DNA of 64,000 bases from Lysinibacillus macroides (GTDB lineage Bacteria > Bacillota > Bacilli > Bacillales_A > Planococcaceae), in the NCBI RefSeq assembly GCF_001281525.1, contig NZ_LGCI01000005.1, positions 690,554 to 754,553 on the forward strand. Direction: 5' to 3'. The notes under the pieces are model-generated. The model ran no database searches. It had not been told where the DNA came from and saw only the letters and a program-made list of their open reading frames with translations. Below, piece after piece: positions 1-64,000 of this stretch. How positions within the stretch are numbered: position 1 is the stretch's first letter; every line of letters starts with the position of its first letter. A program made the translations under genes and the position numbers.

Positions 1-2
1 TT

Positions 3-428
3 TATGACCCCTATATGCAGGATGAAGCATTTCTTCAGACCTATCAAATAAATTATACAACTAATTTTGAAGAAGCAATTCAGCAGGCAGATATTGTCTC
101 ATTGCATTTACCAGCTACAGCAGAGACAAGACATCTTATGAATGCAGACATTTTTGAAAAAATGAAGCCATCTGCTATGTTAATCAATACAGCTCGAGGA
201 GAATTGGTGAATGAGCAGGCCCTACTTACTGCACTTGAACAGGGTCAAATTGCTGTTGCAGCTCAAGATGTATATTCAGCGGAGCCACCAGAAGTAGGCG
301 ATGCGTTGGTACAACTTAATAATTTTATTTTAACACCACATATTGGTGCTTATACAGAAGAAGCAGTGGAGCGTATGGCTATCGTTTCAACTCAAAATAT
401 AATAAACCTGTTAAATGAACAGGAGTGA
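3..428 (+). CDS. D-2-hydroxyacid dehydrogenase, C-terminal part (cut by window start)
   Basis: This is the 3' part of a D-isomer-specific 2-hydroxyacid dehydrogenase of the SerA/phosphoglycerate dehydrogenase type. The reading frame is already open at the window edge (YDPYMQDEAF), so the gene starts upstream. Visible family marks are SLHLPATAETRHLMN, the INTARGELVNEQAL segment with the conserved Arg, the acidic AAQDVYSAEPPE segment, and TPHIGAYTEEAVERM with the catalytic His. The family reduces 2-keto acids or oxidises 2-hydroxy acids with NAD(H). The stop overlaps the start region of the next gene, so it belongs to the sugar-acid operon that follows. The substrate cannot be told from the fragment. 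Confidence 0.88.
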   Translation, partial: YDPYMQDEAFLQTYQINYTTNFEEAIQQADIVSLHLPATAETRHLMNADIFEKMKPSAMLINTARGELVNEQALLTALEQGQIAVAAQDVYSAEPPEVGDALVQLNNFILTPHIGAYTEEAVERMAIVSTQNIINLLNEQE

Positions 429-430
429 TG

Positions 431-1393
431 ATGAATTTGGAAGCTACTGTGACAACTATACTTGGTGAAGTACAACAACATAAGCTAGGTATTATTCATC
501 CACATGAGCATCTTTTTTTAAAAAACGGAGTTCCAGCGCAAGTAGATGCTTCTCTTGTTCTTGACGATTATGAGAAAACAAGAAAAGAAGTAGCATTAGC
601 AATGACACATGGTGTGCAAACAATTGTTGATGCACAGCCAATTGGGGCAGGAAGAGATGCTTTATTGCTAAGGAGATTATCTGAGGAGAGTGGTATTCAT
701 ATCGTTGCCTGTACAGGTTTCCATAAGCTTGTTTTTTACGCGCAAAATCATTGGATTCACACAGCATCTTCAGAAGCATTAACAGAGCTATTTGTGACAG
801 AAATAACAAAGCATCTTTATCGAGATGGTGAGGATGATTGGCCATCTACAGCTATTACTGGAAAAGCAGGGTTAATTAAAACAGCAGCAGATATGCAAGG
901 TGTAGGGGGGCGGTATTTTTCATTATTTACAGCCGCAGCCGCAGCCGCAAAATTAACCAATACGGCGATTATGTCCCATACCGAAATGGGCTATCATGCC
1001 TTGGAGCAGATTGCATTTTATGAAAAACATGAAGTACCACCTGAACAACTAATTATCTGTCACTTAGATCGTAAAGTGGAGAATCTGGACTATATGCTCC
1101 ATGTGGCAGAAAGTGGTGTCTATCTGGAACTAGATACAATTGGTCGTTTTCGTTATCACTCAGATGAAGATGAGGTAAAGATGATTCTGAAATTGTTGGA
1201 TAAGGGGCATGAAGATCGTATTTTACTTAGTCTCGATACAACGAATAAACGAATGCGTCATTACAATGGTGGCGATTTAGGTTTAGATTATTTGCAAGTA
1301 ACATTTTTACCAATGCTTAGAAAAGCAGGTGTTGGTGAGAACATTATTCGAAAAATTACGATAGCAAATGCTGCCCGTGCATTAGCGAAATAA
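431..1393 (+). CDS. Phosphotriesterase-family metallohydrolase (likely sugar-lactone hydrolase)
   Basis: A roughly 320-residue amidohydrolase-superfamily protein of the phosphotriesterase (PHP/PTE) branch. It shows the whole binuclear metal site: HPHEH near the N-terminus, the Lys of AGLIKTAAD that is carboxylated in this family, His in MSHTEMG, His in ICHLDRK and Asp in LLSLDTT. Relatives next to sugar genes hydrolyse phosphorylated aldono-lactones rather than organophosphates, and the neighbours (2-hydroxyacid dehydrogenase, KDPG-type aldolase) favour a lactonase here; this is inference. Three in-frame start codons lie in a row (GTG 425, ATG 428, ATG 431). AGGAG at 421-425 is best placed for 431. 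It overlaps the previous stop region, so translation is probably coupled. Confidence 0.82.
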   Translation: MNLEATVTTILGEVQQHKLGIIHPHEHLFLKNGVPAQVDASLVLDDYEKTRKEVALAMTHGVQTIVDAQPIGAGRDALLLRRLSEESGIHIVACTGFHKLVFYAQNHWIHTASSEALTELFVTEITKHLYRDGEDDWPSTAITGKAGLIKTAADMQGVGGRYFSLFTAAAAAAKLTNTAIMSHTEMGYHALEQIAFYEKHEVPPEQLIICHLDRKVENLDYMLHVAESGVYLELDTIGRFRYHSDEDEVKMILKLLDKGHEDRILLSLDTTNKRMRHYNGGDLGLDYLQVTFLPMLRKAGVGENIIRKITIANAARALAK

Positions 1394-1412
1394 CAAGAAA
1401 GGATGACTATAC

Positions 1413-2357
1413 ATGTGTAGCATACCACAAGCAGCAACTGTACCAACAATGTATTTTATAGGAGTAACGACGACTAAGTCTTCCATTATGAAAATTTTCC
1501 CTGAGTGGATCAAGATTTTAGGATTTCCAGAAGCTAAATTAGTCGGAATTGATTTACCTATTCATGCAGCACCTGAAGACTATAGAGCAGTTGTTGAATT
1601 TATCAAAAATGACTCACTATCTTTAGGCGCACTTGTTACAACACATAAAATTGATATTTATGAGTCAGCTAAAGACTTATTTGATGAATTGGATACGTAT
1701 GCTCAAATGTTCGGTGAATTATCCTGTATATCCAAGCGTAATGGCAAATTAATCGGCCATGCTAAAGATCCTATTTCAAGTGGACTAGCTTTACAACGCT
1801 TTATTCCTAAAAAATATTGGCAAGAGCAACATGGAGAAGTGATGCTTTTAGGCGCGGGAGGAAGTGCTATTGCTATTTCAGCTTATTTGTTGAACAAGGA
1901 TAACGGAGCAGAAATGCCACAACGCATGATCGTTACAGATTTGGACCACAAGCGCTTAGAAGAAATTAAACATATTTTACAGGATGTAAATCATACAGCA
2001 AATGTCGACTATCATTTAATTACTGAGCATGGACAAACAGATGAATTATTGGCTACATTACCATCGAATTCATTGGTTATCAATGCCACAGGTTTGGGAA
2101 AAGATAGACCTGGTTCACCGATTAGTGACAACGCTGTATTTCCAACGCATAGTTTTGTATGGGAGTTAAACTATAGAGGCGAGTTAGGTTTTCTTCATCA
2201 AGCAAAGCAACAACAGCAAAGCAAGCAGTTACATGTAGAGGATGGTTGGATCTATTTCATCCATGGATGGACGCAGGTGATTGCTGAGGTTTTTGATATA
2301 CCACTAACAGATGAAATAATGGATAAAATAGAGAACATTTCAAATAATTTAAGGTAG
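1413..2357 (+). CDS. Shikimate dehydrogenase-like NAD(P) oxidoreductase
   Basis: A 314-residue protein with the two-domain architecture of AroE. The N-terminal substrate half carries LVTTHK, the counterpart of the catalytic Lys motif VTxPHK of shikimate dehydrogenase. GHAKDPISSG supplies the partner Asp in place of the usual NTDG. The Rossmann half begins at MLLGAGGSAIAIS, and VINATGLGKDRPGSP matches the AroE NxTxxG region. The altered substrate motifs and the sugar-operon context argue against a role in aromatic amino-acid synthesis; oxidation of a polyhydroxy acid is more likely. The start has AAGAAAGGATG 8-9 bases upstream. It lies 20 bp after the lactonase-like gene. Confidence 0.75.
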   Translation: MCSIPQAATVPTMYFIGVTTTKSSIMKIFPEWIKILGFPEAKLVGIDLPIHAAPEDYRAVVEFIKNDSLSLGALVTTHKIDIYESAKDLFDELDTYAQMFGELSCISKRNGKLIGHAKDPISSGLALQRFIPKKYWQEQHGEVMLLGAGGSAIAISAYLLNKDNGAEMPQRMIVTDLDHKRLEEIKHILQDVNHTANVDYHLITEHGQTDELLATLPSNSLVINATGLGKDRPGSPISDNAVFPTHSFVWELNYRGELGFLHQAKQQQQSKQLHVEDGWIYFIHGWTQVIAEVFDIPLTDEIMDKIENISNNLR

Positions 2358-2375
2358 TACATGGGGGGAATAAGG

Positions 2376-2951
2376 ATGACACAGCCAGTAAAAGCTTTCA
2401 CGATTGATTTTGATCTAGTAACAGGTTTATCGAAAAAGACACCTTCAACAAAACGTACACTATCAAGTATGAAGGGCATGTATGCTGACCAAGGAGCATA
2501 CGATCGTAAATTGCAAGATGATAATGATCCATTAGTTTATGAATTTTATGAGTTAGATATCCCACAAACAAGTGGCGATATTTTATTTGGTACGAGCGTT
2601 TTATATCCAGGAAAAGTAGGAAATGAATATCATATGACAAAAGGACATTTCCATACAATTTTAGAAACTGGAGAAGTCTATTATTGTTTAAGTGGAGAAG
2701 GGGTTATGTTGATGGAAAACCCTGAAGGTGATTGGCAAATCGAAAAGTTTAGCCCAGGTCAGGCAGTTTATGTGCCACCACGCTATGCACATCGAAGCAT
2801 TAATACAGGCACTGAACCGCTTATTTCCTTTTATGCATTCCGTGCAGATGCAGGACATGATTATGGCACAATCGAAACAAAAGGCTATCGAAAATTAGTC
2901 GTTGAAAAAGAGGGTCAGCCTGAGATTATTGATAATCCTAAATGGAATTAA
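2376..2951 (+). CDS. Cupin-type glucose-6-phosphate isomerase family protein
   Basis: A 191-residue cupin of the GPI family (archaeal-type phosphoglucose isomerase). The metal site is visible as YHMTKGHFH (two His), ETGEVYY (Glu) and the second cupin motif PPRYAHRSIN (His). The family isomerises aldose and ketose 6-phosphates with a bound divalent metal. In this operon it probably isomerises the phosphorylated sugar that feeds the aldolase rather than acting as the housekeeping Pgi. An upstream ATG at 2361 exists, but the GGGGGG run at 2363-2368 is placed correctly for ATG 2376, and family proteins start close to that Met. Confidence 0.82.
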   Translation: MTQPVKAFTIDFDLVTGLSKKTPSTKRTLSSMKGMYADQGAYDRKLQDDNDPLVYEFYELDIPQTSGDILFGTSVLYPGKVGNEYHMTKGHFHTILETGEVYYCLSGEGVMLMENPEGDWQIEKFSPGQAVYVPPRYAHRSINTGTEPLISFYAFRADAGHDYGTIETKGYRKLVVEKEGQPEIIDNPKWN

Positions 2952-2962
2952 GGAGTGTTTCG

Positions 2963-3607
2963 ATGATTATAAAACACCATACAGTAAAGCAGATTACGGA
3001 TGCTGGGCTTGTAGCAGTTGTCCGTGCAGATAATATTGAACAAGCAAAAAAAATTACCGAAGCAGCCTTAAATGGTGGCGTTGCTGCAATTGAGATTACC
3101 TATACAATTCCAGGGGCAACAAAGGTGATTGAAGAACTAGCTAGTACTTTTCAATCAGACATTATTTTGGGAGCTGGAACTGTACTGGATGCTGAAACAG
3201 CTCGTATCGCCATTCTTGCAGGGGCACAATATATTGTTAGCCCAAGTTTCAGCGTAGCAACGGCTAAGCTATGTAATCGATATCAAATTCCCTATCTACC
3301 TGGCGTCATGACCATTGAAGCGGCTGTACAAGCAATGGAGTATGGAGCAGATGTGTTGAAAGTTTTCCCAGGTGAATTGATGGGACCAAAGGTAATTAAA
3401 GCATTTAAAGGACCGCTACCACAAGCAAATTTAATGCCTACTGGTGGTGTGAATGTCAATAATGTAGGGGAATGGATTCGTGCTGGTGCTGTAGCAGTAG
3501 GTGCAGGTGGTAGTCTGATTGGTAATCCAGAGGTTGATGGATACAGCAAAATTACCCATACAGCACAAGCATTTATACAAGAAATACAGCAGGCAAGAAA
3601 TAACTAG
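2963..3607 (+). CDS. KDPG/KHG-type aldolase (2-keto-3-deoxy-6-phosphogluconate aldolase)
   Basis: A 214-residue class I aldolase of the Eda/KdgA family, which cleaves 2-keto-3-deoxy-6-phosphogluconate (or related 2-keto-3-deoxy acids) to pyruvate and an aldehyde. Visible marks are VAVVRADN, the Glu of GGVAAIEITYT, GAGTVLDAE, and ADVLKVFPGELMGPK with the Schiff-base Lys, then LMPTGGVNVNN for phosphate binding. AAGGAG at 2949-2954 overlaps the preceding stop and selects ATG 2963 rather than the upstream in-frame ATG 2942. It is the last gene of the tight run and provides the carbon-splitting step. No 6-phosphogluconate dehydratase is seen in the window. Confidence 0.88.
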   Translation: MIIKHHTVKQITDAGLVAVVRADNIEQAKKITEAALNGGVAAIEITYTIPGATKVIEELASTFQSDIILGAGTVLDAETARIAILAGAQYIVSPSFSVATAKLCNRYQIPYLPGVMTIEAAVQAMEYGADVLKVFPGELMGPKVIKAFKGPLPQANLMPTGGVNVNNVGEWIRAGAVAVGAGGSLIGNPEVDGYSKITHTAQAFIQEIQQARNN

Positions 3608-3668
3608 AATAGAATGTTAATCAGAGAGGATGTTTGCATAGTCTTCTCCTATATGAAATAAAGCAACA

Positions 3669-3705
3669 AGAGCGCTCGAATCAATACATGATTCGGGCAC
3701 TTTGT
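3669..3705 (+). terminator. Hairpin after the aldolase gene
   Basis: GCGCTCGAATCA and TGATTCGGGCAC pair imperfectly around a short loop and are followed by TTTGTC. This is a plausible but weak intrinsic terminator between the aldolase and the HAD gene. Confidence 0.45.
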
Positions 3706-3724
3706 CTAATACAGGAGGGTGCAG

Positions 3725-4348
3725 ATGAGCATAGATAGTATTATTTTTGATTTAGATGGGACGTTATGGGATTCTAGGAAAACGGTAGCAAAATCATGGA
3801 CAAAGATTGTTCAAGAGTCACCACTCGGTAAAGGTAGTGTGACAGAAGAGGATTTATCCAAAACGATGGGCTTACAAATTAAAGAAATTGCAGCTATGTT
3901 ATTTCATTATCTGAATGAACAACAGCAGTTAGAACTTATTTTGGCATGTTGTCAACAAGAGCAAATTGATCTATTACGTGAGGGTGGTATTTTATATCCA
4001 CAGTTAGAAGAAACATTAGTGGCCTTGTCCGCAAGATTTCGAATGTTTATTGTTAGCAACTGTCAGGAAGGCTATATTGAAACCTTTTATGATTATCATC
4101 AACTAGGAAAATACTTTTTAGACTTTGAAAATCCTGGTCGTACAGGCTTATCAAAGGGTGAAAATATCCAATTAATCATGGAACGGAATAATATAAAAAA
4201 TGCTGTGTATGTAGGGGATACAAATGGAGACATGCTTGCGGCACAATTTGCAGGAATTCCTTTTGTCTATGCTTCCTATGGATTTGGTCAACCAGAGCAG
4301 TACGACTATGTGATTGAACAGCCATCTGATTTATTAACATTATTTTAG
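3725..4348 (+). CDS. HAD-family phosphatase (phosphoglycolate phosphatase-like)
   Basis: A 207-residue haloacid dehalogenase hydrolase with motif I FDLDGTLWD at the N-terminus, a helical C1-type cap, motif II IVSNCQEG, a Lys in GLSKGEN and motif IV YVGDTNGDMLAA. Such enzymes remove phosphate from small phosphorylated metabolites; the substrate is unknown. AGGAGGG at 3713-3719 selects ATG 3725 over the in-frame GTG 3719. It stands between the sugar-acid genes and the DeoR regulator, which suggests a role in draining phosphorylated intermediates, but housekeeping use is equally possible. Confidence 0.82.
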   Translation: MSIDSIIFDLDGTLWDSRKTVAKSWTKIVQESPLGKGSVTEEDLSKTMGLQIKEIAAMLFHYLNEQQQLELILACCQQEQIDLLREGGILYPQLEETLVALSARFRMFIVSNCQEGYIETFYDYHQLGKYFLDFENPGRTGLSKGENIQLIMERNNIKNAVYVGDTNGDMLAAQFAGIPFVYASYGFGQPEQYDYVIEQPSDLLTLF

Positions 4349-4379
4349 TCGCCTAGTTTCAACAAATAAAAGATAGATG

Positions 4380-4412
4380 TAGCATGCTAGAAATATTCTG
4401 GCATGCTATTTT
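4380..4412 (+). terminator. Intrinsic terminator after HAD gene
   Basis: TAGCATGCTAGA pairs with TCTGGCATGCTA (one G-T pair) and is followed by TTTTA. It closes the transcript that ends with the HAD gene. Confidence 0.7.
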
Positions 4413-4522
4413 ACGTTGGACTCTTCTACGTACATGATTAAACATTTGCTGAATGGAGATAAATAGCAGTAGATTTCAATATGGTGTAAAATTAATTTGA
4501 TATATTATTTGGAGGTGGAGAA

Positions 4523-5299
4523 ATGCTTCCACAAGATCGGCATAGAGAAATTATGAAACAATTGTATGAATTTCAAACTGTTAAAATTTCTAGTCTTAGT
4601 AAGATGTTAAATGTGACGAGAGAAACGGTTCGTAAGGACTTATATGATATGGAGGAAAAAGGACTTGTGCGTAAAGTCCATGGAGGTGCTGTTCTAAATA
4701 AGGCAAATTTAGAAATAAATTATGCAGATCGCAAAAGTGCGAATGAGGCAGAGAAGAGAAGTATTGCCAAGCGAGCATCTGACTTTGTCGAAAATGGTGA
4801 TACATTGTACGTTGACTATGGCACAACAGCCTTATTATTTATCCGTGAAATTTTAAATAAGCGTAATTTAACCATTGTGACCAATTCTTTACCTATTGCA
4901 AATGAAATTATTGATTTTTCAGATTTTGAAGTGATTATTATTGGTGGTCAAGTACGGAAAAATGAAAAATCTTTATTTGGACCTTTAGCTTATCGCGGGA
5001 TTGAAAAAATATATGTGGATAAAGGTTTTTTTGGGGTGAGTGGCGTTGATATTCAGGCTGGCTTTACAAATATACATATGGGGGAATCGGAAGTTTCCAG
5101 ACTAATGATTCAGCATAGTAAAAAAAATATTGTAATGGCTGATTCTTCAAAATTTAATATTGTCTCCATGAATCAAATAGCATCAATTGAGCAAGTGGAT
5201 GTTTTAGTGACGGATGAAAAAGCAGATAAGGCTCTATTAAAGCAAATCATTGAAAAAAATGTGGAGGTCATCATAGAAACAATCCAACATGATGATTAA
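4523..5299 (+). CDS. DeoR/GlpR-family transcriptional regulator, copy 1
   Basis: A 258-residue sugar-responsive repressor. The N-terminal DeoR winged helix-turn-helix is visible (ISSLSKMLNVTRETVRKDL, followed by the wing KVHGGA), and the C-terminal DeoRC sensor domain contains the DYGTTALLF sugar-phosphate loop, TNSLPIANE and GGQVRKNEKSLFGP. GGAGGTGG lies just upstream of the ATG. It is a close paralog of the regulator at 6575-7339; the first 130 residues align almost without gaps. The likely targets are the sugar operons on either side. Confidence 0.9.
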   Translation: MLPQDRHREIMKQLYEFQTVKISSLSKMLNVTRETVRKDLYDMEEKGLVRKVHGGAVLNKANLEINYADRKSANEAEKRSIAKRASDFVENGDTLYVDYGTTALLFIREILNKRNLTIVTNSLPIANEIIDFSDFEVIIIGGQVRKNEKSLFGPLAYRGIEKIYVDKGFFGVSGVDIQAGFTNIHMGESEVSRLMIQHSKKNIVMADSSKFNIVSMNQIASIEQVDVLVTDEKADKALLKQIIEKNVEVIIETIQHDD

Positions 5300-5310
5300 T
5301 TGCAGGGTTT

Positions 5311-5378
5311 CTCGATAAATAAATAGAAGGAGCTGTCCTATATTTTGGGGCAGCTCCTTCTATTTATTGGTTATCGAG
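5311..5378. terminator. Bidirectional terminator between deoR copy 1 and aldolase
   Basis: A long stem of AATAGAAGGAGCTG with CAGCTCCTTCTATT is extended by CTCGATAA and TTATCGAG on the outside. It lies between two convergent genes, and the outer arm includes the stop codon of the minus-strand aldolase gene. Confidence 0.85.
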
Positions 5379-6363
5379 TAAAGGTACTCCACGGAGTAGC
5401 TGTAGCCGTAACAGCTTCTTTTACTTTCTTTAAATTGTCAATGCCTTGTGTTTGAAGCCATGTATAATAAGCCTCTTTGCCTTCTGTGGCAAATGTCTTG
5501 ATGCCATCTTTCCAAGTAGCACGTCCACATAAAATACCACAGAATTCAGAATTTGCTGTTTTGGCAAAATGCAAAGTTTCGATAAATTGCTCATTTGTAA
5601 CACCACCACTTAAATAAATGAATGGTAGGCGACTTTTATCGGAGCAATTTTTATAATGATGTGCCGCCTCTTCAGGAGAAAATACAGGTTGGTAATTTGA
5701 ATATTGGCTATATCCTTCAATATTATAAATAGAAACAGGCACCTCGACCTTTAAGAGATCAATACTATATTCCTCTTTTGAAAACTCCGTCATAAAATAT
5801 TCGATAATTTCAGGTTTAACCTTAGCAAATTCAGGGCTTTTTTCTGGCAGACCAGCTGCGCTATAGGAAACAGGTTCTAAAATAAATAGTAAATCATTTT
5901 GTTTACATTCATCACCTACACGTTTAATAAATGCCTTTTTAATAAGATTATATTGTTCTTCTTCCTTATGATCATAATAGACTAGTAATTTAAGAGCACT
6001 TGCGCCACCTTTGACTAAATCTTGCACCGCATAATCATCTACTAAATTTGGTAGACGGCCCTTTTCAGATGCATCATAGCCTGTTTTTTCATAAGCCATA
6101 ATTAAACCAATATCTTCATTTAGTTTTTGAGCAGCACTCCAACCATACTCAGGGTCTAATAAGAGAGAAGAAGAGTGATTGCCAAGTACTTCACTAACGC
6201 CTTCTTTAAATTGTACTAATCCCTCTTCATATGAAAGTGAATCATTGTACGATTGAATCATTTTGCCAAGGGAGCCTCGCTGATCCATTGCTGTCGCTAA
6301 AATAATATTATTTTCATCTGAAATTAACGCCAATCCTCTTTGTTTTCCTGCTGTTAAGTTCAT
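5371..6363 (-). CDS. lacD: Tagatose-1,6-bisphosphate aldolase (LacD-type class I aldolase)
   Basis: A 330-residue class I aldolase of the LacD family, which splits tagatose 1,6-bisphosphate into dihydroxyacetone phosphate and glyceraldehyde 3-phosphate. TAMDQRGSLGKM marks the first strand and DLLKVEVPV carries the Schiff-base Lys at residue 205, the position known for LacD. The frame could begin 33 codons earlier, but AAGGAGG directly before the ATG at 6363 and family length both select the shorter form. The gene is flanked by two DeoR-family genes and lies near a GatD-like dehydrogenase, which fits hexitol or galactose catabolism through tagatose 6-phosphate. The kinase and the transporter are not in this window. 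Confidence 0.88.
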   Translation of the reverse strand: MNLTAGKQRGLALISDENNIILATAMDQRGSLGKMIQSYNDSLSYEEGLVQFKEGVSEVLGNHSSSLLLDPEYGWSAAQKLNEDIGLIMAYEKTGYDASEKGRLPNLVDDYAVQDLVKGGASALKLLVYYDHKEEEQYNLIKKAFIKRVGDECKQNDLLFILEPVSYSAAGLPEKSPEFAKVKPEIIEYFMTEFSKEEYSIDLLKVEVPVSIYNIEGYSQYSNYQPVFSPEEAAHHYKNCSDKSRLPFIYLSGGVTNEQFIETLHFAKTANSEFCGILCGRATWKDGIKTFATEGKEAYYTWLQTQGIDNLKKVKEAVTATATPWSTFTR

Positions 6364-6524
6364 CAATAAATCCTCCTTATTTTTCGTATTAATTGGGAGT
6401 ATAAATACAGAATACAATCCATTCCTAAATGATTTATATTTCCATAATAAGCTGATATGCAAAAAAAAGCAAAGATATTTTATAGTTATAACAATAAAAT
6501 ATTTTGCATTATTTTGCTTTTTGC

Positions 6525-6543
6525 TTTATAGTCAAACTATAAA
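6525..6543. promoter_or_regulatory. Candidate DeoR operator (perfect palindrome)
   Basis: TTTATAGTCAAACTATAAA is a perfect inverted repeat with 8-bp arms and a 3-bp centre. A second TTTATAGT half-site lies at 6478-6485. Both sit in the divergent promoter region between the aldolase gene and deoR copy 2, where a DeoR-family repressor would be expected to bind. The assignment to this regulator is inference. Confidence 0.55.
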
Positions 6544-6574
6544 TACAGATTAAATAGCCTCTGGAGGTGAATCA

Positions 6575-7339
6575 ATGCTTCCACAAGAGCGACAACATGA
6601 AATTATGGAACAGCTACAAAAAAAACATATAGTGAAAATTGCTGATATAAGTAAAATTTTAAATGTAACAAGAGAAACAATTCGAAAAGATTTATATGAG
6701 TTAGAGGCGAGGGGGCTAGTTCATAAAATTCATGGTGGAGCAATTATTAATAAAGCCAATAATGAGACCAGCTATGTTCACCGTAAAATAATAAATGAAG
6801 TTGAAAAACGTAGTATAGCCAAACAAGCAGCTCAATTTGTTGAAGATGGTGATATTTTATATATAGATTATGGGACAACAACTTTATTTTTCACACAGGA
6901 AATTTTAAAGAAAAAAGGATTAACAGTTGTCACAAACTCTTTACCTGTTGCCAATGAACTGATGGCGCATTCCATGTTCGATGTGATTGTTATTGGTGGT
7001 CATCTGAGGAAAAATGAAAAATCCTTAAGTGGTCCTATAGCCTGTAGAGGTATTGAAAAAATCAATGTGGATAAAGGTTTTTTTAGTATAGGTGCTGTAG
7101 ATATTGATGCAGGCTATACCAATATACATGTAGGCGAAACAGAAATTTCACGTTTAATGCTGAAGCATAGTCACAGGAAATTTTTAATGGCTGATTACTC
7201 AAAATTCAATAAAGTTGCTAGGAATAAGGTAGCTGCTATTGAGGAGATTGAGGTTTTAATAACAGATGTCAAGACAAACCAAACAATATTAGCACAAATA
7301 GAAGGTAAAAATACAATAATCGTCGTTTGTGAAGAGTAA
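6575..7339 (+). CDS. DeoR/GlpR-family transcriptional regulator, copy 2
   Basis: A 254-residue DeoR-type repressor and a paralog of the regulator at 4523-5299. The helix-turn-helix (ADISKILNVTRETIRKDL), the HGGA wing and the DYGTTTLFF effector loop are conserved, as are TNSLPVANE and GGHLRKNEKSLSGP. CTGGAGGTGAATCA lies just before the ATG. It is divergent from the tagatose-bisphosphate aldolase gene across a palindrome at 6525-6543 and is followed by a polyol dehydrogenase, so it probably controls those two genes in response to a phosphorylated hexose or hexitol. Confidence 0.9.
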   Translation: MLPQERQHEIMEQLQKKHIVKIADISKILNVTRETIRKDLYELEARGLVHKIHGGAIINKANNETSYVHRKIINEVEKRSIAKQAAQFVEDGDILYIDYGTTTLFFTQEILKKKGLTVVTNSLPVANELMAHSMFDVIVIGGHLRKNEKSLSGPIACRGIEKINVDKGFFSIGAVDIDAGYTNIHVGETEISRLMLKHSHRKFLMADYSKFNKVARNKVAAIEEIEVLITDVKTNQTILAQIEGKNTIIVVCEE

Positions 7340-7370
7340 TTTCACAATAGCAGAGAGAGGGAGAGAAACA

Positions 7371-8408
7371 ATGAAAGCGCTCGTCTTAGAAAGTAAAGCA
7401 ACGTTTGCGTTAAGAGATATTGAGAAACCTATCATATCCAATAAGCAAGTATTAGTAAAGGTAGCATTTGTAGGGATATGTGGTTCTGATTTAGCAAGAT
7501 TTTTTGAAGGAAAGGTGCATAATTACCCAACTATACTAGGACATGAATTTTCTGGTGTTGTGGAGCAGGTGGGAAGTGAAGTAACCGCTGTGCAAAATGG
7601 AGATCGGGTGGCAGTTGCCCCCTTAGTGCCTTGCGATCAATGCGAAAATTGCCAACAGGGCAAGCCAGCATTATGTGAGCATTATAGCTTTATTGGTTCG
7701 AGACAGCAAGGAGCTATGGCAGAGTATGTTGCTGTAGATGAAAGAAATATATTGGTGCTACCTGCTGAAGTAAGCAACGAGGAAGCCGCATTGATTGAGC
7801 CATTAACTGTTGCGATTCATGGCATTGAAAGAATTCAATTTCATGCAGGTGCTGCTGTTGTGGTGTTTGGTGCTGGAACAATTGGCATTATGACATTGTT
7901 AGCTTTAAAGGCACGAGGAGCAGGGGAAATAACGGTTATTGATATTAATGAAGATAAATTAAAAATCGCTAAAGAGCTTGGTGCTACTTATACAGTGAAT
8001 TCCTTACAAGTCGATTTGAATGATTATTTCACGACCCATCCGAAACCAAAAGTAGTAATTGAAACAGCAGGTGTTGCACAAACGCAGGTTCAAAGTATCG
8101 AAATTGTAGATAAGCTAGGTAAAGTTGTTTATATTGGAACAGCAGTAAGGGAAGTAACATTTCCTCCACAGGTATTTGAAAGAATTCTTAGAGGAGAAAT
8201 AGAAATTACAGGTTCTTGGATGTCTTATTCCGCACCATTCCCAGGATTTGAGTGGCAGGCTGCTATCCAATATCTGAAAGAGGGGGTAGTGGATGTAAGG
8301 CCGCTTATCAATGAGCATTATCGATTAGAAGATCAGGAAATACCATTTATAAAAATGAGAGACCCTAAAAATCATGCCATTAAATATTTGTATAAAATTG
8401 GTGAATGA
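7371..8408 (+). CDS. Zinc-dependent polyol(-phosphate) dehydrogenase, GatD/sorbitol dehydrogenase type
   Basis: A 345-residue medium-chain dehydrogenase. The catalytic zinc site is visible as GICGSD and GHEFSG, and the structural zinc lobe as four Cys in CDQCENCQQGKPALC. The Rossmann fold begins at VVVFGAGTIGIM. The protein resembles galactitol-1-phosphate 5-dehydrogenase and sorbitol dehydrogenase; with a LacD-type aldolase next door, oxidation of galactitol 1-phosphate to tagatose 6-phosphate is the best guess. The frame opens at 7329 inside the regulator gene, but the purine-rich GAGAGGGAGAG segment and the MKALVLES start favour ATG 7371. Confidence 0.82.
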   Translation: MKALVLESKATFALRDIEKPIISNKQVLVKVAFVGICGSDLARFFEGKVHNYPTILGHEFSGVVEQVGSEVTAVQNGDRVAVAPLVPCDQCENCQQGKPALCEHYSFIGSRQQGAMAEYVAVDERNILVLPAEVSNEEAALIEPLTVAIHGIERIQFHAGAAVVVFGAGTIGIMTLLALKARGAGEITVIDINEDKLKIAKELGATYTVNSLQVDLNDYFTTHPKPKVVIETAGVAQTQVQSIEIVDKLGKVVYIGTAVREVTFPPQVFERILRGEIEITGSWMSYSAPFPGFEWQAAIQYLKEGVVDVRPLINEHYRLEDQEIPFIKMRDPKNHAIKYLYKIGE

Positions 8409-8449
8409 TGCCTTAGCATAATAAGGGTGTTTTCCATTATTGAAAGAAC

Positions 8450-8490
8450 GGTCAGCACAACTAGAAGTGAATTACTAGTTGTGCTTTATG
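8450..8490. terminator. Bidirectional terminator between convergent genes
   Basis: AGCACAACTAG at 8454-8464 pairs perfectly with CTAGTTGTGCT at 8475-8485. It separates the dehydrogenase on the plus strand from the HAD gene on the minus strand. Confidence 0.75.
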
Positions 8491-9186
8491 CTAAAGCTGC
8501 TCCTTTTCAGTAAAATAAGCCAATAATACCTGTGGTGAGGTAAAGGTTTTGTCTGGGTGAAAAGGTGCATTTGGTTGTGCTTTTTGACGGTGATTAAACC
8601 AAATAGCTTGCCATCCTACTTGCTTCGCTCCAATAATATCATTTTCATAGGAGTCCCCAATATAAAGAGTATGTGTCTTCTGTAAATGAAGTTTATGCTC
8701 TACAAATTCAAAGGCACATGCTGACGGTTTGACATGGCCGATACTACCAGAAATAAAAATATGCTCTTTTGGGATCCATTTAGTGAGCTGTAGCTGTTGG
8801 ATTTTCCTCATTTGGTGCTCAAAGGGACCATTCGTTAGTATCCCAAGCTGCTTATTTTGCTGTAGCAGCTGCTCAAATAACTGTCGAATTTCAGGGAATA
8901 GTGTAATCTTTTGCTGCTCTTCTTCATAAGTTTTTTGAAATTGGCGAGCTGTGTTTTCATCAAGGGAAATACCAAAATCATGACAAGCTGCCGTTAGGCG
9001 ATATAGTTGCTGCTCTTGTTGTGACATTGTACTAGTAAAGACCTCATCGCTATATTTTCGACTAGCAATATAGAACTGTTCGACTGGAATATGGAGTAGG
9101 TGACCAAAATATTGTTCAAATGCCTTGCGAAAAGGCTGTAATTGATTATATAAAGTATCATCTACATCGAAGATAATAGTTTGCAT
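8491..9186 (-). CDS. HAD-family hydrolase (YjjG-like nucleotidase type)
   Basis: A 231-residue HAD hydrolase with motif I FDVDDTLYN (the DxDDT variant seen in YjjG-type pyrimidine nucleotidases), motif II ILTNGPFEHQMRK, a Lys in GHVKPSACAFEF and motif IV YIGDSYENDIIGAKQVGW. It would dephosphorylate a small metabolite such as a nucleoside monophosphate. It stands alone between two terminator-like regions, so no partner is indicated. The start codon has AAGGA upstream on the minus strand. Confidence 0.83.
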   Translation of the reverse strand: MQTIIFDVDDTLYNQLQPFRKAFEQYFGHLLHIPVEQFYIASRKYSDEVFTSTMSQQEQQLYRLTAACHDFGISLDENTARQFQKTYEEEQQKITLFPEIRQLFEQLLQQNKQLGILTNGPFEHQMRKIQQLQLTKWIPKEHIFISGSIGHVKPSACAFEFVEHKLHLQKTHTLYIGDSYENDIIGAKQVGWQAIWFNHRQKAQPNAPFHPDKTFTSPQVLLAYFTEKEQL

Positions 9187-9330
9187 GTCTGATGCGTCCT
9201 TCCTTTGCTGACTAGCATTATCATAACATGTTTTACGTTTACGTTGGCGAGCTTCTAGTATGAAAGAGACCTATAAGAAGCTTCCTGTTCCGTTTGCAGT
9301 TTTAGATGAAATTAAGAAAGGAGATCGATT

Positions 9331-10140
9331 ATGTATAAACTACTGGCAATTGATATGGATGGCACATTATTAAACGAGCACCATGAAGTGACCATAGAAG
9401 TTCGTGAGGCACTGGATCAAGTACGTGCAAAGGGTGTAAAGGTGGTGCTATGCACAGGCAGACCACTAGCAGGTGTTCAATCGTACATAAAGAAGCTTCA
9501 ACTGGATGGTGAAGAGGATTTTATCATTATTAATAATGGAGCCATTGTACAAAATACTTCTACGAATGAGGTTATATCGAAGCAATTCTTGAATTATCAG
9601 GACCTAACGTTGATTCACCAAATTAGTTATGAGTTGCAGACACCCATGCATTTCTTTGATGAAAATTGTCTATATACAACGAATAAATTAATTAGCCCTT
9701 ACACGGTATATGAAGCATATGTGACCAAAATACCTTTTCGCTATACGGCATTTGATGATGTACCACGAGATATTGAGATACCAAAGGCTATGTTTATTGA
9801 TGAACCTGCCTTATTGAATCAAACAATTGAGCGTATCCCAGCAATCATGAAGGAAAGGTATATGCTTGTGAAAAGTATGCCGTTTTATTTGGAGATTCTT
9901 CATAAAGAAGTGAATAAAGGGGCTGCTATCAAACAGTTGGCTGAAAAGTTAGGCATTCGACGTGAAGAAGTACTAGCAATAGGAGACAATGCAAACGACT
10001 TACCTATGATTCAATTTGCAGGATGTGGAGTTGCAATGGGAAATGCTATTCCCGCTATAAAGGCTATTGCAGATTATGAAACGACATCTAATAATGAGAA
10101 CGGTGTTGCACGTGCAATTTATGACTTGCTCTTAACATAA
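9331..10140 (+). CDS. Cof-type HAD-IIB sugar phosphatase (YidA-like)
   Basis: A 269-residue Cof/YidA-family phosphatase. Motif I is AIDMDGTLLN, motif II CTGRPLAG, the catalytic Lys lies in HKEVNKGAAIKQLA and motif IV is AIGDNANDLPMI; the C2-type cap occupies about residues 85-190. The family hydrolyses sugar phosphates and related compounds with broad specificity. GAAAGGAG precedes the ATG. It is a single-gene unit. Confidence 0.87.
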   Translation: MYKLLAIDMDGTLLNEHHEVTIEVREALDQVRAKGVKVVLCTGRPLAGVQSYIKKLQLDGEEDFIIINNGAIVQNTSTNEVISKQFLNYQDLTLIHQISYELQTPMHFFDENCLYTTNKLISPYTVYEAYVTKIPFRYTAFDDVPRDIEIPKAMFIDEPALLNQTIERIPAIMKERYMLVKSMPFYLEILHKEVNKGAAIKQLAEKLGIRREEVLAIGDNANDLPMIQFAGCGVAMGNAIPAIKAIADYETTSNNENGVARAIYDLLLT

Positions 10141-10297
10141 TTAATGACAACTCGCTGTTACACCTAACTTACCTATCTGTAACAGGTAAAAGGCTGAGAA
10201 GGGGTGGAGCTACGATAGTGCTCTCTTCAAGTTAAAGTTTTTACGCTAGCTTTTGGAGAGCATTATCTAAGTAGCAGACTTTTCTGTAAGAAACGCC
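10141..10297. other. Intergenic region with overlapping inverted repeats
   Basis: No gene is seen. It contains TTACCTA/AGGTAA and TGTTACA/TGTAACA arms that compete for the same bases (about 10155-10190), followed by a long imperfect hairpin in which GTGCTCTC near 10218 pairs with GAGAGCAT near 10257. The latter could end transcripts from either side. Confidence 0.4.
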
Positions 10298-10612
10298 TTA
10301 CCATTCACGTTCCCTTAATGCTTCTTCCACATCAATAGCAATATTGTATACTTGTAATATATCTATCACAGTTTCTGCAATACTATCTCTCGCAACGGTT
10401 TCAATTTCACTATTATGCTTATAAAACTCATCTTCTAAATCATTAATGGCTAATGTCATCTCATCAAACTTCTCTTGAATAGCCACTAAGGAATGAGAAT
10501 TCTGCGCTAAATATTGAACAACATCCTCTAATAATTCTTTAATTTTATCAACTAAGAACGTTGGATAATAATCATCCTTATACATAATTTCTAAATATTT
10601 TATTTCCTTCAT
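10298..10612 (-). CDS. DUF5713 family protein
   Basis: A 104-residue acidic soluble protein. KYLEIMYKDDYYPTFLVDKIK near the start, then EDEFYKHNSEIETVARDSIAE and a charged C-terminus ending in REREW, match the DUF5713 pattern as I remember it. The function of the family is unknown. The frame extends upstream, but TAAAGGAGCGG on the minus strand selects the ATG at 10612. It follows the small gene at 10632-10976 with a 19-bp gap, so the two are probably cotranscribed. Confidence 0.72.
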   Translation of the reverse strand: MKEIKYLEIMYKDDYYPTFLVDKIKELLEDVVQYLAQNSHSLVAIQEKFDEMTLAINDLEDEFYKHNSEIETVARDSIAETVIDILQVYNIAIDVEEALREREW

Positions 10613-10631
10613 CACATTCCGCTCCTTTATA

Positions 10632-10976
10632 TTAATTTGGCATTTGCCAGCCATTTTCTTTAGCCCAAATAGCCTCTACATCATCTAAATGCACATGCCA
10701 ATCGCCATCGACAATGACTTGGCGAATTTCTGTTAAACATTGGAGCCAATAAAATAGTGTTTGTACCGTTGCTTCATAGTCGTCTACTAGAGGCAGTTTC
10801 GTTGCCCCTTGAAAAATGGTAGTAGTTGTATCAGCATCATACACATAAAAAGTTTCCCCAATATCTGACCATTGAAAATTGTTATTGTATGTAGTGATAA
10901 TGGCAGTTATCTTTTTATTTTCTTCGTTCGTTAATGGTTTATTCCGCACACATGTATAATAAAGAGACACACTCAT
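10632..10976 (-). CDS. Hypothetical small soluble protein
   Basis: A 114-residue protein that I do not recognise. It is rich in aromatic and acidic residues, has no membrane segment or signal peptide, and contains FQWSDIGETFYVYD and a C-terminal WHVHLDDVEAIWAKENGW segment. TAGGAGATTAG on the minus strand is well placed for the ATG at 10976. It is the first gene of a two-gene unit with the DUF5713 gene. Its size and composition recall immunity-type or SUKH-like cytoplasmic proteins, but there is no toxin gene beside it. Confidence 0.65.
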   Translation of the reverse strand: MSVSLYYTCVRNKPLTNEENKKITAIITTYNNNFQWSDIGETFYVYDADTTTTIFQGATKLPLVDDYEATVQTLFYWLQCLTEIRQVIVDGDWHVHLDDVEAIWAKENGWQMPN

Positions 10977-11525
10977 AATATCTAATCTCCTATCCTTTAT
11001 GCTACTTTTACGTATTCAAAAATGTGTGTTCTATTGCTGAATTGCCAAAGTACGGGGTAAATTTTCTATAAAAGCACCCATTTTTATCCCTTCTCTCTTT
11101 ATTCCATTATTCTATAATGTCTTTATTCATACATGATGCAGAAAGCCCTAAAAATTCTAATCTAATAGATTTATTATTTTTACAAAATATACAAATTCAC
11201 TGAACATAAAAATAAGGAGTTTTATATCGAGCTAAAAATATACCTGTCAATTCGCTTTGTCTAAAAAGGATAGAAATTCTGAAGGAAGAAGACTATTCAA
11301 TCTTGCTCAACATCGAAGTAAGGGAAAATTAACCGTGATTGCGCTAGCATTGTTAAAATCAAGTATATTAAAAGCTATCTGTGTTAGTAAAGTTTCGCTA
11401 ATAGAGCAGTAGAAACCTTCCAAAAGCATTATTTTAGAAACCAACTAAAGCCTTGCTAGAATAAGGATATTTCGAATATGGTATCGATCTCTCTATGCAC
11501 AAAGCTTATCTTTTGCTATTTATAC
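10977..11525. other. Gene-free stretch
   Basis: I see no open frame with a ribosome binding site, no RNA gene and no repeat in this AT-rich stretch. It probably holds the promoter of the leftward pair at its lower end and decayed sequence elsewhere. Confidence 0.5.
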
Positions 11526-11565
11526 AAAAAAGTAGCCCACGTTGCTTTTAAGAACATCGTGAGCT
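11526..11565 (-). terminator. Terminator of the phospholipase-like gene
   Basis: On the minus strand AGCTCACG pairs with CGTGGGCT (one G-T pair) around a loop and is followed by ACTTTTTTG, immediately after the stop codon of the phospholipase A2-like gene. Confidence 0.8.
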
Positions 11566-11571
11566 TGGTTG

Positions 11572-11835
11572 TTAAAAGAAGCGATTGCGTAATTCAAAAA
11601 CCCGATAAAATAATCGAGCATCTTTAGCGGTTTGATGAGAGATATTCATATGAGGGAGAAGACATTGCTGAAATAATTTATCACAATGGCTCGAACGGCC
11701 ATAGCGTGCATAACATTCATCATGCTGTTGGCAGCAAGCATCTACAGCATTTGTAGGCTTACCTGGTCCTGAGCAGCCTGGTCCACAATAGCGATAGCCA
11801 GGGTAGCAAAAGCCGAACTTGCGCCTGTTGTTCAT
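11572..11835 (-). CDS. Small phospholipase A2-like protein
   Basis: An 87-residue Cys-rich protein with the signature of the phospholipase A2 superfamily. The Ca2+-binding loop is RYCGPGCSGPG, and the catalytic helix is VDACCQQHDECYARYG with the His-Asp pair; later Cys lie in HCDKLFQQC. Family members hydrolyse the sn-2 ester of phospholipids with Ca2+. There is no classical signal peptide; the N-terminus is MNNRRKFGFCYPGY. The eight Cys could form the disulphides typical of the fold if the protein reaches an oxidising place such as the spore coat; that location is speculation. AAGGGGG precedes the ATG and a terminator follows the stop. Confidence 0.78.
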   Translation of the reverse strand: MNNRRKFGFCYPGYRYCGPGCSGPGKPTNAVDACCQQHDECYARYGRSSHCDKLFQQCLLPHMNISHQTAKDARLFYRVFELRNRFF

Positions 11836-12012
11836 CTATTTACCCCCTTTTCTAAAAAACTTTTACTATAAAATATGTAAAATTTCATACCTAAAAAGGA
11901 TGAAAAACTAGAAAATAAACTAATTTGTAAGGTTGCTGTAAGCTTAAAAGAAAATAATTGTAAGGGTGGCGAGCTATACTGGCTATAGTTTAATAAAAGG
12001 AGCATCCTCAAC

Positions 12013-13056
12013 ATGAAACCATCCATTACACAAAAAGAACGAATTGCTTCCTTAGATATTATTCGAGGATTGGCGCTACTGGGAATTTTATTTATTAATG
12101 TCGGAGCCTATCAGGTTTTAATAGAGGGTGGACCAAGACCTGATTACAGTGGTATCAATGGTGTGATCAATTCACTTATTACTATTTTTATTGAAAAAAA
12201 GTTTTTTTCCATTTTTTCTTTTTTATTTGGGATTGGTTTTTATATTTTTGCATCCCGTGCAGAGGCTCGGGGAGATCAACCGAAACGACGCTTTGCTAGA
12301 CGTTTAATGGCATTATGGATAATAGGTATTGTGCATATTGTTATATTTTGGGGTTCAATTCTAGCGATGTATGCAGTCGTTGGTTTTTTATTGTTGCCAT
12401 TTTATCGTGCGCAAATGGCAACGATTCGTCAATGGCTGTTTACTATTATTACACTCCATCTCCTTGCTACTGTAGGACAATTGTTGATGTCTACTAACAC
12501 AGCATTGTCCATTGCTTTAAATGTTTTAGGCAATGATACAATAACTATTTTTATTATGTTTTTAAGCGGCTTTTATGTAGCGAAAGCACGCTGGATTAAT
12601 CATATTCAACAATATATGCACAATATTAAACGGATACTTTATATAACATGTCCATTCTTTATTGGTTTTTCTCTGTGGATTTGGTTTGCCTCACAGGCGG
12701 ACAATTCTCATCTCCAAGCCATTATTAGCTTAGGGGCCATTCCAACCACTTATTTTTATTTAGCTTGTTTATTTATACTGATGGACAATAAACAGCTAGC
12801 CAAGCTTCTTCAGCCAATTGGACGAGTAGGGCAAATGGCCTTGACGAACTATTTACTACAAAGCCTAATTGGTATGATGATCATTTCATTAATGGGGCTA
12901 GAAGTTGTTTCACCGTCAGATACTGTTGTAATCGCACTGATTATTTTTATGATTCAAATATTCTTTAGTGTGATTTGGCTTAAATTCTTTACTATAGGTC
13001 CATTTGAAAAACTATGGCGTTATATGACCTATGGTAAAAAAACAGTGGCAAAATAG
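12013..13056 (+). CDS. DUF418 family membrane protein (YeiB-like)
   Basis: A 347-residue polytopic membrane protein. ERIASLDIIRGLALLGILFINV at the N-terminus is the diagnostic start of the YeiB/DUF418 family, and FFSIFSFLFGIGFYIFA follows, as usual. The C-terminal domain contains GQMALTNYLLQS and ends with PFEKLWRYMTYG, both typical of DUF418. About eight to ten hydrophobic segments are visible. The family is uncharacterised biochemically and is distantly related to membrane acyltransferases. AAAGGAG lies upstream of the ATG. It is a single-gene unit. Confidence 0.88.
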   Translation: MKPSITQKERIASLDIIRGLALLGILFINVGAYQVLIEGGPRPDYSGINGVINSLITIFIEKKFFSIFSFLFGIGFYIFASRAEARGDQPKRRFARRLMALWIIGIVHIVIFWGSILAMYAVVGFLLLPFYRAQMATIRQWLFTIITLHLLATVGQLLMSTNTALSIALNVLGNDTITIFIMFLSGFYVAKARWINHIQQYMHNIKRILYITCPFFIGFSLWIWFASQADNSHLQAIISLGAIPTTYFYLACLFILMDNKQLAKLLQPIGRVGQMALTNYLLQSLIGMMIISLMGLEVVSPSDTVVIALIIFMIQIFFSVIWLKFFTIGPFEKLWRYMTYGKKTVAK

Positions 13057-13209
13057 TGATAAGGATCAATAGTTGAATGCTACAATCAGTGATACTTTTT
13101 AACCGTATTAGCAAGAGCAGCGTAGACTATCTTTGTATTCGTATAAAAAATGATTTATATTCAATATAGATAATGAAGTGGTTGATTAAACGCTGAGGAG
13201 GGAATGAGG

Positions 13210-13419
13210 ATGTTTAAAAAATATTTTGAGAATCGTAGAAAGCGTAAAGGGCTACATCGTTTAACACAGGAATCAACGAATGATTATACATTTAACACAA
13301 TGGATATTACTTCTGGTACTTCCAGTGAGCGTTGTGATTCTTATAGTTCCAGCTATGATAGTTATTCAACCTCAGATGATTCCAGTAGTTCATCTGACTC
13401 TGGGGGCTCTTGTGATTAA
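13210..13419 (+). CDS. Small protein with Ser/Asp-rich tail
   Basis: A 69-residue protein that I do not recognise. The first 20 residues are strongly basic (FKKYFENRRKRKGLHR). The last 35 are low-complexity Ser/Asp/Tyr, ending in SDSGGSCD, with two Cys in all. It has no membrane segment. GAGGAGGG at 13195-13202 selects the second ATG (13210) over the one at 13204. The charge split (basic head, acidic hydroxyl-rich tail) suggests a nucleic-acid- or wall-binding peptide, but nothing else supports a role. Confidence 0.55.
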   Translation: MFKKYFENRRKRKGLHRLTQESTNDYTFNTMDITSGTSSERCDSYSSSYDSYSTSDDSSSSSDSGGSCD

Positions 13420-13469
13420 GCTTGGGATCACTTGAAAATGAAAAGCAAACTAATTAGATAGAAAGACAC

Positions 13470-13505
13470 TAAAAATCGGCAACACTAATTAAAAATGTTG
13501 CCGAT
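13470..13505 (-). terminator. Terminator of the YbaK gene
   Basis: ATCGGCAACA at 13475-13484 pairs perfectly with TGTTGCCGAT at 13496-13505. On the minus strand the stem is followed by TTTTTAG. Confidence 0.85.
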
Positions 13506-13519
13506 CATAGTTGAGTGTT

Positions 13520-13993
13520 TTATGGCTGCCAGCCCTTACAGACATCCACCCATTCTTTATAAGGTGTGTATGTTTCTAGCTCTGAAACAGTGACCTCGAT
13601 AGCAGAATTGCTACTTCCACAGGCTGGAAATACGGTTGTAAAACGTTTTAGTGATTCGTCCAAATAGATGCTTACATCTTCATTGACCCCAAAAGGACAA
13701 ACGCCTCCAACCTCATGGCCAATTTTCTCTTCCACATCCTCTTTTGCCAACATTTTCGCCTTTGTACCAAACAATGCTTTATATTTGGTATTGTCAATTT
13801 TTGCATCGCCTGCCGCAACGATTAGGATGGCTTTGCCGTCCACAAGAAATGATAAGGTTTTTGCGATGCGTTCAGGCTCACAGCCCAGTGCCTGTGCAGC
13901 TAATTCAACAGTGGCAGAGCTCTCCTCCAATTCTTGTATTTTATGCTCAACATGCCATTGCGCTAAATGCTGACGTACTTTTTCTATAGCCAT
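13520..13993 (-). CDS. YbaK/EbsC-family aminoacyl-tRNA deacylase
   Basis: A 157-residue protein of the YbaK/ProX group, which hydrolyses misacylated tRNAs (for example Cys-tRNA-Pro or Ala-tRNA-Pro) in the cytoplasm. The conserved features are ALGCEPERIAKTLSFLVDGKAILIVAAGDAKID, the Lys-rich KYKALFGTKAKM segment, VGGVCPFGV and FPACGSSNSAIEVTVSEL. Length and motif order match stand-alone YbaK-fold deacylases. The exact tRNA cannot be told. It is monocistronic with a strong terminator and a GGAGG-type site upstream. Confidence 0.87.
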   Translation of the reverse strand: MAIEKVRQHLAQWHVEHKIQELEESSATVELAAQALGCEPERIAKTLSFLVDGKAILIVAAGDAKIDNTKYKALFGTKAKMLAKEDVEEKIGHEVGGVCPFGVNEDVSIYLDESLKRFTTVFPACGSSNSAIEVTVSELETYTPYKEWVDVCKGWQP

Positions 13994-14114
13994 ATGTACA
14001 TTCCTCCTTGCTGTATAAAATCATCTTATCATAATCTTCAGAATATATGGTTGCAAGTGGCTTATTTTTCAAGTATCATTAGTGTAAAATTACACTAAAA
14101 GGGAGGAGTGGGTA

Positions 14115-15263
14115 ATGGTTAAATTACTCCAAATAGTAAGCGTATTAATTGCTCTATCATTTGTAACATTTATAGTATCGTTTATTCTCATACTAAGCGG
14201 ATATTTACATCTTATGGGGTTAGTTTGGACAATTTCTGCTTGTTTATTTGTACTAATTGTTTGTTACCTATTCAATTGGCTTAATACAAAAAAGAAAAAG
14301 GGATGGTTAATGGGTATAATGAGTGTGGCATTACTGCTTGTGGCCATCAAACCTCTTCACCATTATTATAAAATGAGTATTCCTACTGTAGATGCAGAAA
14401 TTGATGTCTTTGCCTATGAGCCATTTTCGAGCAATAACAAGGTAATAACGCCTGATACCAAAGCATCCTTACAGTTAACACAGCCATTGCCACGCTTAGA
14501 TGGTGCAACAGCTATGTATCCTTTATATGCAGCATTTGTAGAGGCGACCTATCCTAAAAATAGTTATTCACCGTATGAAAGTATTGTAAAGGTTAGCCGC
14601 ACACCAGAAGCCTATCAAAATTTAATAGCAGGCGATACAGATATTATTTTTGTAGCGGCTCCATCTACATCACAGGAATGGCTGGCTGAAAACAAGGGAC
14701 TAACCTTTAAAATGACACCAATTGGGCGAGAGGCATTTGTCTTTTTTGTTCATGCTAAAAATAGTATTGATCATTTAACACTTGAGCAGGTAAAGCAAAT
14801 ATATGCGGGTGACATAACAAATTGGCGTGAGGTAGGTGGTGAGGATGCTGCCGTCCGTGCTTTTCAGCGTCCAGCAGATAGCGGCAGTCAAACAGCACTT
14901 GAAAAGATGATGGGCAATCAGCCTATTATGGAAGCGCCAACCGAAGATATTGCCTCAGGAATGGGTGGCATTATTCGAGAGGTGTCAAAGTATCGAAATT
15001 ATAAAAATGCTCTTGGCTATACATTTCGTTATTATTCAACGGAGATGGTCAATAATAAAGAAATTAAATTATTATCCATTGACGGTGTAGCGCCGACAAA
15101 AGAGAATATTCAAAATGGTACATATCCTTTAATAGCTGAATTTTATGCAGTGACAGCAGGAACAGAAAATCCAAATGCACAGAAGCTAATTGATTGGATA
15201 TGTTCAGATGAGGGGCAGGCGATGATCGAAAAGGTTGGCTATGTACCAGTGGAAAAGAATTAA
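14115..15263 (+). CDS. Membrane-anchored PstS-like substrate-binding protein
   Basis: A 382-residue protein with three hydrophobic segments in the first 90 residues, followed by an extracytoplasmic PBP-like domain of the PstS type (PLPRLDGATAMYPLYAAFVEA, FVAAPSTSQEWL, QVKQIYAGDITNWREVGG, RPADSGSQTALEKMM). Conventional PstS is a lipoprotein; here a multi-helix anchor replaces the lipobox. No permease or ATPase genes are beside it, so it may sense an anion rather than deliver it to a transporter. GGGAGGAG precedes the ATG. Confidence 0.78.
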   Translation: MVKLLQIVSVLIALSFVTFIVSFILILSGYLHLMGLVWTISACLFVLIVCYLFNWLNTKKKKGWLMGIMSVALLLVAIKPLHHYYKMSIPTVDAEIDVFAYEPFSSNNKVITPDTKASLQLTQPLPRLDGATAMYPLYAAFVEATYPKNSYSPYESIVKVSRTPEAYQNLIAGDTDIIFVAAPSTSQEWLAENKGLTFKMTPIGREAFVFFVHAKNSIDHLTLEQVKQIYAGDITNWREVGGEDAAVRAFQRPADSGSQTALEKMMGNQPIMEAPTEDIASGMGGIIREVSKYRNYKNALGYTFRYYSTEMVNNKEIKLLSIDGVAPTKENIQNGTYPLIAEFYAVTAGTENPNAQKLIDWICSDEGQAMIEKVGYVPVEKN

Positions 15264-15289
15264 AAAATTTGCTATACTAAAAGGAACAT

Positions 15290-15427
15290 TATAGAGCTAA
15301 AGTTTTCTAGGGTTCCGTAGCTTATGCTAGTCTGGACCGAGAGAAAACCACAAATTTATTTTGTGACACGGAAGGATAAAAGCCTGGGAGATACTGTTGT
15401 TAGACAGTTTCTTCGGGCTTTTTTATT
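15290..15427 (+). ncRNA. Guanidine-I (ykkC) riboswitch with terminator
   Basis: The leader contains the conserved blocks of the ykkC class I guanidine riboswitch in order: CTAGGGTTCCG, CTAGTCTGGACCGAGAGA, then ACACGGAAGGATAAAAGCC and GGGAGA. A terminator stem of AGCCTG with CGGGCT followed by TTTTTT ends the element at about 15425. The class binds guanidinium and lets transcription proceed into guanidine export or degradation genes. The two SMR exporter genes directly downstream match this regulon. Confidence 0.93.
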
Positions 15428-15454
15428 TGGTTAAAAATATGGGAGGGATTTAGG

Positions 15455-15796
15455 GTGAATAAACAATGGTTAAGTGTTATTATTGCGGCTTGCTTTGAGG
15501 TTGGCTGGGTCATTGGCTTAAAGCATGCCACTAGTGTATGGGAGTGGATAGGTACAGCTATTGCTATCTTTATTAGTTTTTATCTGCTCATTAAAGCAGG
15601 GGAGCATTTACCTGTTGGTACGGTATATGCCGTTTTTGTCGGCTTAGGAACAACCGGTACTGTCTGTGCAGATAGCTTGTTGTTTGGAGAGCCGTGGAAA
15701 TTGGCGAAGATCGTATGCATTGTTGTGTTGCTTGCAGGGGTTGTTGGCTTAAAGCTTGTAACAGGAGAGCCACAGGAAAAAGAGGTGAGTAGATAA
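15455..15796 (+). CDS. SMR guanidinium exporter subunit 1 (Gdx/YkkC-like)
   Basis: A 113-residue small multidrug resistance protein with four transmembrane helices. The membrane Glu of CFEVGW in helix 1 is the substrate and proton site of the family. GLKHATSVWEW and PVGTVYAVFVGLGTTGTV follow the Gdx pattern. It starts at GTG with GGGAGGG 7 bases upstream. It is the first gene under the guanidine-I riboswitch and overlaps the second subunit gene, so the two probably form a heteromeric proton-coupled guanidinium exporter, as YkkCD-type pairs do. Confidence 0.92.
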   Translation: MNKQWLSVIIAACFEVGWVIGLKHATSVWEWIGTAIAIFISFYLLIKAGEHLPVGTVYAVFVGLGTTGTVCADSLLFGEPWKLAKIVCIVVLLAGVVGLKLVTGEPQEKEVSR

Positions 15797-16110
15797 TGGC
15801 ATGGATAGCATTAGTGATTGCTGGGCTATGTGAAATGATGGGTGTTTATATGATTAGTAAATATAATAAGGTTAAGAATATAAAAAATCTAGGGCTGTTA
15901 ATTTTCGCATTTGTCTTAAGCTTTGTAGGGCTTGCTTACGCTATGGAGACATTGCCAATGGGAACAGCCTATGCAATTTGGACAGGTATTGGTGCAGCAG
16001 GAGGGGCCTTGCTAGGGATGCTATTTTTTAATGAATCCAAGGACTGGCGACGAGTTGCTTGTATTGTGCTTGTTTTAGGAGCAGCTATTATGCTGAAATT
16101 ACTATCGTGA
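15796..16110 (+). CDS. SMR guanidinium exporter subunit 2 (Gdx/YkkD-like)
   Basis: A 104-residue four-helix SMR protein, the partner of the preceding gene. The key Glu is in LCEMMGV, and PMGTAYAIWTGIGAAGGALLG matches the conserved helix 3 region. The start codon overlaps the upstream stop (TAATG), which implies translational coupling and equal subunit supply. It is followed by a bidirectional terminator. Confidence 0.92.
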   Translation: MAWIALVIAGLCEMMGVYMISKYNKVKNIKNLGLLIFAFVLSFVGLAYAMETLPMGTAYAIWTGIGAAGGALLGMLFFNESKDWRRVACIVLVLGAAIMLKLLS

Positions 16111-16114
16111 ATAT

Positions 16115-16158
16115 AAAAAATGCACTCCCGCTTACAATTACGGAAGTGCATTTTTTTC
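16115..16158. terminator. Bidirectional terminator (SMR pair / opuA operon)
   Basis: ATGCACTCCCG at 16120-16130 pairs with CGGAAGTGCAT at 16141-16151, flanked by A-rich and T-rich runs on both sides. It serves both convergent transcripts. Confidence 0.85.
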
Positions 16159-16160
16159 GC

Positions 16161-17045
16161 TTATTTTGCTACATCTTTTGTCCATTCTTCAACTTTATCT
16201 GGATTTGCTGCAATCCAGTCTTTAGCAGCATCTTTTGGATCTTTACCATCTGTAATTTCAGACATCACGCTTTCCATGTCTTCTGGTGTCCAGTGGAAGT
16301 TATCTAATACTGTATGCACATCTGGTAAATCTTCCTTTAAACCTTTACGTGCAAATGTGTTAATTGTTTCTTCACCACCATATGAACCCTTTGGATCCTC
16401 TAAATATTTAAGCTCATATTTTGCAAATTTCCAGTGTGGCGACCAGCCTGTCACAATGATTTCTTCATTATTTTTAAGTGCTTTGTCTAATGAAGTTGTC
16501 ATCGCACCAGAAGAAGAAGTTACGAGACTCCAATCTGCTAAATTCTCATAGTCCTCTAATGCTTTTTCTGTAGCAGCTGTAATACCAGCACCAGGTTCAA
16601 TACCTGTAATTGTTTGGTCCGCTTCATTTGTTAAATCTTCAATAGAATTAACATCCATATATTGCGGTACAACTAAACCAATTTTTGCACCAGCAAGGTT
16701 TTCACCAAGCTCATCTAAGTCAGCACTGTATTTATCGTATTGATCAGCATGTGTATGAGGTAGCCATGCAGCCACCATACCGTCTGCTTCACCTTTAGAA
16801 ACAGCCTCCCACATAATCGCATTATCTAATGGTGTTAATGTTACCTCATAGCCTAAATCTTCAAGTACCTGCCCAACCACATTTGTAGAGGCAATTTCTG
16901 TGTCCCATTCCACATAGGCTAGGTTTACCTCCTTAGAATTACTGTCTTTTCCAGAACCTGAGCCTGTATCGCCGCCATTACATGCAGCGAGCATCAAGCC
17001 TAGACCTAGAGCCATTCCTAATTTTGATAATGTTTTCAATTTCAT
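16161..17045 (-). CDS. opuAC: Glycine betaine ABC transporter substrate-binding lipoprotein
   Basis: A 294-residue lipoprotein with signal peptide and lipobox LMLAACNGG, followed by an OpuAC-type binding domain (VNLAYVEWDTEIASTNVVGQ, WEAVSKGEADGMVAAWLPHTH, GIEPGAGITAATEKA, VTGWSPHWKFAKYELKYLEDP). The Trp-rich motifs provide the aromatic cage for quaternary ammonium compounds such as glycine betaine or proline betaine. It is the last gene of the opuA operon, after the ATPase and the permease, and a terminator follows. A GGGAG site lies upstream. Confidence 0.9.
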   Translation of the reverse strand: MKLKTLSKLGMALGLGLMLAACNGGDTGSGSGKDSNSKEVNLAYVEWDTEIASTNVVGQVLEDLGYEVTLTPLDNAIMWEAVSKGEADGMVAAWLPHTHADQYDKYSADLDELGENLAGAKIGLVVPQYMDVNSIEDLTNEADQTITGIEPGAGITAATEKALEDYENLADWSLVTSSSGAMTTSLDKALKNNEEIIVTGWSPHWKFAKYELKYLEDPKGSYGGEETINTFARKGLKEDLPDVHTVLDNFHWTPEDMESVMSEITDGKDPKDAAKDWIAANPDKVEEWTKDVAK

Positions 17046-17163
17046 CGAATCTCCCTCTCTTTTGCTAATTTTGTATTAAACTGACCAACGCCCATTATTA
17101 TTTTTTTATAAAAATGTTATAAGCTTCAACTAAATGGGTATTGGTAAGAAATTAACTATTTTT

Positions 17164-18018
17164 CTACAATGTTTTCTTTTTATTAAAGCTTTGGGTTAAG
17201 CGATCAATAATAATCGCGAAGATAACTAAGCCCAAGCCAGCAACGAAGCCATTACCAACTTGTGTACGTTGTAGTGCTGTTAATACTTCACGTCCTAGAC
17301 CAGGTGCACCGATCATAGAGGCGATAACAACCATTGAAAGTGATAGCATAACGGTTTGGTTAATCCCTGCCATAATTGTTGATTTAGCAAGAGGGATCTC
17401 TACTTTAAATAGTTTTTGCCTAGCTGTACTACCATAAGAATCTGCTGCCTCCACTAACTCTTTAGGCACTTGACGAATACCTAAGTTCGTCATACGTACA
17501 GTTGGTGGCAAGGCAAAAATAACAGATGCGAAAACACCAGGAACAATCCCAATACCAAAGAAGGCAACAGCTGGGATTAAGTAAACGAAGCCGGGCATTG
17601 TTTGCATAAAGTCAAGTATTGGTTTAATAATGCTTTCAGCAATTGTTGATTTCGACATTAGAATACCGAGTGGAATACCAATAATGATGGATATAATACT
17701 TGAAAAGATAACAAGCGTGGTTGTTTCCATAAGATTTGTCCATAAACCTTGATTGTAGATAAATAACAAACCGATTAAGGAAAATGCAGCAAGCCCGAAT
17801 TTTTTGCCTGTGATGAAAAAGGCAAGTATCACTACAAGTACTATTAAAAGAATGGCTGGGATGCTAATTAATAAATCAGTGACCTGATTCATGAGTAGCT
17901 TTCCAAATTGTTGAATAGAGTTAAAGAACGCTGAAAAGTTACTCGTCAACCAGTCCATAGCTGATTCTACCCATGGAGCTAATGGTATTTTTGGTATATT
18001 ATCTAAAAAATTATTCAT
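17164..18018 (-). CDS. opuAB: Glycine betaine ABC transporter permease
   Basis: A 284-residue permease of the OpuAB/ProW type with six or so transmembrane helices. The EAA loop is visible as [26 protein letters not shown], where the ATPase docks. The true start is the ATG at 18018 with AGGAGG upstream; the longer frame runs into the ATPase gene. It overlaps the ATPase gene by 8 bp, which indicates coupled translation. Confidence 0.92.
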
Positions 18019-19210
18019 GTACTTCAGCCTCCTCATCGCTCGTTGAAAGTGCTTGGATGACAACGCCGCGAATCAGCACACCTAGTAAGCGTTCATCTTT
18101 GACAACAGCAATTGGAGTAGGGGAATTATAAATCATTCCTAAAATATCCTGTATGAGCATATCTGGTGGAACTGTTAATACTTCTGATTGCACAATAGAA
18201 TGAACCGTTTGCTCCTGTTGCTTCGCTGCGGCTAATGCATCATCGGCTGTAATATAGCCTTTTAAATGACGGTTTTTATCAACAGCCATCAACAAGCTCA
18301 CTGCTTCCTGGCGCATACGCTTTAGTGCTACTTTAGGACCATCAAGGTCTACATTGACAGAAACAGGACGCACCATAACATTTTCTGCTGTTAATACTTT
18401 CGAACGATCTACATCTTCAACGAATGTTTTAACATAATCATTTGCTGGATTTGTGAGTATTTCTTCACCTGTACCAATTTGAATGATAGAACCATCCTTC
18501 ATAATGGCAATGCGGTCTCCTATGCGTAAGGCTTCATTCAAATCATGGGTTATAAATAAAATCGTTTTTTTCAATGTTTGTTGCAGATCCAGTAGCTCAT
18601 CCTGCATTTCTTTACGAATTAAAGGGTCTAGTGCAGAGAAAGCTTCATCCATTAATAATATTTCAGGGTCATTTGCTAGCGCTCGTGCCAAACCAACACG
18701 CTGTTGCATACCACCTGATAATTGATTCGGATATTGATCTTTGTAAGCGAGTAGTCCAGCATTTTCGAGGGCCTGTTCAGCTTTTGCTTGTCGTTCTTCC
18801 TTTGGGACGCCTCGGACTTCAAGGCCGTATTCGGTGTTTTGAAGTAATGTACGATGAGGGAATAAACCGAAGTTTTGGAAAACCATACTCATTTTGTTTC
18901 TTCTCACAGTCCGTAAACTTTCTTTTCCCATAGTAGAAATATTTTCACCATCGATATATATATTTCCGCTCGTTGGTTCGATAAGGCGGTTTAAGAGTCG
19001 GATAAGTGTTGATTTACCACTTCCTGATAATCCCATAATAACGAAGATTTCACCTTCATTTACTGTAAAGCTTGCATCGTATACACCAACAGTTGCACCT
19101 GTTTCTTTTAAGATATCAGTTTTACTTTTCTGCTGTTTAACGAGTTCGAGTGCTTGGGGGATATGTTTACCAAACACTTTGGATACGTGTTCTATTTTTA
19201 TTTTCTCCAT
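18011..19210 (-). CDS. opuAA: Glycine betaine ABC transporter ATP-binding protein with CBS domains
   Basis: A 399-residue ATPase of the OpuAA/ProV type. Walker A is GLSGSGKST, the signature [15 protein letters not shown] and Walker [13 protein letters not shown]. After about residue 270 there are two CBS-type repeats ([21 protein letters not shown] and [20 protein letters not shown]), which in OpuA sense ionic strength or nucleotides. It starts at the ATG at 19210 with AAAGGAG upstream. First gene of the operon; the divergent-looking spacer upstream carries a BusR-like operator, and busR itself follows upstream on the same strand. Confidence 0.92.
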
Positions 19211-19224
19211 AGAAACACTCCTTT

Positions 19225-19304
19225 CATAGATTATTACTATTTGACAATAATGATACCCAAAAATAAACAAGTAACAACTTTACTTTAACAAAGGGTTGTC
19301 ACTT
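19225..19304 (-). promoter_or_regulatory. opuA promoter with BusR-like inverted-repeat operator
   Basis: AAGTAACAAC at 19269-19278 and GTTGTCACTT at 19295-19304 form a 10-bp inverted repeat with one mismatch and a 16-bp spacer. The arms read AAGTGACA-like, the half-site I recall for BusR in lactic acid bacteria. On the minus strand TTGTTA inside one arm and TATCAT 16 bases later form a plausible -35/-10 pair, so a bound repressor would cover the promoter. The promoter call is by eye. Confidence 0.55.
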
Positions 19305-19327
19305 TTGTCAAATCGACAAACAAGAGA

Positions 19328-19369
19328 AAATCCGTCTAAACGCTGTTATATCAGGGCTTAGACGGATTT
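19328..19369 (-). terminator. Terminator of busR
   Basis: AAATCCGTCTAA pairs perfectly with TTAGACGGATTT over 12 bp. It lies just downstream of the busR stop on the minus strand and separates busR from the opuA operon. Confidence 0.8.
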
Positions 19370-19447
19370 AAATTAGTGTAGTAAATAGGCGAAATTGATG
19401 ACTGTTATCTTCTTATACGATCTGCAAAAGTGTAAGCTACAGCGAAA

Positions 19448-20086
19448 TTAGGCGTTCGGATATAAAAAGCTTTGTACGCGGGCAAAGCTTTCGTCATTAC
19501 CGATAAAATAAATAACGTCCCCTTCTTCAAAAGATACATAGGGGCCTGGAGATATTAATAATTCATTGCCACGTCGAATACCAACGATGGTGCTAGCTGT
19601 ATTTTGCCAAAAGTTTAAGGCTTGCACAGTTTGATGAATGCATGGACTATCAGCAGTTAGCTCTAATTGATAAGGAATAAACGGATTAACTGAACGGAAA
19701 TGCTCCGTACGACTGATAAGCTGCTTTGCCTTTTCCTGTAGAGTGATTAATTCTTGTTGTTGTTTGTGAATGCTTGTCAAAAGTTCATTTTGTATTTCAT
19801 GGATGGATTGCACATCATGGAACTGTCGAACAAAATGAGCTGCCTTTTCATAGGATTTGATGATCACGCCACTACCTTTTGAGGCCTCTACAATTTCTAA
19901 GTCTTGTAAAACCGCTATCGCTCTTCTAGCAGTTTCGGCAGACACCTTATACTGACTTGCAAGAGAGGAGCGGGCGTAAATTTTATCGCCAATACGATAT
20001 TTTCTTTCTACAATTTTAGAGGCAAGGTCAATGGCTATTTGCTGATATTTTGGTTGTTTTAGTTGAACATTTTTTTCTAAGTTCAT
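19448..20086 (-). CDS. busR: BusR-type regulator: GntR winged helix plus RCK_C domain
   Basis: A 212-residue regulator. Residues 10-75 form a GntR-type winged helix (YQQIAIDLASKIVERKYRIGDKI, SAETARRAIAVLQDL). Residues 80-125 are a Gln/Glu-rich coiled coil, and residues 130-210 an RCK_C/TrkA_C domain (GIRRGNELLISPGPYVSFEEGDVIYFIG). This architecture is that of BusR, the c-di-AMP-dependent repressor of the BusAB/OpuA betaine transporter in lactococci and streptococci. Its place beside opuA, with a matching operator in the opuA promoter, supports the same role here. It is not fused to a transporter, and TrkA-like potassium channels lack the DNA-binding head. Confidence 0.85.
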   Translation of the reverse strand: MNLEKNVQLKQPKYQQIAIDLASKIVERKYRIGDKIYARSSLASQYKVSAETARRAIAVLQDLEIVEASKGSGVIIKSYEKAAHFVRQFHDVQSIHEIQNELLTSIHKQQQELITLQEKAKQLISRTEHFRSVNPFIPYQLELTADSPCIHQTVQALNFWQNTASTIVGIRRGNELLISPGPYVSFEEGDVIYFIGNDESFARVQSFLYPNA

Positions 20087-20344
20087 GATTAAACTTCCTT
20101 TCGTTGTTACAGGTAATTATAGACTAGCCCACACAGAATCTCCATAAACTATTACATAGAAGACTAGAGATTTATACGACAATGACTACGAAAGTGATCG
20201 ATATAGTATAAGGTAAATAAAGTATACTACCATAGAAAATATTTGCCTAGTTGGACTAGCTATTATACAGATATCTTTGCTATCAGTGTAGCAGTTTACT
20301 AATAATTTTACCCATATAGCGGATGGCTTAATCTGTATATAAAT
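20087..20344. other. Intergenic region upstream of busR
   Basis: No gene is seen. It should hold the busR promoter; I could not single out a convincing operator. Confidence 0.4.
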
Positions 20345-20379
20345 AAAGGATTGATGCAATCTATCTGCATCAATCCTTT
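20345..20379 (-). terminator. Terminator of the sarcosine oxidase-like gene
   Basis: AAAGGATTGATGCA pairs perfectly with TGCATCAATCCTTT around a 7-base loop immediately after the stop codon. Confidence 0.88.
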
Positions 20380-20385
20380 CATAAT

Positions 20386-21504
20386 TTAACGAAATCGACT
20401 CAGTTTAAATGGTGTTAAGTCCTGCTTGCTTGTGCCATCTAGTAATAACTCGGAAAGTACTTCTCCCACGGCACTACTAAATTTAAAGCCATGCCCAGAA
20501 AAGCCTGCTGCAATAACAATATTGCAATGGTTAGGTAAAAAATCAATAATAAAATCTTCATCCGGTGTCATGGAATATTTGCACGTTTTGCCGTATTTGA
20601 GTGCACCATGCTGTGGCATAAATTGCTGAATAAATTGCTGTAAATCTTCACGATCCTCATCGTCAAAGGGACGTAGCGGTTCATTTGGATCAACCGCTTC
20701 TCCACCATCATGTCGACCTAATTTTAAGCCTACACCATCAATGCTTGGAAACCCGTAATAGAAAGAATCTGCTAACTCAATCCCGTAAGCTGGGAAGACA
20801 GCGTCACGATAAAGCTGTTCATCCGCTTCAAACCAAGCAAAGGTTTTTCGCGTTGGTGTAACAGGAATGGTTATATTCATTGTTGCTAGTAACTCGGTTG
20901 CCCATGCACCAGCTGTGACAATTAATTGCTTTGCTTGATAGGCAGTATTTGCTGTTTGGATATGTACAATGTCACCTGCTTGAATAGCAAGCACCTTATC
21001 ATTTGTTTGTAAGGTTGCACCTGCCGCTAATGCTAATTTTTTATATGCTTGTATACATGCCTCAACACGAAGAACACCTGCTGTTGGCTCAAAGCAAGCC
21101 ACAAGATTTGCGGGGAGGGCTAATCCCGGCCATTTGTTCATTGCTTCCTCTGCTGAATAACAGTCAAGTGCTAAATCATAGAGCTGTGCACTTGCCTTCA
21201 CATTTTGAATAGAGGAGCTTGTTGGCTCGCCAATATTAACAACGCCTGTTTGTAAAAATAAGCGTTCATCTACTAACCTTTCTAGCGCCTGCCATAGCTC
21301 GCCAGCTCTTTTAACAAAAGGTACATAGCTTGTTCCCTCACCATAGGCAAAACGAATAATACGTGTATCCCCGTGATGACTACCTTCCTCATGTGGAGGA
21401 TTAAAGGCATCTAACAGAAGCACCTTTTTTCCTGCCTTGGATAAATAATAACCTGCAGCCATACCCATGGAGCCTGCACCTACAATGACAACATCATATA
21501 GCAT
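20386..21504 (-). CDS. Monomeric sarcosine oxidase / N-methyl amino acid oxidase family
   Basis: A 372-residue flavoprotein of the MSOX/MTOX family. The N-terminal dinucleotide motif is VVIVGAGSMGMAAGYYLSKAG, SHHGDTRIIRFAYGEG matches the conserved Arg-rich stretch, and KTCKYSMTPDEDFIID contains the Cys that binds FAD covalently in MSOX. Such enzymes oxidise sarcosine or another N-methyl amino acid to glycine, formaldehyde and H2O2. Its proximity to the glycine betaine transporter suggests a late step of betaine breakdown, but no upstream demethylation genes are present, so this is a weak link. AGGGATTT lies before the ATG. Confidence 0.85.
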   Translation of the reverse strand: MLYDVVIVGAGSMGMAAGYYLSKAGKKVLLLDAFNPPHEEGSHHGDTRIIRFAYGEGTSYVPFVKRAGELWQALERLVDERLFLQTGVVNIGEPTSSSIQNVKASAQLYDLALDCYSAEEAMNKWPGLALPANLVACFEPTAGVLRVEACIQAYKKLALAAGATLQTNDKVLAIQAGDIVHIQTANTAYQAKQLIVTAGAWATELLATMNITIPVTPTRKTFAWFEADEQLYRDAVFPAYGIELADSFYYGFPSIDGVGLKLGRHDGGEAVDPNEPLRPFDDEDREDLQQFIQQFMPQHGALKYGKTCKYSMTPDEDFIIDFLPNHCNIVIAAGFSGHGFKFSSAVGEVLSELLLDGTSKQDLTPFKLSRFR

Positions 21505-21564
21505 TCTAAATCCCTACTTTTTTGCTCTAGTATAACAGAAGATAGCAAAATAAAGTAGCTAAAA

Positions 21565-21603
21565 AATGCACAGTACCTGCTAAATAGGGGGCTGTGCATT
21601 TTG
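21565..21603 (-). terminator. Orphan terminator of a lost gene
   Basis: AATGCACAG at 21565-21573 pairs with CTGTGCATT at 21592-21600, and on the minus strand a T-run follows. It lies directly after the stop of the permease remnant at 21605, so it was probably that gene's terminator. Confidence 0.7.
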
Positions 21604-21604
21604 T

Positions 21605-21770
21605 TTACTTAGTATTTGGTAAGATCTTATTCAGTACAATGGCTACGAATGCTGCTGTTGCAATTGAAGCAAGAGCGCTCAATAGAAGGATGGGTCCGCT
21701 CAATACTAGTGTAGAAGCGCTCAATACAGGAGTACCTCCGCTCAATCCATAGGTCGACCCGCTCAATCAG
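21605..21770 (-). pseudogene. C-terminal remnant of a transporter fused to a 7-residue repeat
   Basis: On the minus strand an open frame ends with SALASIATAAFVAIVLNKI followed by LPNTK and stop. It resembles the last transmembrane helix and tail of a nucleobase permease. Upstream of it, in the same frame, the DNA is a 21-bp repeat that reads LSGSTYG, LSGGTPV, LSASTLV, LSGPILL and LSALASI, and then an in-frame TGA. No start codon exists, so this is a 3' remnant. The family assignment is only by look. Confidence 0.45.
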
Positions 21771-21780
21771 AAGGTTCATT
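21676..21780. repeat. Five 21-bp units with invariant CGCTCAAT
   Basis: CGCTCAAT occurs at 21676, 21697, 21718, 21739 and 21760, exactly 21 bp apart, and the 13 bp between copies differ in each unit. A fixed 8-bp core with strict spacing and variable remainder is unlike a simple tandem duplication. See the findings. Confidence 0.9.
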
Positions 21781-21810
21781 GGCGTTCCACTTTCAAACAG
21801 AACGCCAATG
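21777..21810 (-). terminator. Hairpin downstream of the LysR gene
   Basis: CATTGGCGTTC pairs perfectly with GAACGCCAATG around a 12-base loop. The T-run after the stem is poor, so termination may be inefficient. Confidence 0.5.
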
Positions 21811-21814
21811 GGTA

Positions 21815-22702
21815 TTAAATAGACTCATTAATAATATGAAGAAAGCTATGGAAGGAAGGGGAGTGGTGCTGTTCGTTTTTTCGTGTACATAGATAAATAG
21901 GACGCTGAATATCCATATCCTTAATAAAAACACGTGCAACTTGCCGCTGTTGGAGAAAGCTAGAGGCGGCTATAGAGGGGGCAAGCATTGTACCATAGCC
22001 CGCTGCGATGGCATGAATAGACTCATTAATGCCATCTAGTTGTAGTCCTACTTTAGGTGGTGGTATTTTATGGACTTTACATAAAGCATTTAAAAATTCC
22101 TTAGTGGAGCTACCATCCTCTCTCGAAACAAAGGGCTGCTGCATGAGCTCTGCCAGTGCAACTGTTTGACCTGCGAGAGGATGCTGATCAGGCACGATAA
22201 ACCAATAGTCTAAATTCATGAGAAATTGATAGGTAATATCAGGATGATGCCCATCTTCTTTTACGATAAAGGCTAAGTCAGCTTGGTAGTGGAGCAATTC
22301 CTCTATGACTTGCTGTGAATTAGCCGTTTTTAAATGAATATGTGTGGTTGGCTGGACTTGTTTAAAATGAGCTAGCCATTTCGGTAATAAAAAATGAGAG
22401 GGCACATGTGTAGAAGCAATTTGCAATTCCTCATTGCCCGTACTTTTTAATTGAGCTACTTTATTTTCAATATCCAATTCTAAATCAAATAAGCGCTGGG
22501 CCTGTTTAAATAAAAAAGCACCATTTTGTGTTAATGCAATGCCTCTACCTTTAGATTCTAGTAAAATTAAGCCTAGCTCCCTTTCTAAATTTCGGATTTG
22601 AATAGTGACAGCAGGCTGACTAATTCTAAGCGTTTGAGCGGCTTTAGAAACACTGTTTTGCTCCGCAACCTTCGTAAATAAACGTAGTGCATGTAAGTTC
22701 AT
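21815..22702 (-). CDS. LysR-family transcriptional regulator
   Basis: A 295-residue LysR regulator. MNLHALRLFTKVAEQNSVSKAAQTLRISQPAVTIQI is the N-terminal helix-turn-helix, and the effector domain follows from about residue 90 (STHVPSHFLLPKWLAHF, FIVPDQHPLAG, GYGTMLAPSIAA). The ATG at 22702 gives the usual N-terminus; a GTG five codons upstream is better spaced from AAAGGTG and cannot be excluded. It is transcribed away from a YbfB-type MFS transporter across about 120 bp, so the transporter is its likely target. Confidence 0.88.
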   Translation of the reverse strand: MNLHALRLFTKVAEQNSVSKAAQTLRISQPAVTIQIRNLERELGLILLESKGRGIALTQNGAFLFKQAQRLFDLELDIENKVAQLKSTGNEELQIASTHVPSHFLLPKWLAHFKQVQPTTHIHLKTANSQQVIEELLHYQADLAFIVKEDGHHPDITYQFLMNLDYWFIVPDQHPLAGQTVALAELMQQPFVSREDGSSTKEFLNALCKVHKIPPPKVGLQLDGINESIHAIAAGYGTMLAPSIAASSFLQQRQVARVFIKDMDIQRPIYLCTRKNEQHHSPSFHSFLHIINESI

Positions 22703-22824
22703 AAATAATCGACACACCTTTAATAAATTTTTTTTATGGTTTTATATATATTATATATTAGATTTATTAATTTTTACTCTGTATCCTATAAATTACAGTA
22801 TAGAACATGGGGGAGTGGATAAAA

Positions 22825-24024
22825 ATGAATCGACAACATATGGGAATTGTCTTTGGTGGCATTTTATTACTAGTAATTGCAATGGGGATTAGTCGATTTG
22901 CTTTTACACCAATTCTGCCATTTATGCGTCATGATGTAGGGTTTTCATTAGAAGTAGCGGGCTATTTAGCATCAAGCAATTATATTGGTTATTTCATAGG
23001 GGCATTATGGGCAGGATTTATTTATCGTCAGCGCAAAACGATTCTATTAGTCAGTGTTGTGATAAATGTATTATCAGTTGGTTTAATGGGCTTGCTAGAA
23101 TTATATAGTGTATGGCTTGTGTTGCGCTTAATCGCTGGTATTACGGGCGGACTTATTTTTGTTTTAACGTCTAGCATTATTATGGATTATTTAGCGAAGC
23201 AGTCACTATCTCGATGGTCAGGCTATGTATTTAGTGGGATCGGCTTAGGCATTGCTATTTCTGGTCTATGTGTGCCGATGATTGAAAAACAGTTTGCTTG
23301 GCAGGGGACATGGATTGGTTTAGGTATATTATCTGCCATTTTTGTAGGGATTACGCATCATTTATGGAAAAGCTTAAGTGTGCAGGATAGTGTCAAAACA
23401 ACAGCCTCCTTTGACACAAAAATGATCAAGGGCTTTATGCTATGGCTGATTTTATCATACGGGTTGGAGGGCTTAGGCTATATTATTACAGGTACTTTTT
23501 TAGTGGATATCATTCATAATATCCCATCTCTACAAGCTTATTCTTCCTATAGTTGGGTAGTTGTTGGAGTAGCAGCGATTCCATCAGCACCGGTTTGGAC
23601 ATTGTTATTAGAAAAATTTTCAGCTATAAAAATTTTGATTGTGGCCTATATCCTTCAAGTGATAGGCATCCTGCTCCCTGTATTTTCACAAACTGTTTGG
23701 AGCGTGTTACTAGCATCATTTTTATTTGGCTTAACCTTTGTTGGAATCGTTACATTGACAACATCCTATGCGCGCCAGTTGTTCCCAACACAAAGCGGTT
23801 TAGTTGTATCCGTATTAACTACGGTGTATGCTTTTGGACAAATTATCGGACCAATTATCGCAGGGCAGCTTGTAGAAGTTTATCATAGCTATAAAGCAGC
23901 ACTTGTTTTTGCAGGAACGATTGTTTTTCTAGCATTACTTGTCATGCTAGTGGGCAGATGGCTCGATATGAAAAAGCAAGCTGTCGCTGACAATACAATC
24001 TCGATTTCCCAGTCACGTTCATAA
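22825..24024 (+). CDS. MFS transporter, YbfB/YjiJ family
   Basis: A 399-residue major facilitator with about twelve transmembrane helices. The N-terminus GIVFGGILLLVIAMGISRFAFTPILPFM with the GxxRFxxxPxLP pattern is typical of the YbfB/YjiJ group. GGGGGAG at 22809-22816 selects ATG 22825 over the ATG at 22807. The substrate is unknown. The divergent LysR gene suggests effector-controlled expression. Confidence 0.86.
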   Translation: MNRQHMGIVFGGILLLVIAMGISRFAFTPILPFMRHDVGFSLEVAGYLASSNYIGYFIGALWAGFIYRQRKTILLVSVVINVLSVGLMGLLELYSVWLVLRLIAGITGGLIFVLTSSIIMDYLAKQSLSRWSGYVFSGIGLGIAISGLCVPMIEKQFAWQGTWIGLGILSAIFVGITHHLWKSLSVQDSVKTTASFDTKMIKGFMLWLILSYGLEGLGYIITGTFLVDIIHNIPSLQAYSSYSWVVVGVAAIPSAPVWTLLLEKFSAIKILIVAYILQVIGILLPVFSQTVWSVLLASFLFGLTFVGIVTLTTSYARQLFPTQSGLVVSVLTTVYAFGQIIGPIIAGQLVEVYHSYKAALVFAGTIVFLALLVMLVGRWLDMKKQAVADNTISISQSRS

Positions 24025-24099
24025 AATGTAAAAGGAGGAGGGCGAGCGACCATCTCAGAAGCAATCGTTATTTTTGGGGAATATTTACTATAAAAATTA

Positions 24100-24138
24100 G
24101 GACTGTCGGCAAAGATTTTTCTTTTGCGACAGTCCCTC
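24100..24138. terminator. Bidirectional terminator (MFS / siderophore operon)
   Basis: GGACTGTCG at 24100-24108 pairs with CGACAGTCC at 24127-24135, with T-rich sequence on both sides. It lies between convergent transcripts. Confidence 0.82.
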
Positions 24139-24146
24139 TCTTTTTA

Positions 24147-24947
24147 TTAGACAGCATGATAGCGACCCACAGGAACAATTAAAGGCGTCTGGGAAACAGG
24201 GTCTTCAATAACTACACTATCTAGGTCAAACGTTTCTTTAATTAACGCGCTTGTCACAATACTTTTTGGTGAACCCTCTGCAAGTAATCGACCATTCTTT
24301 AATGCAAATAAGTAGTCGGCATAGCGAGCAGAAAGATTAATATCGTGTAATACCATGACAATGGTTGTACCATATTTTTTATTTAAATCCGTTAGTAAAT
24401 CTAAAATTTCAACTTGATATGTAATATCTAAAAAAGTTGTTGGTTCATCTAAAAATAAAATATCTGTTTGTTGCGCTAATGCCATCGCGATCCACACACG
24501 TTGACGCTGCCCACCTGATAATTCATCAATATTGCGATCAGCAAATTCTGTAATGTTCATCATTTCAAGTGCCTCTGCAACCGCCTCATAATCTTGCTTG
24601 GACCATCCTTTAAACAATGTTTGATGAGGAAATCGACCACGCCCAACCAAATCAGCCACTGTAATGCCCTCTGGAACGATAGGGGATTGAGGTAATAGCC
24701 CTAACACACGCGCTAAGTGCTTTGGAGACATTTGATGAATGGATTTGCCATCTAGTATGGCTTGACCACCAGTCGGTTTAATTAAGCGTGCCATTGTTTT
24801 GAGTAGCGTAGATTTGCCACAACCATTCGCACCAATAATAATGCTAATTTTATTACTTGGAATAGCAATGCTGACATCCTCTAAAATTGTTTTTTGCTCA
24901 TATCCAGATGTGAGATGCTCAGCTTGAAGCGTATGTGTTGGTTTCAT
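24147..24947 (-). CDS. Iron-siderophore ABC transporter ATP-binding protein
   Basis: A 266-residue FecE/FhuC-type ATPase. Walker A is GANGCGKST, the signature LSGGQRQRVWIAMAL and Walker B ILFLDEPTTFLD, followed by LHDINLSARYADYLFAL. It is the last gene of a siderophore uptake operon (binding protein, permease 1, permease 2, ATPase). Its start overlaps the stop region of permease 2. Permease 1 is broken by an insertion sequence upstream in the operon, so this ATPase may lack a complete partner and may also suffer from polarity. Confidence 0.92.
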   Translation of the reverse strand: MKPTHTLQAEHLTSGYEQKTILEDVSIAIPSNKISIIIGANGCGKSTLLKTMARLIKPTGGQAILDGKSIHQMSPKHLARVLGLLPQSPIVPEGITVADLVGRGRFPHQTLFKGWSKQDYEAVAEALEMMNITEFADRNIDELSGGQRQRVWIAMALAQQTDILFLDEPTTFLDITYQVEILDLLTDLNKKYGTTIVMVLHDINLSARYADYLFALKNGRLLAEGSPKSIVTSALIKETFDLDSVVIEDPVSQTPLIVPVGRYHAV

Positions 24948-25978
24948 TATATATCTCCCTTTCGATTGATTCGAATTAACAAGTAAATTAAGTAAGGTGC
25001 ACCAATGATTCCTGTAATAACACCTACTGGATATCTAGCTGTAAATGCGAATTGACCAATTAAATCTGCCGCCAATACTAAAATAATACCAATTAGACCA
25101 GCTGGAAGTATATTTGAAAACCCGACACCCACTAACTTTTTAGCAATGGGTCCAGCAAGGAACGCAACAAAGGCAATTGGCCCTGTAGTCGCGGTGGCAA
25201 GGGCAATAATTAGTACAGAACAAATAATTAAGATGATTCGCGTTTTATTTGTATCTATACCTAGAGAGGTAGCCGCTTGTTCACCAAGCTCAAGCATTTC
25301 TAAATATTTCCCGAAAAATAATAGGATTGGTGTAAAGATAATCACCACAATTAGCAAGGGATAGAGTGTTTCCATTTTTGCGCCATTTAAGCTTCCACTT
25401 AACCACCTCATTGCAGAGGGAATATCATGTGTATTGCCAATCAGCATTAAATAAGAGATAAACGCATTGAGCATTGCTTGAATCCCAATCCCGATTAAAA
25501 TTAATCGGCCAATTGAAAAAGAAGAGCCTTTTGATAAAGCATAAATAATGAGCACAGTTGCTAAACCACCAATAATTGAAGCAATGGATATAACTGTATT
25601 GCTTGCTTGTAGAACAATAATACAAAAGACAGCAGCCGCACTTGAACCAGCTGTAATTCCAATAACATTTGGATTTGCTAGAGGATTACGCAGCATCGTT
25701 TGGAAAATATAACCGCCAACACCAAATGCAAAGCCAGCAAATGCACCCGCTAGCATCCGTGGTAAGCGAATGGTCCCTACAGCAAAGGAAGCACCTTGTA
25801 CTTGTTGTCCTAGAAGTACATGGATCACGTCTTTAACAGGATAAATGGTGTTCCCGAGCATCAGCATTGTGCCACAAAGTATGAGGGCAATACAAGTAAG
25901 TACAGAAGTTGTGATCACAAAGCGTCTTTTTCTTCGTTGTCTACCTTCCATTATGGATTTCAATGTTTCATTCATCAT
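24947..25978 (-). CDS. Iron-siderophore ABC transporter permease 2 (FecCD family)
   Basis: A 343-residue FecCD-family permease with about nine transmembrane helices. GTIRLPRMLAGAFAGFAFGVGGYIFQTMLRNPLANPNVIGITAGSS matches the hallmark RLPR and NPLAxPxxxG segments, and GPIAFVAFLAGPIAKKLVG the cytoplasmic coupling region. Two ATGs in tandem start the gene; the first overlaps the stop codon of permease 1 (ATGA). It would pair with permease 1 as a heterodimer. Confidence 0.92.
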   Translation of the reverse strand: MMNETLKSIMEGRQRRKRRFVITTSVLTCIALILCGTMLMLGNTIYPVKDVIHVLLGQQVQGASFAVGTIRLPRMLAGAFAGFAFGVGGYIFQTMLRNPLANPNVIGITAGSSAAAVFCIIVLQASNTVISIASIIGGLATVLIIYALSKGSSFSIGRLILIGIGIQAMLNAFISYLMLIGNTHDIPSAMRWLSGSLNGAKMETLYPLLIVVIIFTPILLFFGKYLEMLELGEQAATSLGIDTNKTRIILIICSVLIIALATATTGPIAFVAFLAGPIAKKLVGVGFSNILPAGLIGIILVLAADLIGQFAFTARYPVGVITGIIGAPYLIYLLIRINRKGDI

Positions 25979-26697
25979 AACGCACGCATTTTCGCTTTCA
26001 TCGTAATTAAAATTAAGATAGGGGCACCAATAAAGGCTGTTAAAATACCCACTTCTAATTCTCCAGGGCTACCAAGAAGTCGACCACAAACATCTGACAC
26101 GGTTAAAATAATCGCTCCTGCTAAGGCAGACATAGGAAGGATAAAACGTATATCAGGTCCAATAATAAGGCGAACAACATGGGTGGCTAATAAACCAATA
26201 AAGCCAATTGGTCCCGCTAGCGCTGTGGCAGCTCCACATAAAAGCACACCGCCTAGTGCTGCAAATAGACGTAATGTCCCTGTACGAACCCCTAAACCCG
26301 TTGCCACTTCATCACCAAGCGCTAAAGCATTGAGTGCTGGCGCCGTAAAGAGGGCAATCACCATACCGATAACTAAAAAAGGAATAAATAACTGAATAGC
26401 ATCCCAACTACCAGTGCCTACACTTCCAACTTGCCAAAATCGAAATTGATCCATCACATTCGTACGCGGAATCATCACCGCAACAACTAATGATGATAAA
26501 ATGGCACTTGTCGCAGCCCCCGCAAGGACAAGCTTTAATGGAGTAGCCCCACTTGCCCCCATAGAGCCTATACCAAATACAAAAATAGCTGTGATAATAG
26601 CACCAGCAATTGCTAACCATATATACTGATTTGCTGAACTAATATTTAAAAATGCAATTCCACAAACGACAAAAAGGGATGCACCCGTGTTTACCCC
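25975..26697 (-). pseudogene. Siderophore permease 1, C-terminal part cut off by IS4 element
   Basis: The frame is open from GVNTGASLFVVCGIAFLNI at the insertion junction to the stop at 25975 and carries the C-terminal two thirds of a FecCD permease (KLVLAGAATSAILSSLVV, GSWDAIQLFIPFLVIG, GLLATHVVRLIIGPD). The N-terminal part lies at 28342-28665 beyond the IS. Removing 1656 bp (IS plus one 12-bp target copy) restores a 344-residue protein in frame, the normal family length. An internal ATG at 26562 could give a short fragment without function. Confidence 0.9.
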
Positions 26698-28341
26698 ATC
26701 CCCATCAATCTAACAACGTAACTAGCTAGATTCGAATCGTTTCTTTCTGATAACTAACCAGTGCACGAAAAACAAGCATGCCAAATAAGCCTCGAAAAAA
26801 GCGTTTTTTTTCGCTAGGCAGCTTGTCTAGGCTTCACCGTCGTTTCATACACAACACCTAAAATATCAAAGACCGTCATCTTTTTAGCTCGATGACACTT
26901 CCGACCGTTCTTTGAGAGTAGCTGATACAAGCGATGCAAAATTTTTACCAGTTCTTCTGCACCGGCTGCCATCGCTCGGAAGAATAACGGAAAGTAATCT
27001 TTAATCATATAAATCGCCTTGTATTCACTCAGCTCCTGCTTTTTCTTTTCGAGCAGGAGCTGTCGCATTTGAAACATCGTCGAAGAACACAGGAGAATGG
27101 CAATGAGCTGTCCGTATAAATGGCATTCTAAGCGTTCTCTTTTCATCGTTTTACAGGCATGAATTTCAAAAAAAGACTTCCACGTTTTAAATAAAATTTC
27201 AATCTGCCAGCGAAGCGAATACAGGGCATGCACGTCCTTCGTTGGGACTTCTTTAGGTGATGTGTTCGTGATGTAGACGTTCATGCCCATTAAGCGTTTA
27301 CTTTTCTCCTTCATGACAATGCCCTTCTTCTTTTCACGAATGGCTTGGTTTTTCAAGCGTGTTTGCGTTTGGTCGTCGGTTAAACGATGCATAATGACAC
27401 GTGCTGGTAGCTTTTGATTTTGCCCAATGTAAGCCTCCTGAATTTCAATTGTTTCACCAGGCGTAAGTTCAGCCATCATTTGTGCCATATCGAGTTGAAT
27501 ATATTCGGTATGCTTTTTCAACGTCCCATTTTTGAACGTTTCTGGCGCAGGGTTCTTGATATAAATCCGTGTATTGAGCTTCAGCCGTGAGATATAGTAC
27601 GCCTTTTTCTCATGAATGACCTGTAAGTCGCCTAAATCGAAGTAGCCAAGATCGCGCAGGCATACATCGCCGGCCTCGACCGTTTGAAGACAGATGGTTC
27701 CGTACGTTTTATCATTGTTTTTTCCTGGTCCAACATGTACGTTCAGAAATTGACCACTGAGTAAGTCGTATTCCAATTGGATTTTTACACCCGCCGTGTT
27801 ACTACTGCCACCCGATCCTTGATACTCACGAGCGAACGCATCTGGCAGTTGAAACACGGTCGCATCTAAAATACGGATTCGCTTAAACCGAGACATCAAG
27901 GTGTCGGGGAGTGATTGGTTGGCACAGAGCTTTTGTGCAAGCAGCGTGCGAAAGACCTCTCTAAGATAAGCGACAGCTGCCTGGTTAAAGCGTTGATTCA
28001 AACCTTCTGCACTCATCAATACGCCAGTTGAAGCTTCTAGCCGACTACACAATTGTGTAAGGGATGTACTGCCAATTTCCTGACTCAACCAGACACAAAG
28101 GGCAATGAGTTCACTCGCTTGATACTTACTCGCGCGCTTTACAAAGCCAACGCGTTTCGCAATGTCTTTTAGCACGGTTGGAGATAAACACGCACGTAAC
28201 TCTTGTGCAAAAAGATTCAGTTCATTGGATAGGATTCGATTCATCAAAAACGCCATCCTTTCTTGTAAACTACTGCTGTTAAAGAAAGAATAACGTTTTT
28301 TTCATTTTTGGGGTATTGATGTGCTTAGCTTGATGGATATG
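26698..28341 (-). mobile_element. IS4-family insertion sequence (about 1644 bp)
   Basis: The element carries one transposase and lies inside a siderophore permease gene. The 12-bp sequence CGTGTTTACCCC flanks it on both sides (26686-26697 and 28342-28353), a target duplication of the size typical of IS4/IS231-type elements. The ends are imperfect inverted repeats: ATCCCCATCAATCTAACAAC at the left and ATATCCATCAAGCTAAGCAC read inward from the right, 15 of 20 matching. The exact right boundary may differ by one base. Confidence 0.92.
26814..28256 (-). CDS. IS4-family DDE transposase
   Basis: A 480-residue transposase. The first catalytic Asp lies in RIRILDATVFQLPD, the second in VCLRDLGYFDLGDL, and the Glu in YSLRWQIEILFKTWK, which fits the Y-x2-R-x3-E-x6-K signature of the IS4 family exactly. 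The frame is intact, so the element could still move. The start may be the ATG at 28256 or the one at 28244; AAAGGATGG overlaps the first and lies before the second. It is transcribed in the same direction as the gene it interrupts. Confidence 0.93.
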   Translation of the reverse strand: MAFLMNRILSNELNLFAQELRACLSPTVLKDIAKRVGFVKRASKYQASELIALCVWLSQEIGSTSLTQLCSRLEASTGVLMSAEGLNQRFNQAAVAYLREVFRTLLAQKLCANQSLPDTLMSRFKRIRILDATVFQLPDAFAREYQGSGGSSNTAGVKIQLEYDLLSGQFLNVHVGPGKNNDKTYGTICLQTVEAGDVCLRDLGYFDLGDLQVIHEKKAYYISRLKLNTRIYIKNPAPETFKNGTLKKHTEYIQLDMAQMMAELTPGETIEIQEAYIGQNQKLPARVIMHRLTDDQTQTRLKNQAIREKKKGIVMKEKSKRLMGMNVYITNTSPKEVPTKDVHALYSLRWQIEILFKTWKSFFEIHACKTMKRERLECHLYGQLIAILLCSSTMFQMRQLLLEKKKQELSEYKAIYMIKDYFPLFFRAMAAGAEELVKILHRLYQLLSKNGRKCHRAKKMTVFDILGVVYETTVKPRQAA

Positions 28342-28665
28342 CGTGTTTACCCCCAAAATACTTGGATCTGCGATTGGATTGCGTGTAACAGCTTGCATCA
28401 GTGCCCCAGAAACACCTAATGCTGCACCACACAGTAAACTAAAAATTGTTCGAACGATTCTTTGACGTATAACGCTGGCTTCATGAGACTGGACATCAGG
28501 ATGGAATAAACCATCTATTAGTCCAGTCCAGCCAATTGTACGAGAGCCGAATAGAAGAGAAGCAAACACGCATATCGCCAGTACAATGATAAGAAATAGC
28601 AAAACCTTACCAAAATGTTTGGGAATAAAGTATTGCTTTTGTTCGGTAGCATGTAACTTATTCAT
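28342..28665 (-). pseudogene. Siderophore permease 1, N-terminal part cut off by IS4 element
   Basis: This encodes the first roughly 108 residues of a FecCD permease, including RQRIVRTIFSLLCGAALGVSGALMQ and TRNPIADPSILGVNT, and then runs into the IS and stops at about 28279 with foreign residues. It starts one base after the stop of the binding-protein gene. The C-terminal part is at 25975-26697. Confidence 0.9.
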
Positions 28666-28666
28666 A

Positions 28667-29731
28667 TTACTTCACATTTTTTGCTACGTCTGAGATTAAT
28701 GATAAGTATTCATCAATTGTATAAGCAATTGATAGAGAGCTAGGCGTACCAGCAGCTGCAAGTGGTGTATTATCCCCAATCACAACAACATTACCGTTTT
28801 GAATAGCAGGCACTTTCCCTAAAATTGGATCCGCTTGTAATGCAGGTAAAGTTGTATCATCCCCATAAGCAATGAAAATTTCTACATCCGCTAAAGCATC
28901 TGCATTTTCAGCGCTTAATTCAAGATAGAAGCTACTATTATCTGTAATTTGTTGTTTAACGCTTTCAGGATATTCCATCCCTAATTCCACTAAAAATTCA
29001 CCTCGTGGGTCAGCAGGTGTATAAATATAAAATTTTGACAAATCTGTTGCACTAAACATAGCAAATGCTGCCTTTTTACCTTTAATTTCAGGATGTTCAT
29101 TTACTTTATCTTGAATTAATTTTTCTGTCTCTGCGATTAATTGTTGACCTTCTGCTGCCATACCCATACCTTGGGCATTTAATGAAATTTGATCACGCCA
29201 AGAAGTTACCCAAGGAATTTCTTTATAGGCAACAACAGGTGCGATTTGGCTTAATGTATCGTACTCCTCTTGCGTAATACCAGAGTATGCAGCAAGAATC
29301 ACATCTGGATTAGAATCAGCAATCGCTTCAAAGTCTAAACCGTCCGTATCTTGATAAATATTTGGATTTTCTTCACCAAGCTCTTTTAATTTTTCCGCAG
29401 TCCAAGGAAGCATACCACTACCATCTTGTACACCATAGTTTGCTGCTGAGAAACCTACAGGAACGATTCCAAGTGCTAGTGCAACATCATGATTAGACCA
29501 TGCAATTGTTGCAATACGCTCCGGTTTTTTTTCAATAACTGTTTCACCAAAAGCATGTTGAATGGTAATTGGATATTGCTGTTCATCCGTAGTTTCGGAT
29601 GTATTATCTTTTGTTTGCTCTTCTTCTTTTTTAGCAGTGTCTTTATTAGATGACTCAGAACATGCTGCTAAAGCGAAAACCATTAATGATAGAAGCATTA
29701 ATAGCAACATAGAATTTTTCATTTTTGGCAT
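28667..29731 (-). CDS. Iron-siderophore ABC transporter substrate-binding lipoprotein
   Basis: A 354-residue FecB/FhuD-type lipoprotein with the lipobox FALAACSES, a Glu/Lys-rich linker and a class III binding domain (YPITIQHAFGETVIEKKPERIATIAWSNHDVALALG, PDVILAAYSGITQEEYDTLSQIAPVVAY, AIQNGNVVVIGDNTP). It is the first gene of the operon under a near-perfect Fur box. GTGAGG on the minus strand precedes the ATG at 29731. Because permease 1 is disrupted, the protein may bind a siderophore that its own operon can no longer import. Confidence 0.92.
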   Translation of the reverse strand: MPKMKNSMLLLMLLSLMVFALAACSESSNKDTAKKEEEQTKDNTSETTDEQQYPITIQHAFGETVIEKKPERIATIAWSNHDVALALGIVPVGFSAANYGVQDGSGMLPWTAEKLKELGEENPNIYQDTDGLDFEAIADSNPDVILAAYSGITQEEYDTLSQIAPVVAYKEIPWVTSWRDQISLNAQGMGMAAEGQQLIAETEKLIQDKVNEHPEIKGKKAAFAMFSATDLSKFYIYTPADPRGEFLVELGMEYPESVKQQITDNSSFYLELSAENADALADVEIFIAYGDDTTLPALQADPILGKVPAIQNGNVVVIGDNTPLAAAGTPSSLSIAYTIDEYLSLISDVAKNVK

Positions 29732-29759
29732 TTTAGTAACCTCACTTTATTTTTAAAAT

Positions 29760-29778
29760 GATAATGATAATCCTTATC
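29760..29778 (-). promoter_or_regulatory. Fur box upstream of siderophore operon
   Basis: The 19 bases from 29760 differ from the consensus GATAATGATAATCATTATC at a single position. They lie about 30 bp upstream of the binding-protein start, so iron-dependent repression by Fur is expected. Confidence 0.88.
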
Positions 29779-29779
29779 A

Positions 29780-30021
29780 CTAAGAAAAAATATTACGCTA
29801 ATTTCAATAAAAGTCAACAAAATTTTTTACTTTTTGACGTTTGTTTGTCTTAGTGGGGAAGGTAGAAAGCTTAACAATTTTAAAATAGTAGCAGGGGTAG
29901 AGCTTGATTCATCTACAGAAAAAAGTATTATAACAGGAGAGGAACTATGTCAAAAAGAGTATGGCTTTACCTAACAAGTAGGAGTGGTTAAGCCTTATTC
30001 AACGAAAAAGGAGGAATAATC
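29780..30021. other. Intergenic region with a short orphan reading frame
   Basis: No family is recognised. A 14-codon frame with GGAGAGG upstream (29947-29991, MSKRVWLYLTSRSG) precedes the next gene. In another frame VAGVELDSSTEKSIITGEEL continues for eight more residues to a stop near 29973 and could be the tail of a lost gene. Confidence 0.3.
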
Positions 30022-30537
30022 TTGCGCTTATTTCATGTAAGTGAGGATCCTACTATACAAATTTTTTATCCCCGTCTACCAGCGCGGCAAGATTTGGATA
30101 TAACAAAGGGACTTGTATGGGGAATCAATGAAAGGTGCTTACCAAATTACTTAACACCGAGAAATTGTCCACGTGTATGTTTTCATGCAGGGGCACAAAC
30201 AACAGAGCAAGATAAACGAAACTATCTCTCAACTGCTTCACATGTAGTCGTTATTGAAAGGAAATGGTTTGAAGTATTAAAGAATACGAAATTGTACTTA
30301 TATGAGTTTGATAGTAGGGAATTTATATTACAGGATGACAATGCAGGCTATTATACTAGTGAAAGAATGCAAATACCCATCGCTACCTTTGAGGTTGATG
30401 ATCTACATAAAGCATTATTGGCATGGAATGTTGAACTGCAAATCGTAGAGAGCTTATGGGAAATTCATGATGAAATCCAGCATACAACCTTGAATTGGTC
30501 TATGTGCAGAATGCGTTTTGCACAGCCACGATCGTAA
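30022..30537 (+). CDS. DUF6886 family protein
   Basis: A 171-residue soluble protein that begins MRLFHVSEDPTIQIFYPRLP, followed by TKGLVWGINERCLPNYLTPRNCPRVCFHAG. I recall this as the DUF6886 pattern. The function is unknown. It uses a TTG start with AAAGGAGG at 30007-30014. It is monocistronic as far as can be seen. Confidence 0.72.
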   Translation: MRLFHVSEDPTIQIFYPRLPARQDLDITKGLVWGINERCLPNYLTPRNCPRVCFHAGAQTTEQDKRNYLSTASHVVVIERKWFEVLKNTKLYLYEFDSREFILQDDNAGYYTSERMQIPIATFEVDDLHKALLAWNVELQIVESLWEIHDEIQHTTLNWSMCRMRFAQPRS

Positions 30538-30622
30538 GAATTTATTCCTTACGCCTTAGGAAGCCTCCTGCTAGCAGTAACTTTTCTAGTGGAATAACGT
30601 CTGAACAAAGGGAGGTGAGGGC

Positions 30623-31366
30623 ATGCCATTAACATTTGCACACCCCGCTGCAGTGTTGCCTTTTTCGAGAAAAAGCAAATATCTTCATTTTTCAGCGCTT
30701 GTACTAGGAAGCATGGCTCCTGATTTTGAGTATTTTGTGAGAGGTAGACCAATCGCAGAAATTGGTCATAACTTAACAGGCTTTTTTATGTTTAATTTAC
30801 CTCTTACCATTCTTTTCTATATGATTTATCGCATATGTATTTCGCAAGGTCTTATGCAGCATTTACCAAAATGCCTGCAAGATACAACCTATCAGCCAGT
30901 AACCAAAAGCAAGCTGGTTAATATAATTGTTTTTAGTTATTCTGCATTATTGGGAATGCTAACACATGTTTTTTGGGATGCCTTTACACATCAGCATGGT
31001 TTTATGGTGACAACATTCCCCATACTATCACAGACCTTTCAGATAGGCATTTTTCAAATACCTGTTTATAAATTATTACAGCACGGCAGTACATTACTTG
31101 GAATTGCGTTGATTATAGGCTATGTATATAATAGAGCAGCCCATTCTCCAAAGGGCTCCTTACCAACTATTTATCCAAAACAGAAGTTCCTTTTTTGGTT
31201 AGCCGTCTTTGGCTTAACATTTAGTTCTATATATTTTTGGTACGCTATTGATCAGCAGCCCTTATATAGCTATGGCGTTTTAGTAGTCCGTATAGTTGAC
31301 GCATTTTTCTGTAGCCTATTAACAGTTTCCTTGTTAACTACATATAAAAGGAGATGTTTCGAGTGA
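30623..31366 (+). CDS. DUF4184 family membrane protein
   Basis: A 247-residue membrane protein. MPLTFAHPAAVLPFSRK, then LVLGSMAPDFEYFV and LTHVFWDAFTHQHGF, are hallmarks of DUF4184; the His and Asp residues at these places could bind a metal, as in membrane hydrolases of the YdjM/LexA-regulated type, but no activity is known. Five or six hydrophobic segments are visible. GGGAGGTGAGG precedes the ATG, and a perfect hairpin overlaps the stop. Confidence 0.82.
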   Translation: MPLTFAHPAAVLPFSRKSKYLHFSALVLGSMAPDFEYFVRGRPIAEIGHNLTGFFMFNLPLTILFYMIYRICISQGLMQHLPKCLQDTTYQPVTKSKLVNIIVFSYSALLGMLTHVFWDAFTHQHGFMVTTFPILSQTFQIGIFQIPVYKLLQHGSTLLGIALIIGYVYNRAAHSPKGSLPTIYPKQKFLFWLAVFGLTFSSIYFWYAIDQQPLYSYGVLVVRIVDAFFCSLLTVSLLTTYKRRCFE

Positions 31367-31386
31367 CCCTAGAAACATCTCCTTTT
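31347..31386. terminator. Bidirectional terminator overlapping DUF4184 stop
   Basis: AAAGGAGATGTTTC pairs perfectly with GAAACATCTCCTTT, with A and T runs on the outside. It contains the stop codon of the plus-strand gene and lies just after the stop of the minus-strand ABC permease. Confidence 0.85.
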
Positions 31387-31392
31387 ATTAAA

Positions 31393-32100
31393 TTATTTCC
31401 TTTTTAGCCTGGATAAGAGGAAGAATAAATAGATAATAAAGCTTGCATAAACTACTATCCAGAGAAATCGCCCATAAAAATGACTGGGTATAGTCTTTAG
31501 TTGGTCGCCGCTATTCATGATTTCAAGAGAAAGATGTAGCGGTGGTAGCAGCCAAATAAGCCCTTTTATTTGCAAAATGGAATTCTTTAGCGTTGCTAAG
31601 ACTAATGTGAGCAATAAAATACTTAAAACACCCCACCAGGTATTTTGCTTGCTGTTGACAAGCTCTCTTGTAAACAAAGCCGAAAGAGCCATACCTAAGA
31701 TTGCTAAACAAAAATGGGCGAGGAAACCGAGTAGTAGCTGTGCAAAGCTTGGCGTTTTTGCAAAAGCTTGAATAATTGTAGGGTAGATGATAGATACAAG
31801 GCTTAAGCTTAAAGCAATCAGTATGCCAATCGTAAATAAACTAATATGATATCGACCTGAGCCATTTGTATGAAAGCATGTAATTGTTTTTTGTCCCTCA
31901 TCCTCTGTATGGAATAGGGTGATGGTAAACCAGCCCATAAGGAAAAAGAGCATAATCGAGGTCAACGAAAAGCTATCTAATATGGGATTAGGAGTAAAGG
32001 TATAATTGACAATCAGACATAACACGAAAATTGAAAAAGGTGGAACATATTGATAGCTTCTAGCATAGTTGAGCAATTGATAACGCATTAAACTAATCAT
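31393..32100 (-). CDS. ABC-2 type exporter permease
   Basis: A 235-residue protein with six hydrophobic segments, compatible with an ABC-2 permease. It has no recognisable substrate signature. Its start overlaps the stop of the ATPase gene by 8 bp (ATGATTAG), so the two were coupled. As the ATPase gene is broken by an insertion element, this permease is probably without energy supply unless the C-terminal fragment is made separately, which would still lack Walker A. Confidence 0.75.
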   Translation of the reverse strand: MISLMRYQLLNYARSYQYVPPFSIFVLCLIVNYTFTPNPILDSFSLTSIMLFFLMGWFTITLFHTEDEGQKTITCFHTNGSGRYHISLFTIGILIALSLSLVSIIYPTIIQAFAKTPSFAQLLLGFLAHFCLAILGMALSALFTRELVNSKQNTWWGVLSILLLTLVLATLKNSILQIKGLIWLLPPLHLSLEIMNSGDQLKTIPSHFYGRFLWIVVYASFIIYLFFLLSRLKRK

Positions 32101-32830
32101 TGTGTATAAACTTCTCCTTGTTATGAATAGGCATTAATTGCTTAATAGAAGCCTCTTTATGAAGTAGCTGCTGTAAAAGAACATCAGTATGCTGTGCTTG
32201 ACAACGGATAGTAACTTCATAGGAGCCAGTAGCAAATGATGATTGCTGCTGAATTTTCATTAAGTGTAGAATATCATCTAAATATGTAGGATCAGCGATT
32301 TCAAAAATTAATTTATTATAAAGTGCTGTAGAATGAATGAATAAATCTGCATGTATAACATTTTTATCACGAATCATTAAAATAGTATCAACGAGATGAT
32401 CCAGCAACTTTGTTTCATGACAGGTTAAAACAATTGTTAGTCCTTGCTGTTTGAGGCTCCTAAGGGTTTCTTCTAAATCATTTTGTGTTTGAAGGTCAAG
32501 CCCTGATAATGGTTCATCTAAGATCAATAAATCCGTTTCCTCAAGCATAGCCTGCATAATCATGATTTTTTGCTTCATGCCCTTGGAAAAATAAGTAATT
32601 CTTGTATCTTGTGCATCTTCTAAATAAAAGAGTTTTAGCAACTCATTTATTCTTGCTATTAGCTCCTGTTTAGCCATTCCGCGAATACGTCCCATATGAT
32701 AAAGATATTCTGTTGGTGTAAATAAAATATGAGCTGGGGTTATCTCTGGCACATAGCCAATTTTTAAGGATTGTGTGGATGGAATAATCATGCCATCATC
32801 AGGATCGCTTAAGCCTGCAAGCATTTTTAA
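32093..32830 (-). pseudogene. ABC exporter ATPase, C-terminal part cut off by IS605-type element
   Basis: The fragment starts at LKMLAGLSDPDDG next to the element and keeps the signature region YFSKGMKQKIMIMQAML, Walker B LLILDEPLSGLD and TCHETKLLDHL, plus the C-terminal regulatory part. Walker A lies on the other fragment at 34269-34406. Deleting 32831-34268 gives one frame with KSTL-LKMLAGL, a 291-residue ATPase of normal size. Confidence 0.88.
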
Positions 32831-32897
32831 CGGCTTTCCGAAAGAAGTCTCCCATCCTCAAGGAATGTGAAGGTGCTGAGTAGGTGGGAGATGAATT

Positions 32898-33017
32898 TCG
32901 GTTGGCTTTAGCCAAAGGTTTTGGTATATTTGGTCAAGAAGCTTCTGCCTACTTCCAACAGGCGGTGTCCCAATAGATACCATCAAAAAATATATTGAAA
33001 ATCAAGGTCAAAAGTGA
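32898..33017 (+). pseudogene. Remnant of IS200/IS605 transposase TnpA (C-terminus only)
   Basis: An open frame without a start codon reads RFWYIWSRSFCLLPTGGVPI followed by DTIKKYIENQGQK and stop. This is the C-terminal helix region of Y1 transposases (WSxSY, the GG turn and the KYIENQ helix). The catalytic HUH motif and the Tyr are gone, so the element cannot move on its own. It ends 11 bp before tnpB. Confidence 0.75.
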
Positions 33018-33028
33018 GGTGAATTGAT

Positions 33029-34135
33029 ATGACCAAACAAAACAAAGCTTTCAAATTTCGTTTGTTGCCAAACAAAGAACAATCCGTCTTATTAGCTAAG
33101 ACATTTGGTTGTGTTCGCTTTGTCTACAATAAGATGTTAGCTGAACGCAAAGAAACGTATGAAAAGTTTAAGAATGATAAAGAAGCACTTAAAAAGCAAA
33201 AGTTTCCGACTCCTGCAAAGTATAAAGGTGAATTTCCATTCCTAAAAGAAGTGGATTCACTTGCTTTAGCGAATGCACAAATGAACTTACAGACGGCTTA
33301 TAAGAACTTTTTTGAAGGACATGCTGAATTTCCAAAGTTCAAAAACCGTAAAACAAAACAATCCTATACAACTAACTTTGTCAATGGAAACATCGAATGG
33401 AAAGATGGTCATATCAAGTTACCAAAACTGAAACTTGTGAAAATCAAACAGCATAGAGAAATTCCTAAGAATTACAAACTAAAATCATGTACAATCTCAA
33501 GAACAAACTCAGGAAAATATTATGTTTCTGTCCTAACAGAATACAAAAAAGACATACAGCCTAAAAAAATAGAAAATGTCGTTGGGCTGGATTTTGCTAT
33601 GGCTGAATTTTACGTGAGTAGTGAGAATGAGAAAGCCAATTATCCTCGGTACTATCGTGTCATGTCAAAAAAATTAGCCAACGCACAACGTATTCTATCG
33701 AAACGCAAGAAAGGTTCTGCACGTTGGAATGAGCAACGACGAGTAGTGGCTAAGTTACATGAGAAAGTGGCGAACCAACGCATGAATTACCTTCACCATA
33801 AGTCAAAAGAGTTAGCTTCTAATTTTGATGCTGTTGTGATGGAGGACTTGAACATGAAAGGAATGTCTCAAGCCCTTCGCTTTGGAAAAAGCGTTCACGA
33901 CAACGGTTGGGGGATGTTCACTACTTTCCTCGCGTATAAGCTAAAGGAACAAGGGAAACAACTTGTGAAAATTGATAAGTGGTTCCCTTCCACTAAAAAG
34001 TGTTCTTGTTGTGGTGCAGAAAAACCAATGAAACTATCTGAACGCACCTACCGCTGTTCCTGCGGCTATGTGGCAGATCGTGACGATAATGCAGCAATCA
34101 ATATCAAAAACGAAGGTATACGCCTATTAGCGTGA
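33029..34135 (+). CDS. tnpB: TnpB RNA-guided endonuclease (IS605 OrfB)
   Basis: A 368-residue TnpB. The N-terminal part begins with KAFKFRLLPNKEQSVLL and LAKTFGCVRFVYNKML, typical of OrfB. The RuvC residues are all present: Asp in VVGLDFAMAEF, Glu in VVMEDLNMKGM and Asp in VADRDDNAAINI. The four-Cys zinc finger is CSCCGAEKPMKLSERTYRCSC. TnpB proteins cut DNA next to a short motif under the direction of an omega RNA from the right end of the element, and so favour retention of the transposon. GTGAGGTG precedes the ATG. The frame looks fully functional although tnpA is lost. Confidence 0.95.
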   Translation: MTKQNKAFKFRLLPNKEQSVLLAKTFGCVRFVYNKMLAERKETYEKFKNDKEALKKQKFPTPAKYKGEFPFLKEVDSLALANAQMNLQTAYKNFFEGHAEFPKFKNRKTKQSYTTNFVNGNIEWKDGHIKLPKLKLVKIKQHREIPKNYKLKSCTISRTNSGKYYVSVLTEYKKDIQPKKIENVVGLDFAMAEFYVSSENEKANYPRYYRVMSKKLANAQRILSKRKKGSARWNEQRRVVAKLHEKVANQRMNYLHHKSKELASNFDAVVMEDLNMKGMSQALRFGKSVHDNGWGMFTTFLAYKLKEQGKQLVKIDKWFPSTKKCSCCGAEKPMKLSERTYRCSCGYVADRDDNAAINIKNEGIRLLA

Positions 34136-34288
34136 TCATAAGCACCAAAACTCTTGGAACAAGAGGGGTAGCTCGGTCAGTTTTCGTTGGCTAGTAAAAG
34201 CAACGATAAGTCGAGAAGCCCCCACTTCAAGCGACTCGCAAGGGTAGTAAGTGGTGGGAGTAGTTCACAAGTGTACTTTTTCCAGAAC
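34136..34288 (+). ncRNA. Predicted TnpB omega RNA (scaffold plus guide)
   Basis: After the tnpB stop, 133 bp of structured sequence run to the right end at 34268, including the CCCCCACTT/AAGTGGTGGG hairpin near 34217-34260. By analogy with characterised TnpB systems the transcript covers the end of tnpB and this region, and the guide is the host sequence just beyond the right end, here AAGTGTACTTTTTCCAGAAC (34269-34288). The 5' end of the RNA is not known, and it may begin inside tnpB. Confidence 0.65.
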
Positions 34289-34406
34289 CATTCTTTCCTA
34301 CAAGAGCGACAATTTGATTAGTATAGATGGAAAATGAAACATTCTCTAAAATTTTCTTGCCTCTATACTGTTTTGTAATATTTTGTACATCAAGCAATGT
34401 TTTCAT
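34269..34406 (-). pseudogene. ABC exporter ATPase, N-terminal part cut off by IS605-type element
   Basis: It encodes the first 46 residues of an ABC ATPase, LLDVQNITKQYRGKKILENVSF and Walker A GKNGSGKSTL, then continues into the element for a few foreign codons and stops at 34227. The start is ATG 34406 or TTG 34409; no strong ribosome binding site is seen. The rest of the gene is at 32093-32830. Confidence 0.85.
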
Positions 34407-34409
34407 CAA

Positions 34410-34781
34410 TACTCAGCGAGAGCTAATCGCCTTCTCTCCTTTCAAAGGTAGTATATTTATTATTTTTAATCTTTTCTTCATGAAATCAAGGTATGCCAAT
34501 TGACATTATAAAATAAATCTAATCTCAGACATCTACTGCTCTCAAATGAATAAATAACACAGCAATACCCGATGCCATTCATCAAAAGACCTCTCAAATA
34601 TATTTACGAATAAATATAGGAATAGTTTCAAAGTATTGGCTACTAAATTTAGAAGAAATAGTTTATTACACTATCTTTTTAGCAATATGGCTATTTTCAA
34701 GTATAATGGTGACAGCAAAGGCTTCGTAATCATGCTACACTTATAAGAGAGCAATTAGCTATAAAGAAATGAGGGATAGTA
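34410..34781. other. Gene-free promoter region
   Basis: AT-rich, no recognisable gene or repeat. It should contain divergent promoters for the broken exporter operon and the DUF523 gene. Confidence 0.45.
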
Positions 34782-35234
34782 GTGATTTTAATTAGTGCTT
34801 GTTTAGCAGGATTGAATGTCCGTTACAATGGCACAAATAGTTTGGACGAGCAAATACGAAAGCTTGTACTAGAAAATAGGGCTGTCACGGTTTGCCCTGA
34901 GCTTATGGGAGGCTTTTCAACACCCCGTGAACCTGCTGAAATTGTAGGCGGCAATGGGAAGGATGTTCTGGATGGGAAAGCAGTCGTTGTTGAACAATCG
35001 GGACGTGATGTTACAGAGCTATATATCAGGGGAGCTTATGTAACTTTACACAAGGCACTTGAAGTAGGGGCAACAAAGGTGATTTTAAAGGAATATAGCC
35101 CCTCCTGTGGCAGTGCGATGATTTATAACGGTGATTTTAACGGCACTAAAATAGCTGGAGCAGGGGTAACGACTGCGTTATTACAAAGACATGGTATTGA
35201 GGTGCTATCAGAGGAAGATTTTCAAATCGTCTAA
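34782..35234 (+). CDS. DUF523 family protein
   Basis: A 150-residue protein with all DUF523 marks: SACLAGLNVRYNG at the start, VCPELMGGFSTPREPAEIVGG, and KEYSPSCGSAMIYNGDFNGTKIAGAGVTTALL. The three conserved Cys could hold a metal or Fe-S cluster; in some organisms the domain is linked to thiouridine or thiocarboxylate chemistry, but this is not settled. It starts at GTG with GAGGGA upstream. Monocistronic. Confidence 0.88.
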   Translation: MILISACLAGLNVRYNGTNSLDEQIRKLVLENRAVTVCPELMGGFSTPREPAEIVGGNGKDVLDGKAVVVEQSGRDVTELYIRGAYVTLHKALEVGATKVILKEYSPSCGSAMIYNGDFNGTKIAGAGVTTALLQRHGIEVLSEEDFQIV

Positions 35235-35260
35235 GGCTCTGCTTTAGAACCTTAGACGAT
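35226..35260. terminator. Hairpin between convergent genes
   Basis: ATCGTCTAAGG pairs perfectly with CCTTAGACGAT. It includes the DUF523 stop and lies 4 bp before the end of the minus-strand permease gene. T-runs are weak. Confidence 0.6.
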
Positions 35261-35263
35261 GAG

Positions 35264-36280
35264 TTATAATGAACGATATTTTTTTAAGCTGATAATATTT
35301 AACACAATAAAGACGATCGCAAAACAAGCGAGCACAAGTAGATTTAGCAGAATTTCGTTGAAGGAATAGCCTTTATACATCACACCATTTAAAGCATCTG
35401 CTGCATAATAAAGAGGCATAATATGCCCGAGATTTTGCAGCCATTCCGCCATGCTATCGAGTGGGAAAAGCCCGGAAAAAAATACTTGTGGCACAATAAC
35501 TAACGGAATAAACTGCATCATTTGAAACTCGGAGGCCGCAAAGCTTGATAGTAAAGCACCTAAGGATAAGGACACAAGGGCAACCATCATATTAATTAAT
35601 AAAACAAGCCAAATAGAGCCATCATGGACAATATCAAGTATATAAATACCAAATAGTACAATAATAATTGTTTGCAGCAGAGCAAATAAACCATAGCCAA
35701 GCATATAGCCTGTTACAATTTCTGAACGCTTAATGGGTGTTGCCAGCAAGCGTTCCAATGTGCCAGAAGTACGTTCTTTTAATAAGGCAATACCTGTAAT
35801 TAAAAAGACAAAGAAAAACACAAAAAAGCCAATTAACATCGGACTAAAAATATCAAAAATTACCGTATCCTTACCCCCATACACATAGTCGGTTTCCAAA
35901 CTATTTGGAGAGGCTGGGGTAGGCTGTAAAATTTGAGCAAGTTGCATTGTTAAAATCTTTGCCTGAGAGGGGTTATCATTTAATAAAGTAAGCTTGATTG
36001 TAGTAGGCGCTACTGCTAGCCAGCCATTATATGCTTTTTCCTCTAATTGCTTTTTCGTAAAATTATTGTCTTCAATAATGTTGAAATCTGCATTTTCTAG
36101 CTTTTCAATTAGTGGGGCAGAGCCGTTGGAGACTACAAGTGTCATCGGAGCCTCATCACTATTAAAAATAAAGTACATTAATGATAGTACAAGAAGCGGT
36201 GCTAAAAATAGTAAAGCAAGTGTTCGTTTATCTCGTTTCATTTGTTGAATGATTCTTGTAACAATAGCAGCTATTCTCAT
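35264..36280 (-). CDS. ABC-2 type exporter permease
   Basis: A 338-residue ABC-2 permease (YhgE/DrrB-like): one N-terminal helix, an extracellular domain of about 130 residues, then five helices from SPMLIGFFVFFFVFLITG onward, with LLKERTSGTLERLLATPIKRSEIVTGY, the typical cytoplasmic coupling segment. It overlaps the ATPase gene by 4 bp (ATGA). Together they form an exporter for a drug or lipid-like substrate, probably controlled by the divergent TetR gene. Confidence 0.87.
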   Translation of the reverse strand: MRIAAIVTRIIQQMKRDKRTLALLFLAPLLVLSLMYFIFNSDEAPMTLVVSNGSAPLIEKLENADFNIIEDNNFTKKQLEEKAYNGWLAVAPTTIKLTLLNDNPSQAKILTMQLAQILQPTPASPNSLETDYVYGGKDTVIFDIFSPMLIGFFVFFFVFLITGIALLKERTSGTLERLLATPIKRSEIVTGYMLGYGLFALLQTIIIVLFGIYILDIVHDGSIWLVLLINMMVALVSLSLGALLSSFAASEFQMMQFIPLVIVPQVFFSGLFPLDSMAEWLQNLGHIMPLYYAADALNGVMYKGYSFNEILLNLLVLACFAIVFIVLNIISLKKYRSL

Positions 36281-37005
36281 TGTGCATCACCCCCAGCCTT
36301 TAAAAACACCTCATCAAAATCCTTTGCTTGGTAATGCTCTTTTAATGCTTGTGGTGTGCCCTGCGCAATAATATGTCCGCTTCTCAGCATCGCTAGCTGA
36401 TCACATCTTTCCGCCTCATCCATTGCATGGGTTGTTACTAAAATGGTTTTTTGTTCCTCCTCTTTTAAACGAATAAGCTCCTGCCAAATTTCTTTTTTTA
36501 AAACAGGATCAATACCCACCGTTGGCTCATCTAAAATTAATAGCTGCGGATTTTGAATCAGTGCAATGGCAAGCGATAATCTGCGTTTCATGCCCCCAGA
36601 ATAATTTGTGACTTTTAGTGATAAGTCATCTGTTAAACGAACAAGATTGGCAGCATAGGCTACGCGCTCTAGCTGTTCTTTTTTTGGTAAACGATAAAGC
36701 TTTGCAAAAAAATGGAGATTTTCCTCACCTGTTAAGTCTAAATAAAGTGCATCGGATTGAGCCATATAACCAATATCCTTTAATAATTGCTGATGCGGAA
36801 CAATGAAATCAAATACTTGAATAGTGCCTTTATCTGGTTTTAGCATACCCATTATCATTTTAATAAGTGTTGTTTTGCCGCAGCCTGAGGGCCCAAGTAA
36901 GCCCATTAACTGTCCCTTTGGAATAGCCAAAGAAAGAGGGGCAATCACTTGTTTATGCTTAAAGCCTTTTTCAAGGTTTTGAATAGAGATTGCATCGCTA
37001 CCCAT
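36277..37005 (-). CDS. ABC exporter ATP-binding protein
   Basis: A 242-residue ATPase. Walker A is GPSGCGKTT, the signature NYSGGMKRRLSLAIAL and Walker B LLILDEPTVGID, followed by TTHAMDEAERCDQLAMLRSG. The ATG at 37005 has GAAGGAG upstream, and the longer frame is not needed. It is the first gene of a two-gene exporter operon, divergent from tetR at 37120. Confidence 0.9.
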   Translation of the reverse strand: MGSDAISIQNLEKGFKHKQVIAPLSLAIPKGQLMGLLGPSGCGKTTLIKMIMGMLKPDKGTIQVFDFIVPHQQLLKDIGYMAQSDALYLDLTGEENLHFFAKLYRLPKKEQLERVAYAANLVRLTDDLSLKVTNYSGGMKRRLSLAIALIQNPQLLILDEPTVGIDPVLKKEIWQELIRLKEEEQKTILVTTHAMDEAERCDQLAMLRSGHIIAQGTPQALKEHYQAKDFDEVFLKAGGDAQ

Positions 37006-37119
37006 TACTATCACTCCTTCGCTGAACACAGTGTTGATGTAATGAAAATTTTACGGTAGCATATGGGCAAATACAATGAACAGTTTACAAACATGTGTTA
37101 AGTAAATGGAGGAGTAGGT

Positions 37120-37716
37120 ATGTCGATACATGAACAAATGACATTTGAAACAAAGCAGGCCATTAAAAAAGCCTTTATTCAACAAATGGAAGAGGTAGGT
37201 TTTGAACGCGTAACCGTTAAAAATTTAGCATTAACCACCCATATTAATCGAGGTACATTTTATTTACATTATGCAGATAAGTTCGCAGTGATGGAGGATG
37301 TACAGCAGGAGCTATTGATGGAGCTAGAGCGTCATGTGAAAAAGGTGCAGCCAGTGGAAGCCTTTCAAACTTTACAAACAGGTCATCTTTATCCGCCATT
37401 TGTACACGTTATTACATGTATTAAAGAGCATGCACCTGCCTTTCGAGTTTTGTTAGGGGAGCAGGGTAGCCCTACATTTGCGAAAAAGGTAAAAACAATC
37501 TTTGGCACCCATATTTTAGATCGATTATCCATAATACGTGAAGAAGTGCAAGATCCAGAATTGCAACAATACTTACAAGCCTTTATCGCATCGGCCATTT
37601 TAGGTGTTATCCAGGAATGGTTGGACAAAGGGAATAAGGATTTAAATGCAGAGGAAATGGTGATGATTCATTTTCGATTACTAAGACTTGTTGGAACGCT
37701 TGTATCGTCTATATAA
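37120..37716 (+). CDS. TetR-family transcriptional regulator
   Basis: A 198-residue TetR-type repressor with helix-turn-helix EEVGFERVTVKNLALTTHINRGTFYLHYADKFAVM and a helical effector domain of the TetR_C_8-like group (ILGVIQEWLDKG near the end). GGAGGAG precedes the ATG. It is divergent from the ABC exporter operon across about 115 bp, so it probably represses that exporter and is released by the exported compound. Confidence 0.9.
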   Translation: MSIHEQMTFETKQAIKKAFIQQMEEVGFERVTVKNLALTTHINRGTFYLHYADKFAVMEDVQQELLMELERHVKKVQPVEAFQTLQTGHLYPPFVHVITCIKEHAPAFRVLLGEQGSPTFAKKVKTIFGTHILDRLSIIREEVQDPELQQYLQAFIASAILGVIQEWLDKGNKDLNAEEMVMIHFRLLRLVGTLVSSI

Positions 37717-37717
37717 A

Positions 37718-37751
37718 AAAGAACATGAGGGGATAGCTCCTCATGTTCTTT
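37718..37751. terminator. Bidirectional terminator
   Basis: AAAGAACATGAGG pairs perfectly with CCTCATGTTCTTT, with A and T runs outside. It lies between the convergent tetR gene and the gene at 37750-38607. Confidence 0.88.
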
Positions 37752-38607
37752 ATTTTTCATAGTAATCATTCAATGCCACTTCTAAACGCTCTTCTAAATG
37801 CTGTGAAATATAACGTAATACAAATTGTTCTTTCTCCATTTCAATTTCAGAGGATTTGAACATCTTTGCGAAAAAGCCTACTTTATTATTCACTGTAAAT
37901 TGCTGTAATGCTTCCGTTCGTAAGGTAGAGACGATTTCATTTTCAATATGACGTTCTCTAATTTTTTGAACAATATCCTTTACGCTATTTTCTTGTAGCT
38001 CGAAAATTTGCTGTTGAAGGTGGTCATTTTCCTGCTTGAGCGCCAAAGTTTCTTGTTGAATCGTGTGAGCAAAAAAATTTTCATTAATATTCACTTGTAA
38101 AGTTTCGTGTCCATCATTTGGCACAAACTGAAAGAGACCTGTTTGCATCATTTGATGAAGAACGTTTCCAAGAACAGCTACTTTATGGGATAATTCCTCT
38201 GTATCACTGGTTGTGGCCGTAATTTGATGTTTTAATAGCTGGCCATTATCATCAATACCAAGCAAAAGCTTGATCCCTTTCACACGATATTCATCCTTTA
38301 ATAATAAGATCATACGTAATTTGACGATAGCTGGTAGGTTTAAACGAATATTCCCATTTGCATTATGCGTGGTATTATCAAAAATATATTGCTCAAATGG
38401 CTTTAAATAATAGCGAAGCATCGCATCTGTACTATTAAACCAGCTAGCGACTTCTGCAATTGTATAGTGTTTGGCTTCATTGATGTCTGCTAAGTAAGCA
38501 TCATTATAGAGAATTTCCTCTAAAGGCGTATGTTGTAGTACCACAAATAATGGGTCACCTTGCACAATTTCAAGTACCATTTCTTTTGTATTCTTTACTT
38601 TCAGCAT
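37750..38607 (-). CDS. MerR-like helix-turn-helix protein with coiled coil
   Basis: A 285-residue protein of unknown role. Residues 45-80 (HYTIAEVASWFNSTDAMLRYYLKPFE) look like a MerR-type DNA-binding helix-turn-helix. Residues 180-230 are a coiled coil (LALKQENDHLQQQIFELQEN), and the C-terminus is charged. Such a layout is seen in plasmid or phage DNA-binding proteins and in chromosome-associated regulators. The ATG at 38607 follows GGGGTGTGAAAGG; a longer frame with upstream residues lacks a good site. It has no obvious partners. Confidence 0.6.
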   Translation of the reverse strand: MLKVKNTKEMVLEIVQGDPLFVVLQHTPLEEILYNDAYLADINEAKHYTIAEVASWFNSTDAMLRYYLKPFEQYIFDNTTHNANGNIRLNLPAIVKLRMILLLKDEYRVKGIKLLLGIDDNGQLLKHQITATTSDTEELSHKVAVLGNVLHQMMQTGLFQFVPNDGHETLQVNINENFFAHTIQQETLALKQENDHLQQQIFELQENSVKDIVQKIRERHIENEIVSTLRTEALQQFTVNNKVGFFAKMFKSSEIEMEKEQFVLRYISQHLEERLEVALNDYYEK

Positions 38608-38813
38608 CCTTTCACACCCCACTTTATTTTTTCCATCACGAAAATTATGCTCTATATAGGTTTCTATTCTACTAACCGCCATTCTATGCCTATTTTTTGT
38701 AAGAAATAATTAATAGATTGCCATATAAATAAATTCTTAGGTTAGTTAATAAATTTCCTCGTAAATCTTACAGAAAAAGTGGTGCATATAAGGATGATCG
38801 ATTGTGCTTCTGA

Positions 38814-39119
38814 TTAAAGTTGATGAATAGTGATAATATGATGTGTTTGCTGACGATGGGAAAGTATCTCGTGCATTGTAGCGAAAAGAGCCGTGTTGTT
38901 AATCAAAATTTGAATTTCTGTCTGTTTATATTGTTGTTGAAGATCAATAATATAATCTCGAATAATGGATAAATAAAAAGGGTTTTTAATTTCTACTTCA
39001 ACGAAAAATGGCAATGTTAAATAAGGAAGCCTGATATTGCCTCCACGCCGAATCCAAACAGCTTCTTGCCTATAATAACGGATAGGCAATTGACGGTTAC
39101 TAGCAATAAAAAGATCCAT
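38814..39119 (-). CDS. Hypothetical protein
   Basis: A 101-residue protein that I do not recognise. It has no signal peptide and only moderate hydrophobicity (IRLPYLTLPFFVEVEI in the centre), and ends His-rich (THHIITIHQL). AAAGGAGGGG on the minus strand lies just before the ATG, which supports translation. It is separated from both neighbours by more than 100 bp. Confidence 0.55.
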   Translation of the reverse strand: MDLFIASNRQLPIRYYRQEAVWIRRGGNIRLPYLTLPFFVEVEIKNPFYLSIIRDYIIDLQQQYKQTEIQILINNTALFATMHEILSHRQQTHHIITIHQL

Positions 39120-39466
39120 AGGAAGCCCCTCCTTTGAGTGTCTAAGAAAAGCCTAAAGAAAATAAATGCAGCTGTCAAAGAAAAGGATAGAAATAGCTGC
39201 TTGGCAGATATTTCTCTGATGAACAGCTTTTGTGGTGGATTGTATTTTAAAAGTGATGGATAGAACAAGGGAAGTAGCAGATAGTATCTCTAAAGTGAAG
39301 AATAGAACAGTTGAAGTGGTGGAAGAGCCTCAACATGAAGGATAGGAAGACAAAAGAGTCCAAAGGTGAAGGATAGAATGGCTGAAGTGGTGGATAGTCT
39401 TCGTTAGCATTTTTTATTTATGCTACACTCCATATCGTCTTGCTGTTTTTAGATAAAATAAAAAGT
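39120..39466. other. Gene-free stretch between hypothetical gene and YitT gene
   Basis: It holds the 21-bp-period array described separately and otherwise no supported gene. Confidence 0.5.
39182..39400. repeat. Decayed 21-bp-period array with GATAG core
   Basis: A [A/G]ATAG core recurs at 39260, 39281, 39302, 39342, 39373 and 39394 (counted at ATAG), mostly 21 bp apart, with a degenerate copy at 39323 and an older pair at 39187/39208. On the plus strand one frame reads VMDRTRE, VADSISK, VKNRTVE, so the 21-bp unit corresponds to a heptad. No start site supports a gene here. Confidence 0.6.
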
Positions 39467-39488
39467 GAGCCTAGTTTTTGCTAGGCTC
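39467..39488 (-). terminator. Terminator of the YitT gene
   Basis: GAGCCTAG pairs with CTAGGCTC around TTTTTG, and on the minus strand it is followed by ACTTTTTATTTTAT. Confidence 0.82.
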
Positions 39489-39502
39489 TCCCCTTAAACG
39501 AA

Positions 39503-40363
39503 TTAGTGAATATCACGCTTCTTAAAGTTACCACCACGAACCTCAGAAACATCTGAAATCACCACAAAAGCCCCATCGTCGATATCTTTAATGATAGAGA
39601 CTAGTTTAGTTTCCTCCATACGGTTAATAACGCAGTATAAAACCTCAGTGGGTTCATTAGAGAAGCCGCCACGTCCCTTAGTATAAGTAACACCACGCCC
39701 TAAACGAGCCTGGATAGCGTCGCCAATTTCCTCTGACTTGGCACTGACCACACGAACTTCTTTTGATTTTTCTAAACCAACTTGAATAATATCAATAACA
39801 TTTTTCGCAATATAATAGGTTAATGCTGAGTATAGAGCACTTTCTAAGCCGAAAATAAAGCTTGCCCCTAAGAAGATAAAGGCATTAATAAATAGTATAA
39901 TATCACCGACTGAAAATGGCACTTTACGAGATAGTAGGACAGCTAATACCTCCGTACCGTCTAAAGCACCACCATTCCGTAAGACAATTCCAATACCAAC
40001 ACCAAGCAAGATACCACCCGATAAAACAATTAGCAGGGGATCGCTTGGTCCTAAAATTGTTTCGACATCATGTAACAGAACTGTAGCAATGGATAACGCA
40101 GCAATACCTACACTGCTCATTAAAGCAAATGTTCTCCCTACTTGTTTATAGCCAATATAAACAAATGGAATATTTAAGATGAACAGTAGCACCCCTAATG
40201 GAATACCAAAAAGATGTGCACCCATAATACTAATCCCTGTAACACCGCCATCAATAACATTGTTTGGAATTAAAACTGCTTCCAGTGCATAGCCAGCAAT
40301 AGCTGCACCAATAACAATCATAATAAATTTTCGTATGGTTTCTGATAACTTTCCTTTTTTCAT
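39503..40363 (-). CDS. YitT family membrane protein (DUF161 + DUF2179)
   Basis: A 286-residue membrane protein. The N-terminal half has five or six helices of the YitT type (GAAIAGYALEAVLIPNNVIDGGVTGISIM, LGVGIGIVLRNGGALDGTEVLA), and the C-terminal cytoplasmic DUF2179 domain contains RGVTYTKGRGGFSNEPTEVLYCVI. The transported substrate of the family is unknown. Several ATGs lie close together; GGGGAAG fits ATG 40363 best. It follows the regulator gene on the same strand, with a spacer of about 30 bp. Confidence 0.88.
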   Translation of the reverse strand: MKKGKLSETIRKFIMIVIGAAIAGYALEAVLIPNNVIDGGVTGISIMGAHLFGIPLGVLLFILNIPFVYIGYKQVGRTFALMSSVGIAALSIATVLLHDVETILGPSDPLLIVLSGGILLGVGIGIVLRNGGALDGTEVLAVLLSRKVPFSVGDIILFINAFIFLGASFIFGLESALYSALTYYIAKNVIDIIQVGLEKSKEVRVVSAKSEEIGDAIQARLGRGVTYTKGRGGFSNEPTEVLYCVINRMEETKLVSIIKDIDDGAFVVISDVSEVRGGNFKKRDIH

Positions 40364-40394
40364 CATCTTCCCCATTTCTTTCGACAAAATCGAC

Positions 40395-40934
40395 CTAAGG
40401 TTTTGGAATAATATTGATCGCAATTGTTTTCGTCTCAACGTCCTTATTTGAGTCAACCATATTATAGTATTTGGTTAATAAATCGTTTAATTCACGATCG
40501 AAGCTTATGAATTGATCTTTTGTTAATGTCAAATCGGCTAAGGAAAAAGTGGCTAAATCTGCTGTGCTTTCTTTTTCATCAAGAGAATGTAAATAATTTT
40601 GATATTGTGATAACAAAGCCACTTGATAGTAGGAAATATAATTTAATTTTTGCTTCGTTGTAAGCTGTATCCAATCCTCCTTACTAAGTTTTGCTGCTCC
40701 TTCATTTAATGCATAAAACTTCTCTGTCACAGAACGAACTTTTCGCTCTTTCACAATTTTTATGATATTTTCATCGACTAAAATTTGGATATGACGATAT
40801 AGAGTGGCTTGTGGTACATCTTTAATGACAGAAATCATCTCCAATGTACTTAAACCCTCTTCTTTATTGTGCATCAGAGCTTGTAAAATTTTCATTCTCA
40901 CAGGATGCATTAATACCTCTGCTTTATTACGCAT
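40395..40934 (-). CDS. ArsR-like winged-helix regulator
   Basis: A 179-residue regulator with an N-terminal winged helix (LMHPVRMKILQALMHNKEEGLSTLEM, QATLYRHIQILVDENIIKIV) and a C-terminal helical part. The group controls small transporter operons. TAGGAGG lies before the ATG. It is divergent from the ABC cluster at 41120 onward across a region with two palindromes, and cotranscribed with the YitT gene, so it may control both directions. Confidence 0.82.
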   Translation of the reverse strand: MRNKAEVLMHPVRMKILQALMHNKEEGLSTLEMISVIKDVPQATLYRHIQILVDENIIKIVKERKVRSVTEKFYALNEGAAKLSKEDWIQLTTKQKLNYISYYQVALLSQYQNYLHSLDEKESTADLATFSLADLTLTKDQFISFDRELNDLLTKYYNMVDSNKDVETKTIAINIIPKP

Positions 40935-40997
40935 AAACCGATCCTCCTATCAGGAAAAATGAGATAGCATCAAGGGAAGCAATCAAATGTTCTCATA

Positions 40998-41102
40998 TTG
41001 ATAACATTATCAAAAAATATAATATATATTTTTTTAAAAGATGTACAGCAAAAAGATAATGCAATTTTTATTGCCTTTTGTTATCATTATCAATAATGAT
41101 AA
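40998..41102. promoter_or_regulatory. Two palindromes in a divergent promoter region
   Basis: TTGATAACATTATCAA (40998-41013) is perfect, with 7-bp arms. TTATCATTA and TAATGATAA (41081-41089 and 41094-41102) form a second one with 9-bp arms. They share the TTATCA half-site and flank the likely start of the 41120 transcript. The ArsR-like regulator next door is the likely ligand. The sequence resembles Fur boxes in composition but has the half-sites in inverted order. Confidence 0.5.
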
Positions 41103-41119
41103 TAAAGGGAGTTGAAAAA

Positions 41120-41371
41120 ATGAAATTACATTATGGATTTAATGAATTCGATCAAATTGATTGGGGAAGCATTCTTCCAATCCTTGTACCTTTTTTACTG
41201 GTAGGATTTTTACTAATTATTATTGCATTAATGGATTTATATCGACATCGACACACCAGAGAAAATATTTTAATATGGGTAGTTATTATTTTGCTCTTTA
41301 ATACAATTGGTTCTGTTCTATATTTCATTATTGGGAGAAAGGATGTCAATAAACGTGCGCTTAGAAATTAA
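41120..41371 (+). CDS. PLDc_N domain membrane protein (YxlE-like)
   Basis: An 83-residue protein with two transmembrane helices (ILPILVPFLLVGFLLIIIAL and LIWVVIILLFNTIGSVLYFI) joined by DLYRHRHTRE and ending IIGRKD. This is the PLD nuclease N-terminal domain, as in B. subtilis YxlE. AAGGGAG selects ATG 41120. It overlaps the following ATPase gene, as yxlE and yxlF do in the sigY operon, but no sigma factor gene is beside it here. Confidence 0.85.
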   Translation: MKLHYGFNEFDQIDWGSILPILVPFLLVGFLLIIIALMDLYRHRHTRENILIWVVIILLFNTIGSVLYFIIGRKDVNKRALRN

Positions 41372-42257
41372 TAATATTACAAAAAAGTTTAAGCAAAAAA
41401 CAGTCGTGAATAGTTTTTCAATGATGATTGATACGCATGAGTGTGTCGGACTTATTGGACCAAATGGGGCAGGGAAATCTACATTGATCCAAATTATTGC
41501 TGACATCCTGTATGCAGATGAAGGAGACATTCTTCTCGATGGGCAAAAGATTTCAGCGATGAAAAATCAAATCGGTTATTTACCACAGTATCCTAATTTT
41601 TTCTCATGGATGACCGCATTTGAAACATTATCGTTTATGGGTACACTTTCTGGTCTAGCAAAACACGATTTACAGAAAGAAATTCCAGTGCTATTAGAAA
41701 AGGTAGGCTTAGCAAATGAAGCACATTTTCATGTCGGGACGTTTTCGGGGGGAATGAAGCAACGCCTTGGCATCGCACAGGCATTATTGCATAAACCAGC
41801 TTTAATGATTATGGATGAGCCAGTATCAGCGCTTGATCCAATCGGTAGACGTGAAGTATTAAATCTATTAAAAGAGATTAAAAAAGAAACGACCATCTTA
41901 CTTTCCACGCATATCTTAAGCGATGCAGAGGAAATTTGTGAGCGCTTTGCGGTCATTAAACAAGGTCATAAAATAGAGGATGCCACAAAATTAGAGCTGC
42001 TAGAGCGCTATCAAGAATCAGCGATCTTTGTGATGATTCGCCAAGAAGATACTAAGTGGTTAGCGAGGATTGAGCATTTACCATATGTTAAGAAAGTAGA
42101 AAGCTATGGAGATGGCTTTAAAATCCATGTCCATCACATGGAAGCTGATGCACAAAAGTTATTACAGCATGGACTAGATGCACAGGTATTGTTTTTGAAG
42201 TTTGAAGTAGGCATTCAAGAAAGCTTAGAAGAAATATTTTTACAATTGGTGGTGTGA
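41343..42257 (+). CDS. ABC transporter ATP-binding protein (YxlF-like)
   Basis: A 304-residue ATPase. Walker A is GPNGAGKST, the signature FSGGMKQRLGIAQAL and Walker B LMIMDEPVSALD, and a C-terminal domain of about 80 residues follows (IEHLPYVKKVESYGDGF). It starts at the ATG at 41343 inside the preceding gene, with GGGAGAAAGG upstream. It works with the permease at 42262. Confidence 0.9.
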   Translation: MSINVRLEINNITKKFKQKTVVNSFSMMIDTHECVGLIGPNGAGKSTLIQIIADILYADEGDILLDGQKISAMKNQIGYLPQYPNFFSWMTAFETLSFMGTLSGLAKHDLQKEIPVLLEKVGLANEAHFHVGTFSGGMKQRLGIAQALLHKPALMIMDEPVSALDPIGRREVLNLLKEIKKETTILLSTHILSDAEEICERFAVIKQGHKIEDATKLELLERYQESAIFVMIRQEDTKWLARIEHLPYVKKVESYGDGFKIHVHHMEADAQKLLQHGLDAQVLFLKFEVGIQESLEEIFLQLVV

Positions 42258-42261
42258 GCAA

Positions 42262-43041
42262 ATGAATTCTTTTCTGGCATTAAGTAAAAAAGAAATACAT
42301 CAAATGGTAAGGGAGTTTAAACTAGTTTGGCTTCCCATTGTCTTTATCTTACTAGGGCTTACGCAGCCAATTATGATGTATTACTTGCCTGTTATTTTAC
42401 AATCGATGGGTGGCGTTGAGGGGATCATCATTGATCCAGCAATGACCAAACCTGAAGGACGAGAGGTGCTTGCCTCAACACTCAATTCACAATTTGATCA
42501 GCTAGGTATTATTATTTTAGTCGTTGCTTCGATGAGTATTATTCAGGGAGAAAAAGCCAATGGGATGATGGCATTTATCCTTACAAGACCTGTATCAATA
42601 GCATCCTATTTAAACAGCAAAATCATGATCCATTATCTTTTAGCTGTGATTTGTATCACTTTAAGCTATGCAGTGTCCTATGGTTATTCAGCGTATTTAT
42701 TCACGCTTGTTCCTTTTAAAGAGGCTTTGTGGGCTTTAGCTTTTTACTGTGTTTGGTTATTGTTTGTGATCACGTTTGTGACGATGATGAGTACGTTTTT
42801 CAAAAGCCCTGCCTTCATTGCTCTAATCAGTGTTGTTGTGCTATTAATATGTCGCTTTATTGCTGGCTTACATCCTTTCATAGACATTATGAATCCAGCA
42901 AGTAATAGCTTGTTTGCCACCAATATACTAATGACAGGTAATATAGACAAGTGGTATAGCATCCATAGTGTTGTCACACTGTTATTGGTGCTTTTAATGA
43001 TCGTGATGATGCAAAGTTATATGGCGAAAAAGAAATGTTAA
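42262..43041 (+). CDS. ABC-2 permease (YxlG-like)
   Basis: A 259-residue membrane protein with six helices. MNSFLALSKKEIHQMVREFKLVWLPIVFILLG and GEKANGMMAFILTRPVSIASYLNSKI are typical of the YxlG/NosY type. It lies 4 bp after the ATPase gene, forming the exporter core of a yxlEFG-like unit. Confidence 0.87.
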   Translation: MNSFLALSKKEIHQMVREFKLVWLPIVFILLGLTQPIMMYYLPVILQSMGGVEGIIIDPAMTKPEGREVLASTLNSQFDQLGIIILVVASMSIIQGEKANGMMAFILTRPVSIASYLNSKIMIHYLLAVICITLSYAVSYGYSAYLFTLVPFKEALWALAFYCVWLLFVITFVTMMSTFFKSPAFIALISVVVLLICRFIAGLHPFIDIMNPASNSLFATNILMTGNIDKWYSIHSVVTLLLVLLMIVMMQSYMAKKKC

Positions 43042-43060
43042 CCTGAATGAGGTGAAGAAA

Positions 43061-43762
43061 TTGTTAACGATAGAAAATTTACAGAAATCGTATGGACAAT
43101 GCGATATTTTAAAGGGAGTAGATTTAAGGGTAGAAAAGGGAGAAATATTGGGATTTGTTGGTGGGAATGGTGCGGGTAAAACAACAACATTAAATTGTAT
43201 TACGGGGTTAGTAGAGCAAGATGATGGTACAATCATCATTAACAATGTGCCAAAATCACAGTCACTTGACTATAAAAGGCAATTTTATTTTATTCCTGAT
43301 ACGATTCAAGTGTTTCCAAATATTACTGCCTATGATTGGATACACTTTGTTTTGCAACTATATGAAGAAACGGATCATACAAAGCTCCAATATTTTATGA
43401 ATGTCTTTGGAATGGAAAAAAGTATTGATAAACCATTGGGCTCGAATTCGTATGGAATGCTTCATAAAATGGCGTTAATTACTGCTTTTACGATTCATCC
43501 ATCTATTCTTATTATGGATGAGCCACTAAATGGTTTGGACCCTCTTGCTGTTGTTGCTTTTAAAAATTGTATGAAGGGCTATGTAGAAAATGGCGGAACC
43601 ATTATCTTCTCCACGCATTTATTAGATGTAGCAGAAAAAATTTGTCAATCGATTGCATTTTTAAAGGATGGAAAAATTGTTTTGCATGAGCGTGTAGAGC
43701 ATTTGTTGGTAAATGGCAGCTTAGAGGCTATGTTTTTGGAGAAGCAAGCTAATGAAGAATAA
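43061..43762 (+). CDS. ABC transporter ATP-binding protein (second in cluster)
   Basis: An ATPase of about 233 residues. Walker A is GGNGAGKTTTLN, Walker B ILIMDEPLNGLDP, and TIIFSTHLLDVAEKI holds the H-loop. The signature is unusual, NSYGMLHKMALI in place of LSGGQ. GAGGTGA selects the TTG at 43061; a GTG at 43052 is also in frame. It overlaps the next permease gene by about 11 bp. Confidence 0.86.
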   Translation: MLTIENLQKSYGQCDILKGVDLRVEKGEILGFVGGNGAGKTTTLNCITGLVEQDDGTIIINNVPKSQSLDYKRQFYFIPDTIQVFPNITAYDWIHFVLQLYEETDHTKLQYFMNVFGMEKSIDKPLGSNSYGMLHKMALITAFTIHPSILIMDEPLNGLDPLAVVAFKNCMKGYVENGGTIIFSTHLLDVAEKICQSIAFLKDGKIVLHERVEHLLVNGSLEAMFLEKQANEE

Positions 43763-45302
43763 TATACCATTCATAAAAATTTTTTTAACATCCTTGTATG
43801 CCAAGCCAAAGCAGCCGATGATTCAGGTACTGCTAGTGCTTGCCATCATTTATATAGCCATCCAGTATACAGTGCTTAATTTAATGATCTACTTTATAGC
43901 AAGCCCAGAGGAGTTTTTATTTTACACGATTCTTCTTTCAAATGCCATCACCTATATATTAATAGCCTATTTTGCTATTTCGGTCGTATTTAGCCAAAAG
44001 GATTTCTTTATACTTGCTCAGTTGCCTATTCCTACGGAGCGGATTGTGATGTCGAAAATCGTAAGTGGAGTTGCTTTTCCCATAATAGCAGTAAGTATCC
44101 TATCAATACCGACATTTATCCTATTATTAATCGAATTTAAGCTAGGCATTGCTATAAAATCAATATTCTTTATGGTTGTAATAAATGGTTTAATTACCTT
44201 ATGCCTGTTATTTATATTATCCATTTTAAATCATGTTCGGACGGCTTTTATTCAGCCATCTGTGTATTTGCTAGCTAGAATGATGGTGATGTTAGCTATT
44301 GGAACAAGTCCAGTTATCTACTTTATAGCAAAAGAATATCGTGCAATCAGCATGATTTTAGAGGATTTTGATAGTTCAACGATATCAGACTTTCTTGGTT
44401 TAGGTTATCGTTTTGCCATGCAACAGCCATTGGTTGAACTATTCTATCCATGGTATTCTCTGCAAAGTTTCTTGTTATTATTCGTACTATGCTTATTATT
44501 ATTTAAGGCAACCATCAAGATAATTGCGTCTAAGTATTATGAGCATGGCTTGCTTGTAAGTAGCGTAGAAAAAACGGCTAAGGTTTGGAAATGGGGCAGT
44601 AAAGGAACGTGGGGTAATTATTTGCAGCATGAATATTGGATTATCCAAGTTGAACCTTACTTTAAAATGCATGCCATTTTAGGGATGATTTTAACGCCCA
44701 TCTGTACAATTATCTTTTTAACGATTTTTCAGATGAATATACTACAGGCTGACTGGCTTGCTCATTTTGAATCTTATCTCTTTGCCTATATGGTTTTATT
44801 GTTGAGCTGTACAAACAATATTAGCGGAACACCTTATTCGAGAGAGGGGAAATACTATGCATCAAGCATCACACTACCTTTCGACCCACAAAAAATTTAT
44901 AGAGCAAAAGTGATGATTTCCACATGCATCAGTACAATAGCAGTTGTTATAAGCTATATTATTTATACGCTATTTGGTAAAGGCGACATAACAACCATAT
45001 TATTGTTGTTAATTACGGTACTGTTAGTGATTGCCTATAATATCTTATCTCCTCTTTATGATAGAAAACATCCATTACTTGACTGGACAAATCCATCAGA
45101 GGCCATTAAATCTAATCCTACTGTATTAATTAGTTTGGTATATGGATTACCATTATTGCTAATCATTGCACTTCTTCATGTTAGTTTGCTTATTTTTGAT
45201 ATTTCCCCATTGATGGCAACAGTCATTATTTTGATAGTTGTAATTATATTCATATATAAACTATTCAATAGCACGATAATGAAAGGTTATGTAGATCATT
45301 GA
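43752..45302 (+). CDS. Large ABC-type membrane subunit
   Basis: A 516-residue protein with about twelve hydrophobic segments in two halves, separated by a soluble stretch near residues 275-295 (VWKWGSKGTWGNYLQHEYWI). It resembles the fused permeases that go with short GntR regulators in Bacillales, but I do not recognise a named family. It overlaps the ATPase gene upstream and the regulator gene downstream, so it belongs to this operon. Confidence 0.7.
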   Translation: MKNNIPFIKIFLTSLYAKPKQPMIQVLLVLAIIYIAIQYTVLNLMIYFIASPEEFLFYTILLSNAITYILIAYFAISVVFSQKDFFILAQLPIPTERIVMSKIVSGVAFPIIAVSILSIPTFILLLIEFKLGIAIKSIFFMVVINGLITLCLLFILSILNHVRTAFIQPSVYLLARMMVMLAIGTSPVIYFIAKEYRAISMILEDFDSSTISDFLGLGYRFAMQQPLVELFYPWYSLQSFLLLFVLCLLLFKATIKIIASKYYEHGLLVSSVEKTAKVWKWGSKGTWGNYLQHEYWIIQVEPYFKMHAILGMILTPICTIIFLTIFQMNILQADWLAHFESYLFAYMVLLLSCTNNISGTPYSREGKYYASSITLPFDPQKIYRAKVMISTCISTIAVVISYIIYTLFGKGDITTILLLLITVLLVIAYNILSPLYDRKHPLLDWTNPSEAIKSNPTVLISLVYGLPLLLIIALLHVSLLIFDISPLMATVIILIVVIIFIYKLFNSTIMKGYVDH

Positions 45303-45697
45303 AGATAAACATAGATCGAAAGAATAAAATCCCTTATTATCAGCAACTAACACGCCAGCTTCTTTTAGGAATAGCGACAGGAAATTTACAGCATGGGGAC
45401 CAGCTACCCTCGATTCGTGATTTAGCAGGGCAAACAAATCTCAATTATCACACCGTTCATAAAAGCTATAAGGAGCTTCAAAAAATGGGCATTATTACGA
45501 TAAAGCCTTCTTCAAATGCATTTGTTATTACTGAAAAATCGGATAAAGCAAAGAATGCTACCCAACAACAACTGTCTATAAAAATCGAACAACTAGTGAT
45601 AGAAGCTTGTGTTTTAGGGATGAGTAGGCAACAACTTCAGCAGGTATTTCAGGAGAAATTAAGCAAATATTATACAGATAATAGGCAGTACGATTAA
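45299..45697 (+). CDS. Short GntR-family regulator (YtrA/YhcF-like)
   Basis: A 132-residue regulator of the YtrA subfamily: a GntR winged helix (NKIPYYQQLTRQLLLGIATGNLQHGDQLPSIRDLAGQ, NYHTVHKSYKELQKMG) and a short dimerisation tail rather than a ligand-binding domain. It starts at TTG, overlapping the previous stop (ATTGA). YtrA-type regulators usually repress the ABC operon they sit in, often in response to cell-wall antibiotics. Unusually it is the last gene, not the first. Confidence 0.85.
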   Translation: MKINIDRKNKIPYYQQLTRQLLLGIATGNLQHGDQLPSIRDLAGQTNLNYHTVHKSYKELQKMGIITIKPSSNAFVITEKSDKAKNATQQQLSIKIEQLVIEACVLGMSRQQLQQVFQEKLSKYYTDNRQYD

Positions 45698-45731
45698 TCT
45701 TTATAAAAAAATTGCTTTAAAAAAATATTTA

Positions 45732-45763
45732 AAAGCGATGGGCTAGGAAAATGTCCATCGCTT
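45732..45763. terminator. Bidirectional terminator (ABC cluster / GntP permease)
   Basis: AAGCGATGG pairs with CCATCGCTT around a loop, with A/T runs on both sides. Confidence 0.8.
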
Positions 45764-45781
45764 AACTATTTTTTGATAACG

Positions 45782-47179
45782 CTATATTAAAAACATCGCT
45801 ACTATTGTTGTCACAACAAGCCCAATCACTACAGGAATTAAGTTACGTCGTGCCAGTTCAAAGGGACTTACATTACAAATAGCAGCGGCTGGGATTAATG
45901 CCCAAGGAATCAATGTTCCGCCGCCAATCCAAATAGCTGTGATTTGCCCTAAAGCTGTTAAAGTTGCCGTACCACCACCAATAGCATTGCCAAACAAACT
46001 ACCAACAGAGCCTGCGAGAGAAATTCCGGAGAAGCCTGAACCATCTAATCCAGTAATAGCGCCCACCACTGTTAATGTTACAACGGCTATTTCCTTTGTT
46101 AAAGGTACCACTGCGGCAAGACCAACACCAAGGTCATTGACAATACCATGCGAGGTAGCGGGCAAATGGTCGCCGATAATTTGAATAAAGCCAACATCAC
46201 CAAGGTAGAAGAAGGCAGCAATTGGGATTACTGGTCCGAAGACTTTAAAGCCGAATTGAAATCCTTGAATTAAATAGCTTGTTGTCTTTTCAAGCCCCTC
46301 TGATTTATGAGCAACAATACTAAGTAACAGTAGGATAAAAACAGAGGTTCCTCCGATTAAAGCAGTAGCATCGCCACCTTGTAATTTAAAGACAGCCATT
46401 GCCATAACATCTAAAATGAAAGCGATAGGAATAAGCACAGCAAAGAATCGTTTTTGCCCGATAGACAGTAAATTTTCCTCCATTGCTTGTGTACTATCTT
46501 CATTTTCCTCGCTGACAGTGTTTAAAAGGAATGTGCCTCTTTTCATATCACGTCGTAAAAAAATATAAGCAACAATTGTCGTTACAACGCCCATCGTGAT
46601 AACAAGTGGAATACTAGCTGATACAACATCCCCAACAGGAATACCCGCAGCATCAGCCGTTAGCTTTGGAGCTCCTTGTATGACAAAATCACTCGATAAC
46701 GCAATGCCATGCCCAAATAAATTCATCGCCATGGCAACGCCCAGTGCTGGCAGACCCGCACGAATCGCCACAGGCAATAGTACCGCTCCTAACAATGCAA
46801 CAGCAGGAGATGGCCAGAAAAACCATGAGATCAGCATCATTAATAAACCAATCGTCCAATAGGCAAGAGCTGGTGTTTTAATGATCTTTGTGAAAGGAGC
46901 AACCATGACCTCATTGATACCTGAAGTCATCATCACTCGACTCATCGCAACAATAATAGAAATAATAAGAATCGTTGATAACAGCTCAGTTATCGCATAA
47001 ATAAAGCTGTTAAAAACCCCACTTATGGACGAGGTAAAATCGCCAGTCGCCCCAATCGCTAGCATAAAGATGCCTACTATACAAATGAGGGTGGTATCGC
47101 GACGTTTAACCATAAATCCGATGATGAGCACAATAAAAACCACGTAAATCCAATGGAGAGCTGTGAATTCAATCCCCAT
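45782..47179 (-). CDS. GntP/DcuC-like permease
   Basis: A 465-residue permease with about twelve hydrophobic segments (MVAPFTKIIKTPALAYWTIGLLMMLISWFFWP, NLFGHGIALSSDFVIQG, GLDGSGFSGISLAG, FGNAIGGGTATLTALGQ). It fits the ion transporter superfamily that includes GntP and DcuC. The substrate is unknown; beside a butanediol dehydrogenase it might carry a C4 compound or short organic acid. GAGGGGG selects the ATG at 47179. A truncated copy of its start lies at 50193-50483. Confidence 0.75.
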   Translation of the reverse strand: MGIEFTALHWIYVVFIVLIIGFMVKRRDTTLICIVGIFMLAIGATGDFTSSISGVFNSFIYAITELLSTILIISIIVAMSRVMMTSGINEVMVAPFTKIIKTPALAYWTIGLLMMLISWFFWPSPAVALLGAVLLPVAIRAGLPALGVAMAMNLFGHGIALSSDFVIQGAPKLTADAAGIPVGDVVSASIPLVITMGVVTTIVAYIFLRRDMKRGTFLLNTVSEENEDSTQAMEENLLSIGQKRFFAVLIPIAFILDVMAMAVFKLQGGDATALIGGTSVFILLLLSIVAHKSEGLEKTTSYLIQGFQFGFKVFGPVIPIAAFFYLGDVGFIQIIGDHLPATSHGIVNDLGVGLAAVVPLTKEIAVVTLTVVGAITGLDGSGFSGISLAGSVGSLFGNAIGGGTATLTALGQITAIWIGGGTLIPWALIPAAAICNVSPFELARRNLIPVVIGLVVTTIVAMFLI

Positions 47180-47201
47180 ACGTTTCCCCCTCAATATTCT
47201 G

Positions 47202-47213
47202 ATTCTATAGAAT
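47202..47213. promoter_or_regulatory. Palindrome upstream of the GntP-like gene
   Basis: ATTCTATAGAAT lies about 22 bp upstream of the permease start. The same palindrome, with its flanks, is kept at 50509-50520 in front of the decayed copy. Confidence 0.5.
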
Positions 47214-47348
47214 ATGAAGAGAAAAAAAGATGGTGATGATTTTAAAAAATTTAACTTAGGCGAAAGCTAAACAACAACCAAAAAGGTATTTTAAGTTATA
47301 CCCAAAACAAGATATTTGAAAGAAATGAATTTATAGATTAAAATACTT

Positions 47349-47372
47349 TTATAGATTATCGATAATCTATAA
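47349..47372. promoter_or_regulatory. 24-bp perfect palindrome, candidate FCD regulator operator
   Basis: TTATAGATTATC at 47349-47360 is followed directly by its reverse complement GATAATCTATAA. An extra TATAGATTA half-site lies a few bases upstream. The site is in the divergent region between the permease and the GntR/FCD regulator and is a likely operator for that regulator. Confidence 0.65.
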
Positions 47373-47458
47373 TCCATAATATATAACGCTTTTAGCTAAT
47401 CACCCTATACACTGAACTATGTTAAAATGAAAAGATATAAATTTATTGGAGTGGTTTA

Positions 47459-48097
47459 ATGGGGTTTGATGAAAATTCAATTTCAAAAAAAACAATTTCT
47501 GAGCAAATAGCTGAACGATTATTATTTCGCATATTTTCAGGTTACTATGAACAAGGTCAGCGCTTAATAGAGGCAGAAATTGCAAAGGAGTTACAAGTAA
47601 GTCATGCACCTGTCCGTGAGGCCCTTTATCTTTTACAAAAAGATGGTGTAGTTGAAAAAGTACAACATAAAGGTGTAAGAGTGAAGATTATAACGGATCA
47701 GGAATTAAAGGATTATTTGGAAGCGCTTTATAACCTATTGGATATTGCACTTACAACGTGTGAATCTAAATGGACTGCCGATTTGCAAAATGAACTATTA
47801 CTTCGTTTTGAAGCGATGAAGGAAAGAAAGTCTGCCGAAAATATTTATGAATATGTTGTTTCGTTTGCCCACTTGTTACAATTGTTTTTTGATGTTACAG
47901 GAAATATTGCCATGCTACGATTCTTTAAAGAAACAATATTCGTTACAAATGTAGCGGCGCAAACAAAATGGAAAATGAATCTAGTTGAATCCTATCATAT
48001 GTCCATCAATACTTTTATCAAGTGTATAGAAGTGTCGGATTTTGATCATGCACGAGTGGCTATTAAGGATGTTATTTTATGGTACCAATTTAAATAA
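47459..48097 (+). CDS. GntR-family regulator, FadR/FCD subfamily
   Basis: A 212-residue regulator with a GntR winged helix (SEQIAERLLFRIFSGYYEQGQRLIEAEIAKELQVSHAPVREAL) and a helical FCD effector domain. FCD regulators usually bind a small organic acid or sugar acid and repress nearby catabolic genes. TTGGAGTGG precedes the ATG. It is flanked by a divergent permease and a codirectional butanediol dehydrogenase, both likely targets. Confidence 0.88.
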   Translation: MGFDENSISKKTISEQIAERLLFRIFSGYYEQGQRLIEAEIAKELQVSHAPVREALYLLQKDGVVEKVQHKGVRVKIITDQELKDYLEALYNLLDIALTTCESKWTADLQNELLLRFEAMKERKSAENIYEYVVSFAHLLQLFFDVTGNIAMLRFFKETIFVTNVAAQTKWKMNLVESYHMSINTFIKCIEVSDFDHARVAIKDVILWYQFK

Positions 48098-48116
48098 TTT
48101 TATGGGGGTAACATAC

Positions 48117-49166
48117 ATGAAAGCTGCAGTTTGGCATGGTGTGAAAGATATTAGAGTCGAAGAGGTTGAATTACGCGCTTTAAGAGAAGAAGAAGTGAAA
48201 GTAAAAGTAGCATGGGCTGGAATTTGTGGGAGTGATTTGCATGAATACGAAGAAGGTCCGGTTTTCGTACCAGTTGATGAAAAAGCTGCATTAACAGGTG
48301 AAGTTGCCCCACTTACAATGGGACATGAATTTGCTGGTATCATCGAAGAAGTTGGCGCTAAGGTGACTGACTTTAAGGTTGGGGACCGAGTTGTCATCAA
48401 TCCTACATTAACATATAGAAATAAACATGAAGAAGTCGATCGTTATGATGGATTTAACTTCATCGGTTTACATGGAAACGGTGGATTTGCGGAATATGTT
48501 AATGTCCCTGTAACAAATATACATCGTTTAGCAGATAACTTAACATTACAAGATGGTGCACTGGTAGAACCAATGGCTGTTGCTGTACAGGCTGTCAAAG
48601 ATGCTGGGGTTACATTAGGCGATTCTGTTGCTGTATTTGGGGCTGGACCAATTGGATTATTAACAGTAATTGCTGCAAAAGCATCTGGTGCTAGTAAAGT
48701 TATCGTATTAGATTTATCGGATGATCGATTAGAAAAGGCAAAAGAATTAGGTGCAACCCATGCTATTAACTCAGGTAAAGAAAATCCTGTACAAGCTGTT
48801 CGTTCGATTGTTGCAGATGGGGTTGATGTATCCTTTGAGGTTGCAGGAGTTGCTCCTACCTTTAAACAAGCAATTGATGTAACAAAACCTCGTGGAAACA
48901 TGATGATTGTGTCGATTTTTGCAAGACCAATCGAATGGAATCCAATGCAACTTACAAACACAGGCGTTAATGTATTATCTTCCATTGTTTATACACCGTC
49001 CATTTTCCAAAGAACAATTGATGCAATGAGCGCTGGTCAACTAAATCCACAAGGTATTATCACAAGTCAAATTGAACTTGATGAGATCGTTGATAAAGGA
49101 TTCCAAACGTTAACAAACGACAAATCACAATCTAAAATTTTAGTTGCGATAAGTGGAGAAAACTAA
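48117..49166 (+). CDS. bdhA: (R,R)-butanediol dehydrogenase / zinc alcohol dehydrogenase
   Basis: A 349-residue medium-chain zinc dehydrogenase close in layout to B. subtilis BdhA. GICGSDLHEYEEGPVFVP and MGHEFAG give the catalytic zinc site, and SVAVFGAGPIGLL the NAD-binding turn. The structural zinc lobe is replaced by a Cys-free loop (NPTLTYRNKHEEVDRYDGFNFIG), an oddity beside typical BdhA, so the assignment of substrate is tentative. It interconverts acetoin and 2,3-butanediol if the assignment is right. GGGGGTAACATAC precedes the ATG. Confidence 0.8.
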   Translation: MKAAVWHGVKDIRVEEVELRALREEEVKVKVAWAGICGSDLHEYEEGPVFVPVDEKAALTGEVAPLTMGHEFAGIIEEVGAKVTDFKVGDRVVINPTLTYRNKHEEVDRYDGFNFIGLHGNGGFAEYVNVPVTNIHRLADNLTLQDGALVEPMAVAVQAVKDAGVTLGDSVAVFGAGPIGLLTVIAAKASGASKVIVLDLSDDRLEKAKELGATHAINSGKENPVQAVRSIVADGVDVSFEVAGVAPTFKQAIDVTKPRGNMMIVSIFARPIEWNPMQLTNTGVNVLSSIVYTPSIFQRTIDAMSAGQLNPQGIITSQIELDEIVDKGFQTLTNDKSQSKILVAISGEN

Positions 49167-49200
49167 TGAAATTGATAGATGAATATAAATCTATTCTTAC

Positions 49201-49237
49201 AAAGAGAGTATGGCTTATTACAGTCATGCTCTTTTCT
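49201..49237 (+). terminator. Hairpin after butanediol dehydrogenase gene
   Basis: AAAGAGAGTATGGCT pairs imperfectly with AGTCATGCTCTTT and is followed by TCTT. It is a moderate intrinsic terminator. Confidence 0.5.
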
Positions 49238-49333
49238 TATAGTCTGCTTGATTTTGATTCAAAATTGTTTTTCAAAGGATTTGATGAACTTAATTGAGGG
49301 GGAGGGGTATAGCAGCTTAAGAAAAAATGACAA

Positions 49334-49362
49334 AAGGAATCGACAATGAACTTCTCGATCCC
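49334..49362 (-). terminator. Terminator of the YiaAB gene
   Basis: On the minus strand GGGATCGA pairs with TCGATTCC and is followed by TTTTGTCATTTTTT, just after the stop at 49377. Confidence 0.6.
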
Positions 49363-49376
49363 TTCAGTAATATAAC

Positions 49377-49847
49377 TTAATTTCTTTCTCTTGCCCTCTG
49401 TGTGTCTCTAATATTCTTTTGAACCGTTATAGATGCAAATAAACTAAGAACAAATGACATACCATAAAACCCTTTTTCACTTAAAACAATACTTCCAGCA
49501 TTATATAACCCAATGCCCATTAATGAAATAGATACAATCAGTGCAACCCAACTAATACCATAATAAATATTAGTAACTGGTATGCCCTCTTCTTTATCTC
49601 TTACTGCTTTTTGTAAAGATATTGCTGAATAGAGTCCAAATACTAAAACAGCTAGGTAATATCCTTTTTCGTTTAGTTGCATCGTTGCATTAAACAAGCC
49701 TATAAAATAAGCAGTAACACCTATTAACAATGCTGCCCAGGAAGCACCCTTGAAAGCAGCAGTCGGTTCTCCCTCTTTTCTTTCTACTTTGATTTTCGGA
49801 TCAGGTTGTTTACTCTTATCTGATGAAGTCTCATTTTGATTAGACAA
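49377..49847 (-). CDS. YiaA/YiaB-type membrane protein
   Basis: A 156-residue protein with four transmembrane helices arranged as two YiaAB repeats: [25 protein letters not shown] with [26 protein letters not shown], and then [23 protein letters not shown] with [26 protein letters not shown]. The Lys/Glu-rich head of about 40 residues is cytoplasmic. Function unknown. I take the TTG at 49847 as start because GGGAGAGAAAGATA lies directly before it. Confidence 0.82.
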
Positions 49848-50192
49848 TATCTTTCTCTCCCTTCTATCACTATATAAAAACATTCTATCATTCTATGGGA
49901 ATGTTATGAGAACAGAAATTTCTCTAAATCTCGCTTTTGGTAAACTTGACTGTTATTGTGTTGGAATATAACTAGTCAATGTGCCTTCATCAAATGTAAA
50001 GATATCATTTTGTTCCTTGGTACATTTCAACTGTGGGCCACGCCGAGAATAATTTTTTGCTGTCCTTTGTTGCAATTCCTTTTTTAGTTGGTACTAACAT
50101 AGGAATCATTTGTACGGAGTGCCTCAAAAATAGCCCTCAACTGTACGAATGTTGTATGTACCCCATTACAGATAAGAGCTAGGTGTATAACT
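49848..50192. other. Intergenic region with a possible gene tail
   Basis: No complete gene is seen. On the minus strand an open frame without start (about 49953-50055) ends with QLKCTKEQNDIFTFDEGT and LTSYIPTQ before a stop. It may be the 3' remnant of a lost gene whose family I cannot name. Confidence 0.35.
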
Positions 50193-50483
50193 TTATTTCA
50201 AATTATTCAAATAGATAGCTAAATATGTTAGGTGGATGTGGTTGCATATTGTTAGTATGTCCATTGCCATTTTTGATTTATAGCAACAATTCAAAATGGT
50301 TGATGATGGCTCTGTTATGGTATAAATAAAGCTGTTAAAAACCCCATTAATGGATGATGTAAAATCTTTAGTTGCCATAATCGCTAGCGTAAAGATGCCT
50401 GCTACACAAATGAAAGTGATATTACGGCATTTGATCATAAAAAACAGCGTAAATCCAATGGGAGCAGTGAATTTAATCCCCAT
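50193..50483 (-). pseudogene. Truncated duplicate of the GntP-like permease start
   Basis: The first roughly 70 codons match the permease at 47179 (MGIKFTA for MGIEFTA, DFTSSINGVFNSFIYTITE for DFTSSISGVFNSFIYAITE), and the upstream 60 bp, including ATTCTATAGAAT, are also kept. After STIL the frame runs into unrelated sequence. This is a partial, diverged duplicate of the promoter and gene start rather than a working gene. Confidence 0.82.
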
Positions 50484-50552
50484 ACATGTCCCTTCACTAT
50501 TCGACCTGATTCTATAGAATATGAAGAGAAAAAAGGTTGGTGATGATTTAAA

Positions 50553-50605
50553 CTGTACCCTATAAGATAGACACTTGAAAAAAGGTCATCTTACAGGGTA
50601 TTTTT
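50553..50605. repeat. Hairpin; possible solo end of an IS3-type element
   Basis: TACCCTATAAGAT near 50555 pairs with ATCTTACAGGGTA near 50590 and is followed by TTTTTG. The wording of the sequence (TACCCTATAAGATAGACAC) recalls ends of some IS3-family elements, with a broken ATGACTAAA start soon after at 50644, but no transposase follows. Confidence 0.35.
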
Positions 50606-50699
50606 GTTTATAATGAAGGAAAAAACGAGCGATGGTAATTAGTATGACTAAAAATTTATAAATAAGGAATTCGATGTTGGGAACTACATAATAATGTCC
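50606..50699. other. Gene-free stretch
   Basis: No gene is supported between the hairpin at 50553 and the terminator at 50700. Confidence 0.4.
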
Positions 50700-50738
50700 A
50701 TCTGTTTACTTATACGTGAAATAAGTGAACAGATTTTT
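50700..50738 (+). terminator. Strong intrinsic terminator without gene
   Basis: ATCTGTTTACTTAT pairs with ATAAGTGAACAGAT (one G-T pair) and is followed by TTTTG. No intact gene lies directly upstream, so it probably belonged to a lost gene or insulates the siderophore gene downstream. Confidence 0.75.
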
Positions 50739-50825
50739 GTTTTAGGACAATGATTGACATTTATCCAAATAAATCATTGCGTTTTTTTCATTGTTTCGCC
50801 CTTTCATAAAATCTATAATAACTCT

Positions 50826-50844
50826 GTAAATGATAATCATTTTC
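50826..50844 (+). promoter_or_regulatory. Fur box upstream of siderophore-binding protein gene
   Basis: GTAAATGATAATCATTTTC matches 16 of 19 positions of the Fur consensus GATAATGATAATCATTATC. It lies about 30 bp upstream of the start codon. Confidence 0.8.
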
Positions 50845-50875
50845 AATTGAAGGAAATCAGAAAGGGGTAACAAAT

Positions 50876-51862
50876 ATGAAGCAGTATATAGAAAAGCGAA
50901 TTATGCTATGGGGGAGTTTCCTCTTAATGCTATTGGTATTAGTGGCATGTAGTAACAACGCATCTGACTCACAGGAAAAGGAAAACGAGAAAGCAGCTCA
51001 ATCTGATGTACAAGCAGAGGAAAGTGAGACAACTGTTCCATATACAACGATTACAGGTGAACAGGTTGAAATACCTGCAGATCCAAAAAGAGTGGTTTAT
51101 ATTGGTCAGACGATTGGTGATTTCTTGGCGATGGATATTCCGGTTGTTGGTAATAACCTCCCCCAAGATTCTCCTAGTTACTATGAAGGCAAACTTGAAG
51201 GGATCGTTGATATTGGAAATCCTGCTAACTTAGAGACGATTCTGACTTTAAAACCTGATCTGATTATTAATGGTTATTATAAGGCAGATCCAAATCTTAA
51301 TGAAGAATTATCAAAAATTTCCACTATTATTCCCTTCAACCCAGCTCTTCCTTATACAGAACGTGTAAAGGAGATGGGGAATATCCTAGGTAAACAGGAA
51401 GAGGTAGCTCAATTGCTTGCTAAGTTTGAAACAGAGTCTAAAGAAATGTTTGACAAGTTTCAATTAACAGAAGGGGAAACCGCAACAGTTTTCTATCAGC
51501 TAGGAAAGACGCTTTATGTTATGGGTGATCGTAGCCTAGGTGCTATTATTTATGGGAAAAATGGCTTTGCTGTCCCACCAGCAGTACAAAAGAATATTAT
51601 TGATGTAGAAGGGGTATCTTTCCTAGAGGTTTCCGAAGAGGTGCTTCCTGAGTTTGCTGGTGATCATTTGTTTGTAATTGTACAAGAGGATAGTGAAAGT
51701 GAAGCAGAAGCTGATCGGCTGCTACAAAGCCCGATATGGGGAACTTTGCCTGCTGTCAAAAAGGGAAAAGTTTATGTTGTTCCTAATGAATGGAATACAG
51801 ATAATTTATTAGCTTTGAAGCAATTGTTCCAAAAGCTACCAGAGTGGATGCGCAAACAGTAA
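50876..51862 (+). CDS. Iron-siderophore substrate-binding lipoprotein
   Basis: A 328-residue FecB/FeuA-type lipoprotein: lipobox LVLVACSNN, acidic linker, then VEIPADPKRVVYIGQTIGDFLAM, LETILTLKPDLIINGYY, and AVKKGKVYVVPNEW near the end. GAAAGGGG precedes the ATG. It is under a Fur box and is followed by a Btr-like regulator gene under its own Fur box. No permease or ATPase gene is adjacent, so it must share those of another uptake system. Confidence 0.9.
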   Translation: MKQYIEKRIMLWGSFLLMLLVLVACSNNASDSQEKENEKAAQSDVQAEESETTVPYTTITGEQVEIPADPKRVVYIGQTIGDFLAMDIPVVGNNLPQDSPSYYEGKLEGIVDIGNPANLETILTLKPDLIINGYYKADPNLNEELSKISTIIPFNPALPYTERVKEMGNILGKQEEVAQLLAKFETESKEMFDKFQLTEGETATVFYQLGKTLYVMGDRSLGAIIYGKNGFAVPPAVQKNIIDVEGVSFLEVSEEVLPEFAGDHLFVIVQEDSESEAEADRLLQSPIWGTLPAVKKGKVYVVPNEWNTDNLLALKQLFQKLPEWMRKQ

Positions 51863-51959
51863 AAATTGTATCCGTCCAATCAATTTTTAAACCGCTAGTA
51901 TTCTAAATAGCACATACTCGAACAATCGTTGATAGTGGGTCATTATATGTTACAATTAT

Positions 51960-51978
51960 GATAATGAGAATCATTTTC
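51960..51978 (+). promoter_or_regulatory. Fur box upstream of Btr-like gene
   Basis: GATAATGAGAATCATTTTC matches 17 of 19 positions of the Fur consensus. It ends 20 bp before the start codon. Confidence 0.85.
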
Positions 51979-51997
51979 AATGTTTGGAGAGTTGCTT

Positions 51998-53665
51998 ATG
52001 AATCTGACATCCTTATATATTAGACTACAACACTATGATCGATTTCAAGTTGATCGAATAATGTCAGCTACTAGCCATAATGAGGGAATAAATAATCATG
52101 AAACAAATTTATGCACATTATTGATAGCACTCAGTCCTGCCATACGACTGTATGTAGACAAAATGGCAATCGATCTACGACAAGGAAGCTGCACGCTCAT
52201 TTTACCTATACAAAGCTACACGGTAGAGTCAAGTAACAAAGAGGCACAGCTTGCTCGCTTTACCTTTGAAATCTTTGAAGTAGAAGGAATGACTTTGAAC
52301 CGAATTGCTCATCCACCCCTGCTTCATGGTTATCCCTATCATCTGCTGTTTTCTCAAGTCAAGCAGGTATTAGGAAATGAAGCATCGAACAATAATCAAT
52401 TTTGTTCCTCTCTATCCGCATTAGAAATGGCCATGTTGCAAGGTAGACTTCAGCAAATACTAGCTATGATGGTTCAGTTAGATGAACAAGCTAACCAGTT
52501 ACAGCACGAAGAAAAGACAAAATTGGTTCAACAAACTGTACAGTACATAGAACAGCACTATGATGAGGACTTGACAGTTGAACAATTAGCTAACATGGCT
52601 GGAATGGTAAGATGGCAATATAGTCAAAAGTTTAAAATATTGACCGGTAAAAAGCCGACGGATTATTTGACTCATGTACGTATAAACCAGGCAAAAAAAA
52701 TTCTAAGTAATTCAACTGAGCCATTGAGAAAAATAGCTCGACAAATTGGGTTTAAGGATGAATATTATTTTAGTCGATGCTTTCATAAATTAACCGGAAA
52801 CACCCCACGTGAATATGCAAACATTCAACTTCATACTCCAGAAAGAACAGTTATCGATTCATTTGGTAGAAAGATTCATGTTCCTAAAGATGCAACACGT
52901 ATTGTGACTGATGGCAAATTTACACTTGGGGAATTACTTGTTCTAGGCATACCTCCTATAGGGGCGGCCATCTCAATCATGAAAGATAACGTGGTTTATC
53001 ACAATAAATTAAGGAACATTCATAGTATTGGGCATTGGGTAGATCCGGATAAAATCGCACAGCTGCAGCCAGAGTTATTATTGCTTAGCTATTTTCATCC
53101 TGAACATGATTTGCAGAAACTAGATGCGATTGCTCCTACTATTATACTGAATAGCAAGTTTAGTCTATTTGAGCGGTTACGATATATCGCTAAACTATTT
53201 GAACGGAGTAAAGCGGCAGAGAAGTGGATTTCTACATATGAGAACAAAGTAAGATTGGTACGTAGGCAATTAGCAGATGTTTATGTTGCTGGGGAGACGG
53301 CTACTGTTTATCTCAAGTTAGATACTAAATATTATGTTATGTGTCAGACTGGATTGGCTGCAAGCTTGTATGAATCTCTTGGCTTTCGTCCTACTCCTAA
53401 GGTAATGCAGCTAATCGAGCAAGGGCAAGCATGGATAGAAATTCAGCAGCATCAAATAAATCACTATGCTGGAGAGCGTAATTTTATCTTAGCTTCTCCT
53501 CAAGAATTACAAACGATTGCTCACTGTCCACAGATCGCCACTTTAGCCGATTTAACTCCCAGTAAAACACATTTCGTAGATTTTATATGGAATCATTGTG
53601 ATCCGATCACACGTGAGCGGTTGTTAGAGATATTGCCATATATTTTTAAGAAGAAAATGATGTAA
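51998..53665 (+). CDS. btr: AraC-family regulator with siderophore-binding domain (Btr-like)
   Basis: A 555-residue protein with three parts: an N-terminal effector region of about 170 residues, an AraC double helix-turn-helix at about residues 180-275 (DEDLTVEQLANMAGMVRWQYSQKFKILTG, PLRKIARQIGFKDEYYFSRCFHKLTGNTPREY), and a C-terminal FeuA/FecB-like binding domain (VIDSFGRKIHVPKDATRIV, PELLLLSYFHPEHDLQKLDAIAPTIIL). B. subtilis Btr, the bacillibactin-dependent activator of feuABC, has this AraC-plus-binding-protein design. TGGAGAG selects ATG 51998. It probably activates the neighbouring binding-protein gene when its ferri-siderophore is present. Confidence 0.88.
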   Translation: MNLTSLYIRLQHYDRFQVDRIMSATSHNEGINNHETNLCTLLIALSPAIRLYVDKMAIDLRQGSCTLILPIQSYTVESSNKEAQLARFTFEIFEVEGMTLNRIAHPPLLHGYPYHLLFSQVKQVLGNEASNNNQFCSSLSALEMAMLQGRLQQILAMMVQLDEQANQLQHEEKTKLVQQTVQYIEQHYDEDLTVEQLANMAGMVRWQYSQKFKILTGKKPTDYLTHVRINQAKKILSNSTEPLRKIARQIGFKDEYYFSRCFHKLTGNTPREYANIQLHTPERTVIDSFGRKIHVPKDATRIVTDGKFTLGELLVLGIPPIGAAISIMKDNVVYHNKLRNIHSIGHWVDPDKIAQLQPELLLLSYFHPEHDLQKLDAIAPTIILNSKFSLFERLRYIAKLFERSKAAEKWISTYENKVRLVRRQLADVYVAGETATVYLKLDTKYYVMCQTGLAASLYESLGFRPTPKVMQLIEQGQAWIEIQQHQINHYAGERNFILASPQELQTIAHCPQIATLADLTPSKTHFVDFIWNHCDPITRERLLEILPYIFKKKMM

Positions 53666-53916
53666 TTAGAGGTTTAGCCTTATAAAAGATACATCCCTAG
53701 TATGTGAAGCGTTATCTTGTCTACTCTTCATTAAGGTTTGATAAAAATCATCTACTTAAAGTTAAACTTATGAAAAATTGTACTTAAACTAACGTAGCAG
53801 TGTAAACGTAAATATTTTTAAAAATATGGGGACAATCACTCTTATTACGTTTACATCTATCGGATCGGGAGTTGTGAAATAAAAAGGCATTTGGCTTCTT
53901 GAGATTAGTTAAAAAC
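53666..53916. other. Gene-free stretch
   Basis: No gene or clear repeat is seen between the Btr-like gene and the promoter at 53917. Confidence 0.45.
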
Positions 53917-53945
53917 TTGACAAAAAAATTTATTTATGCTATAAT
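53917..53945 (+). promoter_or_regulatory. Consensus sigma-A promoter
   Basis: TTGACA at 53917-53922 and TATAAT at 53940-53945 match the consensus at all twelve positions with the optimal 17-bp spacer. It is the strongest promoter I see in the window and points at the terminator and methyltransferase gene that follow. Confidence 0.85.
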
Positions 53946-53971
53946 TTACATTTATTAAAATAAAATATATA

Positions 53972-54006
53972 ATAGGATTCTCCTGGCCAGGGGAATCCTA
54001 TTTTTT
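53972..54006 (+). terminator. Intrinsic terminator in the methyltransferase leader (possible attenuator)
   Basis: ATAGGATTCTCC pairs with GGGGAATCCTAT (one G-T pair) around TGGCCA and is followed by TTTTTT. It begins about 20 bp after the expected transcription start and ends 26 bp before the methyltransferase ATG, so full-length mRNA requires read-through. Confidence 0.85.
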
Positions 54007-54032
54007 GTTTTAAAATGAAGGAGCGTGTTTAT

Positions 54033-54135
54033 ATGAAGAAAGGTGAGTCAAGTTTAACTTCATTAATATCAGCTTTTGGCAGATCCTATCATAGTCAATT
54101 TGATACCCCTAAAATTTTTAATGATTATCTATATA
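54033..54135 (+). pseudogene. SAM-dependent methyltransferase, N-terminal part cut off by IS630 element
   Basis: It starts at ATG 54033 with GAAGGAG nine bases upstream and encodes KKGESSLTSLISAFGRSYHS and QFDTPKIFNDYLY, the N-terminus of a leucine-carboxyl-methyltransferase-like (PPM1/LCMT) SAM enzyme. After the insertion point it reads KLN and stops at 54146. The rest is at 55257-56084. Confidence 0.85.
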
Positions 54136-54208
54136 AATTGAACTAAAGCTTCTATCTCCTTCAAAATGGGTAAAGAATACAAACTTATTGTCGAAAGGAT
54201 GATCCCAC

Positions 54209-54724
54209 ATGTTACGCAATGAACAACGAGAAGAACTTCAAACGGCGATGCGACAAACAAAGGATAAGCGACTATTTGAGCGGTATCAGACTGTATTTCT
54301 ACACCTTGAAGGAAAAAATAACGTTGAAATTGCGATGATCATTCAACGCAATCGAGCAACTGTTGGTGAATATATTAAAGCCTATAAAAAAGAAGGCATA
54401 ACAGGTTTACGCATGGGGATTTCTACAGGTAAACCACATCGTTTGACCATCGAACAACGTGCTGAGTTGGCTGAGATTGTCACAACGAAAACGCCTGCTG
54501 ATGTGGGATTTGCACCGTATACGAATTGGACGCTCGCGTTACTCGTTTCACTCGTGAAACGTGAATGGGCTGTGTCCTATTCTTTACGTGGCATGTCTAA
54601 ATTATTAGAACGCATGCAATTTAGTCATACGCGCCCTACCTATACGTTGGCGAATGCGGACCCAGAAAAGCAAAAAACATTTAAAGAAGAAACATTTCCT
54701 GCTTTAAAAAAAGCTATTGTATGA
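54209..54724 (+). CDS. IS630-family transposase, first reading frame (DNA-binding part)
   Basis: A 171-residue protein with the N-terminal helix-turn-helix of IS630 transposases (RYQTVFLHLEGKNNVEIAMIIQRNRATVGEYIKAYKKEGITGL) and a second HTH-like part (YSLRGMSKLLERMQFSHTRPTY). It ends at TGA 54722, just after an A7 run (54706-54712). The catalytic domain is in the next frame. Confidence 0.88.
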   Translation: MLRNEQREELQTAMRQTKDKRLFERYQTVFLHLEGKNNVEIAMIIQRNRATVGEYIKAYKKEGITGLRMGISTGKPHRLTIEQRAELAEIVTTKTPADVGFAPYTNWTLALLVSLVKREWAVSYSLRGMSKLLERMQFSHTRPTYTLANADPEKQKTFKEETFPALKKAIV

Positions 54725-55247
54725 GGAAATCGATCACCTTCTCTTTCAAGATGAGTCCATGATTCGTGACTACCAAGCCATTCAAAAGTCATGGTTTCCA
54801 AAAGGGAAACAGCGTCAAATCCCCACATACGGTAAGCATCAAGGCGTGAAATTAATCGGTACGTTAAATTATGAAACAGGTGAAATCTTCTGCGTCGAAG
54901 AAGAGAAATACGATGCAGAAGTCTTCCTGCGTTTCTTAGAAAAAGTCATTGCTCATTACCCAAATGGAAAAATTGTCATGATCCTCGATAACGCTCGCAT
55001 TCATCATGCGAAGCTCATTCAGCCTTTTTTAAAGCTGCATCAAAATCGATTACAACTGGTGTTTTTACCACCTTACAGCCCGCAATTGAATTTAATTGAG
55101 GGGCTATGGAAATGGTTGAAAGACAGCGTCATTCATAATGTCTTTTTTTCAAGTACATCGCAAATCAAACTCGCTGTTCGTGAATTTATCCGTTGTCAAA
55201 GTGAAGATACACAAGGTATAATCGACCGACTTTGTGTTAGGTTCTAA
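54717..55247 (+). CDS. IS630-family transposase, second reading frame (DDE domain)
   Basis: A 176-residue catalytic part: first Asp in LLFQDESMIRDY, second in KIVMILDNARIHHA, and Glu in LNLIEGLWKWLKD, with PPYSPQLN in front, as usual for IS630/Tc1-mariner enzymes. The open frame begins at a TTG overlapping the end of the first frame. A fused protein would need a +1 shift or the loss of one A from the A7 tract, which gives ALKKLLYEEIDHLLFQDES. Either programmed slippage or a disabling single-base change explains this. Confidence 0.88.
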   Translation: MYEEIDHLLFQDESMIRDYQAIQKSWFPKGKQRQIPTYGKHQGVKLIGTLNYETGEIFCVEEEKYDAEVFLRFLEKVIAHYPNGKIVMILDNARIHHAKLIQPFLKLHQNRLQLVFLPPYSPQLNLIEGLWKWLKDSVIHNVFFSSTSQIKLAVREFIRCQSEDTQGIIDRLCVRF

Positions 55248-55256
55248 AGTTCAATC

Positions 55257-56084
55257 TATATAGATAAAAATTTAATTTCACAAAAAGAATTTAATAACAT
55301 TAAAGAGAATATGGTTCAAGGCATACATTTCTTCAACAAAGATATCGCGCAAAAATTTAACGGGGATACAGAAGAAATATTAAAATGGATTACACAGATT
55401 CAACTTTCTCCAACACCTCTGGCACGTGCTGCCTATTGTGAAAAAGTATTACTTAATGAAATGATGTTAGGGTTAAAACAATATGTCATACTTGGTGCCG
55501 GGTTAGATACTTTTAGTTTTCGACATCCAGAATTGGAAAACACCTTAGAGATATTCGAAATTGATTATCCTTCCACACAGGAATTTAAGAAGAAAAGATT
55601 AGATGAAGCTAATGTTAAAATTCCGTGTAATCTTCATTTTGTTTCTATGGACTTCACTAAAAAGTTTTCCTATCAAAATCTAAAAGATGAAGGATTTGGT
55701 CATCAAAAAACTTTCTTTAGCCTTTTAGGTGTTTCTTATTATTTAACGAAAGAAGAAATGACAAGTTTAATAGATAATTTATTCGCCAAAGTCCCATCAG
55801 GAAGTTCCATCGTTTTTGACTATGCAGACGAAAAACTCTTTGATGAAAAGGGAATCTTTAATAGAGTTGAAAATATGATAAAAATGGCTTCGGCAAGTGG
55901 CGAACCAATGAAGTCATGCTTTTCTTATTATGAAATGGAGAGAATGTTAGAAAAAGCTGGTTTACTCATTTATGAACATCTATCACCTAGTAAAATTAAT
56001 GAACTGTATTTTGACAATCGACAAGACTACCTATCAGCCTTTGAAACCATTCACTATATTCATGCTGTAAAAAAACATAATTAA
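55257..56084 (+). pseudogene. SAM-dependent methyltransferase, C-terminal part cut off by IS630 element
   Basis: The frame is open from the insertion junction (YIDKNLISQKEFNNIKE) and contains the SAM-binding turn YVILGAGLDTFSFRHPEL, FEIDYPSTQEFKKKRL, NLHFVSMDF and FFSLLGVSYYLTKEEM. These are marks of the LCMT-like methyltransferase family (Ppm1/TcmP type) that methylates small molecules or carboxylates. With the N-terminal part at 54033-54135 it would make about 310 residues. A start at ATG 55311 could give an N-truncated protein lacking about 50 residues; function is doubtful. Confidence 0.85.
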
Positions 56085-56610
56085 AGATACTTATGCTTTA
56101 AAAGAATGTATCTGTTAAGTGACCAAATAATTTTTTGAAAATATATTTTTATCTATTTTATTGCAAAGCAGATAAATACAATTTTTTTAATATAGTGACT
56201 ATAGAAACAACTTTATCCAGTAGTAACAAAAGATTTGCAGGCGAAAGTGAAGTAGCATTTATAGGCTATAAGATTCCCATTTCAAACCAATAGGGACAAA
56301 CACTCTGTAAAAACAAAGGTTAAGGCTAACACGACAAGCGTTTTCATAGGATGTGAAGTTCTTAGCTTGTGTGCCTCTATTACCAATCAGTGGGAGACAG
56401 GTGAAAACTCCCACTGTCCTTTATAAAAGTGATGAAATAGATTTGAATTTTAAAAGTGCTTAGAATAATTAAATACATAAAAAGAAGAAAAAGGTATTTA
56501 CTTCTTTTTTATATACTGTATACTTATTTGTAATAAATTACTATAATTAGATAAAATTATTTCATTAACTTTAATGTGTGAAAAGTTTTTAGAAACGAGA
56601 GGAGTATAAG
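56085..56610. other. Gene-free stretch with two hairpins
   Basis: No supported gene. AGTGGGAG and CTCCCACT near 56390-56418 form an 8-bp stem, and AAAAAGAAG with CTTCTTTTTT near 56478-56512 forms a terminator-like hairpin in front of the SDR gene. Confidence 0.45.
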
Positions 56611-57390
56611 GTGAAAAACAAAACTGTTTTATTGACTGGGGCTAGCGAGGGGATAGGATTGGAATTAGCAAAAATATTTGCCGAAAATGGGAATAAACTT
56701 ATTCTGATTGCTCGAAACCATAAAAAACTAGTTGAGGTTTCCAAAATGCTAAGTTCACTAACAGAAGTAATTATAATCAACAAAGATTTATCAAAAATAG
56801 GAGCAGCAAAGGAAATTTATGATGAAATAACACGAAAGGGCGAACAAATTGATATTCTTGTTAATAATGCTGGGATGGGATTGCAAGGGTATTTTCATCA
56901 ACTTTCAGAACGAGAACAGCTATGTATGATTCAGTTGAATATAATGGCTTTAACTGAGCTTACGCATTTATGTACACAGGATATGCTGAAAAATGGCTTT
57001 GGTCGAATAATGAATATAGCTTCTATTTCATCTTTTATTGCTACTCCAAGTATGGCTGTTTATGGAGCAACTAAAGCTTATGTTTTGTCTTTTTCAGAGG
57101 CATTACATATAGAACTTCAGAACAAAGGAGATTTTGTTGTAACGGTTGTATGTCCAGGACCTACTAAAACAAATTTTTCTAAAAATAATAGTATGAAACA
57201 ATTAAATCAAGTAACAAATATTGTTGGTACTAAATCAAAAAAAGTTGCTGAAATAGCTTACCGTTCTTTAGAGAAGAAAAAAAATACCAATATTCCGGGT
57301 ATACGTTACAAAGTTGCTATAATGAGTATGAAATTCCTACCAAGAAGTATCGTTCAATTTTTTATTGGTAAATTAATGCTTAGTAAATAA
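56611..57390 (+). CDS. Short-chain dehydrogenase/reductase
   Basis: A 259-residue classical SDR. The cofactor turn is TGASEGIGLELAKIFAENG, followed by NNAG (in LVNNAGMGLQGYF), and the catalytic Ser and YxxxK are in IASISSF and YGATKAYVLS. Substrate unknown; the layout resembles the DltE-like/YqjQ group of broad reductases. It starts at GTG with GAGAGGAG upstream. Monocistronic, in a gene-poor region. Confidence 0.88.
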   Translation: MKNKTVLLTGASEGIGLELAKIFAENGNKLILIARNHKKLVEVSKMLSSLTEVIIINKDLSKIGAAKEIYDEITRKGEQIDILVNNAGMGLQGYFHQLSEREQLCMIQLNIMALTELTHLCTQDMLKNGFGRIMNIASISSFIATPSMAVYGATKAYVLSFSEALHIELQNKGDFVVTVVCPGPTKTNFSKNNSMKQLNQVTNIVGTKSKKVAEIAYRSLEKKKNTNIPGIRYKVAIMSMKFLPRSIVQFFIGKLMLSK

Positions 57391-58260
57391 GTAAAGGTTA
57401 ATAGATAATTTAAATTTTTAAAATAGAGTTAGTTGTATGAATAACTAACTTAACATTTATTCATTAATTAGAAGTAAATCAGAGGGAATTTTGTGACAAA
57501 TCTTATAGAAAGGGAAAGTAGATATTGAAATTGATTATAGCAACTGGAGATTTAATATAATAACCTATTTATCACCAAATCCAAAAAAGGCAAATTACTT
57601 TTAGCCATAATTAAATACATAGTGGAGGCGTTTTTTATACATTAAATAGTGTAATGCCTAAATTAGAGCTTCAAATATAGGGCTTGCATCAATCACTTAA
57701 AGTGGTGTAAGCAGGGTATGGCATGACTTTAGCACCGTCCTATAGTGTGATAGAAAGTATAGTAAATGGAAAACTAGCTTGAGTGTACGGCGAATACAGG
57801 CAGAAATTCAGCAAAGTTTATGTATATGTATGCGCAAATTAGATATAGTGGAGCATTCTTTTATTCAATATTTACAATAACATTTAAACGCTATGATTTA
57901 TAAGTTTTTACTTCTCGCGACTGTTGTTAGAGTGTTGTATTAAGTGAATCGGTAAAATTCTTTATGATAGAAAGTTTTTAACGCTATTCCAAGGGCATGA
58001 TCAATTGTGGATATAAAGTAATATACAAATTTATTTGCCATAGATGCGAATAAATTGACATGAGAAGCTGTTGTACAACCATGAAGCTTATAACTTACAT
58101 GTTCTAAAACTATTTGCAAACATGTTGATCACTATCATTAATAATAAAAAAGTTGGGTAAATCGTAGAAACAGCGAATTCTCAGTTTTAACACTTGAGGT
58201 AATCCTTATTTTTCCCTCTACTAAAAATAATTTTATTCTATTTATATTGCTACATTAATG
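57391..58260. other. Gene-free stretch of about 870 bp
   Basis: No supported gene on either strand. A hairpin AGTTAGTT/AACTAACT follows the SDR gene near 57427-57450. The remainder is AT-rich and full of stops, probably decayed sequence at the edge of the zinc island. Confidence 0.5.
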
Positions 58261-58283
58261 AAAATAGTAATGATTACTATTTT
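58261..58283 (+). promoter_or_regulatory. Zur box upstream of folE2
   Basis: AAAATAGTAAT and ATTACTATTTT form a perfect palindrome around a central G, about 70 bp before folE2. It has the layout of the B. subtilis Zur site (AAATCGTAAT-N-ATTACGATTT), with A/T in place of C/G at the fifth arm positions. The same pattern recurs at 59819 and 63840. Confidence 0.85.
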
Positions 58284-58353
58284 CTTTTATGTTACCATAT
58301 AAAAGTATTAAAAATTAACTTAAATTTGATAAGTGTTGAAAAGGAGTTCGTGA

Positions 58354-59220
58354 ATGTTGAAAGTAGATACGATTAATCACAAGCTGAAAACTCTATTTCA
58401 TAGTGATGAAGCTTTTCTAAATCAGCAAGAAGGCTTAAAGGATGTGCAGCAGCAAAAGGGGAATTTTGAGTTTGACATTCAAGAAGTAGGGATATCGAAT
58501 GTCAAATTACCGATTATTTTAAAAGAACAAGAGAGATTACAGACTCCTTTAGCAACAATCAAACTGACAACATCTTTAAAAAGCAATGAGCGGGGTACAC
58601 ATATGAGCCGGCTTATTCAAAATCTCGAACTATATTTAGCAAAGCCATTGACACTGCCATTAGTAAAAGAATTAGTCCAACAAATAGCACGTTCGTTAGC
58701 ACAAGAGCGTGTTGATTTAGCAATTGATTTTCCATGGGTCTTTGACACAACTAGCCCTGTTATGCAATTAACAAGCACGCAGCATGCTAATCTACAGCTA
58801 AACATTAGCTACGATAGTCCCCAGACAATGGAGCTATGGGTTGTGATGAAAATAGGCGTCACAACGCTATGTCCATGCTCTAAAGAAATAAGTATGTATG
58901 GTGCACATAATCAGCGTGGCTTTATTACAATGCAAGCGAAGGTAGATGAAACAGCAATTAGTGACAACTGGAAACATGACTTAAAAAACATTGCTTTATC
59001 GAATGCCAGCGCCCCTATTTATAATGTCTTAAAACGTGAGGATGAGAAATTTGTGACGGAGGAAGCCTATCAAAATCCAAGGTTTGTTGAAGATTTAGCG
59101 CGATTGGTGGCAGCGGATTTGGAAGAAGTACACTGGATTAAACATTATAAAGTGACTTGTGAAAATGAAGAATCCATTCATTTACACAATGCAATTGCTG
59201 TCATTGAAAGCAATAAATAA
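58354..59220 (+). CDS. folE2: GTP cyclohydrolase FolE2 (type IB)
   Basis: A 288-residue GTP cyclohydrolase IB. It makes 7,8-dihydroneopterin triphosphate from GTP, the first step of folate synthesis, and works with metals other than zinc, unlike FolE. The catalytic Cys region is TTLCPCSKEISMYGAHNQRG, with DVQQQKGNFEFDIQEVGI near the N-terminus and the C-terminal VTCENEESIHLHNAIA, all typical. AAAAGGAG precedes the ATG. A Zur box is upstream and dcd follows after 17 bp, so both are made under zinc limitation. Confidence 0.93.
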   Translation: MLKVDTINHKLKTLFHSDEAFLNQQEGLKDVQQQKGNFEFDIQEVGISNVKLPIILKEQERLQTPLATIKLTTSLKSNERGTHMSRLIQNLELYLAKPLTLPLVKELVQQIARSLAQERVDLAIDFPWVFDTTSPVMQLTSTQHANLQLNISYDSPQTMELWVVMKIGVTTLCPCSKEISMYGAHNQRGFITMQAKVDETAISDNWKHDLKNIALSNASAPIYNVLKREDEKFVTEEAYQNPRFVEDLARLVAADLEEVHWIKHYKVTCENEESIHLHNAIAVIESNK

Positions 59221-59237
59221 CGTAAGGTGGGGGATAG

Positions 59238-59774
59238 ATGGTACTTTCAGATCAAACAATACAAAGCTTACTTAATAATGCATCTATGAAAATTCAACCA
59301 TTAGGAACAAAGCAAATACAACCTGCTTCTGTCGATTTAAGATTGGGTAATCATTTTTTAAAGGCTATGCCTAATGAAGATAATTGCTTTAATATTGCTC
59401 AAGCAATGGCGTATGAAGAAATAATAGCAGAGAGGATGACTATCCCTCCAAAATCCTTCCTGTTAGCGACAACGAAAGAATATATAGAGTTGCCGAATTT
59501 TTTAACAGCCTTTGTGGAGGGAAGGAGTTCTATAGGAAGAATGGGCTTATTTATTCAAAATGCTGGCTGGGTTGATCCTGGCTTTGCGGGGCAAATCACG
59601 CTGGAATTATTTAATGCCAATGATACAGCAGTCGTTATAGAAGAAGGGATTCGAATTTGCCAGCTCGTCTTTGTTAAAACAGATCTACCTGTTGCAAATG
59701 CATACAATGGAAAATACAAATATCAAAAGAATGCAGTAGGCAGCAAAATTTATTTAGATCAAGATAGAGAATAA
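59238..59774 (+). CDS. dcd: dCTP deaminase (Dcd/DUT family)
   Basis: A 178-residue member of the trimeric dCTP deaminase family. The hallmark is FVEGRSSIGRMGLFIQNAGW followed by VDPGFAGQITLELFNAN, with IQPASVDLRLGNHF at the N-terminus; the catalytic Glu lies in the LELFN segment. Dcd turns dCTP into dUTP (some members go on to dUMP) and needs no zinc for catalysis, whereas the usual Bacillus route uses a zinc-dependent dCMP deaminase. It is cotranscribed with folE2 under a Zur box, which suggests a zinc-sparing role. AGGTGGGGG precedes the ATG. Confidence 0.88.
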   Translation: MVLSDQTIQSLLNNASMKIQPLGTKQIQPASVDLRLGNHFLKAMPNEDNCFNIAQAMAYEEIIAERMTIPPKSFLLATTKEYIELPNFLTAFVEGRSSIGRMGLFIQNAGWVDPGFAGQITLELFNANDTAVVIEEGIRICQLVFVKTDLPVANAYNGKYKYQKNAVGSKIYLDQDRE

Positions 59775-59818
59775 AAACTTGCAATATGATTTGTTTTATG
59801 ATTTACTTTGTAAGTATT

Positions 59819-59839
59819 AAATCGTAATCATTACTATTT
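59819..59839 (+). promoter_or_regulatory. Zur box upstream of the COG0523 row
   Basis: AAATCGTAAT, a central C and ATTACTATTT differ from the Zur consensus AAATCGTAAT-N-ATTACGATTT at one position. It lies 13 bp before the start codon's AAGGAGG. Confidence 0.9.
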
Positions 59840-59852
59840 AAGGAGGTTCCTT

Positions 59853-61049
59853 ATGAAAAAAATACCAGTAACAGTGCTTAGCGGCTATTTAGGTGCGGGA
59901 AAAACAACTATTCTCAATCATATTTTACAAAATGAAAAAAATCTTCGAGTGGCTGTCATTGTCAATGATATGAGTGAAATTAATATTGATGCAGAGCTAG
60001 TGGAAATGGGCAGCGGCATCTCTCGTACAGAGGAGAAGTTTGTGGAGCTGTCAAATGGCTGTATTTGCTGTACATTGCGTGAGGATTTATTAATTGAAGT
60101 ACAGAAATTAGCGGAAAGAGGCAATATCGATTATATCGTTATTGAATCAACAGGGATTAGTGAGCCAATTCCAGTGGCACAAACATTCTCGTATATTGAT
60201 GAAGAATTAGGCATTGATTTAACAGCTACATGCAAGCTAGATACGATGGTGACAGTTGTAGATGCTAATCGTTTTTGGCATGATTTCCAATCTGGCGAAA
60301 GTCTATTGGATAGAAAGGAAGCTGTTGGAGAGTTAGATGAGCGAGATGTTGCCGATTTATTAATTGATCAAATAGAGTTTTGCGATATTCTACTCCTAAA
60401 TAAATGTGATTTAGTAGATGAGGAAGAATTAGAGAAGCTTGAGAATGTCATTCGAACATTGCAGCCTGAAGCTAAAATTATTCGCACGATTAACGGCGAA
60501 ATTGACCCTTCAGAAATATTGAATACCAAACGCTTTGATTTTGAAAAGGTATCAAATTCCGCAGGCTGGTTAAAGGAATTGCAGCTAGGACATGAAAATC
60601 ATACACCTGAAACAGAGGAATATGGTATTAGCTCGTTCACATATACAAGAAGACTACCATTTCATCCAGAGCGCTTTAAAGAATGGGCAGAGCATATGCC
60701 AAAATCAATCGTGAGAGCAAAGGGGATTGTTTGGAGTGCAGCGCATAATGATATCGCTATTCTTTTATCGCAGGCAGGCCCTTCTGTCAATATTAACCCA
60801 GTATCCTATTGGGTAGCTGCTTTACCAAAGCATCAGAAAGAGCAAATACTACAGCAAAATCCCGCCATTCAAGAGGATTGGGATATGGAGTACGGAGATC
60901 GTATGACGAAAATCGTTATTATTGGAATGGATTTACCGAAGGCTGCTATTGTCAGCAGCTTAGATAAGTGCTTATTAACAACGGATGAAATGATGGGGGC
61001 ATGGGACAAGCTTGCAGACCCATTTGGCTGGAAGATTAGTGGTAGATAG
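59853..61049 (+). CDS. COG0523 G3E-family GTPase, ZagA/YciC-like (copy 1)
   Basis: A 398-residue P-loop GTPase. Walker A is SGYLGAGKTT, the zinc-binding CxCC motif is NGCICCTLREDL, and IVIESTGISEPIPVAQTF, NKCDLVDEEEL and the C-terminal CobW_C domain (GISSFTYTRRLPFHPERFKEW) follow. B. subtilis ZagA (YciC) of this family is a Zur-controlled metallochaperone that supplies zinc to FolE. It follows a Zur box and AAGGAGG, and is the first of three family members in a row. It is very similar to the third copy. Confidence 0.92.
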   Translation: MKKIPVTVLSGYLGAGKTTILNHILQNEKNLRVAVIVNDMSEINIDAELVEMGSGISRTEEKFVELSNGCICCTLREDLLIEVQKLAERGNIDYIVIESTGISEPIPVAQTFSYIDEELGIDLTATCKLDTMVTVVDANRFWHDFQSGESLLDRKEAVGELDERDVADLLIDQIEFCDILLLNKCDLVDEEELEKLENVIRTLQPEAKIIRTINGEIDPSEILNTKRFDFEKVSNSAGWLKELQLGHENHTPETEEYGISSFTYTRRLPFHPERFKEWAEHMPKSIVRAKGIVWSAAHNDIAILLSQAGPSVNINPVSYWVAALPKHQKEQILQQNPAIQEDWDMEYGDRMTKIVIIGMDLPKAAIVSSLDKCLLTTDEMMGAWDKLADPFGWKISGR

Positions 61050-61050
61050 T

Positions 61051-61974
61051 ATGCTTGATAAGATAGAAATTGTGATCTTAAGTGGTTTTTTGGGCAGCGG
61101 TAAAACGACATTACTACAAAATTTATTAGCGCAAGAGCAGCAAAGGAATCGTAAAGTTGCTGTCCTGATGAATGAAATAGGGCAGGTATCCATTGATCGT
61201 AACTTATTAAATGACCATACACCTCTTGAAGAAATTATCAATGGCTGTATTTGCTGTACAAGCAAAACACAGCTTGAAAATGCTTTATTAACCCTTTATA
61301 TGCAAGAAAAACCAGACGTAATCTATATTGAGGGCTCTGGCATAGCACATCCAATGGAAATTTATGATGCATGTCTATCACCAGTAATTGCTCAAAATAT
61401 TATAGTTAAAAGCATCATCACTGTAGTAGACGGAAATATATGGTCTGGAAAACATACATTAAGCTTGCGTATCCAAAAATTGCTGGAAGAGCAAATTCGA
61501 TATGCTGATCAAATTGTTATTAATAAAGTAGATTTATTAACAAGTGGGCAGTACAACCAAATTGTAGAAGATACGAAGCAATTAAATCCACATGCTATGC
61601 AACATATGACAACATTTTCAAGATTAAATGTAGTGGACATCATTAATAGGGATCAAAAGAGCCTGTTGAGCCATGAAAAGCTGCATGTAACAGAGCATTT
61701 ACATGTTTCAAGCCTCACTTATACATTTGACAAACCGATTAATCGGGACCTCTTTATAAAATGGTTAGAACAATTGCCTGTAAGTGTTTATCGAATAAAA
61801 GGTTTTCTAAAGTTTTTAGATGATGTAAATAGTATCGCCTTATTTCAATATGCATTTGGTGTACCTTTTTTCTACAGAGAAGAAGTGAATTTACCATTAA
61901 ACCTTGTCATTATTGGTGAAAATTTAGCTAAGGATTTACTAAAGGAACAATTAAATCAGTTAGAGCAATATTAA
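61051..61974 (+). CDS. COG0523 G3E-family GTPase (copy 2, divergent)
   Basis: A 307-residue GTPase with Walker A SGFLGSGKTT, INGCICCTSKTQLE and IYIEGSGIAHPMEIYDACLS (SG in place of STG). NKVDLL is the guanine-specificity motif, and the C-terminal domain is shorter than in its neighbours. It clearly belongs to another branch than copies 1 and 3, so its client is probably different. It starts one base after the previous stop (TAGTATG), so translation is coupled. Confidence 0.9.
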   Translation: MLDKIEIVILSGFLGSGKTTLLQNLLAQEQQRNRKVAVLMNEIGQVSIDRNLLNDHTPLEEIINGCICCTSKTQLENALLTLYMQEKPDVIYIEGSGIAHPMEIYDACLSPVIAQNIIVKSIITVVDGNIWSGKHTLSLRIQKLLEEQIRYADQIVINKVDLLTSGQYNQIVEDTKQLNPHAMQHMTTFSRLNVVDIINRDQKSLLSHEKLHVTEHLHVSSLTYTFDKPINRDLFIKWLEQLPVSVYRIKGFLKFLDDVNSIALFQYAFGVPFFYREEVNLPLNLVIIGENLAKDLLKEQLNQLEQY

Positions 61975-62000
61975 CATTTGAAGGGAAGTAATCGTGCAGT

Positions 62001-63182
62001 ATGACTAAAATACCTGTTACTGTGCTAAGTGGCTACTTAGGTGCAGGAAAAACGACGATACTCAATCAATTATTAGCAAATAGAGATGGTAGAAAAATAG
62101 CCGTTATCGTCAATGATATGAGTGAAATTAATATTGATTCACAGTTAATTAAGGAGCAGGGCTTTGCTAGAACAACAGAGAAATTAGTGGAGTTATCGAA
62201 TGGCTGCATTTGCTGTACATTACGTGAGGATTTAATGATTGAAGTGGAGAAGTTAGTGGCAGCAGGCGACATTGATTCAATTGTTATTGAATCAACAGGG
62301 ATTAGTGAGCCAATACCTGTCGCTCAAACATTTTCCTATATTGATGAGGAAACAGGCATTGATTTAACACCCCATTGTCGATTAGATGCTATGATTACTG
62401 TAGTAGATGCCAATCGTTTTTGGCATGACTATGAGAGTGGCGAAACATTACTAGAGCGAAAGCAAACAGATGATATTTACGATCAACGTGATGTATCCGA
62501 TTTATTAATTGATCAAATTGAATTTGCGGATATTATTTGTGTGACAAAAGCAGATTTAGTGACGCCTGAATATCTTGAGGTTCTGCAAGCATTTTTGTTA
62601 AAGCTAAACCCAGATGCTGAACAACATATCGTGAAAAATGGCACTATTAAACCTGAATTATTATTAGATCGTCACTTATTTGATTTTGATAAAGCAAGCC
62701 AAGGTGCTGGTTGGATTAAAGAACTGAATGAAGAGCATGTTCCTGAAACTGAAGAATACGGCATCTCTTCATTTGTGTACCGAAGAAGACGACCATTTCA
62801 TCCACAGCGCTGGTATGAGTGGCTAGATCAGTTACCAGTTGAAATTGTTAGAGCAAAAGGCTTCTTTTGGCTAGCTACAAGGGATATACCTGGCATATTA
62901 TCGCAAGCAGGAGCTTCTATTCAATTCCAAGGAGCTGGTGAATGGATTACCGATTTACCTCAAGAGCTTCAGGAGGCTGAATTGAAGGAGGACCCAGCAT
63001 TAAGAGCGCGTTGGGATGAAACATACGGTGATAAGCAAACGGAATTGGTTTTTATAGGCATAGAGCTTGATCGTGAAGAAATTGAAAATGAACTTGATAA
63101 ATGTTTATTAACAGATGCTGAAATGAGGGAGGATTGGCAACAATTTAGTGATCCATTACCTAAATTTATTGTCAGCAATTGA
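62001..63182 (+). CDS. COG0523 G3E-family GTPase, ZagA/YciC-like (copy 3)
   Basis: A 393-residue close paralog of copy 1: SGYLGAGKTTILNQLL, VNDMSEINIDSQLI, NGCICCTLREDLM, IVIESTGISEPIPVAQTF and a C-terminal domain with RRRPFHPQRWYEW. The guanine motif is varied (TKADLV for NKCDLV). The pair probably arose by duplication, with the divergent copy 2 between. GAAGGGAAG precedes the ATG by about 12 bases. A terminator follows. Confidence 0.92.
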   Translation: MTKIPVTVLSGYLGAGKTTILNQLLANRDGRKIAVIVNDMSEINIDSQLIKEQGFARTTEKLVELSNGCICCTLREDLMIEVEKLVAAGDIDSIVIESTGISEPIPVAQTFSYIDEETGIDLTPHCRLDAMITVVDANRFWHDYESGETLLERKQTDDIYDQRDVSDLLIDQIEFADIICVTKADLVTPEYLEVLQAFLLKLNPDAEQHIVKNGTIKPELLLDRHLFDFDKASQGAGWIKELNEEHVPETEEYGISSFVYRRRRPFHPQRWYEWLDQLPVEIVRAKGFFWLATRDIPGILSQAGASIQFQGAGEWITDLPQELQEAELKEDPALRARWDETYGDKQTELVFIGIELDREEIENELDKCLLTDAEMREDWQQFSDPLPKFIVSN

Positions 63183-63185
63183 GGG

Positions 63186-63216
63186 AATGGGCTTTGCATT
63201 AGCAGAGCCCTTTTCA
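63186..63216 (+). terminator. Terminator of the COG0523 row
   Basis: GGGCTTTGC pairs with GCAGAGCCC (one G-T pair) around ATTA and is followed by TTTTC. Confidence 0.88.
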
Positions 63217-63252
63217 TCATGTTGAAAAATAAAGTTGTTCATAAAAGTATAG

Positions 63253-63285
63253 AAGGGGTGATTGTCGTAATGGAAATCACCCCTT
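63253..63285 (-). terminator. Terminator of the SufU-like gene
   Basis: AAGGGGTGATT pairs perfectly with AATCACCCCTT. It lies 18 bp after the stop of the minus-strand gene. Confidence 0.75.
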
Positions 63286-63302
63286 TGCTATTAACATCAT
63301 TT

Positions 63303-63734
63303 TTATGATGATGAAAGAGAAGCGACTAATTTATTGAATGCTTGCCAAGGAAAGAGCACACAATTATGTCTAGCAGGCAATTGATTTAAGTTGGCAAAAG
63401 TATTTAATTCATCCATAGCTTTTTCGTCTATTATCTCATTGCTGATAATTAAGCGATAGAATAGCACCGAGGCGCACTTTACCTCCTCAAAAGTTTTACC
63501 CGTAGCATATTCAATAAATAAATTTGTCGATGCCATACTAAGAGAACACCCTTCTCCTACAAATGAAAGATGAATAATTTTGTCATCAAGAACATGTAAG
63601 TATAATGACATAATGTCCCCACAAGTGGGATTTTTAAAGTTTATCTGGTGTGTATACACCTGAGGCTTATAGCGGTATTTGTAATTTTGAGCCAATGAGA
63701 TAATTTCTGATTTATATATTTGGTCTAAATTCAT
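63303..63734 (-). CDS. SufU-like Fe-S assembly protein
   Basis: A 143-residue protein of the SufU/IscU scaffold family. The metal ligands of SufU are kept: Cys and Asp in NPTCGD, Cys in GEGCSLSMAS and Cys in RHNCVLFPW. In SufU these bind zinc, which takes part in sulphur acceptance from SufS. The context is a zinc-starvation island, and the sequence looks diverged from housekeeping SufU (FPWQAF for the usual LAWKAL type), so this may be a specialised paralog. No sufS, sufB or sufD is beside it. TAGGAGG lies before the ATG. It shares its upstream region with hemB, where a Zur box lies. Confidence 0.82.
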   Translation of the reverse strand: MNLDQIYKSEIISLAQNYKYRYKPQVYTHQINFKNPTCGDIMSLYLHVLDDKIIHLSFVGEGCSLSMASTNLFIEYATGKTFEEVKCASVLFYRLIISNEIIDEKAMDELNTFANLNQLPARHNCVLFPWQAFNKLVASLSSS

Positions 63735-63839
63735 AATAGAATTTCCTCCTAATGAAATAATGGTTAGCTGTAGCCCTTTAAATTAAATTTCTTGCAAATA
63801 TAAAATAATATTGCTACTCTATGATAGTAACATTTTTGA

Positions 63840-63860
63840 TAAACGTAATCATTACTATTT
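63840..63860 (+). promoter_or_regulatory. Zur box between the SufU-like gene and hemB
   Basis: TAAACGTAAT, a central C and ATTACTATTT match 17 of 20 defined Zur positions. It ends 19 bp before the hemB start and lies 105 bp upstream of the divergent SufU-like gene. Confidence 0.82.
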
Positions 63861-63879
63861 GAAAAAAGGAGTTATTTTT

Positions 63880-64000
63880 ATGAATCAATTTAAAAGACAT
63901 CGTCGTTTAAGAGCCTCAAAGGAAATACGTGCGCTTGTACAAGAAACGACGATTGATATAAATAAATTAATCTATCCTTTGTTTGTTGTAGAGGGGGAGA
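63880..64000 (+). CDS. hemB: Porphobilinogen synthase (HemB), N-terminal part cut by window end
   Basis: The first 40 codons read MNQFKRHRRLRASKEIRALV followed by QETTIDINKLIYPLFVVEG, the N-terminus of 5-aminolevulinate dehydratase, which joins two aminolevulinates to porphobilinogen in haem synthesis. AAAAAAGGAG precedes the ATG and a Zur box lies directly upstream. Many HemB enzymes need zinc at a Cys-rich active site; a second, zinc-independent copy under Zur is known in other bacteria. The residues that would decide (around residue 120) are beyond the window. Confidence 0.85.
   Translation, partial: MNQFKRHRRLRASKEIRALVQETTIDINKLIYPLFVVEGE

Follow-up and report, generated by a model that had tools for sequence, protein, structure and literature searches.

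The window, a stretch of 64,000 nucleotides of the Lysinibacillus macroides genome, contains at its far end a folE2-dcd pair, an operon of three COG0523 GTPase genes and the divergent genes sufU2 and hemB2, together with three Zur-type boxes (Table 1). A first-pass annotation of the window had claimed three Zur-like palindromes in this gene setting, and this was confirmed, with the boxes lying 17–75 bp upstream of folE2-dcd, the COG0523 operon and hemB2. The layout given there was kept as regards the three sites and corrected in detail: box 2 heads a single three-gene COG0523 unit, and box 3 is nearer to hemB2 than to sufU2. Each of the three units has, close to its start, a palindrome built around GTAATNATTAC, as in B. 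subtilis-type Zur sites.

Table 1. Features of the island, with positions in the window.
Feature	Position	Strand	Details
Zur-type box 1	58262..58282	.	core 58266-58278 = AGTAATGATTACT, exact; upstream of folE2-dcd
folE2, GTP cyclohydrolase of the zinc-independent type	58354..59220	+	PF02649 248.7 bits; NF010200 above cut-off
dcd, dCTP deaminase, possibly bifunctional DCD-DUT	59238..59774	+	TIGR02274 181.2 bits (cut-off 92.8)
Zur-type box 2	59819..59839	.	core 59823-59835 = CGTAATCATTACT, exact; upstream of COG0523 operon
COG0523 GTPase, YciC/ZagA-like (1)	59853..61049	+	PF02492 + PF07683; GCICC; ZigA model 514.6 bits
COG0523 GTPase, shorter, YjiA-like	61051..61974	+	PF02492 + PF07683; GCICC
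COG0523 GTPase, YciC/ZagA-like (2)	62001..63182	+	PF02492 + PF07683; GCICC; ZigA model 501.5 bits
Terminator-like stem closing the COG0523 operon	63189..63210	+	2 such sites in the window vs shuffle average 3.2
sufU2, divergent	63303..63734	-	TIGR01994 105.2 bits (cut-off 92.5); four Zn ligands; RHNC signature
Zur-type box 3	63840..63860	.	core 63844-63856 = CGTAATCATTACT, exact; between sufU2 and hemB2
hemB2, second porphobilinogen synthase, zinc type	63880..64000, continues to G000:C1:755419	+	ALAD family

Zur-type boxes and the candidate regulator

The genome scan with the Zur motif proposed in that annotation returned seven exact cores, three of them in the island, and every one stands just upstream of a gene, 17–75 bp before a start codon (7/7, by hand count). 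Five of the seven precede zinc-linked genes, namely folE2, COG0523, hemB2, znuA (PF01297) and the gene of a cysteine-poor L33 with a single cysteine (PF00471); the remaining two stand as a pair upstream of an ABC operon, the binding protein of which fits a nickel model. The bare motif string is not enriched, as CGTAATNATTACG with up to three mismatches gave 20 matches in the window against a shuffle mean of 31, and MGTAATNATTACK with up to one mismatch gave 81 in the genome against 181 for the reversed control. Motif counts alone were rejected as evidence, since they fall below the shuffle and reversed controls, and the case for the boxes is therefore made by their placement before genes. Three one-mismatch sites, from about 50 listed of the 81, were inspected: C1:598814 and C8:1085374 fall within open frames, and C1:777952 stands upstream of a permease operon. 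In genome G025, box 1 is identical and box 2 differs in its centre base with the core still exact, and in G146 a box also precedes hemB2.

Of the three FUR-family proteins encoded in the genome, one is Fur (above cut-off), another has PerR as its best fit and the remaining one is the candidate for Zur. The gene of the latter follows a znuC-znuB-like pair (ABC-3 and ATPase genes, with zinc transporters as best models), and from this context and by elimination it is likely to be zur. Its best model is PerR, at 88.6 bits (cut-off 180), and the NCBIfam Zur model gives 40.1 bits (cut-off 167). The absence of a Zur protein had been named beforehand as an argument against zinc control; the genome holds this FUR-family candidate behind znuC-znuB-like genes, which scores under every NCBIfam cut-off. 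A box upstream of znuC-znuB-zur was looked for and none was found.

It is highly improbable that Fur or PerR, rather than Zur, recognizes the boxes and that the island responds to iron or peroxide. Such a reading draws on the close resemblance of B. subtilis Zur sites to Fur and PerR sites, described in the available sections of PMC4324032, on the three FUR-family proteins and on the candidate's best model being PerR, under cut-off; against it, the exact sites precede znuA, L33, folE2, COG0523, hemB2 and the nickel-type ABC operon, and an iron or peroxide gene was seen at none of the seven. The predicted control of the island by Zur is well supported by the motif, its genome-wide placement, the FUR-family gene after the znuC-znuB-like genes and the boxes kept in other genera.

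Predicted zinc-free and zinc-keeping proteins of the island

Both products of the first unit have a zinc-dependent counterpart encoded elsewhere in the genome: FolE1 for FolE2, and for Dcd the dCMP deaminase ComEB (C8:582721; 274.5 bits, with HAE and PCxxC). The best PDB match of Dcd is 4xjc (residues 1-174, E 3.9e-53), which we take to be the bifunctional dCTP deaminase of Bacillus halodurans; we know of no report on zinc regulation of that enzyme. Residue E123 of Dcd aligns with a Glu of 1ogh, and the same position is Gln in 3gf0. By analogy with 4xjc, Dcd could possibly take dCTP to dUMP in one enzyme, as a bifunctional DCD-DUT. In the available part of PMC12088426, dCTP deamination by DCD and DCD-DUT is described as zinc-free and Gram-positive dCMP deaminases as requiring zinc, and the predicted zinc independence of the Dcd studied here is taken from that family.

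The three GTPases of the second unit do not pass the ZigA equivalog (NF038288, cut-off 600 bits; 514.6, 108.5 and 501.5 bits) and for this reason were named COG0523, YciC/ZagA-like or YjiA-like. Zinc delivery fits these proteins by family membership.

The third unit adds a hemB2 to a hemB1 at C8:700081. HemB2 as a zinc-less type was considered and dropped, as the zinc cysteines C119, C121 and C129 are intact, here and in G146. HemB occurs in 256 of 261 genomes of the family, with more than one match in seven (G000, G014, G025, G043, G046, G112, G146); among the matches listed, a close relative of the present HemB2 (79–80%) is found in G146 only, the next best reaching at most 66%. SufU2 as a zinc-less substitute was likewise ruled out, with the ligands C, D, C, C present in all six aligned island copies; these cysteines and the aspartate are presumably the zinc ligands of SufU (PDB 5xt5), a zinc-dependent sulfurtransferase of the same family. 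A second SufU is encoded in 5 of 20 genomes, and in each of them that copy sits in a zinc island. The island copies (n = 6) carry RHNC, whereas the aligned housekeeping copies (13 of 20) carry RIKC (12) or RFKC (1).

The view of the locus as a zinc-sparing or zinc-delivery set thus held for FolE2 and Dcd, the predicted zinc-free counterparts of FolE1 and ComEB, and by family for the COG0523 proteins; it failed for HemB2 and SufU2, which are not zinc-less substitutes because both keep their ligands. That these two nevertheless spare zinc, for instance by using a different metal at the cysteine sites, is rather unlikely. They share their box type with FolE2, and P. putida has a HemB2 paralogue that has lost the zinc cysteines, according to the sections of Haas 2009 (PMC2770081) at hand, whereas C119, C121 and C129 are kept in the island HemB2 and in that of G146, as is the C, D, C, C set in 6/6 aligned island copies of SufU2.

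Proposed response to zinc shortage and known systems

The explanation that best covers these observations, and the one that we hold to be likely as a whole, is that the island belongs to the Zur regulon and combines zinc-free FolE2 and Dcd, zinc steering by COG0523 proteins and zinc-keeping second copies of HemB and SufU. With zinc present, Zur would be bound to the three boxes and repress the island; with zinc falling, the three units would be expressed. The first unit would then provide zinc-free enzymes for two steps that are essential: FolE2 would replace FolE1 in folate synthesis, and Dcd would convert dCTP without zinc to dUTP, or directly to dUMP if bifunctional, which may maintain dTTP synthesis upon failure of ComEB. 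The three GTPases of unit 2 would direct scarce zinc to selected clients. Unit 3 would supply hemB2, and probably sufU2, as additional copies of two proteins whose zinc sites are retained, and these copies are probably better served by the COG0523 GTPases or are tighter zinc binders.

The B. subtilis Zur regulon comprises folE2/yciA, yciB, yciC, znuABC, rpmGC and rpsN2 in the available sections of PMC6103462 and PMC5007448. The box type, FolE2, COG0523, an alternative ribosomal protein and ZnuA are common to both systems, whereas dcd, hemB2 and sufU2, which the island has, are not among the genes named in those sections. The terms comEB, hemB, sufU and deaminase are also absent from the accessible text of the B. 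subtilis ChIP paper (PMC4324032). Another system for comparison is that of the clusters of Haas 2009, where COG0523 occurs with FolE2 and paralogues of zinc enzymes including HemB, some of which likewise keep their zinc sites; as far as the available main text goes, these clusters cover nine enzyme families in gamma- and beta-proteobacteria that do not include Dcd or SufU, and the terms dcd, sufU and iscU are absent from it (PMC2770081). The new element that we propose is Dcd: under Zur control and without zinc, it would lead from dCTP to dUTP/dUMP and so bypass ComEB. Literature searches found no paper on such a bypass.

Dcd loci across Bacilli

Gene order across the genus, which had been offered as a check, is poorly conserved: a standalone Dcd above cut-off is present in 2 of 32 genomes, and the second of them (G025) lacks sufU2 and has a broken hemB2. 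Across Bacilli, 75 Dcd loci were compared, and zinc-regulon genes or a Zur box were found nearby at 23 of 36 close relatives of Dcd and at 0 of 39 distant ones. The zinc-linked layouts vary and include folE2-dcd, a standalone dcd near a divergent folE2, zagA-dcd, dcd beside a YjiA-type gene and dcd divergent from sufU2. Boxes with up to one mismatch were sought in the 250 bp ahead of dcd or of any gene belonging to the dcd run. They stand at 15 of the 23 zinc-linked loci, at 0 of 13 unlinked close loci and at 0 of 39 distant loci, on a background of 58 such boxes in 1,276,114 bp; the other 8 zinc-linked loci have no box within these limits. Before the counts, G330, G284 and G316 (3 of 58 class matches) and G247, G027 and G251 (3 of 11 family loci) were omitted.

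It is improbable that Dcd is a passenger, a phage or mobile gene that landed after folE2 and is co-transcribed with it, with no role in zinc starvation. Its rarity in the genus, the transposase-type genes (DDE_3, rve) that flank the island on both sides and the odd frames of other Dcd-like genes of the family (e.g., an open frame of 834 aa in G027) would suit such an origin; against it, the same subfamily is zinc-linked at 23 of 36 loci, which span several families and layouts and sometimes have a Zur box of their own. Prokaryotic dCTP deaminases are also named in antiphage defence in the available part of PMC12088426, and Dcd might on that account deplete dCTP upon infection. This is so improbable here as to be nearly negligible, given that no PADLOC model matched at E up to 1, that the protein is a full-length Dcd of the metabolic type and that its neighbouring genes are zinc-linked.

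A dCMP deaminase was found by sequence for 22 of 22 testable zinc-linked Dcd loci (21 genomes), a count that includes two weaker ComEB matches (with HAE and PCxxC) which were inspected because their Dcd is zinc-linked and then accepted, a choice that favours the reading; without these two the count is 20 of 22. For the unlinked Dcd loci it was present in 4 of 52 and absent in 48 of 52, a locus counting as lacking it when no ComEB match reached E 1e-20; G527 (ComEB match at 1.1e-7) was scored as lacking the enzyme, and Alteribacter (L093) stands outside this count. The zinc label changes only three times on the Dcd tree, and a test on independent pairs gave no significant association with a dCMP deaminase (3 pairs, on average 1.9 in agreement and 0 opposed), so that Fisher p-values overstate it. 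The exceptions are Bacillus sp. FJAT-44742, where ComEB coexists with a close Dcd that is not zinc-linked; Paenibacillus cymbidii and G462, in which the dCMP deaminases are divergent and Dcd is unlinked; and G040, with ComEB and an unlinked distant Dcd.

More tentatively, and as a joint reading that could well be wrong, we suggest that in many Bacilli zinc shortage threatens the supply of dTTP, because dCMP deaminase needs zinc, that the threat is met by a dCTP deaminase(-dUTPase) route that is free of zinc and under the control of Zur, and that SufU2 and HemB2 are privileged clients of the COG0523 proteins, with Fe-S and haem served first. If true, this would give a reason for the two dUMP routes of some Bacilli, one for zinc-replete and one for zinc-starved cells; the co-occurrence of dUMP routes is posed as a question for eukaryotes in the accessible part of PMC10733785. 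DNA-precursor synthesis would then join the processes shielded when zinc is short. HemB2 and SufU2, which keep their zinc ligands, would stand as named candidate clients of COG0523 proteins.

Of one set of 80 Dcd loci, 66 were not placeable in Bacillales by title and lie outside the 75-locus count. Among these 66, ZnuA-, ZnuB- and Zur-like genes were seen within 7 kb at L074, L075 and L082, and a weak FolE2 match (22–23%) was seen at L101 and L110.

Layout of the zinc island and its Zur-type boxes

Model searches assigned the genes of the island to FolE2, dCTP deaminase (Dcd), three CobW-type GTPases, SufU and HemB. The Zur-like palindromes placed by the first-pass annotation before folE2-dcd, the COG0523 genes and hemB were all located, 17-75 bp 5' of start codons. 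A terminator-like stem was found directly 3' of the third COG0523 GTPase gene, and on this reading the island is made up of folE2-dcd, a COG0523 unit of three genes, and the divergent pair hemB2 and sufU2. Transposase-type genes (DDE_3/rve) flank it on both sides.

Coordinates of the island boxes and related features (window, G000:C1:690554-754553; G000, source genome; L numbers, separate DNA stretches around loci of interest)
Feature	Coordinates	Context
Zur-type palindrome 1	window 58266-58278	75 bp 5' of folE2 start codon
Zur-type palindrome 2	window 59823-59835	17 bp 5' of first COG0523 gene start codon
Zur-type palindrome 3	window 63844-63856	23 bp 5' of hemB2 start codon
DDE_3/rve genes, one side	window 54209-55247	
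DDE_3/rve genes, other side	L016 10983-15586	
One-cysteine L33 gene (PF00471)	L019:9034-9217 (G000:C13), minus strand	exact box ~20 bp 5'
Nickel/oligopeptide-type ABC operon	L018:8924-13943 (G000:C11)	double exact box, 26 bp spacing
ArsP_1-type permease gene, then DUF1980 gene	L020:6004-7965 (G000:C1:777952)	one-core-mismatch box AAAGTGTAATGATTACGTTTT ~25 bp 5'
sufU2 row in G470	L174:6100-7839, minus strand	2-mismatch box, dcd divergent
S14-type ribosomal protein gene in G525	L173:8775-9044	exact box, between dcd and COG0523 gene

As a string, the motif was enriched neither in the window (allowing up to 3 mismatches, 20 matches vs 31 in shuffles) nor in the 4.87 Mb, 15-contig genome (allowing up to 1 mismatch, 81 matches vs 181 for the reversed control). 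The genome scan proposed in the first-pass annotation returned only seven exact cores, each a short way 5' of a gene. Beyond the island, these precede znuA (PF01297, 253.7 bits), one L33 gene and, as a double box, an ABC operon. The binding-protein piece of that operon scores 607.4 bits to the Opp5A/NikA nickel model, over its cut-off of 600. Five of the seven sites are thus zinc-linked, while the two at the ABC operon are metal-linked and putative for zinc. This operon may be broken or misassembled, since its binding-protein gene spans two overlapping frames and its first permease is split in two. The box before the ArsP_1-type permease gene is a further candidate Zur site.

Three FUR-family genes are encoded in the genome. 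The first is Fur (270.3 bits, cut-off 220), and the second has PerR as its best model, below cut-off (125.4 against 180). The third stands after ABC-3 permease and ATPase genes, for which zinc transporters are the best models, below cut-off; it is a candidate Zur by this neighbourhood, its own best model being PerR at 88.6 bits, below the cut-off of 180. The island is very likely under Zur control. Its COG0523 and FolE2 components are already known biology. Passages of PMC5007448 describe it as established that FolE2 and YciC of B. subtilis are derepressed when zinc is short.

A zinc-linked dCTP deaminase

The genome also encodes FolE1 elsewhere, the zinc-type dCMP deaminase ComEB (with HAE and PCxxC), HemB1, whose gene adjoins a class-III aminotransferase gene read as hemL, and SufU1, whose gene is flanked by SufS-type and SufB-type genes; therefore FolE2, Dcd, HemB2 and SufU2 are second routes or copies. 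Excerpts of the literature describe Dcd and DCD-DUT as zinc-independent and dCMP deaminases as zinc-dependent (PMC12088426), the latter forming zinc hexamers (PMC10733785).

In all, 75 Dcd loci were surveyed (55 of 58 matches among 398 class genomes, 6 more family loci and, from a set of 80 loci, the 14 that are Bacillales by title), which identity to the window Dcd splits into 36 close and 39 distant, with a gap from 47.7% to 37.3%. Loci were called zinc-linked by a COG0523, FolE2, SufU2, ZnuA, ZnuB or Zur match within 8 kb, or by a box (no more than 1 mismatch) in the 300 bp 5'. This label applied to 23/36 close loci vs 0/39 distant ones, and a box preceded dcd's gene run in 15 of the 23 zinc-linked close loci, in 0/13 unlinked close and in 0/39 distant loci.

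If Dcd replaces ComEB in zinc starvation, a zinc-type dCMP deaminase would be expected to be retained by its hosts, whereas hosts using Dcd as a housekeeping route could do without one. Such a deaminase was present at 22/22 testable zinc-linked loci (21 genomes) vs 4/52 unlinked ones; 19 of the 22 pass the ComEB cut-off, one is divergent and two are weak with HAE and PCxxC, and the count leans towards the replacement reading, as weak deaminases were accepted on the zinc-linked side only. Fisher values for this association are inflated by kinship, and with just three changes of the label across the Dcd tree, an independent-pairs test has no power. The unlinked exceptions are FJAT-44742 (ComEB), P. 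cymbidii and G462 (divergent deaminases), and G040 (ComEB, distant Dcd). Judged by sequence, Alkalihalobacterium elongatum would be a telling case for replacement: its Dcd groups with otherwise unlinked haloalkaliphile Dcds, yet an exact box and ComEB are both present, and neither occurs in 9 of its 11 clade mates.

Conservation of gene order across the genus, a check raised by the first-pass annotation, was poorly borne out: the TIGR02274 cut-off was passed in only 3/32 genomes (that of the window, G025, and G027, whose match sits within an 834-aa frame), and Dcd reached E 1e-20 or better in 10/261 family genomes. In G025 the stretch from box 1 through the third COG0523 gene is present, with 93.7% identity at the DNA level. 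Both sufU2 and box 3 are missing there, as is the start of hemB2, and a further gap lies within hemB2. Some 5.7 kb of the stretch 3' of the island is absent from this genome as well. In other genera, Dcds of 52-53% identity have their own Zur box ~60 bp 5' and folE2 nearby on the opposite strand (G112, G113; G079 with one mismatch), or lie near COG0523 and znu-type genes (G146 and another G079 locus). In G525 an S14-type gene with an exact box was observed beside dcd, and in three MAG contigs (Clostridiales or Bacillota; L074, L075, L082) Dcd lies ~3-6 kb from ZnuA-, ZnuB- and Zur-like genes.

What is new is a zinc-linked, putative zinc-free route from dCTP towards dUMP, recurrent in several Bacilli families. 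No paper on a Zur-controlled Dcd was recognised among those listed by the literature searches, the one joint match for dCTP deaminase and Zur being a chlorovirus review, and 'deaminase' is absent from a Bacillus Zur-regulon study (PMC6336718) and from a study of 2026 on a staphylococcal COG0523 protein under Zur control (PMC13339975); this novelty is provisional, since most subscription journals and regulon databases fall outside that literature.

HemB2 and SufU2

The putative zinc-free dUMP route stands beside HemB2 and SufU2 copies that, from their residues, keep predicted zinc sites. The HemB2 motif, DTCICQYTTDGHCG, retains C119, C121 and C129. All three cysteines are also present in HemB2 of G146 (79% identical), where a Zur-type box again precedes the gene and folE2 is divergent. 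Among solved structures, these cysteines are missing from the closest match, 1w1z, and present in the second, 5lzl. In this retention the island protein differs from P. putida HemB2, and other Zur-linked paralogues retain zinc sites, according to sections of Haas (2009; PMC2770081). The zinc-sparing part of the proposed set fits FolE2 and Dcd as putative zinc-free routes, and does not fit HemB2 and SufU2 as zinc-less proteins, their zinc-site positions being kept; zinc delivery fits the COG0523 proteins by family.

For SufU, 25 genes were found in 20 genomes, and in all five genomes with a second copy this lies inside a zinc island. Six island copies (these five and Alteribacter) carry the signature RHNC, while 13 aligned housekeeping copies carry RIKC (12/13) or RFKC (1/13). 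The C, D, C, C positions, which we take to be zinc ligands, are retained in all 19 aligned proteins. We infer that HemB2 and SufU2 may be favoured zinc clients. By title, no paper on SufU under Zur appeared among those listed by the literature search. The sufU2 gene of G470 forms a row with a metallo-beta-lactamase-fold gene and with a small gene that weakly resembles 2Fe-2S thioredoxin-type ferredoxins.
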